Below are positions 1 through 39,208 of a stretch of DNA of 39,208 bases, in pieces. The stretch is from Caldifarciminota bacterium (GTDB taxonomy: Bacteria > Hydrothermota > Tepidihabitantia > SM23-42): NCBI GenBank assembly GCA_020355325.1, contig CP070664.1:1560139-1599346 (forward strand). The letters are read 5' to 3'. The notes below the pieces were generated by a model. That model saw only the letters and a program-made list of their open reading frames with translations, searched no databases and was not told the DNA's origin. Made by a program: the position numbers and the translations under genes. Numbering within the stretch: position 1 is the stretch's first letter; the number at the start of each line of letters is the position of its first letter.

Positions 1-139
1 AGCCGAGTATTTGTTTCCCTATAATTTCTCGAGCAGGTCCAGAAGGCAGCATATCGACTAACTCTATAATATCACACACAACTTCTAGTGCTTTTTGCCA
101 TACTTTTAGATCTTTATAATCAGTAACCTTGTTGTTGAT
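1..139 (-). CDS. S23-type four-helix-bundle protein, 5' part only
   Basis: The minus-strand frame enters from the window edge and reads V-T-D-Y-K-D-L-K-V-W-Q-K-A-L-E near its N-terminus, the hallmark opening of the 23S rRNA intervening-sequence (S23) four-helix-bundle family. These are small proteins of unknown molecular role, found either inside 23S rRNA insertions or free-standing as here. Only about 46 codons are visible. The frame has no ATG, GTG or TTG before the conserved region: an in-frame TAA lies at 169-167. A Shine-Dalgarno-like GGAGA is followed after 6 nt by an ATC codon at 139-137, which I use as a provisional start. The gene may use a rare ATC start, may have lost its start codon, or may be frameshifted against an overlapping short frame. 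Family call fairly sure, start unsure. Confidence 0.65.
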   Translation of the reverse strand, partial: MNNKVTDYKDLKVWQKALEVVCDIIELVDMLPSGPAREIIGKQILG

Positions 140-150
140 TGCTGTTCTCC

Positions 151-285
151 TCTCGATAATTATTATTTAATTCTGTTCCCTGTTTCCTGTATCCTATTCC
201 CTGCGACATATTTCCTTCCCTCAATAATTCCCTTCTCGATAATTATTATTTAATTCTATTCCCTGTTTCCTGTATCCTATTCCCT
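151..285. repeat. Two copies of a 52-bp direct repeat
   Basis: Positions 151-202 and 234-285 are direct copies 83 bp apart with one mismatch (G175 versus A258). Read on the minus strand each copy carries the AGG-rich phrase GGATACAGGAAACAGGGAA followed by an AT-rich part. The copies fill the space between the 3' end of tRNA-Ser and the ribosome binding site of the S23-type gene. They resemble in style the ATCAG repeat at 25233-25269. Function unknown. Confidence 0.85.
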
Positions 286-290
286 AAACA

Positions 291-374
291 CGGAGGGCGA
301 GGGATTCGAACCCCCATGGGATTGCTCCCGGCGGATTTCAAGTCCGCTGCCTTACCAGTTAGGACTAGCCCTCC
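291..374 (-). tRNA. tRNA-Ser(UGA)
   Basis: Minus-strand cloverleaf of 84 nt. The acceptor stem GGAGGGC pairs with GCCCTCC (292-298 and 368-374), with discriminator G at 291 as expected for serine. The anticodon stem GCGGA/TCCGC encloses the loop CTTGAAA, giving anticodon TGA. A long class II variable arm and a T arm with GGTTCGAAT follow. CCA is not encoded. It probably shares the strong promoter at 630-657 with the structured RNA candidate upstream. Confidence 0.95.
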
Positions 375-375
375 T

Positions 376-623
376 AACTCAAGGGGGAGACCCCCTTGTT
401 TCCAAAAAGTCTGCCTAAGACGGCAATACTTTTTGGAGGCCTCGAAACCCCCCTGCCCGTAGGTCGACAACGCCGAGCAGCAGGGTTTATGCCGTGTTGA
501 CTCGGTCCTGTTTTTCAACATGCCGATAATCATACGTCACTTTTGGCTATCGCCAACAAGAGAAGAGCCTTAAGAAAACTTCGTTTTCTTTATATATAGC
601 TTATAGCCTTTGGCGATGCTATT
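376..623 (-). ncRNA. Unassigned structured RNA candidate upstream of tRNA-Ser
   Basis: This stretch of about 245 nt has no credible gene, but it starts at the expected start site of a perfect-consensus promoter (630-657) and is dense in inverted repeats. From its 5' end: ATCGCCAA/TTGGCGAT (610-617 with 549-556) enclosing AAGAAAAC-ttc-GTTTTCTT (572-590); a GC-rich middle (about 440-515) with competing pairings such as CCGAG/CTCGG; a long hairpin 402-436 (CCAAAAAGT/ACTTTTTGG, inner TGCC/GGCA); and a GC hairpin 380-398 (CAAGGGGG, 3-nt loop, CCCCCTTG) just before tRNA-Ser. I could not match it to SRP RNA, 6S, tmRNA or RNase P RNA. It may be a separate ncRNA or a long 5' part of the tRNA-Ser precursor. 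Confidence 0.45.
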
Positions 624-629
624 CAGTTA

Positions 630-657
630 ATTATAACTATTTTAATATATTTGTCAA
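630..657 (-). promoter_or_regulatory. Perfect-consensus sigma-70-type promoter
   Basis: On the minus strand TTGACA (657-652) and TATAAT (635-630) are separated by 16 nt, matching both consensus hexamers exactly. The predicted start near 623 lies about 250 nt upstream of tRNA-Ser, so the structured interval would be transcribed first. Confidence 0.75.
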
Positions 658-668
658 TTTTAATCTAC

Positions 669-696
669 TTGACTGACTTTGAATATTCACTATAAT
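669..696 (+). promoter_or_regulatory. Sigma-70-type promoter, divergent
   Basis: TTGACT (669-674), 16 nt, TATAAT (691-696). The predicted start is near 703. It points toward tRNA-Gln at 890 and is divergent from the promoter at 630-657. The roughly 190 nt between start and tRNA hold no gene. Confidence 0.6.
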
Positions 697-702
697 AACA
701 GT

Positions 703-889
703 AAGGTTTTCGTTAGTCGTTATATGGCATCTCTCTCGACATCTTTCTCAATGTTGAATTTCGAAATGAGACAGAGTCTCGAGACGAGATGGCTGCCCGT
801 ATCGTTTGTCGTCTTTCGTTTTTCGACCGTATAACGATGCCGTGTGACGATACGAGCCGCTACACCGTATAACGAACAACGATCTCTAA
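703..889. other. Gene-free interval with 7-nt-period and direct repeats
   Basis: No gene is seen. TCG recurs exactly every 7 nt at 802, 809, 816 and 823. ACCGTATAACGA occurs twice, at 826-837 and 864-875. A 10-bp palindrome GTCTCGAGAC sits at 774-783. If the promoter at 669-696 is used, this stretch becomes the 5' leader of the tRNA-Gln transcript. Confidence 0.6.
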
Positions 890-960
890 TGGGGGATCGT
901 CTAATGGTAGGACGGTTGGCTCTGGACCAATTGATCGGGGTTCGAATCCCTGTCCCCCAG
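890..960 (+). tRNA. tRNA-Gln(CUG)
   Basis: Cloverleaf of 71 nt beginning TGGGGGA, typical of glutamine tRNAs, and closing with TCCCCCA plus discriminator G (953-960). The anticodon stem GTTGG/CCAAT encloses CTCTGGA, giving anticodon CTG. The T loop is GGTTCGAAT. CCA is not encoded. Confidence 0.95.
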
Positions 961-1162
961 TTCATTCTAAAAATCCTAAATTCCAAGTTCTAAATCCTGA
1001 AGAAATTCAAATGAGCGAATACAAAAAAATAATTCAGAATTTGAAAATTTGATTATTGTCCCGCAGAAAATAAGATTCTCGATATTTCTAACAACAGGTT
1101 TACTTTTGTGAAATATCGGAATTTGAGTATTTAGGATTTCGAAATTAGAGTCGTGTCAAATG
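961..1162. repeat. AT-rich intergenic element with nested inverted repeats
   Basis: No gene is seen between tRNA-Gln and tRNA-Leu. AAATCCTAAA (971-980) is mirrored by TTTAGGATTT (1130-1139), and inside it CGATATTTC (1080-1088) is mirrored by GAAATATCG (1110-1118). The left end also repeats CTAAATCCT-like words. This could be a small non-coding mobile element remnant or a degenerate intergenic repeat. Confidence 0.45.
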
Positions 1163-1244
1163 TGCCGGAGGCGGGATTTGAACCCGCATGCCCGAAGGCC
1201 TACGCCCCTCAAACGTATGTGTCTGCCAATTCCACCACCCCGGC
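1163..1244 (-). tRNA. tRNA-Leu(GAG)
   Basis: Minus-strand cloverleaf of 82 nt with class II variable arm. The acceptor GCCGGGG pairs with CTCCGGC (one G-U), with discriminator A at 1163. The anticodon stem TACGT/GCGTA encloses TTGAGGG, giving anticodon GAG. The T loop is GGTTCAAAT. CCA is not encoded. Confidence 0.95.
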
Positions 1245-1284
1245 ATTATCCAAAAAATTTTTTTTACGTGGACTAACCTAGATA

Positions 1285-1312
1285 ACTATATGTAAAATTG
1301 ATAGATTGTCAA
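1285..1312 (-). promoter_or_regulatory. Promoter of tRNA-Leu
   Basis: Minus strand: TTGACA (1312-1307), 16 nt, TATAGT (1290-1285). The predicted start near 1278 is about 34 nt upstream of the mature tRNA 5' end. Confidence 0.65.
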
Positions 1313-1377
1313 TATTTCTTGATTGAAAGATTATTACTATCGATTAAAGCGATGGCTCATAGATGTTAAAGAAACAC

Positions 1378-1405
1378 TTGAATTTTATGAAAATTTAGCT
1401 ATAAT
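1378..1405 (+). promoter_or_regulatory. Promoter of the DUF512-der-plsY-gpsA operon, leaderless
   Basis: TTGAAT (1378-1383), 16 nt, TATAAT (1400-1405). Only 5 nt separate the -10 box from the ATG at 1411, so transcription should begin at or within a base or so of the start codon. No Shine-Dalgarno sequence is present, which agrees with a leaderless mRNA. Confidence 0.65.
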
Positions 1406-1410
1406 TACTT

Positions 1411-2643
1411 ATGATTAGGGTCAAGACATCAAAGGAGCCGAGAATTCCAGCAGGAGCGATGTTGGTAGCTATTAACTCACATAAAATAGAAGATCAGTTA
1501 GAATATAAATTTTATAATGATGTTACTGAGCCGAGAAAAGTTTTGATAAAAACAAAGGACGTAAAGAAAATACTTACGTTCAAACCACATGAGAAAATAC
1601 GGATTCAACTTGAAGAACCCGTATATCGACAATGCGAGAATGATTGTGATTTTTGTTTTATCAATGGTCTTCCAAACGGTCTACGAAGAGAACTCTATTT
1701 TCGGGATGATGATTATCGATTATCTTTCTTGTTCGGAAATTTTCTCAGTCTCACAAATATTAGTAAACGTGATATTAAAAAAATTGGAAGGCTAAAACTT
1801 TCACCACTATATGTTTCTGTTCATACGACAAATCCAGATTTAAGGCGAAAACTCTTTAAAAATGCCAAAGCAGAATTGATTATGGAATATCTCTCCGCAC
1901 TCGTTCGTGAGAATATTACAGTGCACTGTCAGATTGTACTGATACCTGGAGTAACTGATGGCGGCAATCTTATCCATACCATCACAGATTTAAGCACCTT
2001 GTATCCTGGAGTGTCGTCAATCGGTGTTGTCCCTGTCGGTAAGACAAAGTACCTCAAGGCGATACCAGCCGTATCGAAACGGCTAGCCAAACAGACTATT
2101 CGATTAATAGAGAGCCTCCACAGGGTGTTTAGAAAGAGCTATGGAAAGGGGTTAGTATACCTTGCCGATGAATTTTATATCAAGGCTGGATTGCCCATAC
2201 CGAAGAGATTATATTATGACGATTTTGCACAGCATGAGAATGGGATCGGGATGGTTCGGCAATTTGTTGACGAGATCGATGGTTTGCGTGCCATAAAGAG
2301 AAGGAGAGGTAGATTTTTACTGCTTACCAGTACTTCCGCGTTTCCTTACGTCCATATGCTAAAAATGCGCCTCTCTCATCTGTGGTCCATCGATGATGAA
2401 AACATAGATGTCGTGGCAGTGGAAAATCGCTTTTTTGGTAAATCAGTAACGGTTTCTGGTTTAATTGGAGCAGATGATTTCAGCAGCACAATACGTAATC
2501 TTAAAAGGAAATATGACAGAATAATTCTACCGCCAAATTGTGTAAATGACGAACATAAATTTATTGATGATAACGTGCTCCATGAATTGCGTGTGATTGT
2601 TGCACCACATTCCATTAAGGAACTCGTGAAATGCCTACCGTAG
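1411..2643 (+). CDS. DUF512 radical-SAM-like Fe-S protein
   Basis: A 410-residue protein with the three-part layout of the DUF512 family: a short PDZ-like N-terminus (about residues 5-55, with A-G-A-M-L-V-A-I-N), an iron-sulphur/radical-SAM-like core with C75-x3-C79-x2-C82, and a C-terminal DUF512 region (about 225-405). The family is widespread in anaerobes and conserved next to der; its reaction is not established. The ATG sits 5 nt after a TATAAT box, so the message is probably leaderless. It overlaps der by 13 nt, which suggests translational coupling. Family call strong, function unknown. Confidence 0.88.
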   Translation: MIRVKTSKEPRIPAGAMLVAINSHKIEDQLEYKFYNDVTEPRKVLIKTKDVKKILTFKPHEKIRIQLEEPVYRQCENDCDFCFINGLPNGLRRELYFRDDDYRLSFLFGNFLSLTNISKRDIKKIGRLKLSPLYVSVHTTNPDLRRKLFKNAKAELIMEYLSALVRENITVHCQIVLIPGVTDGGNLIHTITDLSTLYPGVSSIGVVPVGKTKYLKAIPAVSKRLAKQTIRLIESLHRVFRKSYGKGLVYLADEFYIKAGLPIPKRLYYDDFAQHENGIGMVRQFVDEIDGLRAIKRRRGRFLLLTSTSAFPYVHMLKMRLSHLWSIDDENIDVVAVENRFFGKSVTVSGLIGADDFSSTIRNLKRKYDRIILPPNCVNDEHKFIDDNVLHELRVIVAPHSIKELVKCLP

Positions 2644-3905
2644 TCATCGTTGGTAGAAAGAATGTTGGGAAGTCCACGATCTTTAATCGATTGACTGGGA
2701 TGCGACTCAGTGTTGTTCATCGTGAACCTGGGGTGACCCGTGATAGGGTGTATGGTGAAGTCGTGTGGCGCGGTCGGGTCTTCAATTTCATTGACACAGG
2801 AGGTTTTTTCCCTGATGAAGATAGCGCTCTTGCTACAAAGATTACGAAACAGATTGATTTTGCTCTCGGAGAAGCAGATTTGATATACTTTGTTGTTGAT
2901 GGTAAAGACGGATTGAAGACAGAAGATGAGGAAATCTGTCAACACATACGCAAGCTCGATAAACCGGTATTTGTACTGGTTAATAAAATTGACACCCCAA
3001 AAAAAGAACTCGGGGCGTTAGAATTTCATACATTCGGTTTTGAACATGTCTTTACTGTCTCTGCAGAGGCCGGCATTGGATTTGGAGATGTGTTAGATAC
3101 AACAGTAGGTGTGCTTCCCGAAGCCCGGCGGATTGTTGACGATGAGCGTGTGAAGATGTTGATATTGGGTCGTCCTAATGCTGGTAAATCGACACTCCTC
3201 AACTCCCTCATTCAAGAGGAACGAGCAATCGTCGATGAAAAGCCAGGTACGACGAGAGATTTAGTTAATGCAAGATTTTACTATAATGGGCATAGCATAG
3301 AAGTTATAGATACATGTGGAATGAAAAGGCCATCGCGCGTAAAACGATCGGTTGAATTTTATTCTATGATGAGGGCCATCAAAGTGGTTGATAAGGCCGA
3401 CGTTGTTGTTTTGATTTTCGACATCACCCAGGGGGTAGTTGACCAGGACCGACGTATCGCTTCACTTATTTTGTCGAAGGCAAAGGGATTTGTGATTGCA
3501 CCAAACAAAATTGATTTACTCGAAAAAAAAGATGATAGTCGCATTGTACCAGCAACGCGTAAGTCGTTTCCGTTTCTGGAATTTGTACCGATTGTACCAA
3601 TCTCTGCTCAGCAAGGTATCGGCATTGATGTGCTCCTGCATCGTGTTATGGATATTTACGTTGAGCGGGATAAACTTGTTGATAAAGGTGTACTCTGTGA
3701 TATACCAGAACATCTGAGACAACCCTCTGGAGGTAGGTTTTTGAAGTTGACACAGATTGGTAGGAGACCGCCTGTATTTAAGGCAATGCTGTCGACTCCA
3801 GTGAATGAGAGTTATATTCAGTATTTGCGGAATTCGATTAGAAACTATTTCGGCTTTCTTGGCGTACCAGTGCTGATAAAAACGCAGGTGGTGAAAAGAT
3901 CATAG
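2631..3905 (+). CDS. der: Ribosome assembly GTPase Der (EngA)
   Basis: A 424-residue double-Era GTPase that acts in 50S ribosomal subunit maturation. The first G domain has G1 GRKNVGKST (residues 8-16), DTGG and NKID. The second has GRPNAGKST near residue 180, DTCGM and NKID. A C-terminal KH-like domain follows (about 350-424). Length is close to the usual 430-490. The ATG lies inside the end of the DUF512 gene and is preceded by AAGGA, so translation is probably coupled. The second switch motif reads DTCG instead of the usual DTAG, a mild variation. Confidence 0.96.
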   Translation: MPTVVIVGRKNVGKSTIFNRLTGMRLSVVHREPGVTRDRVYGEVVWRGRVFNFIDTGGFFPDEDSALATKITKQIDFALGEADLIYFVVDGKDGLKTEDEEICQHIRKLDKPVFVLVNKIDTPKKELGALEFHTFGFEHVFTVSAEAGIGFGDVLDTTVGVLPEARRIVDDERVKMLILGRPNAGKSTLLNSLIQEERAIVDEKPGTTRDLVNARFYYNGHSIEVIDTCGMKRPSRVKRSVEFYSMMRAIKVVDKADVVVLIFDITQGVVDQDRRIASLILSKAKGFVIAPNKIDLLEKKDDSRIVPATRKSFPFLEFVPIVPISAQQGIGIDVLLHRVMDIYVERDKLVDKGVLCDIPEHLRQPSGGRFLKLTQIGRRPPVFKAMLSTPVNESYIQYLRNSIRNYFGFLGVPVLIKTQVVKRS

Positions 3906-3938
3906 TATGATTTGTTTAAAGAATTGTCTATTGTACGT

Positions 3939-4526
3939 ATGCACTACATTATTGCTTTCATAATTGGATTCTGTTTTGGTGTCGTTCCGTTTTCGTACAT
4001 TATTGGGCGCATAAAAGGCATTGATTTAAGGAGCATGGGGAGTGGTAATATTGGAGCAACAAATTTAGGACGGTCACTTGGATTTCCTTTTTTTGCTGCA
4101 GGATTGGTACTCGATGGTTTGAAGGGATTAGTGCCCGTGGTGCTTGTACGATCTTTCGCATTTCCCGCAGCACTCGCAGGAGCGGGTGCTATACTCGGCC
4201 ACATTTTTAATCCATTTTTTGGATTCAGGGGAGGCAAGGGCATTGCGACAACGATCGGCGTAGCAATCGCTTTGATGCCTCAGTCATTTTTTATTGCACT
4301 CGGTGTCTGGATTGTTGTGTACTTCATTACTTATTTCGTATCGCTCGCATCGATCGGTTTTGCGTGTGTCCTACCGCTCATCGCAATTATTCTCCATGAA
4401 GGCCAACCGCTCGATAGGCTGTTTCTTGCGCTCATTGCCGTATTTGTTATTTATGCGCATCGCAGTAACATTAAACGGTTGCTGCACAACAGCGAACCGA
4501 AGACAATTCTCTGGAGAAAGAGATGA
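3939..4526 (+). CDS. plsY: Glycerol-3-phosphate acyltransferase PlsY
   Basis: An integral membrane protein of 195 residues that transfers the acyl group from acyl-phosphate to glycerol-3-phosphate, the first step of phospholipid synthesis. Family motifs are present: GSGNIGATN near residue 35, GGKGIATTIG near 100 and the late HRSNIKRLL motif. About five hydrophobic helices are visible. I chose the ATG at 3939, which begins directly with the first membrane helix; a TTG at 3912 is possible, and neither has a good ribosome binding site. The stop overlaps the gpsA start as ATGA, placing two consecutive lipid-precursor enzymes together. Confidence 0.93.
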   Translation: MHYIIAFIIGFCFGVVPFSYIIGRIKGIDLRSMGSGNIGATNLGRSLGFPFFAAGLVLDGLKGLVPVVLVRSFAFPAALAGAGAILGHIFNPFFGFRGGKGIATTIGVAIALMPQSFFIALGVWIVVYFITYFVSLASIGFACVLPLIAIILHEGQPLDRLFLALIAVFVIYAHRSNIKRLLHNSEPKTILWRKR

Positions 4527-5512
4527 AGATCGGCATACTGGGATGTGGTAATTGGGGTTCAGTATTTGGCATGAGCCAGTATCGAAACGGGCATTCGATA
4601 AAAATCTGGGAGTATGACCAGGAAAGAGCTAGGCGCGTGGAGAAGACTAGAAATAACGAGCCTTTTCTTGTTGGTTATAAAATACCGAAGGATATTGTCA
4701 TTGACTGGAGAATTGAAAACATTGTAGAGGGCGTTGATGCCCTCGTTTTTGCGGTTCCCTCCCAAACCATCACAGAGGTTGTTGAGGCAGTAAAGGAGAC
4801 AAAGAAAAGATGCGAATACTATGTGAGTTTAATTAAAGGAATTAACGTTGAGACATTACAAAGTCCATCAGAGGTCATCAACCAATTGCCAGAGGCGAGG
4901 GGTAGGGTCTACGTGCTATCCGGGCCGTCAATCGCCAATGAAATCATGAGGGGTGAACCGACCGCCGTTGTCTTGGTTGGGCCAGAACACTCGGGTACCA
5001 AGGAACTGCAGCATCAATTGACGACGGAAAAATTTCGTATCTACGAGGGTAATGATATTATTGGTGTCGAACTCGGAGCTGCGATAAAAAACGTTATCGC
5101 TATCGGGTGTGGCATAAGTGATGGTTTAGGATTCGGAAGTAATGCAAAGGGAGCTCTCATTGCGCGTGGCATTGTTGAGATGCAAAGACTCGGTGTTAAA
5201 CGAGGGGCACAAGCAAGGACTTTCTTGGGGCTCTCGGGGCTCGGTGATCTCGTGACGACTGCTATGAGTGAAGAGTCGCGCAATCACAAATTCGGCAAGA
5301 TGATCGGTGAGGGTAAAAAAGTTGAGCAGATAACCAAAGAAATAGTGATGGTTGCCGAGGGTGTTCCGACATCTCAAGCAATCAAAAAATTGGCTGACCA
5401 GTACGATGTAGAGATGCCAATCTGTGAAGTGGTTTATGACATACTCTACCATAAGAAATCACCGCGTGAAGGGATAAAGGATTTGATGACGAGGCCCTTA
5501 AAGTATGAATAA
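4523..5512 (+). CDS. gpsA: Glycerol-3-phosphate dehydrogenase [NAD(P)+]
   Basis: A 329-residue cytoplasmic enzyme that reduces dihydroxyacetone phosphate to sn-glycerol-3-phosphate, supplying PlsY. The N-terminal dinucleotide site is GCGNWGSVFG (residues 7-16). GPSIANEI (about residue 133), the catalytic-lysine region AAIKNVIAIGCG and the C-terminal GLGDLVTT loop are all present, and length is normal. GGAGAAAG precedes the ATG, and the start overlaps the plsY stop by 4 nt. Confidence 0.96.
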   Translation: MKIGILGCGNWGSVFGMSQYRNGHSIKIWEYDQERARRVEKTRNNEPFLVGYKIPKDIVIDWRIENIVEGVDALVFAVPSQTITEVVEAVKETKKRCEYYVSLIKGINVETLQSPSEVINQLPEARGRVYVLSGPSIANEIMRGEPTAVVLVGPEHSGTKELQHQLTTEKFRIYEGNDIIGVELGAAIKNVIAIGCGISDGLGFGSNAKGALIARGIVEMQRLGVKRGAQARTFLGLSGLGDLVTTAMSEESRNHKFGKMIGEGKKVEQITKEIVMVAEGVPTSQAIKKLADQYDVEMPICEVVYDILYHKKSPREGIKDLMTRPLKYE

Positions 5513-5527
5513 CGTGGAACATTATTT

Positions 5528-5620
5528 TGGATGCAGACGGATGGAAGCGGATGCAAACAGATATTTTTATCCGTCTGAATTTACATTCATCTATCTCAAT
5601 CAAACTTTTTGCAGAAAAGT
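5528..5620 (+). repeat. GGATG-type intergenic repeat plus possible operator before merR
   Basis: The gap between gpsA and the MerR-type gene opens with a phrase in which GGATG/GGATG-like words recur about every 8-15 nt (5529-5552). CAGACGGAT (5534-5542) is mirrored by ATCCGTCTG (5569-5577). Nearer the gene, ACTTTT (5604-5609) and AAAAGT (5615-5620) form a small symmetrical site 11 nt upstream of the start, a possible autoregulatory operator. The operator reading is speculative. Confidence 0.4.
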
Positions 5621-5631
5621 ATGGGGGGAAT

Positions 5632-5964
5632 ATGCCTGAAAAAGAATTTTTTTCAATAAAAGAAGTGGCTGATATGCTACAATTAAAGCCATATATATTG
5701 CGATACTGGGAAAAAGAGTTTGCAATTCTGCGGCCAAAAAGAAATCGAGTTGGAAGACGATACTACTCTAAAAGAGATATTGATATTGTGCGGATGATAC
5801 GAAATATTTTATACGAACAAGGATACACTATTGCTGGCGCCAAAAAGAAACTTGCGACCATGAGTGAAGGACCCGCACAGCTCGTTCTGCCTTTACGCAA
5901 TGGTGCAAAGATTTTGAAGGAAATACGAGAAGAGTTAGAAAAGATTAGCAAGAAATTAGATTAG
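5632..5964 (+). CDS. MerR-family transcriptional regulator
   Basis: A 110-residue protein with an N-terminal winged helix-turn-helix of the MerR class: F-S-I-K-E-V-A-D-M-L, then Y-I-L-R-Y-W-E-K-E-F, then R-R-Y-Y-S-K-R-D-I-D (residues 7-54). A short helical tail (about 85-110) could dimerise. No effector domain or metal-binding cysteines are present. The ATG at 5632 follows a GGGGGG ribosome binding site; the longer frame upstream is repeat sequence. It lies 119 bp after gpsA in the same direction, so it may be the last gene of that operon or have its own promoter. Confidence 0.88.
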   Translation: MPEKEFFSIKEVADMLQLKPYILRYWEKEFAILRPKRNRVGRRYYSKRDIDIVRMIRNILYEQGYTIAGAKKKLATMSEGPAQLVLPLRNGAKILKEIREELEKISKKLD

Positions 5965-6018
5965 TATGGTTTTTATTCGAAGTCGTATGTGAGTATTACA
6001 TAGAAATTATAGAGAGCA

Positions 6019-8100
6019 TTATTCTTCAGTAATGGTACTCATTTTTTCAGTTGCTTTACCCTTTAATGTCGGTGATTCGGCTATCATATTTGCCTGTATG
6101 TAGTAGTCCACTGCACTCTTTTTATCACCGAGAAAAATTGATGCATCCCCGGCAAGAATCAAGGCTTTTGCTGCCTCATCTCGTCTTTGCCTAAAGCTCT
6201 CACCAGCGCGAACAAAGTTCGTGCGAGCATTTTCATAATCGTCAATTTCAAAATAGGTGTTACCAATCTCGAGATATACCTCAGGTTTTTCTCCGACCTT
6301 TTTCATTAAGTCTTCTAAGACAGTTATCGCCTTTTGATAATCACCTTGTTTTTTATACGCCTTCGACTTTAATGTGTAGGCATCGAACAAGAAGACCGAT
6401 GCTGGAAAGTCTGTAATAAGTTTATCGATCATTGTTTCAGCTTCTTTATGTTGCCCTAATACATCATATATCTTTGCTACTTCCAACATTGCCTTCTCGC
6501 GATACGTATCAAAATTGAGTAATAAATTATAATAATAGAGTGCCGAATCATAGTTTGATTCCTCGAAATAGATACTTCCTAATTCGTTGGCAGCATATGA
6601 ATAGTACTCTTCGGCATCCCTATTTTGCAATAGATAGTGAAAAGAGTTTTTCATTTCGTTGATATTTCCTGTTCTCCGACTGACACGAGCTCGCTCGATC
6701 AGCGCTTCATGTATCAACGGGGTATCGGGATAATCGTGAATGAGGTTATTGAGTTCAGCAAGAGCCTGATTGTAGTATTTTCTATCGAATAGCATTTTCG
6801 CAATACGCAGGCGCGTTTTTGGAACTAATGTCGACCGTGGATTTTGTTCGACAAATTTCCGCAATGCACTAATTAATGAAGAATAGCGTCCGAGATAATA
6901 GAGTGTTTCATAGATTTTCAATGAAGTCTCCTCTTCGATGCTCGACGCTGGTCGGTAGTGCTTGACGCTCCGATACGCATCTAAAGCGTTTTTGTAATCC
7001 TTGAGTGTAAAGTAGGTATCTCCGATCTTCTTTAGTGCCGACGCAGCATAGACTGAGTGGGGATGGTACTCAACGAGTTCTTTCCAGAATTCAACTGCAT
7101 GGCTATACTCTTTTCGCGCAAAGTTGATAGACGCAAGAATGTAGATTGCCCTGTCGCCATGACTGGAGTGCGGAAACATCTCGCGGTGCCGGAGCAATGT
7201 TCGCTCAGCATTTCCCCACTGGCCGAGGAAAAAGTCTGTTCGCCCTTTATAGAAGAGGTACTCATCAATCGAATCGGGCAGCAATCCAAAATAAAGTGCG
7301 GCTGAATCGTGTTTGGCGTTGCTAAAATAAACTTTACCCAATAAAAAGAGGGCGGCATCGCTGGTCATGATTGATAAATAGTTTTTAAGATACGCTTGAG
7401 CCTTCGCATAATTTTTTAGCGAAAAGCAGATGGTGGCAGCTTCAAGCATGCATCGGCCAATAATCTGTTTATTGGTGCTGTAATTAATGACCGAATCGAG
7501 CAAGACAAGACTCTTTTTATATTCACCTATTTTTGTATAAGAAAGTGCAAGCCCGGTTTCTCTGTATCCAAATAAATTTTCTATTTCTTCATAGAGCGTA
7601 ATAGCATCGTCATAGAGACCTTGGTTGAATTTTTCCTGTGCCTCGATGAGTTGATTATAGCCGGCTATGTACGCAACGAGCCTGCGTTTATACTCTGAGT
7701 CGGGTACTAAATCGAAGTATCGGAGTGCTTCTTCGATTTTATTTTGTTTTAGTTTGACTAAACCGAGATAGTAGTACGGCTGCCACAACGTCTTATCTTT
7801 TTTCAAGAGTGAATGGAAGTGTTCTTCTGCTTCATCATAGAGACCACGTTGATACTGTGCAATACCAAGGTAGTAGTCTACCTCAGTTTTTTTACGCGGT
7901 ACATTCTTAAATAAATTTACACACTCGTCAACATTTCCGCTCGCCAACGCACAGATTGCTGCATTGTAGTAGACTTCGTATGACGGTGTCGTTGATAGAA
8001 ATACTCGGTAATACCTCAGTGCCTCATCGAAAATGACCTGACGGCAATAGTCCTTTGCAGGAAGTACCGTGATGAGTAATAGTATTACAACACTACTCAA
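6019..8100 (-). CDS. Large exported tetratricopeptide-repeat protein
   Basis: A 693-residue protein built almost entirely of TPR-like helix pairs, with motifs such as ALRYYRVFL, YNAAICALASGN, AIYILASINFARKEY and EIGNTYFEIDDYENA. A hydrophobic N-terminus (residues 1-15, ending L-P-A) is a probable signal peptide, placing it in the periplasm or at the outer membrane. It starts at a TTG (8100-8098), supported by GGAGG 6 nt upstream. The start overlaps the end of the lipoprotein gene by 8 nt. Long TPR proteins of this style often act in envelope assembly or gliding/secretion; that role is inference. Confidence 0.8.
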   Translation of the reverse strand: MSSVVILLLITVLPAKDYCRQVIFDEALRYYRVFLSTTPSYEVYYNAAICALASGNVDECVNLFKNVPRKKTEVDYYLGIAQYQRGLYDEAEEHFHSLLKKDKTLWQPYYYLGLVKLKQNKIEEALRYFDLVPDSEYKRRLVAYIAGYNQLIEAQEKFNQGLYDDAITLYEEIENLFGYRETGLALSYTKIGEYKKSLVLLDSVINYSTNKQIIGRCMLEAATICFSLKNYAKAQAYLKNYLSIMTSDAALFLLGKVYFSNAKHDSAALYFGLLPDSIDEYLFYKGRTDFFLGQWGNAERTLLRHREMFPHSSHGDRAIYILASINFARKEYSHAVEFWKELVEYHPHSVYAASALKKIGDTYFTLKDYKNALDAYRSVKHYRPASSIEEETSLKIYETLYYLGRYSSLISALRKFVEQNPRSTLVPKTRLRIAKMLFDRKYYNQALAELNNLIHDYPDTPLIHEALIERARVSRRTGNINEMKNSFHYLLQNRDAEEYYSYAANELGSIYFEESNYDSALYYYNLLLNFDTYREKAMLEVAKIYDVLGQHKEAETMIDKLITDFPASVFLFDAYTLKSKAYKKQGDYQKAITVLEDLMKKVGEKPEVYLEIGNTYFEIDDYENARTNFVRAGESFRQRRDEAAKALILAGDASIFLGDKKSAVDYYIQANMIAESPTLKGKATEKMSTITEE

Positions 8101-8515
8101 GAGGAACCTCCGCGGTAAATACTTTTAGTAATTTTTTGGTATGCATATCAAATACAAATTGTATTTGATAACCCGCATACAGCGGATGGTCTGGTATGCG
8201 TGCAAAGTACCTGAGTATCAAGCAACTTTTTTCTCTATCGACTGCAGCGAATTTAAATCGGTAGGATAGCTCATACTCGACTGAAAAGAAATTTTTTGTT
8301 ATGAACGGTAAAAGATCGATGTTTTTTTCAATGTCCAAGCGAAGTGAGGTGACCAGCTCTTTATAGTCACCTCCTTGTCCCATATACACTGGCGTACCAC
8401 GATAGGTATCTTTCTCCACGATGTCGAAATTACCCTCACGTATTTTTTTGAACTCATCTGCGTGCCGGCATGAAATCATTACGAGGAAGGCAACAATTAT
8501 GCATTTTTTTATCAT
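8093..8515 (-). CDS. Small putative lipoprotein, unknown function
   Basis: A 140-residue product from the ATG at 8515. Its N-terminus M-I-K-K-C-I-I-V-A-F-L-V-M-I-S-C looks like a lipoprotein signal with Cys16 as the acylated residue, although the lipobox is not perfect. The mature part is mixed alpha/beta without recognised motifs. An upstream in-frame ATG at 8554 overlaps the recombinase stop as ATGA and would add 13 residues; coupling favours that start, the signal peptide favours 8515. It sits between the recombinase and the TPR protein, which suggests it partners the TPR protein at the envelope. Confidence 0.65.
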   Translation of the reverse strand: MIKKCIIVAFLVMISCRHADEFKKIREGNFDIVEKDTYRGTPVYMGQGGDYKELVTSLRLDIEKNIDLLPFITKNFFSVEYELSYRFKFAAVDREKSCLILRYFARIPDHPLYAGYQIQFVFDMHTKKLLKVFTAEVPLE

Positions 8516-8550
8516 ACTGCTATCCGTCGTCCCATATCTGTTATCTGTAT

Positions 8551-9426
8551 TCATTCTGCTCGCGGATGTGCCTTGCCATAAATCTCTTTTAAGCGTTTTG
8601 TTGTCAGGTGTGTATAAATTTGAACGGTCGACAGCGAAGCATGACCCAAAAGTTCTTGGACAGCCCTCAAATCAGCGCCGTTTTCCAAAAGATGTGTAGC
8701 AAAACTGTGTCGTAATATATGGGGATTCGTTCCCTGTGCCCGAGCAACCTTGATGAGGTATTTCCGAACAATGCGCTGAAGTGACCGTGTTGTAAGACGT
8801 TTCCCCCGATAATTGAGAAATAGTGATGGCGTCATGTAATGCCCCTTCGTCGATTGTCTGGCATCGAGATATTTTTTAATTGCTTCTTTCGCCTTTTCAC
8901 CGAGCGGGACAATTCTTTCTTTATCACCCTTTCCCCGAATTTTAACTTCATTACGATTGACGTCTACATCACTGAGATTGAGACCAACCAATTCACTGGC
9001 ACGGAGTCCGCAGGAATAGAGCGTTTCCATGATAGCGCGATCGCGCATATCATTTATTTCTAAACCTTCTTCTATTTGTCGATAGGTCAGGAAACCTGGT
9101 AGATGTTTTTTTACTCGAGGTGTCTTTATCGTATCGGTCGGACTCTCAGTAATGCATCCCATTTTTCTCAAGGCTTTAAAAAAGGATTTGAGCGTAGATA
9201 CTTTTCGTGCAACACTCCGAGTATTCATTCCGTATTTTAATAAGAACCCTATGTAGAGAGAAATAACGCTGCTGTCGACCGTCGTTTCACTGTTGTCTCG
9301 GAGGAAATCGAAGAAACACTCAAGATCCTTGCGATATGCCCTCAGTGTATGACGAGAGTAGTTTTTCTCTTTTTCGAGGTATGACATAAATGTCTCGACT
9401 CTGCTGAATAAATATTCTCTATCCAT
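8551..9426 (-). CDS. Tyrosine recombinase XerC/XerD
   Basis: A 291-residue Xer-type recombinase that resolves chromosome dimers at dif. An N-terminal SAM-like DNA-binding domain (about residues 1-90) precedes the catalytic domain, with R142 (CGLRASELVGL), K166 (GKGDKER), H236 and R239 (HILRHSFATHLL), H262 (LGHASLSTVQIYTH) and nucleophile Y271. All catalytic residues are present, and length is typical of XerD/XerC rather than phage integrases. It is the first gene of a three-gene operon and its promoter lies 10 nt from the ATG. I cannot tell XerC from XerD by eye. Confidence 0.93.
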   Translation of the reverse strand: MDREYLFSRVETFMSYLEKEKNYSRHTLRAYRKDLECFFDFLRDNSETTVDSSVISLYIGFLLKYGMNTRSVARKVSTLKSFFKALRKMGCITESPTDTIKTPRVKKHLPGFLTYRQIEEGLEINDMRDRAIMETLYSCGLRASELVGLNLSDVDVNRNEVKIRGKGDKERIVPLGEKAKEAIKKYLDARQSTKGHYMTPSLFLNYRGKRLTTRSLQRIVRKYLIKVARAQGTNPHILRHSFATHLLENGADLRAVQELLGHASLSTVQIYTHLTTKRLKEIYGKAHPRAE

Positions 9427-9436
9427 CGGCTACATT

Positions 9437-9465
9437 AGTCTAACGCAAATGACACTTTTTGTCAA
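9437..9465 (-). promoter_or_regulatory. Promoter of the xer-lipoprotein-TPR operon
   Basis: Minus strand: TTGACA (9465-9460), 17 nt, TAGACT (9442-9437). The predicted start is 3-4 nt before the ATG at 9426, leaving essentially no leader. A possible divergent promoter, TTGACT (9474-9479), 16 nt, TATCAT (9496-9501), faces the Lrp-domain gene but would start inside its AGGAGG site, so I trust it less. Confidence 0.55.
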
Positions 9466-9517
9466 TGTTTTTCTTGACTATTCTTGCGAAATCGTTATCA
9501 TTACACAGGAGGTTTTT

Positions 9518-9760
9518 ATGGCGGTTGCCGCATATCTCTTTATCAACACGGACACTGCTCATGAGCAGGAGGTGGTGAATATCTTGAGGACGATTGAGGG
9601 TGTGAAGCAAGCTCATATCGTCACGGGACTCCATGATGTTATCTGTTATATTGAGGGTGAGAGCCTCAGTGAAGTTAAAAGCATCATTATTGAAAAAATA
9701 CGAGGTATTCCAGGGATTCAGCGTACGGTAACCTGCTTTGCCCTCGATGCAGGAACGTAA
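9518..9760 (+). CDS. Stand-alone Lrp/AsnC ligand-binding (RAM) domain protein
   Basis: An 80-residue protein with the beta-alpha-beta-beta-alpha-beta pattern of the Lrp/AsnC effector domain: A-A-Y-L-F-I-N-T, E-V-V-N-I-L-R-T-I-E-G-V, A-H-I-V-T-G-L-H-D-V-I-C-Y-I and the late I-R-G-I-P-G-I-Q-R-T. No helix-turn-helix is present. Such single-domain proteins oligomerise and bind amino acids, and probably modulate partners. The start at 9518 has a perfect AGGAGG 5 nt upstream; the longer frame from 9449 is not supported. Confidence 0.85.
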   Translation: MAVAAYLFINTDTAHEQEVVNILRTIEGVKQAHIVTGLHDVICYIEGESLSEVKSIIIEKIRGIPGIQRTVTCFALDAGT

Positions 9761-9787
9761 ATACGATTCTTTTTTTCTACTGATTTT

Positions 9788-10762
9788 TTATTGATATTCA
9801 GCGAGTTTCTGTTTTAAATAATCTATTCGTTTGACGGGCATCGGATCGATGCCCGTTTTGATTGCGAGATGATAACTCATGAAATCACCCAGCATTATCG
9901 TCCAAAAGATACGCTGTACATCATCGTGACCGCGTGGGTGTACGTCAATACTATTACTTATGTTTCCTTGTATGATCTGTTTCACAACCCCAACCCGTAG
10001 CTTATTTCGTGGATGTGCTCGAGGGTCATTGAGGAAGATGACGACGAGCTTATCATTCAGCGCTTCGGGCCTTCCTAGTCCGACGATTTCATTGTGATTC
10101 ATTTCGGGAATGATATTAATATGCGCCAATACTTTTGAATTCTCATTTAATTGACACCGCCAGCGATTGGCAACTGGAGCGAAGCGCTGCGAGTTGGTAT
10201 AGATTACTGCCAATTTGTTAACGAAACGTTCGGACAGTTGTTCTGCTTCTCGTTCTAGTTTGTCCCTTTCGCTTTTGAGAAATGTGCTCAGTGCAGCGAG
10301 TTGTTCTTTTGGATTTTTTTTGATGATACGAAATGTATAGAGAGTGAGTGGCAACGGCGCGAAGAGGTATCCCAAGGCACCTCGCGGTGGCAGCCCGCCG
10401 CGAACCTTAATCTTGAGTTCAGCCTTTTTCTTGAGGAGTTTACCGTTGGACGAAATGAAGACCATGCGCGCCTTCCGTCTTGCGAGTATTCTGTAATTAT
10501 GTAGTGTTTCTTCGGTATTGCCAGAATAACTGATTAAAATGGCGAGCGTTTTATTGTCGATATAGTCGGGAATTGAATAGTCTTTATTGGAGACGATGCG
10601 AATCTCGGGGTACAATGCAGCAAGAATTTCACCGCTGATTCCCGAACCTCCCATACCACATATACATACGATGCCGCATTTTATCTTTTTCGGAACATAA
10701 TGGGGGAATACATTGATCGCTTCAGCGATTTGATCTGGCAGCGAATATATGATATTCCTCAT
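9788..10762 (-). CDS. Bifunctional phosphoglucose/phosphomannose isomerase
   Basis: A 324-residue SIS-fold isomerase that interconverts glucose-6-phosphate or mannose-6-phosphate with fructose-6-phosphate. Motifs are GMGGSGISG (36-44), SYSGNTEET (79-87) for the sugar phosphate, Q-L-N-E-N-S-K and E-M-N-H-N-E-I-V-G (C-terminal catalytic region). This matches the archaeal/bacterial PGI/PMI family rather than classical Pgi. It is the last gene of the PTS operon, overlapping the EI stop by 4 nt (ATGA), so hexose phosphates delivered by the PTS can enter glycolysis directly. Confidence 0.92.
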   Translation of the reverse strand: MRNIIYSLPDQIAEAINVFPHYVPKKIKCGIVCICGMGGSGISGEILAALYPEIRIVSNKDYSIPDYIDNKTLAILISYSGNTEETLHNYRILARRKARMVFISSNGKLLKKKAELKIKVRGGLPPRGALGYLFAPLPLTLYTFRIIKKNPKEQLAALSTFLKSERDKLEREAEQLSERFVNKLAVIYTNSQRFAPVANRWRCQLNENSKVLAHINIIPEMNHNEIVGLGRPEALNDKLVVIFLNDPRAHPRNKLRVGVVKQIIQGNISNSIDVHPRGHDDVQRIFWTIMLGDFMSYHLAIKTGIDPMPVKRIDYLKQKLAEYQ

Positions 10763-12510
10763 TTTATTACCTGCTCGACACCAGGGAACGTTTTACGAAT
10801 CGCCCTGCGCAAAAACCGTTTAACCTCAAGCGCGGTTCTGTATCCTAACGCATCGTGTGCGATCTTTTCACACTCGGGGATAGTGATTGAACGCAGAACT
10901 AACTTTGCCCGTGGGATAGAAGCCGGATTCATCGATAGTTCATCGATTCCGAAGCCCAGGAGCAGAGGAATTGCCAGCGGATCAGCAGCCAACTCACCAC
11001 ATAATCCAACCCAAATATGTGCATCGTGTCCTGCGTCGATGACTCGTTTAATTAAATTGAGCACCGCAGGATGAAAGTGGTCGAACAGTTTACTCACACG
11101 TTCATTACCACGGTCAACAGCGAGCGTGTATTGGGTCAATTCATTTGACCCAATACTGAAAAAGTCTACCTGGGAGGTAAGATGGCTACTCAAGAGGGCA
11201 GCCGATGGTGTCTCTATCATGATACCAACTTGAATATCTTCATCAAATTCTATCTTCTTTGATTTTAGCTCTTTCTTCACTTTGTCGAAAATCAGATTTA
11301 CCCGTTTTATTTCCTCGTAGGTCGAAATCATTGGATACATGATCTTTACATTTCTATTAGCCGAAGCCCGAAGTATAGCGCGCAGCTGAATCTTGAGAAA
11401 ATCCCAATTATCGAGACAGACTCTAATTGCCCGCCAGCCGAGGAATGGATTTGCCTCATGATAATGAGAGACAATTTTATCACCGCCAAGGTCGAATGTT
11501 CGAATAATGACTGGATGGGGTTTCATTCTTTGAGCGAGAGCATTATATACCCGAAACTGTTCTTCTTCAGAAGGATTGCCGCGCCGCGTGAGATAGAGAA
11601 ACTCGGTCCTGAATAAACCAATCCCTACCGCCCCGTATTTTTTTGCATGGGCAAATTCGGCAAAGAATTCAATATTGGCAGAGATGTCAATATACTTGCC
11701 ATCATGTGTTTTCGGGGGCAGTTCGCAGTAGGGGGAAAGTGCCTCCTCAAGTTCACGTTCTTTCTTTTTTGCCACTTCATAGAAATGGATACGTCCACGA
11801 CTTGGATTCTTGATCAAAATGCCACGGTCACCATCAATGAGCACGGTCTCGCTATTCTTAATCTTGCCCATCAACCCCTCGACGCCTAAGACCGCGGGAA
11901 TTTCCAATGCCCGGGCAGTGATCGCGGTGTGTGATGTACGACCTCCACCTTCAGTCACAATTCCTAACACATTATTTGGGTCTATCAATGCGGCCTCGGA
12001 CGGAGGTATGTCGTGAGCAGCGATAATAGTTCCAGGTGGGACGTCAACGACAGAACTATGGGTGAGACCAAGAAGGTTTCTCAGGACCCTCATGCCCACG
12101 TCCCAAATATCTGCAACCCTTTCACTGAGGTACTGGTCTTTACTCTCGCCGAGTTTTGATGCATAATCATTAATGACCTGATGGTAGATATACTCGGCAT
12201 TCTTCTTTTCCTCAATAATTCTCTTTTTAACTGTTTCAATAATCGTTCTGTCTTCGAGCATCATAATTTGGGCATCAAGAAATTGGGCAAAGTCACCGCC
12301 AATTTCTTTATTAATAAGTTCTTTAATATCCATTAATTCTTTTTTTGTTCTCTCGACGGCCTTTTCGAAGCGTGCAGTTTCATCCTCCAGATAGACCGAG
12401 AGAATAGGAGTTTGAAAGACTTGGATACTATTTGTTTCATAGATGAATACCGTTCCCTGAGCAATACCTTCGGAAACGGCGATGCCTTTTAATATTTTTT
12501 CTTTTGCCAT
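10759..12510 (-). CDS. ptsI: PTS enzyme I (phosphoenolpyruvate-protein phosphotransferase)
   Basis: A 583-residue cytoplasmic enzyme that autophosphorylates from PEP and passes phosphate to HPr. The N-terminal phosphohistidine domain contains GGRTSHTAI with active-site H194. The PEP-binding barrel has GLFRTEFLY, GSNELTQYTLAVDR and a C-terminal GLCGELAADP with the catalytic cysteine. Length is normal (about 575). I start at the ATG at 12510, which overlaps the HPr stop as TAATG and has GGAAGG upstream; the upstream extension overlaps HPr and has no homology. The gene lies between HPr and the isomerase. Confidence 0.96.
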   Translation of the reverse strand: MAKEKILKGIAVSEGIAQGTVFIYETNSIQVFQTPILSVYLEDETARFEKAVERTKKELMDIKELINKEIGGDFAQFLDAQIMMLEDRTIIETVKKRIIEEKKNAEYIYHQVINDYASKLGESKDQYLSERVADIWDVGMRVLRNLLGLTHSSVVDVPPGTIIAAHDIPPSEAALIDPNNVLGIVTEGGGRTSHTAITARALEIPAVLGVEGLMGKIKNSETVLIDGDRGILIKNPSRGRIHFYEVAKKKERELEEALSPYCELPPKTHDGKYIDISANIEFFAEFAHAKKYGAVGIGLFRTEFLYLTRRGNPSEEEQFRVYNALAQRMKPHPVIIRTFDLGGDKIVSHYHEANPFLGWRAIRVCLDNWDFLKIQLRAILRASANRNVKIMYPMISTYEEIKRVNLIFDKVKKELKSKKIEFDEDIQVGIMIETPSAALLSSHLTSQVDFFSIGSNELTQYTLAVDRGNERVSKLFDHFHPAVLNLIKRVIDAGHDAHIWVGLCGELAADPLAIPLLLGFGIDELSMNPASIPRAKLVLRSITIPECEKIAHDALGYRTALEVKRFLRRAIRKTFPGVEQVIK

Positions 12511-12767
12511 TAGTCCTGTCCTTCCAAAATTTTTCTTAACGCCTTGAAGGCCTCTTTTTCGTCCTTTCCGATACACGTGAGGATAACCTTGCTCCCTTTT
12601 TCACAGGCGAGCGTCAGAATACCCATGATACTCTTGCCGCTGACCTCGATACCGTCTTTTGAAATTGTGATATCACTCTTGAACGTATCAGCGAGCTTTA
12701 CAAAACGTGATGCCGGTAGGGCATGGAGTCCATTTTCATTCAGTATTGTTATTTCTTCTTTCATCAT
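12510..12767 (-). CDS. ptsH: PTS phosphocarrier HPr, with Leu in place of Arg17
   Basis: An 85-residue HPr. Starting from the first of two ATGs gives canonical numbering: active-site H15 in N-G-L-H-A-L-P-A-S and S46 in G-K-S-I-M-G-I, the residue phosphorylated by HPr kinase in many bacteria. The nearly invariant Arg17 next to the active histidine is Leu (codon CTA); an Arg occurs only at position 21. Arg17 normally stabilises phospho-His15 and contacts partners, so phosphotransfer may differ here. The gene sits 2 nt after EIID and overlaps EI. Confidence 0.93.
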   Translation of the reverse strand: MMKEEITILNENGLHALPASRFVKLADTFKSDITISKDGIEVSGKSIMGILTLACEKGSKVILTCIGKDEKEAFKALRKILEGQD

Positions 12768-12769
12768 TG

Positions 12770-13459
12770 CTACACTACGGCAAAAACAATTATTATAAGG
12801 AGTACGATAAATAGCAACAGAAGTGCTGGGTGTCGTCTCAGGAGCATGACAGTAAATAGAATGGTCAGGGGAATGGCGAGGAGATAGCCAACCCGAAATG
12901 ATATGAGAGCACTCAAAAATCCACAAAACAGGGCACCAGAGATCTCAAATATTTGTTGAGCCATCTTAAATCGTCTTGCCTTTAATACATATATGACGTT
13001 CCATCCCATGGCGTAGCCGTCGAGGATTCCCTGTGCTCGATGATAGAGATGGAGAATATTATATATAACAAGAAAAACAAGTGGTCCAATGATGCCATAG
13101 TGTATTCCGAGCACAACCGCAATCAATAAGAGGGCAGGTCTGATGGTTTGCCAGAAGAGAAGGTCACCAGCAGAGGCAAAGCTCGTCTGTGCTACCGCGA
13201 CAAATTTCTTTATCTCTTCAGGAGGAGTCTGCTCATCGTATGCACGAATTGTTGCGCCTATGATATAAGAAGCCATGTAGGGATGGGTATTGAAAAATCC
13301 CCTGTGTGTTCGCATTATCTGGTTCTTTTTTTCTTTGCTTGTTCCGATAATAAGATTGAACAAAAACCCCATTCCTTGCATAGAGAAGAAAGACCATGAG
13401 GTCTGGATGAAGAAAGTCGAGAGCAGAATTTTTAAAAAACGGTCAATGCTAAGCCGCAT
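12770..13459 (-). CDS. PTS mannose-family membrane component EIID
   Basis: A 229-residue membrane protein with the EIID signature Q-T-S-W-S-F-F-S-M-Q-G-M-G-F near residue 20, then H-P-Y-M-A-S-Y-I-I-G and a C-terminal cluster of hydrophobic helices. Together with EIIC it forms the sugar channel of mannose/fructose/sorbose-type PTS. It is shorter than the usual 270-280, with a short N-terminus. I start at the ATG at 13459, 28 nt inside the end of EIIC; the frame upstream of that is the antisense-like overlap with EIIC and is not coding. Substrate cannot be fixed from sequence; mannose-type hexoses are likely. Confidence 0.9.
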   Translation of the reverse strand: MRLSIDRFLKILLSTFFIQTSWSFFSMQGMGFLFNLIIGTSKEKKNQIMRTHRGFFNTHPYMASYIIGATIRAYDEQTPPEEIKKFVAVAQTSFASAGDLLFWQTIRPALLLIAVVLGIHYGIIGPLVFLVIYNILHLYHRAQGILDGYAMGWNVIYVLKARRFKMAQQIFEISGALFCGFLSALISFRVGYLLAIPLTILFTVMLLRRHPALLLLFIVLLIIIVFAVV

Positions 13460-14076
13460 AAGGCACCTATAATTGTATACACGATAGTTGTCTTTTTCAC
13501 GAAAAGATAAATGCCATTCGCCAATCCGATGCTGACGCAGATGATTGTTGCTGATTCGCGCGATAGTTCGGGAAACAGAGCAGGGATGCTGATGCTGCTT
13601 GCAACAATAAAAATGGGCAGGAATAAGAAGAAGCCCCTGAGGAATGCTGTGACAAGGCCTGCGAGGTGGCACACCGAGAGGCAGTTTTCCTTTCTCATAA
13701 TGAGATGTGAGAGCTTCTCATTAAATCGTCGGGTGTATAGTTCCATAATACCCCCAATGATAGCGCCGAGAAGAGCGAGCACAAACGCTACAAAGAGGGC
13801 ATGACCCGCTGCGTTGAATGGTCGTATAAAGAAATAAGAACCGCAGCCGATGATCCCAGCGGCTTGGCCATCCGGTGGGATGACTCTCCCAATGGGTAAT
13901 CCCCCTAAAAAAATCAATTGAAGCATAGCACCAAGAAAAATACCACTCGCAAGATCGCCAAAGAGTGCGCCGATAATCATGCCGGATACGACGGGCTGCG
14001 AGATTCCAAATTCACCAAATGCATATTTGTCCAATATAATGACTGCGCCTATGAGGCTCAATACGAAGAGATTCAT
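13432..14076 (-). CDS. PTS mannose-family membrane component EIIC
   Basis: A 214-residue, highly hydrophobic protein with about six membrane helices and typical EIIC (sorbose-type) sequences: I-S-Q-P-V-V-S-G-M-I-I-G, G-A-M-L-Q-L-I-F-L-G-G-L-P-I-G and P-P-D-G-Q-A-A-G-I-I-G. It pairs with EIID in the inner membrane. It is slightly short for the family (about 250). It overlaps the GH57 stop by 4 nt (ATGA) and the EIID start by 28 nt. Confidence 0.88.
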   Translation of the reverse strand: MNLFVLSLIGAVIILDKYAFGEFGISQPVVSGMIIGALFGDLASGIFLGAMLQLIFLGGLPIGRVIPPDGQAAGIIGCGSYFFIRPFNAAGHALFVAFVLALLGAIIGGIMELYTRRFNEKLSHLIMRKENCLSVCHLAGLVTAFLRGFFLFLPIFIVASSISIPALFPELSRESATIICVSIGLANGIYLFVKKTTIVYTIIGALCGLALTVF

Positions 14077-15989
14077 AATGCTATCGTCAGGACTGGTAAT
14101 TTTTTAAAAATCAATAATAATCCAAACCCTTGAATGTTCTTTTCTAAACCCGCTTCAGAGGATGATATCGTTTCGATGGGATAGGCAAGGAGATGAAATG
14201 CTTCATTGGCAGAAAAAGTCATCGGAGAAACGCTCTCAGCCGTAATGGTAAATTTCCGTATATTGTTCAGCTCCGATGTTTCCAAGAGGCTCTTGTTTCC
14301 ATTGAGTATGGGTTTCTTACCGAAAACACCTAATGAGAATTCGATGCCGAAGAGGTCGGCATGTCCCTGGTAGGTTATCTGGAGCATCCTCTTTTTATCG
14401 CCGATGATTTCGATATGTTTTTCGATCCGTCCCTTAAACGTAATGCACATGGTGTCTTTGTTTATGATTTCGAAGTTTGTGTAGTCGAGCAGTGTTCCAA
14501 TATTTCTTCCGTGTCGGAAGTCTTCCGTCGATGGTTTTGTATCCAGGAGACGGTCCAGACCAAAACCGCGTTCGTACGTGTCGTAGATCAAATAACTAGC
14601 TAAATCTTTCTCTTTGTCGTGAAACGTTTCGTGTATAGATTTCGCTTCTTTCTGTTCAGATTTCTGAGCTATCTTCTTGTGATAGTTTTCTTCTCTTCGA
14701 CTGAGATAATTGAGAATATTCATTTTTCTGATGCGATCATCGAGTTCAATAAACGCCGCTGATTTTGGCTTTATGACAGCAAAGAAATTTTCATTCGAGA
14801 ATACAATCTCATCTTCGCCATCTGTATCATAATCATACGACGTAAGCTTCGCTTCTCCGTACGAGTCATCCGCCGTAATAAGATTTTTATATATTGCCTC
14901 ACGCAAATGGGGTAGATATAAGCCTCCAAAAATACCATGCCAGTATGCGCATGAACATTGACCACGCCAGAGAGCGAGTTTCGCCTCACTATTATTACTA
15001 ACATTTTTCGAAACAAAAAGCATCCGTTTATGCATGAGATTTGCCTCAGGATATTTTCTCAGGAAATTTTTGAAATAACCTCCGTGGATGAGATGATAAT
15101 ATTTCCTATTAGTAGTTTTTTTCAACTCTTCGTACTGTTTACCAATTTCGGGTGGCAGTATCCATTCGCCCATCTCCTCATATGAGGCAGGGGGAAGATA
15201 TACTCTACCTGCAGAAGGTTCGCTTATCATCTCATTCAGAAATACCGTCTTGATCCACGGTTCTTGTTCCAGGCGGTTCAAAAATGTTTCAAACCATCCG
15301 TGTTTGAATACCCAATCATGGGTTCCTGGCCAAACACCAAATTTCTCTCCGTCGTCTCCTAACACCTTGAGGGAATGATTTTTCTCTCTTTCCGTGTTTT
15401 TGAGAAATACGATTGTTTCGTCAACTGCATGGAAAGGTATTAAGTAGCGGAGCTTCATTGAAATGGGGAACAGCTTCAATACTCTGCCTTCCTTCTCAGT
15501 CACGTAGTACGAATGGAGAACGTTTTCCTCAAGCCCCGCCTGTAAGAAGATCGTATCATCGAGGAGCGTGTATTCAATTCCCGCATCGGTCAATGCTGGT
15601 ATGAGTTCGGATTCCCAGACGCGCTCGGTCAGCCACAGTCCCTTTGGAACACAATTAAAATGCTTATATATATAATCATTGAAATATTTAATCTGTTCAA
15701 CCACATCTTTATGCGGGATGAGACTCAATATTGGTTCAGAATAGGCAGAGGTGAGAATCTCCGCCTGACCCCTGCTCACCACTTCCTTTAATAAATCAAA
15801 ATATTCCGGGTGCTTTTCTGACACCCACTCTAACAGTGGGCCAGAATTGTGGATTCCGAACTTTATCTTTTTATGTTTTTCTAATTGTTTGAGCAGAGGA
15901 AGATATGAATGGGTGTAGGCAAATTCAAAGACTTCATCGAAATTGCCAAAGGGTTGATGATTATGGATATAGAATGCGAATTTAATCAT
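14073..15989 (-). CDS. Glycoside hydrolase family 57 (amylase / 4-alpha-glucanotransferase type)
   Basis: A 638-residue GH57 protein. H-N-H-Q-P is at residues 9-13, the nucleophile is E122 in G-L-W-L-T-E-R-V-W-E, and the acid/base is D213 in G-D-D-G-E-K-F-G-V-W-P, almost the positions of E123 and D214 in the Thermococcus litoralis 4-alpha-glucanotransferase. The C-terminal half (about 380-638) is a beta-rich domain as in that enzyme group. No signal peptide, so it acts in the cytoplasm on alpha-glucans or maltodextrins. It is embedded between EIIB (12-nt gap) and EIIC (ATGA overlap), an unusual place for an amylase. Confidence 0.9.
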   Translation of the reverse strand: MIKFAFYIHNHQPFGNFDEVFEFAYTHSYLPLLKQLEKHKKIKFGIHNSGPLLEWVSEKHPEYFDLLKEVVSRGQAEILTSAYSEPILSLIPHKDVVEQIKYFNDYIYKHFNCVPKGLWLTERVWESELIPALTDAGIEYTLLDDTIFLQAGLEENVLHSYYVTEKEGRVLKLFPISMKLRYLIPFHAVDETIVFLKNTEREKNHSLKVLGDDGEKFGVWPGTHDWVFKHGWFETFLNRLEQEPWIKTVFLNEMISEPSAGRVYLPPASYEEMGEWILPPEIGKQYEELKKTTNRKYYHLIHGGYFKNFLRKYPEANLMHKRMLFVSKNVSNNSEAKLALWRGQCSCAYWHGIFGGLYLPHLREAIYKNLITADDSYGEAKLTSYDYDTDGEDEIVFSNENFFAVIKPKSAAFIELDDRIRKMNILNYLSRREENYHKKIAQKSEQKEAKSIHETFHDKEKDLASYLIYDTYERGFGLDRLLDTKPSTEDFRHGRNIGTLLDYTNFEIINKDTMCITFKGRIEKHIEIIGDKKRMLQITYQGHADLFGIEFSLGVFGKKPILNGNKSLLETSELNNIRKFTITAESVSPMTFSANEAFHLLAYPIETISSSEAGLEKNIQGFGLLLIFKKLPVLTIAL

Positions 15990-16001
15990 AATTCTTATGC
16001 C

Positions 16002-16484
16002 TCACCGTACACCAGTGACGCCAGCAAGGTTTTTGATAACATCGATTCGAGGAGAGTTGGGAAGCTGTTTTCCAATGACCTTAATACCACGCTGGTAGAG
16101 GTGTACCACTGATTCAATATCCTCTGAAGATAGATATATATAGGGAGCAATTTGTCGAGTCGCTTCTCTATATCCGAGGCCACCGATAGTAATCTCTTGT
16201 ACCTCTAATCCTTCATCTACTAAATCTGATGCCTCTTGTACAGACTCAACAATAATCATAACTCTTTTTTTGTTACTTTCATTGAGACTCTCAACGCATT
16301 CTTTGATACCAACACAAGAAAATTCTATTCCTTGGGGAATCGCGAGTCGATACGCACTACATGACCACTCATCTTTGCTAATCCTATCAGAGACGAGAAT
16401 AATCGATTCGATACCCAGTGGTCGTGCCCATCCCGCAATAACCTGACCGTGTATCAAACGGTCATCGATTCTTAAAATAAGCAC
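16002..16484 (-). CDS. PTS mannose-family EIIB
   Basis: A 160-residue cytoplasmic protein with the EIIB hallmark R-I-D-D-R-L-I-H-G-Q-V, where H12 is the phosphorylated histidine, and the family's normal length. It receives phosphate from EIIA and gives it to the sugar. It starts at GTG (16484-16482), one base after the TGA of the receptor gene. No EIIA domain is fused here or present anywhere in the operon. Confidence 0.93.
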   Translation of the reverse strand: MLILRIDDRLIHGQVIAGWARPLGIESIILVSDRISKDEWSCSAYRLAIPQGIEFSCVGIKECVESLNESNKKRVMIIVESVQEASDLVDEGLEVQEITIGGLGYREATRQIAPYIYLSSEDIESVVHLYQRGIKVIGKQLPNSPRIDVIKNLAGVTGVR

Positions 16485-16485
16485 G

Positions 16486-18276
16486 TCAGTCCCAAAACTC
16501 CCATTTTATTGAAAAATTATAGTTCCTCGGCGCCATTGGGTAATACGGCATGTAGGTATAATTCGCATTGAGTATATTATCAATACACAGGGTGAGCGAA
16601 AGTGCTAAAAAACGAACCGTTCCTGCAGCCGAAAATACAGTAAACGACGGTACTGTTTGACCATTTACCTCACTCCGGGTATCGACAAATCGGCCCTGTG
16701 CTCCGATGCTCAGCGTGAACCGCTCGGTCTCTCTTTTCCCGCTGATAAAGAGGCTCGAGATAGAGCGTGGCATGAACGGAAATGAATATCCGTCAAACAA
16801 ATAATGACCACTCAGCCCCGCAGATAGTTCCCATCGCGCTGTTTGTGTTATGAACGAGAGCGGAACTTCGAGACGAGTTTGTGCACCGAATATATGCCAT
16901 GAATCGATGTTTACAGGTTTGTCGTACCCATCGGCGTCGGGTTGCACGACAATGCGATCGGTAAAATCGATTGTATAAAATTGCAGTGTGAAATTATGCC
17001 GTGAGATCCCGATCTGCTGCTTCCAAAAATACTCTGGACGCAGATCCTCATTTCCTATTATTCTGTAGTATAGAGAAACTGTGGTGGTTGAATCCAGCTC
17101 CGATAATGAAGGCGCTCGATAACCACGCGATACTGTTCCAACAATATACGTTGATTTAAACACCTGGAGACCAATGATGACACTCGGTGCAAAAAAGAAA
17201 TCATCAGTATTCCGCACTTCCCCATGACCCGATGCGGAAACGATGAACGTTTTGTATGCATAATGAGCAGTGGTCCATAATCCTAAAGAATTGTGCTTGT
17301 GTGAACCATAGAGGTCTGACTCGATGGTACTCAGCGTTCCATTGAAACCGTAGAGAAACTGCATGTTTTTGAGCTCATGAAAGCCTATCGTCGAGATGCC
17401 ATAGGACGTGATATTGGTGGCTAACGGTGTGCTTGAAATCGGGTCGCTGTACTCGCTCGTATTCTGATTCAGGTAGAGCACAGCCTTGTGATGAGCGGAA
17501 CCAAACACGAATGATGCATCGGTGAATCGGTCTCGTTGACGTGCATAGAGTGTATCGATCGTACTCCCTGGAATACCGTAATCACTCAAAGAATAGAGTA
17601 TATCACAGCGCATCGGAATAAAATGATTGTAGTAGACATTGGCAGACAAAGAACTCATTTTCCAATCAGAACTGTCACGATACCCCTGTGACTGCCGGTA
17701 AAGACCGCTCAGGTAGAAGCCAAGATCGTTGGTTATCGGTCTTGTGAAATCTATGTTGTAGATATTTGTACCGAAGTCACCGGTGGTATAGCTGACAGAG
17801 GAATATGGTTTGTCATAACGATTGATTTTTGTAATGAGATTGATAGCATGAGCCGAAGGATGTTGAATGTCTGTACCTGCCGATATCGTTTCGAAGAATT
17901 GAATAGGAAATTGTGATAGATTCGTATAGCCAAATAGAGGATTTTCCAATTGGTGATAATTGAGGAATACGTTCGTCTGGCGTGGGTCGAGTCCATTCTG
18001 GGATAGTGAGTTAAACTGACCATCACCATAGAGGTATAACATCGATGACGTACGGAAAAAAGCGTCGCTGAGATTCATGTTATACGCATAAGGTATGATC
18101 TCATGGAGAGTGAGCAGATTGCTATTGATCATCGCCGTAACCTGACTTCCAAAACTGATAATTTCAGGAACTTCGTACACTGCTACTGTATCGATTGTTA
18201 CTGAATCTTCCTCTATTTGTGCTGTATCAATCACAGCCTCACTGTCATTTAAAAATAGTATAAACATGAGCAACAC
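16486..18276 (-). CDS. TonB-dependent outer-membrane receptor
   Basis: A 596-residue protein, short for the family. A brief hydrophobic leader (residues 1-15) is followed by a plug-like region (about 55-150) with N-G-L-D-P-R-Q-T-N-V-F-L-N-Y and F-F-E-T-I-S-A-G, then a beta-barrel rich in alternating aromatic strands. R-G-Y-R-A-P-S-L-S-E-L and N-E-D-L-R-P-E are typical barrel motifs, and the chain ends in W-E-F-W-D. It uses a GTG start (18276) placed 6 nt after a TATAAT box, so translation is probably leaderless. It is the first gene of the PTS operon, suggesting import of a glycan or oligosaccharide; the ligand cannot be read from sequence. Confidence 0.85.
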   Translation of the reverse strand: MLLMFILFLNDSEAVIDTAQIEEDSVTIDTVAVYEVPEIISFGSQVTAMINSNLLTLHEIIPYAYNMNLSDAFFRTSSMLYLYGDGQFNSLSQNGLDPRQTNVFLNYHQLENPLFGYTNLSQFPIQFFETISAGTDIQHPSAHAINLITKINRYDKPYSSVSYTTGDFGTNIYNIDFTRPITNDLGFYLSGLYRQSQGYRDSSDWKMSSLSANVYYNHFIPMRCDILYSLSDYGIPGSTIDTLYARQRDRFTDASFVFGSAHHKAVLYLNQNTSEYSDPISSTPLATNITSYGISTIGFHELKNMQFLYGFNGTLSTIESDLYGSHKHNSLGLWTTAHYAYKTFIVSASGHGEVRNTDDFFFAPSVIIGLQVFKSTYIVGTVSRGYRAPSLSELDSTTTVSLYYRIIGNEDLRPEYFWKQQIGISRHNFTLQFYTIDFTDRIVVQPDADGYDKPVNIDSWHIFGAQTRLEVPLSFITQTARWELSAGLSGHYLFDGYSFPFMPRSISSLFISGKRETERFTLSIGAQGRFVDTRSEVNGQTVPSFTVFSAAGTVRFLALSLTLCIDNILNANYTYMPYYPMAPRNYNFSIKWEFWD

Positions 18277-18282
18277 TTGTAG

Positions 18283-18310
18283 ATTATAATATAAAATATA
18301 ATATTGTCAA
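18283..18310 (-). promoter_or_regulatory. Perfect-consensus promoter of the receptor-PTS operon
   Basis: Minus strand: TTGACA (18310-18305), 16 nt, TATAAT (18288-18283). The GTG start codon begins 6 nt later, exactly where transcription should start. This predicts a strong promoter and a leaderless eight-gene mRNA. Confidence 0.75.
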
Positions 18311-18409
18311 GAAGACGTATGTTCAAAGTGTTCAGAAATCGAAACTTTTTAATCATGTTTTCTTCATCATACACATGTGAGAGGCGATTGAAAATGCATC
18401 AGTTCCTTC

Positions 18410-18437
18410 TTGATTTTTCTCATTTTTTGAGTATAAT
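18410..18437 (+). promoter_or_regulatory. Promoter of the NuoEFG-SudBA operon
   Basis: TTGATT (18410-18415), 16 nt, TATAAT (18432-18437). The ATG at 18447 is 9 nt downstream, so the leader is about 3 nt. It is divergent from the receptor-PTS promoter, with the two -35 boxes about 100 bp apart. Confidence 0.6.
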
Positions 18438-18446
18438 TGGTGCCTT

Positions 18447-18893
18447 ATGAAAAATATCGATACCAATCTTGAAAATTATCATTATCGAAAAACAAACATT
18501 ATCCAGATCCTGCAAGATATCCAGAGTGAACATAACTATTTACCAGAGAAGATCTTAAAATACGTGAGCGAAAGGCTGAAGATGCCGTTGAGTACGATTT
18601 ACAGCATAGCAACCTTTTATGCCGCCTTCAGTCTCAATCCACGAGGCAAGCATCTTTGCACCGTCTGTATGGGAACTGCCTGTCACGTGCGTGGTGCCGC
18701 AGCAATTCTAAACGAATTCGAACGAAAACTCGACATCAAAGCCGGAGAAACTACAGGTGATATGAATTATAGTTTGGAGACGGTGAACTGCCTTGGGTGT
18801 TGTGCAATAGGTCCGATTGTTGTCTATGACGGCAAATACATGGGTGAATTTAAACTCAAAGATGTCGCAGCGGTCCTGAAGGAGAAGGAATGA
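18447..18893 (+). CDS. NuoE/HydC-like [2Fe-2S] thioredoxin-fold subunit
   Basis: A 148-residue subunit of the NADH-dehydrogenase 24-kDa family. An N-terminal helical bundle (to about residue 65, with L-S-T-I-Y-S-I-A-T-F-Y) precedes the thioredoxin-like [2Fe-2S] domain with C74-x4-C79 and C115-x3-C119. It relays electrons next to the flavin subunit. Its stop overlaps the next start by 4 nt (ATGA). First gene of the operon, with a nearly leaderless start. Confidence 0.93.
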   Translation: MKNIDTNLENYHYRKTNIIQILQDIQSEHNYLPEKILKYVSERLKMPLSTIYSIATFYAAFSLNPRGKHLCTVCMGTACHVRGAAAILNEFERKLDIKAGETTGDMNYSLETVNCLGCCAIGPIVVYDGKYMGEFKLKDVAAVLKEKE

Positions 18894-20701
18894 AACCAGC
18901 GTTAATTATCTCAGCAGGTACCTGTGGCCTAGCACGGGGCGCTGGTGAAATTGTAAAGGCTGCTCAGGATTATCAATCGAAAAGACGGCTTCAGCAGAAG
19001 TTTGATATCATAATCACAGGTTGCCATGGTTTCTGTGAGGCCGAGACAAATGTTGTGGTTCATGTAGATGGGAAGCAGATATTCTATCAAAAACTCAGGC
19101 CTGAAAACGTTAAAGATGTTATCGAAAAAACATTGTTGAGAGAGGAAATTATTAATAATTTCCTTTGGTCTGATCCGAAAACTCAGCAAGTGTATGTGTA
19201 TATTGACGATATTCCTTTCTATCGGAAACAGAAAAGGATTTTACTCGGTAATAATTTACACGTTAAGCCTGAGTGTATTGAAGATTATGTGAAACTCGGT
19301 GGTTATTCTGCGCTTAACAAAGCATTAAAAGAATATCAACCAAAAAGGGTTATTAATTTAATAAAAGAATCAGGATTACGCGGACGAGGCGGTGCTGGTT
19401 TTCCTACTGGTAAGAAATGGGAACTATGCCGGAAAATGAAAAGCAGTGTGAAATACATCGTGTGTAATGCTGACGAAGGTGATCCGGGTGCTTATATGGA
19501 CAGAAGTCTGCTTGAGGGTAATCCACACAGTGTTATTGAGGGTATGATAATAGGTGCATATGCGATTGGGGCGCGAGAGGGGATTATTTATGTCCGTAAT
19601 GAATATCCTCTGGCCGTCAAGAATATTGAAATTGCTATTAAACAAGCACGTAAAAGAGGATTGTTAGGAGAAAATATCCTGGGGTCTAAGTTCAGTTTTG
19701 ATATTACGATTGTTCGTGGGGCCGGGGCCTTTGTTTGCGGAGAAGAGACTGCGTTGCTCATTTCGATCGAGGGGAGAGTAGGAAGACCGCGTCCAAGACC
19801 ACCGTATCCCGTAGAAAAGGGTCTGTGGGGTAAACCGACCAATATCAATAATGTTGAGACATGGGCGAATATACCAGCGATTATTCTCAGAGGCGCTCAG
19901 TGGTTTTCTTCGATAGGTACCGAGGGAAGTAAAGGAACAAAGATATTCTCACTCGTGGGAAAAATTAATAATACTGGTCTCGTGGAGGTTCCCATGGGTA
20001 TTACCTTACGAGAGATCATCTATGATATTGGCGGCGGGATACCCGCAGGTAAGAAATTCAAGGCGGTACAGACAGGAGGTCCATCGGGTGGATGCATACC
20101 CAGCGAGCTTCTCGATTTGCCGATCGATTACGAAAGTTTGACTGAAGCTGGTTCTATGATGGGTTCGGGAGGCATGATCGTGATGGATGAAGATACGTGC
20201 ATGGTTGATGTTGCACGCTACTTTTTGAATTTTACGCAGCAGGAGTCGTGCGGTAAATGTCCACCCTGTAGACTGGGCACGAAGGATATGGTGCAGATTC
20301 TTAATCGTATAAGCAGAGGCGAAGGGAGAGAAGGAGATATTGAATTGTTAGAAAACATTGGCGGGAATGTGAAACGTGGGTCGTTGTGTGGATTAGGACA
20401 AACCGCTCCTCACCCTGTGTTGACAACAATAAAATATTTCCGTGATGAGTATCTTGCCCACATCAAAGAACAACGTTGTCCAGCACTTGTCTGCACGGCG
20501 TTGATATCATATGTTATTGATCCTGAGTTGTGTGGTGGATGTACGATCTGTGCTAAAAATTGTCCATCGAATGCGATTTCTGGCGAACCGAAGAAAGTGT
20601 ATGCGATAGATCAGGCGAAGTGTATTAAATGTGGTATCTGTGTTTCAGTATGTCCAGATAAGTTTCGTGCAGTGAAAAAAGTTTCACCGGCATTAACGTG
20701 A
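18890..20701 (+). CDS. NuoF/HydB-like NAD(P)H-FMN subunit with extra Fe-S domains
   Basis: A 603-residue subunit in the HydB/HndC layout: an N-terminal [2Fe-2S] thioredoxin-like domain (about 1-85), the FMN/NAD(H) domain with G-R-G-G-A-G-F-P-T-G-K-K-W near residue 165 and N-A-D-E-G-D-P-G-A, an SLBB domain, the [4Fe-4S] motif E-S-C-G-K-C-P-P-C (C454, C457, C460, with C500), and a C-terminal 2x[4Fe-4S] ferredoxin domain (about 540-600). The ferredoxin tail is typical of bifurcating hydrogenase, formate dehydrogenase and transhydrogenase complexes and absent from respiratory NuoF. Oxidises or reduces NAD(P)H. Confidence 0.93.
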   Translation: MKPALIISAGTCGLARGAGEIVKAAQDYQSKRRLQQKFDIIITGCHGFCEAETNVVVHVDGKQIFYQKLRPENVKDVIEKTLLREEIINNFLWSDPKTQQVYVYIDDIPFYRKQKRILLGNNLHVKPECIEDYVKLGGYSALNKALKEYQPKRVINLIKESGLRGRGGAGFPTGKKWELCRKMKSSVKYIVCNADEGDPGAYMDRSLLEGNPHSVIEGMIIGAYAIGAREGIIYVRNEYPLAVKNIEIAIKQARKRGLLGENILGSKFSFDITIVRGAGAFVCGEETALLISIEGRVGRPRPRPPYPVEKGLWGKPTNINNVETWANIPAIILRGAQWFSSIGTEGSKGTKIFSLVGKINNTGLVEVPMGITLREIIYDIGGGIPAGKKFKAVQTGGPSGGCIPSELLDLPIDYESLTEAGSMMGSGGMIVMDEDTCMVDVARYFLNFTQQESCGKCPPCRLGTKDMVQILNRISRGEGREGDIELLENIGGNVKRGSLCGLGQTAPHPVLTTIKYFRDEYLAHIKEQRCPALVCTALISYVIDPELCGGCTICAKNCPSNAISGEPKKVYAIDQAKCIKCGICVSVCPDKFRAVKKVSPALT

Positions 20702-20774
20702 TTAAAAAATGGTGTCGTTATTGGTTAACAAAGATGGCCAACGAATGCCTTATAACTTTTAATGGTGTACCTAT

Positions 20775-22970
20775 ATGATTGAGTTGATGATCGACGGAAA
20801 AAAAGTGACCGCTCAGAAGGGGGAGACTGTTTTAAAAGTCGCCCAGAGGTATAATATATACATACCAACCCTTTGCTACCACAAAGACCTGAGTCCGTAT
20901 GGTGGATGTCGGCTCTGCATCGTGGAAGTCGAAGGATGGCCACTACCCGTTGCGTCCTGTACCCTACCCGCACAAGAAGGACTCAAGGTGAAGACAGACA
21001 CGCCTTTACTCAAAGACCTTCGTCGGTTTACGCTTCAACTCATTCTCTCCGAACATCCACACGCGTGTCTCATCTGCGATAGAAAAGAAGATTGTGCACA
21101 CTATATGGAATGTATTCAGAAGGCACCTATAACTTTCGGATGTAAGTTCTGTCCGAGTAATAATGATTGCGAGCTCCAGACGTTGGTAGACTATCTTGAG
21201 ATTAAAGATATCCCCTTTGATTTTCACTATCGCAGTCTCATGGTTGAAAGATATGATCCGTTCTTTGAACGCGACTATAATCTCTGCATTCTCTGCGGTC
21301 GATGTGTGCGCATGTGTCAGGAAGTGAGGGGCGCCGCGACTCTCGATTTTCATCATCGTGGCCCTGATACGCTCGTGGGGACTGCGTTTCGCCTTCCGCA
21401 CCTTGAGACCGGATGTCAATTCTGTGGAGCCTGCGTTGATGTCTGCCCGACTGGTGCATTACGAGAACGATATGGAAAGTGGCAGGCGAAGTCTGAAAAA
21501 TCAGTAAGAGCGACGTGTGCCTTATGTAATATTGGTTGCTCGATCAACCTCAATATCGATAGTGAAGGAAAACTCGTTAGTTCGACGCCCGATAATAATC
21601 AGATCTGTGTGCGGGGAAGGTTTGGTATTGTGCCGATGGTCTATCACGCACGGCGGCTCACCCGCCCACTCATGAAAAAAGATAACCGTCTCGTTGAGGT
21701 TGAATGGGAAGAGGCCTTATCGTATGTCGCATCAAAATTGGATGAGCACAGAGGTAAAACAGGTTTGCTCTTTGGTTCTCACATGACGATTGAGGCACTG
21801 GAGTCTCTCTACCGTCTTGCTGACGATCTACGATGTAGTATTGCCGCGCCACTCGATATCGACGGTAAGGGAGAGCCTTTAAAGCTCGAGGAATTTAAGG
21901 ACGAATCGGTCTTTCTCGTGGTAAATACCGATATGATCAGGGATTTCTCGCCGCTCCTTTTAATGTTGAGGATGCAATCAAAAATACAATCCACAATTAT
22001 TGTCATTGATTCTCTCGAAAATAAATTTACAAACATGGCTGACCTGTGGTTGCAGCCGAAACCAGGTAAGGAATTTGAAACAGTCAGCCTCCTCTTCGGT
22101 CGAGGTAAGAAGCGTAATACAACAGGTATTTCCCATGAGACACTCGAACGTTGTAAAGATATATTAAAGAAGAGAAATGTATACGTGCTCTATAATCCTG
22201 CTCATAGCAGAAGAATAGACGTCCCCAAGTCTGTTCGCACGCTGCCGTTATACAGTTCTATCAATACGTTAAAGATATGTGAGTTGGGTACAGACGGTTC
22301 TGTCGATGATATACTCAAAAAGAAAACGATTGATTGTCTGTACGCAATTGGTGTTTTGCCAAGATTGCAGAAGGGTTACAAAACTGTCATTGTTCAGAAC
22401 TGTTTTCCGCCCCCATTCGAATTTGACGTATTTCTCCCAACAGTTACCTTTGTCGAAACGCGAGGCAGCGTGATAAACATAGAAGGCAAGGTAAAAAAAG
22501 TGCGTAGGGCGATCGACCCTGTTGGAAAGTCGAAACCCGATGACTGGATCTTTCAAAGGATGAGTGAAATTTTAAAATATGATATAAAAAGACGCAGACC
22601 GAGGCAGAGGAAAAAAAAGTTATCCAGAGTATTTGAGGATATGGGGACGAGTAAAAAGTATCCGGTTAACTTACTCGTTCGAGAGAATTGCTACATGTAT
22701 CAGGGACATCCGCTTTCTTCGTTAATGAAAGGCTTCCAGCGGTTGCGTGACGATACTGCGCTATGGATTAGTGTTGATGTTGCGAAGAAATTGCGGATTA
22801 AAGACAACATGCACGTGAGGGTAATCAGTAGAAACATCAATCTTGAATTGCACGCGCGTGTTTCGGATAATCTCCCTGAGAATAGTGTTCTCATCTACAA
22901 CCATCCATTTTTGGGAGTTGATCAAAACCAAGCAGTGAGAATTGAATGTATCACAAAGGAGACCAGGTGA
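20775..22970 (+). CDS. NuoG/FdhA-like Fe-S subunit with reduced molybdopterin-type domain
   Basis: A 731-residue electron-wire subunit. In order: [2Fe-2S] (C34, C45, C48, C62); His-Cys cluster region (H94, C98, C101, C107) followed by a second, similarly spaced set (C123, C126, C132) ending in E-L-Q; two [4Fe-4S] ferredoxin motifs (C171, C174, C177, C181 and C214, C217, C220, C224); and a molybdopterin-oxidoreductase [4Fe-4S] motif (C248, C251, C255, C278). The following molybdopterin-like part is short and I see no catalytic Cys or Sec motif of formate dehydrogenases, so it is probably structural as in NuoG. A C-terminal beta-barrel-like domain (about 630-731) remains. The start is 73 nt after NuoF with a weak ribosome site. 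Confidence 0.88.
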   Translation: MIELMIDGKKVTAQKGETVLKVAQRYNIYIPTLCYHKDLSPYGGCRLCIVEVEGWPLPVASCTLPAQEGLKVKTDTPLLKDLRRFTLQLILSEHPHACLICDRKEDCAHYMECIQKAPITFGCKFCPSNNDCELQTLVDYLEIKDIPFDFHYRSLMVERYDPFFERDYNLCILCGRCVRMCQEVRGAATLDFHHRGPDTLVGTAFRLPHLETGCQFCGACVDVCPTGALRERYGKWQAKSEKSVRATCALCNIGCSINLNIDSEGKLVSSTPDNNQICVRGRFGIVPMVYHARRLTRPLMKKDNRLVEVEWEEALSYVASKLDEHRGKTGLLFGSHMTIEALESLYRLADDLRCSIAAPLDIDGKGEPLKLEEFKDESVFLVVNTDMIRDFSPLLLMLRMQSKIQSTIIVIDSLENKFTNMADLWLQPKPGKEFETVSLLFGRGKKRNTTGISHETLERCKDILKKRNVYVLYNPAHSRRIDVPKSVRTLPLYSSINTLKICELGTDGSVDDILKKKTIDCLYAIGVLPRLQKGYKTVIVQNCFPPPFEFDVFLPTVTFVETRGSVINIEGKVKKVRRAIDPVGKSKPDDWIFQRMSEILKYDIKRRRPRQRKKKLSRVFEDMGTSKKYPVNLLVRENCYMYQGHPLSSLMKGFQRLRDDTALWISVDVAKKLRIKDNMHVRVISRNINLELHARVSDNLPENSVLIYNHPFLGVDQNQAVRIECITKETR

Positions 22971-23005
22971 ACAGGATACCAGATTATCCGGAAAGGGAGA
23001 AATAA

Positions 23006-23830
23006 GTGTACAAGGTTTTAAAGAGAGAACAGATCGTTCCGAATATTCATCTATTAGCCATCGAGTCGTCATCTGTACACCAGAATGCACGGGCGGGTGA
23101 GTTTGTTGTGGTTCGAGCGGATGAGCGGGGTGAACGCATTCCTCTGAATCTTGTTGATTGGAATAAAGATAGTGTCAGTATGGTCTTTATGGAAGTGGGT
23201 ACGTCAACGAGTAAGCTCGCTTCTCTAAAACCCGGCGATGAGATCGCAACCCTTGCAGGACCGCTGGGTAAACCCACAGAAGAAGTGCAGGGAAAGAAGA
23301 TTGCATGTATTGGTGGGTGCTATGGAATTGGTGCACTTCTGCCCGTCATTCGTATGTTCAAAGAGAAAGGGAATCACGTTACGACAATCATTGAGGCACG
23401 CAGCGAGTTTCTCTTATACTGGCAGGATAAATTACGTGAGTATAGTGATGAGTTCCAAGAAATTACCCGTGATGGTACGAAAGGACATAAGGGTCACATC
23501 AATGATGTTCTCGTTGACTACATAAAGAAAAACAATGTCGACATGGTGTACGTTCAGGGCTGTACCTACCTTACATACTTATGCAGTGAGATAACCCGAC
23601 CGTCAGGAATCAAGACGATCGTCGGGTTAAACCCAATCATGGTCGATGCAACGGGGATGTGCGGTGTATGCCGTGTCATCGTCGCTGGCGAAACAAAGTT
23701 TGGATGCGTTGATGGTCCAGAATTTGATGGCCACCAGGTCGACTGGGATAATCTGATTGCGCGCAGAAAGATATATATCAATGAAGAAATTTCTTCACTG
23801 AGCTTCTACGAGTGTGAACGATATGGCTAA
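23006..23830 (+). CDS. NfnA/SudB-like ferredoxin-NADP+ reductase small subunit
   Basis: A 274-residue FAD-binding protein of the NfnA/SudB (sulphide dehydrogenase beta, dihydroorotate dehydrogenase electron-transfer) family. An N-terminal FAD barrel with R-I-P-L-N-L-V-D-W, a nucleotide domain with G-G-C-Y-G-I-G-A-L-L-P, and a C-terminal [2Fe-2S] site M-C-G-V-C-R...C-V-D-G-P-E-F-D-G are visible. It starts at GTG (23006), preceded by GGGAGA. In Nfn it carries the flavin that exchanges electrons with NADH, and it overlaps its NfnB partner, as usual. Confidence 0.93.
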   Translation: MYKVLKREQIVPNIHLLAIESSSVHQNARAGEFVVVRADERGERIPLNLVDWNKDSVSMVFMEVGTSTSKLASLKPGDEIATLAGPLGKPTEEVQGKKIACIGGCYGIGALLPVIRMFKEKGNHVTTIIEARSEFLLYWQDKLREYSDEFQEITRDGTKGHKGHINDVLVDYIKKNNVDMVYVQGCTYLTYLCSEITRPSGIKTIVGLNPIMVDATGMCGVCRVIVAGETKFGCVDGPEFDGHQVDWDNLIARRKIYINEEISSLSFYECERYG

Positions 23831-25220
23831 AATAGTTCCTAAAAAGACTGCGATGAGAGAACAGCCGGCGATGGAGCGCACAAAAAACTTCAATGAAGTT
23901 CCTTATGGCTATAGCGAACAAGAGGCAATACAGGAGGCAAAACGCTGCTTGCAGTGTAAGCGACCGACCTGCATGCAGGGTTGTCCTGTAGAGATTGATA
24001 TACCGGGGTTTATAGATTTAATAGCACAGCGAGACTTCCGTGGGGCGATAAAACGGCTGAAAGACAAGAATGTGTTGCCTGCGGTGTGTGGTAGAGTCTG
24101 TCCCCAGGAGGATCAGTGCGAAAAGTTATGTGTACTGGCAAAGAAGTATGAACCCGTAGGGATTGGTCGGCTCGAGCGTTTTGCCGCTGACTGGGAAGCG
24201 ACTCAGGGAGAGGCTCCGGTTCCCAAAAAACCCAAGCCTACAGGAAAGAAGGTTGCCATCATTGGCGCAGGCCCGGGTGGCTTGACCGTTGCTGGTGACT
24301 TGATAAAATTGGGCCATGCCGTGACGATATTTGAGGCCTTACATGCACCGGGTGGTGTGCTCGTCTACGGCATTCCAGAATTTCGACTGCCCAAGGTCAT
24401 CGTCTACCGAGAAGTCGATTACTTACGACGGTGCGGGGTTAACGTGGTGTTCGATTTCGTCGTTGGCAAGACCGCGACGATCGACCAGATCTTACATGAA
24501 TATGATGCAGTGTATATCGGTACTGGTGCTGGACTGCCCTGGTTCATGAACATACCGGGTGAGAATCTCAATGGCGTTTATTCGGCGAATGAGTATCTTA
24601 CTCGTTCGAATCTCATGAAGGCGTACCTCTTCCCAGAATATGACACGCCGATTGTGCGTGGTAAGCGAGTAGCCGTCATCGGTGGCGGTAATGTGGCAAT
24701 GGATTGTGCACGAACTGCACTGCGCCTCGGTGCCGATGCGGTACACAATGTCTACCGCCGTTCACGTAAAGAGATGCCGGCGCGGGAAGAGGAGATTCAT
24801 CACGCCGAGGAAGAAGGAGTGATTTTTGATATCCTGACCCTTCCGGTACGATACATGGGTGATGAGCATAACTGGGTCAAGGAGATGGAGTGCATAAAGA
24901 TGCAGCTCGGCGAGCCAGATGCATCGGGAAGGAGAAGGCCGGTGCCGATCGAGGACTCAAATTTCATCACACCAATAGACACCGTAGTATGTGCAATCGG
25001 CCAGAGCCCGAATCCCTTGATTCCCCAGACAACACCCGATTTAAAAACCGGTAAGTGGGGAAATATTGAGATAAATCCCGAGACCGGCAAGACTTCGAAG
25101 AAGGGCTGTTGGGCTGGGGGTGATGTTGTGCGTGGTGGCGCAACCGTCATTCTGGCGATGGGTGATGGCCGTGTTGCTGCCCGCTCAATGGATGACTACC
25201 TCAAAACCGGGGTCTGGTAA
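23823..25220 (+). CDS. NfnB/SudA-like, GltD-type NADPH oxidoreductase subunit
   Basis: A 465-residue flavoprotein of the NfnB/SudA/glutamate-synthase small-subunit family. The N-terminal Fe-S domain has R-C-L-Q-C-K-R-P-T-C-M-Q-G-C-P and C-G-R-V-C-P-Q-E-D-Q-C-E-K-L-C for two [4Fe-4S] clusters. G-A-G-P-G-G-L is the FAD site and G-G-G-N-V-A-M-D-C-A-R the NADP(H) site. In NfnAB this subunit bifurcates electrons from NADPH to ferredoxin and NAD+. I start at the ATG at 23823, overlapping the SudB stop by 8 nt; a GTG at 23814 is possible. Last gene of the redox operon. Confidence 0.94.
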   Translation: MAKIVPKKTAMREQPAMERTKNFNEVPYGYSEQEAIQEAKRCLQCKRPTCMQGCPVEIDIPGFIDLIAQRDFRGAIKRLKDKNVLPAVCGRVCPQEDQCEKLCVLAKKYEPVGIGRLERFAADWEATQGEAPVPKKPKPTGKKVAIIGAGPGGLTVAGDLIKLGHAVTIFEALHAPGGVLVYGIPEFRLPKVIVYREVDYLRRCGVNVVFDFVVGKTATIDQILHEYDAVYIGTGAGLPWFMNIPGENLNGVYSANEYLTRSNLMKAYLFPEYDTPIVRGKRVAVIGGGNVAMDCARTALRLGADAVHNVYRRSRKEMPAREEEIHHAEEEGVIFDILTLPVRYMGDEHNWVKEMECIKMQLGEPDASGRRRPVPIEDSNFITPIDTVVCAIGQSPNPLIPQTTPDLKTGKWGNIEINPETGKTSKKGCWAGGDVVRGGATVILAMGDGRVAARSMDDYLKTGVW

Positions 25221-25232
25221 TTCTTTTGGGTC

Positions 25233-25269
25233 ATCAGTTTATCAGGGTATCAGGTAATCAGGATATCAG
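25233..25269 (+). repeat. Five ATCAG units at exact 8-nt spacing
   Basis: ATCAG occurs at 25233, 25241, 25249, 25257 and 25265, a strict 8-nt period with the filler drifting between units. It lies just after the NfnB/SudA-like gene, in the 190-bp space between convergent operons. That space holds no gene and no clear T-tailed terminator. The style recalls the 52-bp repeats at 151-285. Confidence 0.8.
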
Positions 25270-25410
25270 GAAATTATGTGTTCAGTTGTAGCAATGCATT
25301 TGTCAATTTTAAAATTAACTAATTAACAAATCAACTCTGTATTCATCATCACTGAAAAGACCTGGTTGGGTGACGATAGTATATTAAGGTCTAAATGTCC
25401 GCATTGGGTT

Positions 25411-25698
25411 TTAGTACCGATAGCGTATTTCGAAATCTTTAAACTCATCCATGGCGTCTTCCCAGTGGATTTCTACATGTTCGACCGAAGCGAAGTCAGG
25501 ACCCTTATGACACCACTGAATGAGTTCTTCTACTTTTTCTTTTGATCCCTCCGCGACAACCTCGACTCTGCCATCAGAGAGATTTCGTACCCAACCGGTT
25601 ACATTCAGCGACCGCGCAACGTTCTCGGTGTGTGATCTGAAAAATACTCCCTGGACTATGCCTGAAATGTAGAGATGTGCCCGTATAATTTCTTTCAT
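25411..25698 (-). CDS. acyP: Acylphosphatase
   Basis: A 95-residue enzyme hydrolysing acyl phosphates. The phosphate loop G-I-V-Q-G-V-F-F-R with R21 and the catalytic N39 in V-R-N-L-S-D-G are in place, and length is normal. It is the last gene of the six-part overlapping operon, sharing ATGA with the GH130 gene. Its metabolic link to the sugar genes is unclear; it may be carried passively. Confidence 0.94.
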   Translation of the reverse strand: MKEIIRAHLYISGIVQGVFFRSHTENVARSLNVTGWVRNLSDGRVEVVAEGSKEKVEELIQWCHKGPDFASVEHVEIHWEDAMDEFKDFEIRYRY

Positions 25699-26870
25699 GT
25701 TTTGCAGTAGTTCAGCAAATAATCAACTAAATTGTTGAGACTGCAACTCAACAGTGTAATATATTTATCTCCGGCTCCACAATAGATGAGTAGTTTTTCA
25801 TTTACTGCAATTGCACCAACTGGGAATATGACACAGGGAACGTCGATCGGAAATCTTTTATTACCATGCAATTCATAGGGTGCAGAGGGAATATAGATAG
25901 GACTGCGGGTTCGTGCGATTACTTTGTGAGGATCTTCTGAATCTAAAAGAGCAGCACAGATTGAATAACCGCGCTCAATTTTTCTTTTTACACCATATTC
26001 ACGCGTGATATTGATACTTATCTCTCCCACTGCATGATAGAGCATCAGGAATCCTTGACTTGTGTTAATCAATTGCGTAGATGGTCCAATCTTTTCTTTT
26101 TCGTGTGCGAGCTCTCCGGCTCGGAACAAGAGACTTTTATTTCTTTGTACATATAGTTTCTGCCACTTTTCTTTGTGTCTTGCAGGATGCAATAGTTGTT
26201 CAAGCCCGCACTCGAGCAGCGCCAGATGCATATGGGGATGGAGGCGTAAAAGAAGGTATGTCTTTTTTCCTATAAAGAATGGAATAACATTTCGGCTATC
26301 AAAGACGTCGACCATGCCATGGTATATAATGTCTATAAAGTCATCCGTCGAGTAAACTACGATTCTATCTGCATTTCCACCCCTAAATGGCGGTTTTACT
26401 TTACCGCATCCTATTAAGAGATATTTTTGATTATACTTTATGATTCGTACATCTTCTATGCCATAGATAAAGTCCTTGTGGTCTGTTCCATCGCCACGAA
26501 TAACAGTGCTCTTTAATCGCTTGAATGCAATGCCATCGTTACTGTGGAGAGGCCATATTTCAGAGATATAGTTTTCGAGACAGTAACGCTTAATGCCCAG
26601 TTTTTCATCAAAATATGTACTCCTCTTATAACCTTTGTGGCAGCGCGGAAGTAGTATTATGCTATTTCTATAAATTTCTGTACCAGGATTGAAAACCGAA
26701 CCAATGTTGAGTTTATTCTGCTCACGCCACATGAGGTCCAAGTCTCTCGGCTCGACAATAGGATTATTCCTATAACAAGATAATTTAAATATTACTTCCT
26801 TTGATTTGGTTTTTACAACCTCACCGTTTCCTAGCTGCATGATTTTTTTAGCCAGAATCGATTTAACCAT
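25695..26870 (-). CDS. Glycoside hydrolase family 130 (mannoside phosphorylase-like)
   Basis: A 391-residue GH130 protein, a five-bladed-propeller family that phosphorolyses beta-mannosides and related bonds. Motifs are S-V-F-N-P-G (58-63), Y-G-I-E-D-V-R-I with the general-acid D140, G-P-S-T-Q-L-I-N-T-S-Q-G-F-L-M-L-Y-H and a late V-P-C-V-I-F-P...Y-C-G-A-G-D. No signal peptide, so cytoplasmic. It overlaps the preceding glycosyltransferase by 8 nt, so a mannoside made or recycled by this operon is a fair guess; linkage is not readable. Confidence 0.87.
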   Translation of the reverse strand: MVKSILAKKIMQLGNGEVVKTKSKEVIFKLSCYRNNPIVEPRDLDLMWREQNKLNIGSVFNPGTEIYRNSIILLPRCHKGYKRSTYFDEKLGIKRYCLENYISEIWPLHSNDGIAFKRLKSTVIRGDGTDHKDFIYGIEDVRIIKYNQKYLLIGCGKVKPPFRGGNADRIVVYSTDDFIDIIYHGMVDVFDSRNVIPFFIGKKTYLLLRLHPHMHLALLECGLEQLLHPARHKEKWQKLYVQRNKSLLFRAGELAHEKEKIGPSTQLINTSQGFLMLYHAVGEISINITREYGVKRKIERGYSICAALLDSEDPHKVIARTRSPIYIPSAPYELHGNKRFPIDVPCVIFPVGAIAVNEKLLIYCGAGDKYITLLSCSLNNLVDYLLNYCKT

Positions 26871-27921
26871 TTTTTAGCAGTTGTTTGAATAAATTAATGA
26901 ATTCATCAGCGATTATACTGGGAGAATGTGTTATTGCGTAACTATGTGCTGCCCCAATTGTTTTATCGACAATTTTATCATGATTAAATATTTGAACGAT
27001 TAATCGCTTGAGTTCACCTTCATGAGCATACTTTATGACCTCTTTGTTTAAGAACCAAACAAATTCTGTATTTGATGTCATAACGGGTGTGGATGTCCCG
27101 AGGCACATCAGGATCGAGCTTGGAACAACTGCCTCACCTTTCCGTATCTCGCTTTTTTCTTTATGGATGAGGTATACATCCGAGGCATGCAGGTATTTAT
27201 AGATGTTCTGCATTGGTGCTAACTCGTGTCGCACGTCAATGAATTGATATTCTTTGAATCGTTGTAAGTCGGTTTTAATGTATTGTGGGTCAGCGAGAAT
27301 GAGAAATAAAAATGGCGAACTCTCATGAAGATCCTTCAATGCCGGAAGAACAGGAAAGATGTGTAATTGCGGTGCCCAGCCAAAACTAAAAATTATTTTT
27401 GTATCCTCAGACAACCTCAACTCTCTTCTCGAGAGCCGTTTGTCGCCACGTTCGACATAGTTAGCAGGATAAGGAATTATATAGATGTTTTTATACTTGC
27501 TTATCCATTGTCGTTTATAACGTTCATCAAAACATACTACTGCATCAAAAGCGAAATCGTAGAATAGAGGGTTTGAAGGTAATTGCCGTTCATGAACCAC
27601 ATAGACTATCTTCGCCTTTTTCTTAATTTCTGGATAGATTTTTTTTAACGGCTCTAATGGTATCCATTCTAAACGCTGAATGAGCAAAATTTCATACTTA
27701 TTTTCCAAAAATGGCTCAGGATGAAAGTATGTGTCGGTGTGGTCTCCTTCATCACTGCTGCATCTGATGACATAATCTTCGTCCTGACTTATCGGGCGAA
27801 TATTCTGAGGTGCAAAGACAGATACCGTGTGTCCTTTTTTTATAAATTCTCTGCCAACTAATTCTGAATGTAGTGACACACCACAGGCAGAATTCCACCT
27901 CGATAATATAGAGATCTTCAT
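26863..27921 (-). CDS. GT-B glycosyltransferase
   Basis: A 352-residue GT-B-type transferase. The N-terminus W-N-S-A-C-G-V-S-L-H-S-E-L with a following F-I-K-K-G-H-T-V-S-V-F is the acceptor-domain pattern of GT4-like enzymes. The second domain contains F-S-F-G-W-A-P-Q and the donor-side H-A-S-D-V-Y-L-I-H-K plus V-P-S-S-I-L-M-C-L-G. The usual E-x7-E is weak, so family assignment within GT-B is uncertain. ATGA overlap with the upstream transferase. Confidence 0.8.
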   Translation of the reverse strand: MKISILSRWNSACGVSLHSELVGREFIKKGHTVSVFAPQNIRPISQDEDYVIRCSSDEGDHTDTYFHPEPFLENKYEILLIQRLEWIPLEPLKKIYPEIKKKAKIVYVVHERQLPSNPLFYDFAFDAVVCFDERYKRQWISKYKNIYIIPYPANYVERGDKRLSRRELRLSEDTKIIFSFGWAPQLHIFPVLPALKDLHESSPFLFLILADPQYIKTDLQRFKEYQFIDVRHELAPMQNIYKYLHASDVYLIHKEKSEIRKGEAVVPSSILMCLGTSTPVMTSNTEFVWFLNKEVIKYAHEGELKRLIVQIFNHDKIVDKTIGAAHSYAITHSPSIIADEFINLFKQLLKNG

Positions 27922-29039
27922 TTTTTATATAGGTCTACATGCATTTTTGCTACCGATGTCCAAGATGTCTTGCTACGATATATCTCAGTTCTCTCAAGGA
28001 CATAATGCAAAAAATCCTCGTCACGAAAAAGTCTGAGGGCAATCTTTGCAATTCCTGAAGAATTGTACGGCAGAATTAATAGTTCATCTGAAATATTTTT
28101 CAGTTCTTCAAATTTAGGAATCCTCGATGCGATGATTGGTTTTTTCGCCCCAATTGATAGATGGAATGAACCAGATGCTGAGCGATCTTCTTCGTAGTAC
28201 GGAAAGAGGACTACATCAGATGAGCCAAATATGTATGGCACAGCTTCATTTGGAAAGAATCTATTTGGCAAGATAACGTATGATTGGAGCTCGAGCTCTT
28301 CTATTTTTTTCTGGATTGACTCAAGATAGTCTTTCTCTTTTTGTTTGGCAGTGGGGGCAAGACCCCCAGCAATGAACAGGTATACATTAATATTGTGTTC
28401 TAAGATCTCTTTTAAGGCCTTGAGCATTACATCGAGACATTTATGAGGTTTAACAAATCCAAAGCTCAACATGATCTTACTATCGTGCGGTAACGCAAGT
28501 CTTGTCCGGGCTTTCTTTTTATCAACGTTGCTGAGCTCTGAGCCATGGGGGATTACATGAATCTTTTCGATTGGTATACCAAGCCTTTCGAGAATTGCCT
28601 TTTGCGATTCAAGGTGAACGACAACGTCATCCGCCAGTTGAGCAATGCTCTGTGCATACTGCTCATCAATTGCTCCTCGTTCTGAAAATTGCGCAGGCCG
28701 TATGCAGTGAATTGTTATTACGCGTCTCGTTTTTCCTTCTAATCTCTGCAGAAGGCGAAGCAGGCGGTCGTCAAACTTGTAGATACTGTATTCATGTTGA
28801 ATGTGCACAATATCCGATTCTTTTACGTGATCAAAAATAGATTCAGTATAGTCTTCGTTTCTATTCCAACAGGATACTACTTCAAAATTACGTTCTTTTT
28901 GAGGTGATGCACCGTTCTCAGCTGCAATTGTTATATTTAATTCTGGACTTACTGTTCTTATGCCATTAACGAGATAATCGGTATAGGTAGCAATACCACA
29001 CTGCTGTGGTAAATATGTTGATACAAAGGCAAGCCTCAT
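27918..29039 (-). CDS. GT4-type glycosyltransferase
   Basis: A 373-residue GT4-like enzyme. It begins V-S-T-Y-L-P-Q-Q-C-G-I-A-T-Y-T, the typical glycine-rich acceptor loop, with a central V-I-P-H-G-S, L-S-F-G-F-V-K-P-H-K-C (donor domain start) and Y-Y-E-E-D-R-S-A-S-G-S-F-H-L-S-I-G-A carrying the acidic/nucleotide-binding region. Probably uses a nucleotide-activated hexose in the cytoplasm. Overlaps the fusion gene before it by 4 nt. Confidence 0.87.
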   Translation of the reverse strand: MRLAFVSTYLPQQCGIATYTDYLVNGIRTVSPELNITIAAENGASPQKERNFEVVSCWNRNEDYTESIFDHVKESDIVHIQHEYSIYKFDDRLLRLLQRLEGKTRRVITIHCIRPAQFSERGAIDEQYAQSIAQLADDVVVHLESQKAILERLGIPIEKIHVIPHGSELSNVDKKKARTRLALPHDSKIMLSFGFVKPHKCLDVMLKALKEILEHNINVYLFIAGGLAPTAKQKEKDYLESIQKKIEELELQSYVILPNRFFPNEAVPYIFGSSDVVLFPYYEEDRSASGSFHLSIGAKKPIIASRIPKFEELKNISDELLILPYNSSGIAKIALRLFRDEDFLHYVLERTEIYRSKTSWTSVAKMHVDLYKK

Positions 29040-30349
29040 GCCTTTGCGAGAACCACAACTCTTCGGATATTCTCTACATTCATGAGCGCTGCAACAGCTG
29101 AGAGCGCAAGAGCAGGTTGATTAAATAACCCACCGAGAAAGATGAGAAATATTCTCCAATCGCGACCTATTCTAAAATAGTAACCTCCTCTACGTCTCAT
29201 CGTACGGTCATATTTGTCTGCTGTATAGCTATTTATTAATGAACCGATGATTGCTACCATGCCAATGAATATCCAGACAACACTGCCGATGGCTTGATAC
29301 GTGTGATAGGTGAGACCGAGCAGGAGAACGGCGTCGGCATATCTATCGAGTACGGCGTCAAGCCATCCACCGAATTCTGTTTCTAAAAATTTGAGTCGTG
29401 CAATCTCGCCATCGCATCCATCAAGAATTGAGGAAAATTGTGCGAGCATTGCACCAATGAGTAAATTGACATACCCTCCTAAGAAGAAGAACAGCGCCGC
29501 GACAGTAGAAGTTATGAAACAGAAACAGGAAATACAATTAGGATGAATCTTGGTCCTCAAAAGAAGTTTTGTAATTCGTATGGAGAGCGGCCGATTAATG
29601 TAACGTGAGATAATACCATCAGATGGTTTCTTTAAGAAGGTACGTGTCAAGTGCTCTTCAGCTTGTTTGAGCCGTACTTCATCATCGACGTCAATCCAGT
29701 AATAGTCATTAACTTCGCATGTCTTCGCCGTGCCTTTTTTAGCCAATATTCGCACACCATCAGAAAGCGTGGTTTCACCTTTTTTTATACTCTCTTCGAG
29801 TGCTTTAAAGATTGCTGGCGAGCACAGAAAAATACCAGTATCAAAGGCATTGTATGTATCAATATTTTTACCGATATCTAATGCCTTGCTATCTTTCACG
29901 TAAACTTTTGTTACATCATCATGGTCAATGAAATAATTTTGTTCAATATGGGAATCTATTGCCAACATAACTTCGTCATTCTTTATCCCTGCATTTTTTA
30001 ATTTTGTGATTATTGCTTCATTGAAAATGTGATCGGCCATCAAGAGAATAAAATTCTCCTTGATCGTGTTTTTTGCCTTCAATACTGATATACCATTCTC
30101 TTTGTGCCACTCATCATTATAAAGGCAGGTAATTTTTATATTTCTTCGCCTACCAAAACGTTCTAAGTAGTCTGTAAGTCTCTCGCTGTTATAACCGGTG
30201 ACGACATAAAAATCATCGATACCTGCCCGTTGGGTGCGCAGTATGACCCGCGCAATGAGGGATAATCCCAGTAGTCTTACGAGTGGTTTTAAGTCGGCCT
30301 TTGACGCAAGTCGTGTTCCCTGTCCACTTGCAATTATGAGGCATTTCAT
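29036..30349 (-). CDS. Nucleotidyltransferase / CDP-alcohol phosphatidyltransferase fusion (IPCT-DIPPS type)
   Basis: A 437-residue fusion. Residues 1-235 are a sugar-phosphate nucleotidyltransferase (L-I-I-A-S-G-Q-G-T-R-L, K21-P-L, L-L-M-A-D-H). Residues 245-437 are a membrane CDP-alcohol transferase with the full motif D310-x2-D313-G-x2-A317-R318-x8-G327-x3-D331-x3-D335. This layout matches the bifunctional inositol-1-phosphate cytidylyltransferase/di-myo-inositol-phosphate-phosphate synthase of Archaeoglobus, Thermotoga and relatives, which makes the solute di-myo-inositol phosphate. A phospholipid head-group role is the alternative. It has an exceptionally strong ribosome site (GAGGAGGTGAT) and opens the operon. 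Confidence 0.85.
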   Translation of the reverse strand: MKCLIIASGQGTRLASKADLKPLVRLLGLSLIARVILRTQRAGIDDFYVVTGYNSERLTDYLERFGRRRNIKITCLYNDEWHKENGISVLKAKNTIKENFILLMADHIFNEAIITKLKNAGIKNDEVMLAIDSHIEQNYFIDHDDVTKVYVKDSKALDIGKNIDTYNAFDTGIFLCSPAIFKALEESIKKGETTLSDGVRILAKKGTAKTCEVNDYYWIDVDDEVRLKQAEEHLTRTFLKKPSDGIISRYINRPLSIRITKLLLRTKIHPNCISCFCFITSTVAALFFFLGGYVNLLIGAMLAQFSSILDGCDGEIARLKFLETEFGGWLDAVLDRYADAVLLLGLTYHTYQAIGSVVWIFIGMVAIIGSLINSYTADKYDRTMRRRGGYYFRIGRDWRIFLIFLGGLFNQPALALSAVAALMNVENIRRVVVLAKA

Positions 30350-30390
30350 CTAAAATCACCTCCTCGCCCCACATACAGAAATCTCGCTTT

Positions 30391-30421
30391 GTATTTACTC
30401 GCAATGATAAGATGTAAATAC
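30391..30421 (-). promoter_or_regulatory. Hairpin in the leader of the fusion-gene operon
   Basis: GTATTTAC (30391-30398) and GTAAATAC (30414-30421) form a perfect 8-bp inverted repeat around 15 nt. It lies within the roughly 100-nt leader between the promoter at 30457-30484 and the start codon. It could be an operator or an mRNA hairpin. Confidence 0.45.
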
Positions 30422-30456
30422 TTCGCGCATTCTACATCAAACTTTTTCCTTATTAC

Positions 30457-30484
30457 ATTATACCTCTTTCTTGACTTACGTCAA
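30457..30484 (-). promoter_or_regulatory. Promoter of the glycosyltransferase-GH130 operon
   Basis: Minus strand: TTGACG (30484-30479), 16 nt, TATAAT (30462-30457). Its -35 box overlaps the 3' end of rlmN. The predicted start near 30450 gives a leader of about 100 nt ending in a strong Shine-Dalgarno sequence, unlike the leaderless operons. Confidence 0.65.
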
Positions 30485-31501
30485 GAATTTATTCCCGGCA
30501 AGTTGTCCACAGCCTGCGAGAATATCCTGGCCTCTCGATTTTCTGAGAGTTATTGTATGGTGAGACGTTAAAAGATATTGATAAATCTTTTCAATTTTTT
30601 CACGAGCAGGCTGTCTGTATGGAAGCAGCGGGTGTGGATTATAGGGGATGACATTTATTTTAGCTCGTATGCCCTTTAGTAATTTAAGTAATCTCTGCGC
30701 GTCTACTATGCGGTCGTTCACGTTTTCAATTATCACATACTCAAACGTCACCATATTTTTTTTGAGTGAGTATTCTCTCGCGAGTTTTAGTAGTTCACGT
30801 AGTGGGTTTTTTTTGGCCACCGGCATCATTTCCTTGCGTAGCTCTTCATCTGAGAAATTGAGTGATACTGCGAGTTTCACCTTTAACGGTGTGTGCAGCA
30901 GGTGTTCAATCCCCTCGATCAGTCCAACCGTAGATATTGTCATGTGCCGCTGGCTGATACCAAGCCCAATCGGTGAACAGAGAATTTCGATTGCTCCTTC
31001 AACTTCTCTTATGTTTAAGAGCGGTTCTCCCATTCCCATAAAAACAACATTAGTAATTTTATTCTTGAGATTATCTTGAATCAGAAGAATCTGGTCGGCA
31101 ATTTCATATGCCTTCAGGTTTCTTTCAAAACCTATGAGTGATGTGGCACAAAATGTGCATCCTAATGGGCAGCCAACTTGTGTAGAGACACATACAGTTT
31201 TTCTCTTGGCTTCTGGGATGAATACTGCTTCGATATGGTTGTCATCTTCTAACGTCAACAAAAATTTTTTTGAATCATCTCTCGCACATGTCTCTTTTTC
31301 TTTTTTTAAACCTGATATAATAAATTTTTCTGAAAGCAATTTTCTCAATTCCTTCGATATATTAGTCATAACGGAAAAATCTTCGGTACTTTTCTGCCAT
31401 ATCCATTGAAATAGTTGGTCGGCTCGATATGGTTCGAATCCGAAATCAACCATAATATTTTTCATTGAGGTGAGAGAATAACTTTTCAGATTTTTAGCCA
31501 T
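30476..31501 (-). CDS. rlmN: 23S rRNA/tRNA adenine-C2 methyltransferase RlmN
   Basis: A 341-residue radical-SAM enzyme that methylates A2503 of 23S rRNA (and A37 of some tRNAs). The cluster motif is C111-x3-C115-x2-C118 within Q-V-G-C-P-L-G-C-T-F-C. The C-terminal S-R-G-Q-D-I-L-A-G-C-G-Q-L supplies the methylated cysteine C331. M-G-M-G-E-P-L-L-N is the SAM-binding GEP motif. Normal length. The ATG lies 6 nt after a TATACT box and lacks a ribosome site, so it is probably leaderless. Confidence 0.96.
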   Translation of the reverse strand: MAKNLKSYSLTSMKNIMVDFGFEPYRADQLFQWIWQKSTEDFSVMTNISKELRKLLSEKFIISGLKKEKETCARDDSKKFLLTLEDDNHIEAVFIPEAKRKTVCVSTQVGCPLGCTFCATSLIGFERNLKAYEIADQILLIQDNLKNKITNVVFMGMGEPLLNIREVEGAIEILCSPIGLGISQRHMTISTVGLIEGIEHLLHTPLKVKLAVSLNFSDEELRKEMMPVAKKNPLRELLKLAREYSLKKNMVTFEYVIIENVNDRIVDAQRLLKLLKGIRAKINVIPYNPHPLLPYRQPAREKIEKIYQYLLTSHHTITLRKSRGQDILAGCGQLAGNKFLT

Positions 31502-31507
31502 TTATAT

Positions 31508-31536
31508 AGTATACATGAAAATTGAAACACAATCAA
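31508..31536 (-). promoter_or_regulatory. Promoter of rlmN, leaderless
   Basis: Minus strand: TTGATT (31536-31531), 17 nt, TATACT (31513-31508). The ATG at 31501 is the seventh base after the -10 box, at the expected transcription start. Confidence 0.65.
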
Positions 31537-31566
31537 TATTATGATGGTTGAGCCGGCCTGTGCGTA

Positions 31567-31637
31567 TTGACTTTTTATAATTGTGTGATATACTCATTTT
31601 TATAAAAAATTGACAATTGGTCATGATACGGTTTAAT
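31567..31637 (+). promoter_or_regulatory. Tandem promoters of the M14 peptidase gene
   Basis: Two candidates in series: TTGACT (31567-31572), 16 nt, TATACT (31589-31594), and TTGACA (31610-31615), 16 nt, TTTAAT (31632-31637). The second would give a leader of about 30 nt before the ATG at 31674, which has an AGGAAGG ribosome site. Confidence 0.55.
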
Positions 31638-31673
31638 CTGCAAAATATGTTTCTCTATGTGAAGGAAGGTGCT

Positions 31674-33926
31674 ATGAAGAAAGTAGTAATTTTTGTTTTT
31701 ATTACTGTTGTTTTCGGTGTGAGCCAAGATATGGTAGTGAGGGTGTATGCACAATCTTGGCATGATTTACAGAAGATATCTCCAAAGCATCACTTAGATA
31801 TTGCTGGAGCACATGCCGGTGAGTGGTATGACATTGTCGCGGGCAGAGAAACAATGGATAAAATTATTGCCTCCGGACTCACCTACGAGGTTGTCGTACA
31901 GAGTATTGCCTACCAGAAAGAGAGGGTGAGGGCAGACTACCTGTCATACAATGAGGTAAACGATAGCTTACGGCAGATGGCACTCAATTATCCCTCCATA
32001 TGTTCGTTAGATTCCTTGCCCATCCCGACCTACGAGGGCAACTGGCTCTACGGCGTCAAAATCTCGGATAATCCGCATATTGAAGAAGATGATGAACCTG
32101 GTTTTCTTATTGATGGTCTGCACCATGCACGCGAGTGGGCATGTATTCCTGTAGTACTATTCTTTGCTGATTCGATACTCAGTTCTTACGGTGTTGTTTC
32201 GAGTATGACAGATGTTATAAATACTACAGAAATCTATTGTTTTCCAATCATAAATGCCGACGGCTATCTCTACGACTATCCATCACCAGAAATGTGGCGT
32301 AAGAATCGAGAACCATTCGGCGATACGATCGGCACAGATCCGAATCGCAACTATGGTGGATGCTCTGGTGATATTGAAGGAGAGTGGGGTGCGGTCGATG
32401 AAGATCAGGCCACACACGATCCCTCCGATGACACATTTTGCGGTGCCTATGTGAATTCCGGTGATGAGACAAGGGCACTGACCATGTACGTGAAATCCCA
32501 TACGATCAACGCTTACATGTCTTATCACTGTCATGGTGAATTACTCATGTGGCCGTGGGGATGGACCGCGCAGGCAACACCTGATGCCGCACTCTATAGC
32601 CAGGTGGGAAATCATATGGCCGACATGATTCTGCGTTTGTGGGGCGGCGTATATGGACGTGGTTCAATCTATTCGGCAATTTATCCGGTGAGCGGTTCGA
32701 GTGTCGATTGGGTCTATAGCTGGTGTCATTGGGTAGGCGGTATATCGAATCTTTCGTATACCACCGAACTCGGAGACTGGTTTTACCAACCAACGGGTGA
32801 TCTCGATTTTATCTGTCGGGAAAATTTCAAGGCATTGGAGTATCTTGCTGGATTCTGTGATTCGATTGTACTGCTCACTGACGGAGCAGTTGCTCCGCCT
32901 GAAATTTATCCTTTAGGAAATGTAAACCCAAATTTTACCGTCTACTGGCATGCGAAAAATCCTGATGACAATCACCCGACCCAATGGGAACTCATAGAAT
33001 TTTCAAATCCTTCGATCATTGAGGATGATTTAGAATCTGGAACGAATCGCTGGATACTCGATGGGTTCACACTCTCCACTGCTCAGTCCCATTCTGGTTC
33101 TCATAGCTTCTTCTCAGGCAGCACCGATGAAATGAATCATGCGGTTCGCGCTGCTCATCCATACCTCGTTCAGCCAGGCGATTCTGTTTCGTTCTGGTGC
33201 TGGTATAACTTAGAGGAAGAGTATGACGTCGCGGTGGTCGAGATTTCAGAAAATACCAAAGAGTGGTTTAATCTAGATACGACGCGTTTTAACGGCAACT
33301 CTGGTGCATGGGTACGAAGGGCATACTCGTTAGAAGATTGGGTTGGTAAATCCATTTACATCAGATTCCGTGCAATGACCGATACATACGTCTTAGAGGA
33401 TGGCTTCTATGTTGATGATATCTATCCTCTCTGTTTCTACACCACTATTGATACCGTTGCGTCAGGCATAACCGATACACTTTATGAATTTACCGGTCAC
33501 CCTGAAGGAGAATATTACTTTTCTGTGCGCGGTTATAATACTGCCTGGGGTTGGGGTGACTATTCGTGCTTAGAAAAAACGAACGTGATGGTTGGTATTG
33601 CAGAATCAGAAATTTTAGATATCGGTCATGTGACTCCAACTCTTTCACTATGGCCAAATCCATTTTATCGAACAATAAATATAAGATACCAAATAACAGA
33701 GGAAGTAGGCAGTAAACAGAAGATAGTAGCCAGTATAAAAATCTACGATGCTGCGGGCAGATTAGTCCGACAATACAACCAATTAACTAATACCCAATCA
33801 CTCATTAACCAAATCACCTGGCACGGTGATGATGATTTCGGTCGTAAGGTTCCTGCTGGTGTCTATTTTGTGCGGTTCGAAGCCAGGGGTTATAAGAAAA
33901 CCGAGAAGGCGATACTGCTGAAATAA
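31674..33926 (+). CDS. Secreted M14 zinc carboxypeptidase with C-terminal sorting domain
   Basis: A 750-residue exported peptidase. Residues 1-26 form a signal peptide (K-K-V-V-I-F-V-F-I...V-Y-A-Q). The M14 domain (about 90-395) has zinc ligands H151 and E154 in H-H-A-R-E-W, substrate-site D-P-N-R-N-Y (222-227), the third-ligand region Y-H-C-H-G-E (H285/H287) and catalytic E365 in T-T-E-L-G-D. A jelly-roll/MAM-like beta domain follows (about 440-610). The last 90 residues are a FlgD/Por-type sorting domain (P-N-P-F, I-Y-D-A-A-G-R-L-V, V-P-A-G-V-Y-F-V). The ATG at 31674 has AGGAAGG upstream and begins the signal peptide; the longer frame is not needed. Likely surface-attached or released. Confidence 0.92.
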   Translation: MKKVVIFVFITVVFGVSQDMVVRVYAQSWHDLQKISPKHHLDIAGAHAGEWYDIVAGRETMDKIIASGLTYEVVVQSIAYQKERVRADYLSYNEVNDSLRQMALNYPSICSLDSLPIPTYEGNWLYGVKISDNPHIEEDDEPGFLIDGLHHAREWACIPVVLFFADSILSSYGVVSSMTDVINTTEIYCFPIINADGYLYDYPSPEMWRKNREPFGDTIGTDPNRNYGGCSGDIEGEWGAVDEDQATHDPSDDTFCGAYVNSGDETRALTMYVKSHTINAYMSYHCHGELLMWPWGWTAQATPDAALYSQVGNHMADMILRLWGGVYGRGSIYSAIYPVSGSSVDWVYSWCHWVGGISNLSYTTELGDWFYQPTGDLDFICRENFKALEYLAGFCDSIVLLTDGAVAPPEIYPLGNVNPNFTVYWHAKNPDDNHPTQWELIEFSNPSIIEDDLESGTNRWILDGFTLSTAQSHSGSHSFFSGSTDEMNHAVRAAHPYLVQPGDSVSFWCWYNLEEEYDVAVVEISENTKEWFNLDTTRFNGNSGAWVRRAYSLEDWVGKSIYIRFRAMTDTYVLEDGFYVDDIYPLCFYTTIDTVASGITDTLYEFTGHPEGEYYFSVRGYNTAWGWGDYSCLEKTNVMVGIAESEILDIGHVTPTLSLWPNPFYRTINIRYQITEEVGSKQKIVASIKIYDAAGRLVRQYNQLTNTQSLINQITWHGDDDFGRKVPAGVYFVRFEARGYKKTEKAILLK

Positions 33927-34153
33927 TGAAATAACGAGATCTGGGTAAATTTTTACAGACCACATGTAAAAAATTTAAAGAAGTACTTCCTGTAGACGAA
34001 AAAAGTCCTGTAATTTAAAGTCTTTATCTCCGTATAATAGGTATAAATTATGCATTATACTTAAGTGTAGAATTGCATTGCTATGTTGTAGAAAAAGCTT
34101 TCTGGGATAAGCCTCAGAAGGCGGTGTATTATTTTTCTAATAAAGGAGGACAT
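33927..34153. other. Intergenic region with AT hairpin and candidate -10 box
   Basis: After the M14 gene, AAATTTTTAC (33947-33956) is mirrored by GTAAAAAATTT (33966-33976) around 9 nt, a weak terminator-like hairpin. TATAAT at 34033-34038 is a candidate -10 box for the first C25 gene, although its -35 (TAATTT, 34011-34016) is poor. The remaining leader (about 34045-34142) shows nothing I recognise. Confidence 0.4.
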
Positions 34154-37100
34154 ATGCATAAAATGGTGAGTATTGTGTTATTGTCGACCATAGGATTCGC
34201 TGCCGAGGTTGTGACATTTGATGACAACTGGGGTGAGCATTCCCTCTTCAATGTTGTTTCTGAGAGACCTCGTTCTCTCGAGATCGTTTTTAGTATGCAT
34301 ACTATGGTAATTGATGAGCAGACGATCGATGGTGTGGTGATGAGGTCTTTTGGTGTACCTGCAGTTTTCCTTCCCTATCCTGGTGTACCTAACCTGACCG
34401 GTGCATCGCGCTATGTAGCGGTACCTCAGGGCGCCACGGCGCAGGTGAAGATTCTTGATACGCGTATAGAGGTTTACCGCGGAGTCGAGGTCGCGCCTGC
34501 CCCAAATATTCCCCGTAACAATGATGATTCACCGCTGCGCTATGAGAAGAACATGTCAATTTATGGCCGCGATGTATATTATCCCTCTTCTCCGGTCACG
34601 CTTTCCCAGCCCATGAAGATGCGTGGCGTCGATGTCGTACTGGTGGGTGTTATACCATTTCAGTATAATCCAATAACCAAGGAATTGATCGTTTATAAAG
34701 ATATACGATTCACAATAGACTATGTGGGTGGCAATGGTCATTTCGGTGATGACCAGTTGCGGAGCCGTTTCTGGGAATCGATGCTACAGGGACATTTATT
34801 AAATTACAATTCTTTGCCGGAAATTGATTTTTATGCACCGGAACGACTGGGTGGCCGTGATGGTTACGAGTATATCATCATTGTCCCAGATGACCCGGTC
34901 TTTGAGGCATGGGGCGACACGATTAAGGCCTGGCGTAAACTACAGGGTATTTCCTGTGAGGTCTACACCCTCACAGAGGTTGGCGGGAACACGACGACTG
35001 CGATCGAAAATTTCCTGAACAACGCCTACGCTACTTGGGATCCGAGGCCGGTTGCCTTTTTATTACTCTCTGATTATCAATCGTCTGGCGATGTCTATGG
35101 CATTACTTCGCCGGTGTGGAATTCCTATTGTGTCTCCGATAATATTTATGCGGATGTGAATGGCGATGATTTACCAGATATGCATCATGGCAGAATTTGT
35201 GCTCAGGACGAATCTGATTTGAGCATCATGATAAACAAATTTTTGAGTTATGAGCGTAATCCTTATACTGATGCTGACTTCTATAGAGCACCATTATGTG
35301 CATGTGGTTGGCAGGACGACCGCTGGTTCCAGTTAGCTTCAGAAGTTGTGAGGGGTTTCTTGATCAATGAATTGAGCAGGAGTCCTGCGCGTCAGTATAA
35401 TCTCGGTAGTCCAGCCAATCCAGTTGCTGGTGGTCCCTGGTCGACTCGTACCGGTACGACGCCGGTCGTCGCCTATTGGAATAGTTACGGATATATTCCA
35501 TTAAACAACCCCTATGGTTCGTCATGGTGGAACAATGGCAGTGCGGCCGGTGTTAACGCGGCAATCAATGCAGGGGCGTTTATAGTCCAGCATCGTGATC
35601 ATGGTTCAGAGACGGGTTGGGGTGAGCCGTCATATCACATCGGCGATCTTGATGGTTTGACCAATACCATGTTTACCTGGGTTAATTCAACGAATTGCTT
35701 GACCGGGAAATACAACTCGCTCAGCGAGACTTTTTCAGAAAAATTCCACCGCATAGAGTATGGTGCTTTGGGTTTGAACGCAGCGAGTGAAGTTTCTTAT
35801 TCATTTGTCAATGACACATATATCTGGGGTATGTGGGATTGCTACTGGTCTGATTTCGATCCTGGTTACCCTGGGATGAGGATGACCGGCCATGATAATC
35901 TGAGGCCTTGTCAGGCAATGACCTACGGTAAGTATTATCTCGAGGCTATGTGGTTTCCAGACTCGGTACCTGGTGTCAGTGGTCTTAGGGTTTATACGTA
36001 TCATCTCTTCCACCATCATACTGATGCATTCGTTACACTATACTCACAAATACCGGAAAGCCTCAGCGTTTCCCATAATTCAGAACTTGCTGCTGGCCAG
36101 ACTAGCTTTGCGGTTACTGCAAACGATAGTTCAGTCATCGCGCTCACCGTTGATGGCGAGATCATCGGCGTCGCGGAAGGTACGGGGAGTCCACTTGATA
36201 TTTCTATTCCTGCTCAAGATCCGCTCGATACCATGATTGTTACCGTAACAAAGGCGAACTATTATCGATATGTCGCGAAAGTTCCTGTCACAGATGTAGG
36301 TTTGCCCGGAACACCAACCGTGACACGACCGCTCGATTTCGCACGGCTCCCTGATCTTCAACCGACTCTAAATTTCTATTCTACTGATCCACAGGATGAT
36401 AATCTGCAATATCGCGTGCTCTGGGATACAGATCCATCATTTGGTAGTTGTGACAGTTCAACGACATCACTCTATGCGAGTGGAGCTGTCGTTGACTTCG
36501 CCTTTCCATCGCCTCTCGTTGATGGCGAAACTTACTGGTGGAAGGTAAAGTGTACAGACCCAGCAGGCTCTGGATACTGGACTGCCTACACTAGTAAGCG
36601 TTCATTTACCGTCAGTACGACTCTTCCCTCGGGTATTTGCAGTTGGTTCCAGACGACGGCTGATCAGTTTAACTGTAACACGTTTGATTGTGTCGTGGTT
36701 CAGGGCGATAGTGTCATTCTTGGTCCCAGTGGCCAGACAGTTGTGGATACGATCCTCGAAGAGCACTTTGAAGCAGTCGGTATGCCTGCGGGCTGGACAG
36801 TAATTGATGGTAATGATGATGCAATCCAGTGGACCGTTGGTACAATAGGTGCTTTGGGTCCATACACGCCGCCGAGTTATGGAACAAGGTATGCCTATTA
36901 TTCTGATGATGATGCGGGCAATGGTGTTGTCAATTATAATGAAGAATTGATTTCGCCGCGAGTATACGTCGGCAACGTGACGAGCAGTCTTGAACTCATG
37001 TATGGATACGGATTTCAGATCTATGAGAGTGGTGAGAAGTATCGTGTGAATATGCGCAAGAAGACTGATGGCTCGTGGAGTGGCTGGACGACGCTCAAGA

Positions 37101-37933
37101 CGTATACGGCCAACGGGAGCGGTAGTGAGACGATTGATTTGACTTCGTATTTGCCTGCGGATTCGATGCAATTTGAATGGTTCTATAGTGATAGTACTGC
37201 CGCGTCACATTGGGGATATGCATGTGCCTGTGACAATGTCATTCTCAGATATTCATATGATGTGATGGCCGATGAAGGCACGATGACGAGTACCGCGATT
37301 TCGTATCATGACCTCTCAACAACCTATCCACGGACGCATTGGGGCGATGTGATGTGGCATAAGTCGTCGGCTGGAGATTCGATTGGTATACAGGTTGAGT
37401 ACTACAACGGCGCAACGTGGCAGTTGATTCCGGATGGTGATTTGCCCGGTAATGCTACAGGGTTTTATACCTCGCTTGCTACAGATTCGATTGTCCTCCA
37501 AACACTGGATACGCTTACCTATCATACCTTGCGATTGATTGGATTATTTTATCGTCGGTCGACCGAAGCTCCAGATGATCCAGTACTCTTAGATTGGGAG
37601 ATTGGTAATTCCACAAATTATATCGGTGTTGAGGAATGGGTCAAGGATGTCCTGAGCCCGATGCTCAAAGTGTATCCATCGATTACTCGTTCGCAATTGA
37701 ATATTTGCTTTACATTCGGTAATCCCGAAGCAGACGTCACATTAAGGATCTATGACGCTGCAGGCCGTCTCGTTAAATCATTTAACCAATTAGCGAATAC
37801 TCAATCACTCATTAACCGCGTCATCTGGAATGGTCGAGATGATATAGGTCGTGCAGTTCCTGCCGGAATCTACTTCGTCTTTTTCGAAACAGGCGATTAC
37901 AAGAAGGTGGAAAAGGCTATATTCATTCGATAG
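34154..37933 (+). CDS. Gingipain-like C25 cysteine peptidase with sorting domain
   Basis: A 1259-residue secreted protein. Signal peptide at 1-17; propeptide region about 18-225; C25 catalytic domain about 235-605 with H483 (Q-H-R-D-H-G-S) and C515 (N-S-T-N-C-L-T-G) as the probable dyad; an Ig-like domain near 635-710; a fibronectin-III-like domain near 720-820; two jelly-roll-like beta domains (about 860-1010 and 1025-1165); and a sorting domain over the last 85 residues (I-Y-D-A-A-G-R-L-V, V-P-A-G-I-Y-F-V). The ATG at 34154 has AAGGAGGA 3 nt upstream; an earlier in-frame start at 34073 has no support. Specificity cannot be read. A close paralogue follows. Confidence 0.9.
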   Translation: MHKMVSIVLLSTIGFAAEVVTFDDNWGEHSLFNVVSERPRSLEIVFSMHTMVIDEQTIDGVVMRSFGVPAVFLPYPGVPNLTGASRYVAVPQGATAQVKILDTRIEVYRGVEVAPAPNIPRNNDDSPLRYEKNMSIYGRDVYYPSSPVTLSQPMKMRGVDVVLVGVIPFQYNPITKELIVYKDIRFTIDYVGGNGHFGDDQLRSRFWESMLQGHLLNYNSLPEIDFYAPERLGGRDGYEYIIIVPDDPVFEAWGDTIKAWRKLQGISCEVYTLTEVGGNTTTAIENFLNNAYATWDPRPVAFLLLSDYQSSGDVYGITSPVWNSYCVSDNIYADVNGDDLPDMHHGRICAQDESDLSIMINKFLSYERNPYTDADFYRAPLCACGWQDDRWFQLASEVVRGFLINELSRSPARQYNLGSPANPVAGGPWSTRTGTTPVVAYWNSYGYIPLNNPYGSSWWNNGSAAGVNAAINAGAFIVQHRDHGSETGWGEPSYHIGDLDGLTNTMFTWVNSTNCLTGKYNSLSETFSEKFHRIEYGALGLNAASEVSYSFVNDTYIWGMWDCYWSDFDPGYPGMRMTGHDNLRPCQAMTYGKYYLEAMWFPDSVPGVSGLRVYTYHLFHHHTDAFVTLYSQIPESLSVSHNSELAAGQTSFAVTANDSSVIALTVDGEIIGVAEGTGSPLDISIPAQDPLDTMIVTVTKANYYRYVAKVPVTDVGLPGTPTVTRPLDFARLPDLQPTLNFYSTDPQDDNLQYRVLWDTDPSFGSCDSSTTSLYASGAVVDFAFPSPLVDGETYWWKVKCTDPAGSGYWTAYTSKRSFTVSTTLPSGICSWFQTTADQFNCNTFDCVVVQGDSVILGPSGQTVVDTILEEHFEAVGMPAGWTVIDGNDDAIQWTVGTIGALGPYTPPSYGTRYAYYSDDDAGNGVVNYNEELISPRVYVGNVTSSLELMYGYGFQIYESGEKYRVNMRKKTDGSWSGWTTLKTYTANGSGSETIDLTSYLPADSMQFEWFYSDSTAASHWGYACACDNVILRYSYDVMADEGTMTSTAISYHDLSTTYPRTHWGDVMWHKSSAGDSIGIQVEYYNGATWQLIPDGDLPGNATGFYTSLATDSIVLQTLDTLTYHTLRLIGLFYRRSTEAPDDPVLLDWEIGNSTNYIGVEEWVKDVLSPMLKVYPSITRSQLNICFTFGNPEADVTLRIYDAAGRLVKSFNQLANTQSLINRVIWNGRDDIGRAVPAGIYFVFFETGDYKKVEKAIFIR

Positions 37934-37956
37934 ATACGTATTTTCTCAGGTTCATT

Positions 37957-38004
37957 GGGGTTAAGGAGTTCGGGTAGACAGAATTCTCCTTAACCCCTTT
38001 TCTT
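37957..38004 (+). terminator. Rho-independent terminator after the first C25 gene
   Basis: GGGGTTAAGGAG (37957-37968) and CTCCTTAACCCC (37986-37997) form a perfect 12-bp stem with a 17-nt loop, followed by TTTTCTT. It separates the two paralogous peptidase genes into independent transcripts. Confidence 0.85.
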
Positions 38005-38039
38005 AACCAATTTTTTTGAAAAACCTGCTCACGAGAGAC

Positions 38040-38067
38040 TTGAAAAGCTCTCTGAATGAGATATAAT
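38040..38067 (+). promoter_or_regulatory. Promoter of the second C25 gene
   Basis: TTGAAA (38040-38045), 16 nt, TATAAT (38062-38067). The predicted leader runs from about 38074 to 38211 and includes a CTGGA/TCCAG hairpin (38145-38149 with 38163-38167). No coding potential is seen in it. Confidence 0.6.
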
Positions 38068-38211
38068 GATTAATGAGCAATATCCTGAAAGGAGGGAGGT
38101 TCATTTATTTTAATTATTTAGGAACATGGGTTAAGGCCGAGGAGCTGGACTTCAATTTTTATTCCAGTCTTCCGACCCCAACCTACTAACCATATTTGAA
38201 AAGGAGGTATA

Positions 38212-39208
38212 GTGAAGAGAATACTGACCATTGTGCTGTTATCGATGATGGGGTTTGCTGCCGAGATTATCACATTTGATGATAACTGGGCGCCAAATTC
38301 AATGTTCAACCTCGTCTCAGAAACACCGGCTGGTGTTGAGATTGTTTTTAGCATGCATCGGCTTGTGAGCGAAGAGACAATTGTCGATGGTGTGCCGATG
38401 AAAACATATGGTATGCCGGGAATATTCTTGCCTCATGATGAGGGTGCGCCAAATCTTGCAGGAACCGGAAGGTTTATTGCCGTTCCTCAAGGTGCTCATG
38501 CTACGGTAACAATTCTTGACTCGCGTACCGAGGTTTACCACGATGTCGATGTTACACCAGCACCGAATATTCCTCGTGAAAATGATGATTCGCCCTTACG
38601 TTACGAGAAAGATATGAAGATATACAGCCGCGATGCCTATTATCCAACATCGCCGGTTCGCTTATCTGAACCGATGAAGATGAGAGGAGTCGATGCTGTA
38701 ATACTGGGTATTACACCGTTTCAGTACAATCCTGTAACCAAGGAGTTGATTGTCTACAAAGATTTGAGAGTGCGTGTCGATTTTGTTGGTGGCAATGGTC
38801 ATTTTGGTGATGATCGGTTGCGTAGTCGTTTTTGGGAGCCGTTACTTCACGCACATCTCTTGAACTACAAATCGCTGTCTCGGATTGATTTTTATGCGCC
38901 TGATCGTATTACTGGACGCGACGGATATGAGTACGTGATCATTGTGCCTGATGATCCGGTCTTTGTGGCATGGGGTGATACAATCAAAGCGTGGCGTAAA
39001 CTGCAAGGCATTTCCTGTGAGGTCTACACCTTGACCGAGGTTGGTGGTTCGAGTGCTGCGGCGATCGAAAACTTTTTGAACGACGCCTATAATTACTGGG
39101 ATGTGCCGCCCGTTGCATTCTTATTGTTATCTGACTATCCATCCTCTGGTGACGTATATGGAATCACCTCGCCAGTCTGGAGTGGTACTGGTGGTTCTTG
39201 TGTGTCAG
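38212..39208 (+). CDS. Second gingipain-like C25 peptidase, 3' truncated by window
   Basis: An open frame of 332 codons runs from a GTG (38212), preceded by AAGGAGG, to the window end. It begins V-K-R-I-L-T-I-V-L-L-S-M-M-G-F-A-A-E, a signal peptide, and then follows the first C25 protein domain by domain: F-D-D-N-W, P-A-P-N-I-P-R, S-R-F-W-E, D-G-Y-E-Y-V-I-I-V-P-D-D-P-V-F and K-A-W-R-K-L-Q-G-I-S-C-E-V-Y-T-L-T-E-V-G. By eye most residues agree, so this is a tandem duplicate. Propeptide and the start of the catalytic domain are visible; the catalytic His and Cys lie beyond the window. The GTG start makes it easy to miss. Confidence 0.9.
   Translation, partial: MKRILTIVLLSMMGFAAEIITFDDNWAPNSMFNLVSETPAGVEIVFSMHRLVSEETIVDGVPMKTYGMPGIFLPHDEGAPNLAGTGRFIAVPQGAHATVTILDSRTEVYHDVDVTPAPNIPRENDDSPLRYEKDMKIYSRDAYYPTSPVRLSEPMKMRGVDAVILGITPFQYNPVTKELIVYKDLRVRVDFVGGNGHFGDDRLRSRFWEPLLHAHLLNYKSLSRIDFYAPDRITGRDGYEYVIIVPDDPVFVAWGDTIKAWRKLQGISCEVYTLTEVGGSSAAAIENFLNDAYNYWDVPPVAFLLLSDYPSSGDVYGITSPVWSGTGGSCVS

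What the first reader, a model, noticed from the sequence alone, without database searches (positions are those of the whole stretch)
376..657. Strongly promoted, highly structured RNA of unknown class in front of tRNA-Ser
A promoter matching both consensus hexamers exactly (TTGACA-N16-TATAAT, 657-630, minus) fires into about 245 nt with no gene but with at least four inverted repeats, including two near-perfect long hairpins (402-436 and 380-398). The 5' part offers two mutually exclusive pairings: ATCGCCAA (minus strand, 617-610) with TTGGCGAT (556-549), or the neighbouring GGCTAT with ATAGCC. This suggests a switchable fold. It lacks the diagnostic cores of SRP, tmRNA, 6S and RNase P RNAs that I know. 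It could be a new ncRNA family, or a very divergent housekeeping RNA co-transcribed with tRNA-Ser.
Basis: partly seen in the sequence, partly recalled or inferred. Interest (0 to 1): 0.72.

Follow-up and report, generated by a model that had tools for sequence, protein, structure and literature searches.

The report
Structured RNA repeat invading tRNA leaders
The folded RNA in front of this tRNA-Ser gene is one copy of a previously unlisted family of short repeats that, in one group of uncultured WOR-3 bacteria, keeps turning up between the promoter and the first base of many different tRNA genes, so it would be made as part of the tRNA precursor; it behaves like a mobile element that hitchhikes on tRNA genes.

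Summary
In detail: a perfect promoter (657-630, minus), no gene, and a fold far more stable than shuffles (z -5.8). The interpretation changes. The promoter is the ordinary tRNA-Ser promoter: relatives have the same TTGACA-16-TATAAT box 12-92 nt from the same tRNA and no such RNA between; here the distance is 255 nt. The extra RNA (about 544-380, minus) is an insertion belonging to a dispersed family. A covariance model finds 12 copies in this genome and 71 in 19 of 27 genomes of its order (WOR-3/Stahlbacteria), and none in the other 120 genomes searched in the phylum. Half the copies end 0-6 nt before the first base of a tRNA (Ser, Ala, Val, Arg, His). Helices covary strongly (22 of 27 pairs). 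At orthologous tRNA-Ala loci the element is present in 8 genomes, decayed in 2, absent in 13. Copies cluster by genome, not by tRNA. Nothing matches Rfam; this genome has no reverse transcriptase and no TnpB. Best reading: a non-autonomous mobile element encoding a structured RNA, transcribed as a tRNA leader. The proposed 5' 'switch' lies outside the family and has no comparative support. How it moves, and what the RNA does, are unknown.

The parts
630..657 (-). tRNA-Ser promoter, TTGACA (657-652) and TATAAT (635-630), 16-nt spacer
   Evidence: 12/12 match; same promoter type in front of the orthologous tRNA-Ser in G003, G008, G013, G023, G024, G026 without the RNA
557..623 (-). first part of the transcribed leader (start near 623 inferred from the -10 box); not part of the repeat family
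   Evidence: no match elsewhere in own genome or relatives
543..556 (-). P0 hairpin TTGGC-GATA-GCCAA; a short GC hairpin at this place recurs in most full-length copies with different sequence
   Evidence: read from copies; predicted
380..544 (-). the repeat element proper (covariance model R1, 164 positions)
   Evidence: 159.5 bits, E 9e-40; 71 copies in 19 genomes
534..539 (-). helix P1, 5' strand UGACGU
   Evidence: all 6 pairs have two-sided changes in the family, 74% of cells paired
498..503 (-). helix P1, 3' strand GAGUCA
491..498 (-). conserved core AACACGGC
   Evidence: near-invariant columns in alignment A2
451..485 (-). P2 region: CCCUGC (485-480) with GCAGGG (456-451)
   Evidence: predicted fold; register varies among copies, not scored for covariation
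401..437 (-). P3, long hairpin with a bulged A
   Evidence: 12 of 14 pairs change on both sides across copies
380..398 (-). P4 hairpin (CAAGGGGG-UCU-CCCCCUUG), 3' end of the element next to the tRNA
   Evidence: 98% of cells paired
291..374 (-). tRNA-Ser(UGA), the only copy found in this genome
   Evidence: ARAGORN, Rfam, single match in G000

Best explanation
Window 544-380 (minus) is a copy of a short, non-autonomous mobile element that encodes a structured RNA and inserts at the ends of tRNA genes, most often exactly between a tRNA promoter and the first base of the tRNA. Here it lengthened the leader of the single-copy tRNA-Ser(UGA) gene, so the tRNA promoter would transcribe promoter - leader - element RNA - tRNA. 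RNase P, which makes the tRNA 5' end, would cut at or within a few nt of the P4 hairpin and release the element RNA. Shown by comparison: family, fold covariation, position, presence/absence at orthologous loci, clustering by genome. Inferred: transcription, release by RNase P, and active transposition by a protein in trans. Not known: which protein moves it, and whether the RNA does anything for the host.
For: 12 copies in this genome and 71 in 19 of 27 genomes of the order, none in the other 120 genomes searched in the phylum. 36 of 71 end within 0-6 nt of the 5' end of a tRNA of ten kinds. Orthologous tRNA-Ser(UGA): -10 box to tRNA is 12, 84 or 92 nt without the element and 255 with it; tRNA-Arg: 19-21 nt without (G026, G008), 185-273 with. 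Orthologous tRNA-Ala(UGC): present in 8, decayed in 2, absent in 13 genomes. 11 of 35 copies have a promoter of at least 11/12 upstream of the element, 0.05 expected. Covariation 0.266 against 0.108 +/- 0.006 shuffled and 0.02-0.07 slid; 22 of 27 pairs change on both sides. Helix mismatches favour G.U over A.C 87:21, as expected if the sense strand folds. In the tree, copies group by genome (27 changes, shuffled mean 37, minimum 33) and genus (22 against 34), not by tRNA (33 against 35). Similarity between copies at different tRNAs can stop at the tRNA boundary, e.g. tRNA-His against antisense tRNA-Leu in G025.
Against: No target-site duplication common to all copies, no transposase tied to it, and 5' ends vary. 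Some Arg-tRNA copies share flanks as well, so recombination or segmental duplication also spreads it. Some copies lie elsewhere: beside a conserved GCACCC motif, before a protein gene, or antisense at tRNA 3' ends. No transcript data are available here.
Confidence: 0.75

Rival explanations
1. The RNA is a cis-acting tRNA leader that controls transcription or processing of the tRNA, for instance by attenuation at P4 or by holding the 5' end for RNase P.
For: Lies in the presumed transcribed leader, points toward the tRNA in most copies, P3/P4 sit next to the tRNA 5' end, and the fold is conserved.
Against: Absent from the same tRNA loci in most relatives, found at ten kinds of tRNA with clustering by genome, not by tRNA, also antisense at tRNA 3' ends and away from tRNAs. 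P4 has only about three U and precedes a single-copy tRNA, so strong termination is unlikely.
Confidence: 0.12
2. The RNA, released from pre-tRNA by RNase P, is a trans-acting small RNA of the host (a sponge or regulator), and the copies are a multi-gene family.
For: Conserved fold and core sequence in many copies; tRNA precursor fragments are known to act as small RNAs in other bacteria (own knowledge).
Against: No fixed locus, not found in 8 of 27 genomes of the order, 5' halves differ between lineages.
Confidence: 0.1
3. The element is an attachment-site or accessory part of tyrosine-integrase elements that use tRNA genes, and the leader copies are remnants left by such elements.
For: Nine copies sit in a conserved frame (AATTCTGTC..TATCGATAGAT - RNA - GCACCC..TGGCACAAAT), several behind a tRNA 5' half broken at the anticodon loop and one next to a Phage_integrase gene; integrase genes whose ends carry the same arm-like repeats abut tRNAs in G011 and G023.
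Against: Most copies are not near an integrase; leader copies abut the tRNA first base, whereas the integrase frame breaks tRNAs at the anticodon loop.
Confidence: 0.2
4. It is a divergent housekeeping RNA (SRP, 6S, tmRNA, RNase P).
For: Size and strong promoter only.
Against: Multi-copy, dispersed, absent at this locus in relatives, no Rfam match in eleven copies even at permissive E-values.
Confidence: 0.01

Closest known systems
REP/REPIN elements with RAYT transposases
   Same: Short, non-autonomous, palindrome-rich interspersed repeats of bacterial intergenic regions that evolve within genomes (PMC3116915); Y1 transposases occur in 26 of 27 genomes here.
   Different: REPs are 20-40 nt and are sorted by a GTAG or CGTC tag at one end (PMC3733652); this is about 165 nt with several hairpins, a conserved core, strong covariation and a position at tRNA ends; no copy lies within the flanks of the 30 RAYT loci examined.
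Rickettsia palindromic elements
   Same: Palindromic elements of similar size that insert into genes (own knowledge).
   Different: Those are known mainly inside protein-coding frames (own knowledge); this family abuts tRNA ends. No sequence comparison was made.
E. coli tyrT spacer repeats (RtT RNA, RF00391)
   Same: Repeats of about 178 bp in a tRNA transcript that carry a piece of the tRNA (own knowledge); some copies here carry tRNA nt 1-14.
   Different: tyrT repeats follow one tRNA locus; these precede many tRNAs, are dispersed, and give no RtT match in Rfam.
tRNA-integrating tyrosine recombinase elements
   Same: tRNA genes as target; a subset of copies lies at such an element's end.
   Different: The repeat encodes nothing and stops at the tRNA end rather than inside the tRNA.

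Membership tests
Any of 4227 Rfam 15 families (incl. T-box, HEARO, RtT, 6S, SRP, tmRNA, RNase P) | Covariance-model match at the curated score | tested here: not met
   Window 200-760 at E up to 10 and ten other loci with copies at E up to 2 give only tRNA and weak overlaps with the tRNA
REP/REPIN | 20-40 nt palindrome with a GTAG- or CGTC-type tag at one end | tested here: not met
   Element of ~165 nt; P3 is preceded by GAGGY or AAGGC in the copies
REP/REPIN | Copies flank a RAYT gene | tested here: not met
   No R1 match in the 30 RAYT loci fetched; not all RAYT loci of the order were checked
Mobile element (non-autonomous, broad sense) | Presence/absence at orthologous sites and dispersal within genomes | tested here: met
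Mobile element (non-autonomous, broad sense) | Target-site duplication or defined termini | tested here: inconclusive
   3' end fixed at tRNA ends; 5' end variable; direct repeat of tRNA nt 1-14 only in a few, tandem-like copies
Retron, group II intron or other RT-mobilised RNA | Reverse transcriptase in the genome | tested here: not met
   PF00078: 0 in G000, 3 of 27 genomes, no R1 match near them
TnpB omega RNA | TnpB gene in the genome | tested here: not met
   PF07282: none in 26 of 27 genomes
IscB omega RNA (HEARO) | IscB gene; HEARO fold | tested here: inconclusive
   No HEARO match in Rfam scans; IscB gene not searched

The most novel reading that the evidence does not exclude
A selfish RNA family that parasitises tRNA maturation: it inserts exactly at tRNA gene ends, borrows the tRNA promoter for transcription and RNase P for its 3' end, and the released folded RNA (not just its DNA) is what the mobility machinery, possibly an integrase element's own, recognises.
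Probability: 0.2. Interest if true: 0.88.

Novelty: new variant of a known kind. Interest (0 to 1): 0.62.

Why it matters
Bacterial short interspersed repeats are usually seen as DNA palindromes without a fixed address. A family with a covarying fold that repeatedly settles between promoter and tRNA would be a bacterial counterpart of eukaryotic elements that target tRNA genes. It would show that single-copy tRNA genes tolerate leaders of 200 nt or more, and it gives a concrete question: what recognises tRNA ends in these bacteria.

Tried and rejected
Housekeeping RNA: multi-copy and polymorphic. TnpB omega RNA, retron or group II intron: partner proteins absent. RAYT-linked REP: no copy within the RAYT loci examined. 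General target-site duplication of tRNA nt 1-14: seen in G000 Val and Arg(ACG), by eye in G017 Arg(TCG), and as a tandem repeat in G000 at 641 kb; at chance elsewhere. Members outside WOR-3: the pattern scans of genome and viral contigs returned look-alike hairpins with no tRNA next to them. 5' switch: region not in the family. Intrinsic terminator at P4: not called by the scan. Protein-coding: the 95-aa frame 246-533 crosses the tRNA and has no Pfam match. Literature searches found no description of this family (open-access text only). Folding-energy asymmetry between the strands: none.

Full report
What is there. On the minus strand a perfect sigma-70-type promoter (657-630) is followed by 255 nt without a gene and then tRNA-Ser(UGA) at 374-291. 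The stretch folds much better than its shuffles (z -5.8). No Rfam family other than tRNA matches convincingly, even at E up to 10.

It is a repeat. Used as a DNA query, the 282 nt find eleven places in the same 2.85-Mb chromosome (itself included) and more in relatives; the shared part begins near window 549 and ends at the tRNA. Reading the copies shows one layout: a short 5' hairpin (P0), AAAAGUGRCGU, a variable stretch, AACACGGC, a P2 region, GGGGGAUU, a long hairpin P3, and P4 (AAGGGGG..CCCCCUUU), directly followed by a tRNA. I built covariance model R1 from 13 copies. It finds 71 copies in 19 of 27 genomes of the order, 12 of them in this genome, and nothing in the other 120 of 147 genomes searched in the phylum (the larger search used stricter filters). 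Record titles from a pattern scan name the lineage: candidate division WOR-3 / Stahlbacteria / TA06. Pattern matches in other phyla and in viral contigs are look-alike hairpins.

The fold is under selection. On 72 aligned copies 89% of cells pair, 22 of 27 pairs change on both sides, and the covariation score is 0.266 against 0.108 +/- 0.006 for shuffles and at most 0.07 for slid partners. The alignment was fitted to the model, which favours it, but P3 and P4 align with little ambiguity. Mismatches of the G.U type outnumber A.C 87 to 21, as expected if this strand folds as RNA; folding single-stranded DNA could give a similar bias. Folding energies alone do not tell the strands apart.

It sits in tRNA leaders. 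36 of 71 copies end 0-6 nt before a tRNA: Ala 8, Val 6, Arg of five anticodons 16, Ser 4, His 2. Others are upstream tandem copies, abut the 3' end of tRNA-Leu or tRNA-Tyr in antisense, precede tRNA halves, or lie in a conserved GCACCC frame. In 11 of 35 copies a promoter of at least 11/12 with a 16-nt spacer lies upstream of the element; 0.05 would be expected.

It comes and goes. At the window's own locus, relatives keep the perfect promoter but place it 12 nt (G023, G024, G026), 84 nt (G008, G013) or 92 nt (G003) from the same tRNA-Ser; with the element the distance is 255 nt (the leaders of the remaining tRNA-Ser loci were not read one by one, but R1 finds no copy at any of them). tRNA-Arg loci behave alike: 19-21 nt without, 185-273 nt with. 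Behind one conserved gene, tRNA-Ala(UGC) has the element in 8 genomes, remnants in 2 and nothing in 13. In a tree of one copy per site, copies group by genome (27 changes against a shuffled mean of 37) and genus (22 against 34), not by tRNA (33 against 35). Paired copies can be alike up to the tRNA boundary and not beyond (His against antisense Leu, Ala against Ser), while some Arg pairs share flanks too. So the element spreads within genomes, by insertion-like events and by duplication.

How it may work. Inserted between promoter and tRNA, it becomes the leader of a single-copy tRNA, is transcribed with it, and would be cut off by RNase P at the mature tRNA end. This step is inferred. The mover is unknown: no reverse transcriptase or TnpB in this genome, Y1 transposases are common but no copy lies near those examined, and a subset of copies lies at the end of tyrosine-integrase elements that break tRNAs at the anticodon loop. 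Abutment in antisense at tRNA 3' ends suggests that the site is chosen at DNA level, not by RNase P.

ATCGCCAA (617-610) lies in the part of the leader that no other copy shares, so the competing pairing is a property of this one leader and may be chance.

Limits. No transcript data; most relatives are fragmented metagenome assemblies; a few stretches are withheld as N; the P2 helix was not scored; the literature search covers open-access text only.

Noticed in passing
window 669-960: tRNA-Gln(CUG) also has a near-perfect promoter (TTGACT-16-TATAAT, 669-696) and a leader of 193 nt that holds two copies of ACCGTATAACGA; long leaders filled with other repeats seem common for tRNAs here.
   Followed up: partly
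window 1162-1312: tRNA-Leu(GAG) has TTGACA-16-TATAGT 40 nt upstream; all three tRNAs of the window share the 16-nt spacer promoter type.
   Followed up: no
window 154-290: Downstream of tRNA-Ser a stretch of about 58 nt (CTCGATAATTATTATTTAATTCT..CCCTGTTTCCTGTATCC) is repeated at 95% identity; similar CCTGTATCC/GGATACAGG palindromes stand where P3-P4 would be in some copies (L008, L013).
   Followed up: partly
L142, L144, L149, L189, L215: tRNA leaders carry other long palindromes (GGTTGGGGTTGGGAAGCTGG..AGCATCCCAACCTCAACC; CTAGATACT..CTAGCATCTAG): further unnamed repeat families in tRNA leaders.
   Followed up: no
L047 780-1500, L234: Tyrosine recombinase genes end less than 100 nt before an intact tRNA, with TGGCACAAATNTGGCACA repeats at the gene end: possibly integrative elements that restore the tRNA 5' rather than 3' half.
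   Followed up: partly
L066, L082, L038, L069, L045: tRNA 5' halves broken at the anticodon loop, several beside the RNA; G021 has a broken tRNA-Arg(UCU) where G018 is intact.
   Followed up: partly
L018 1200-1750 (reverse strand of the locus): One copy with a perfect TTGACA-16-TATAAT box upstream lies before a protein gene instead of a tRNA, with other sequence inserted in its P4.
   Followed up: no
window 1-140, minus: Partial frame that reads like a four-helix-bundle (23S rRNA intervening-sequence type) protein; seen by eye only.
   Followed up: no
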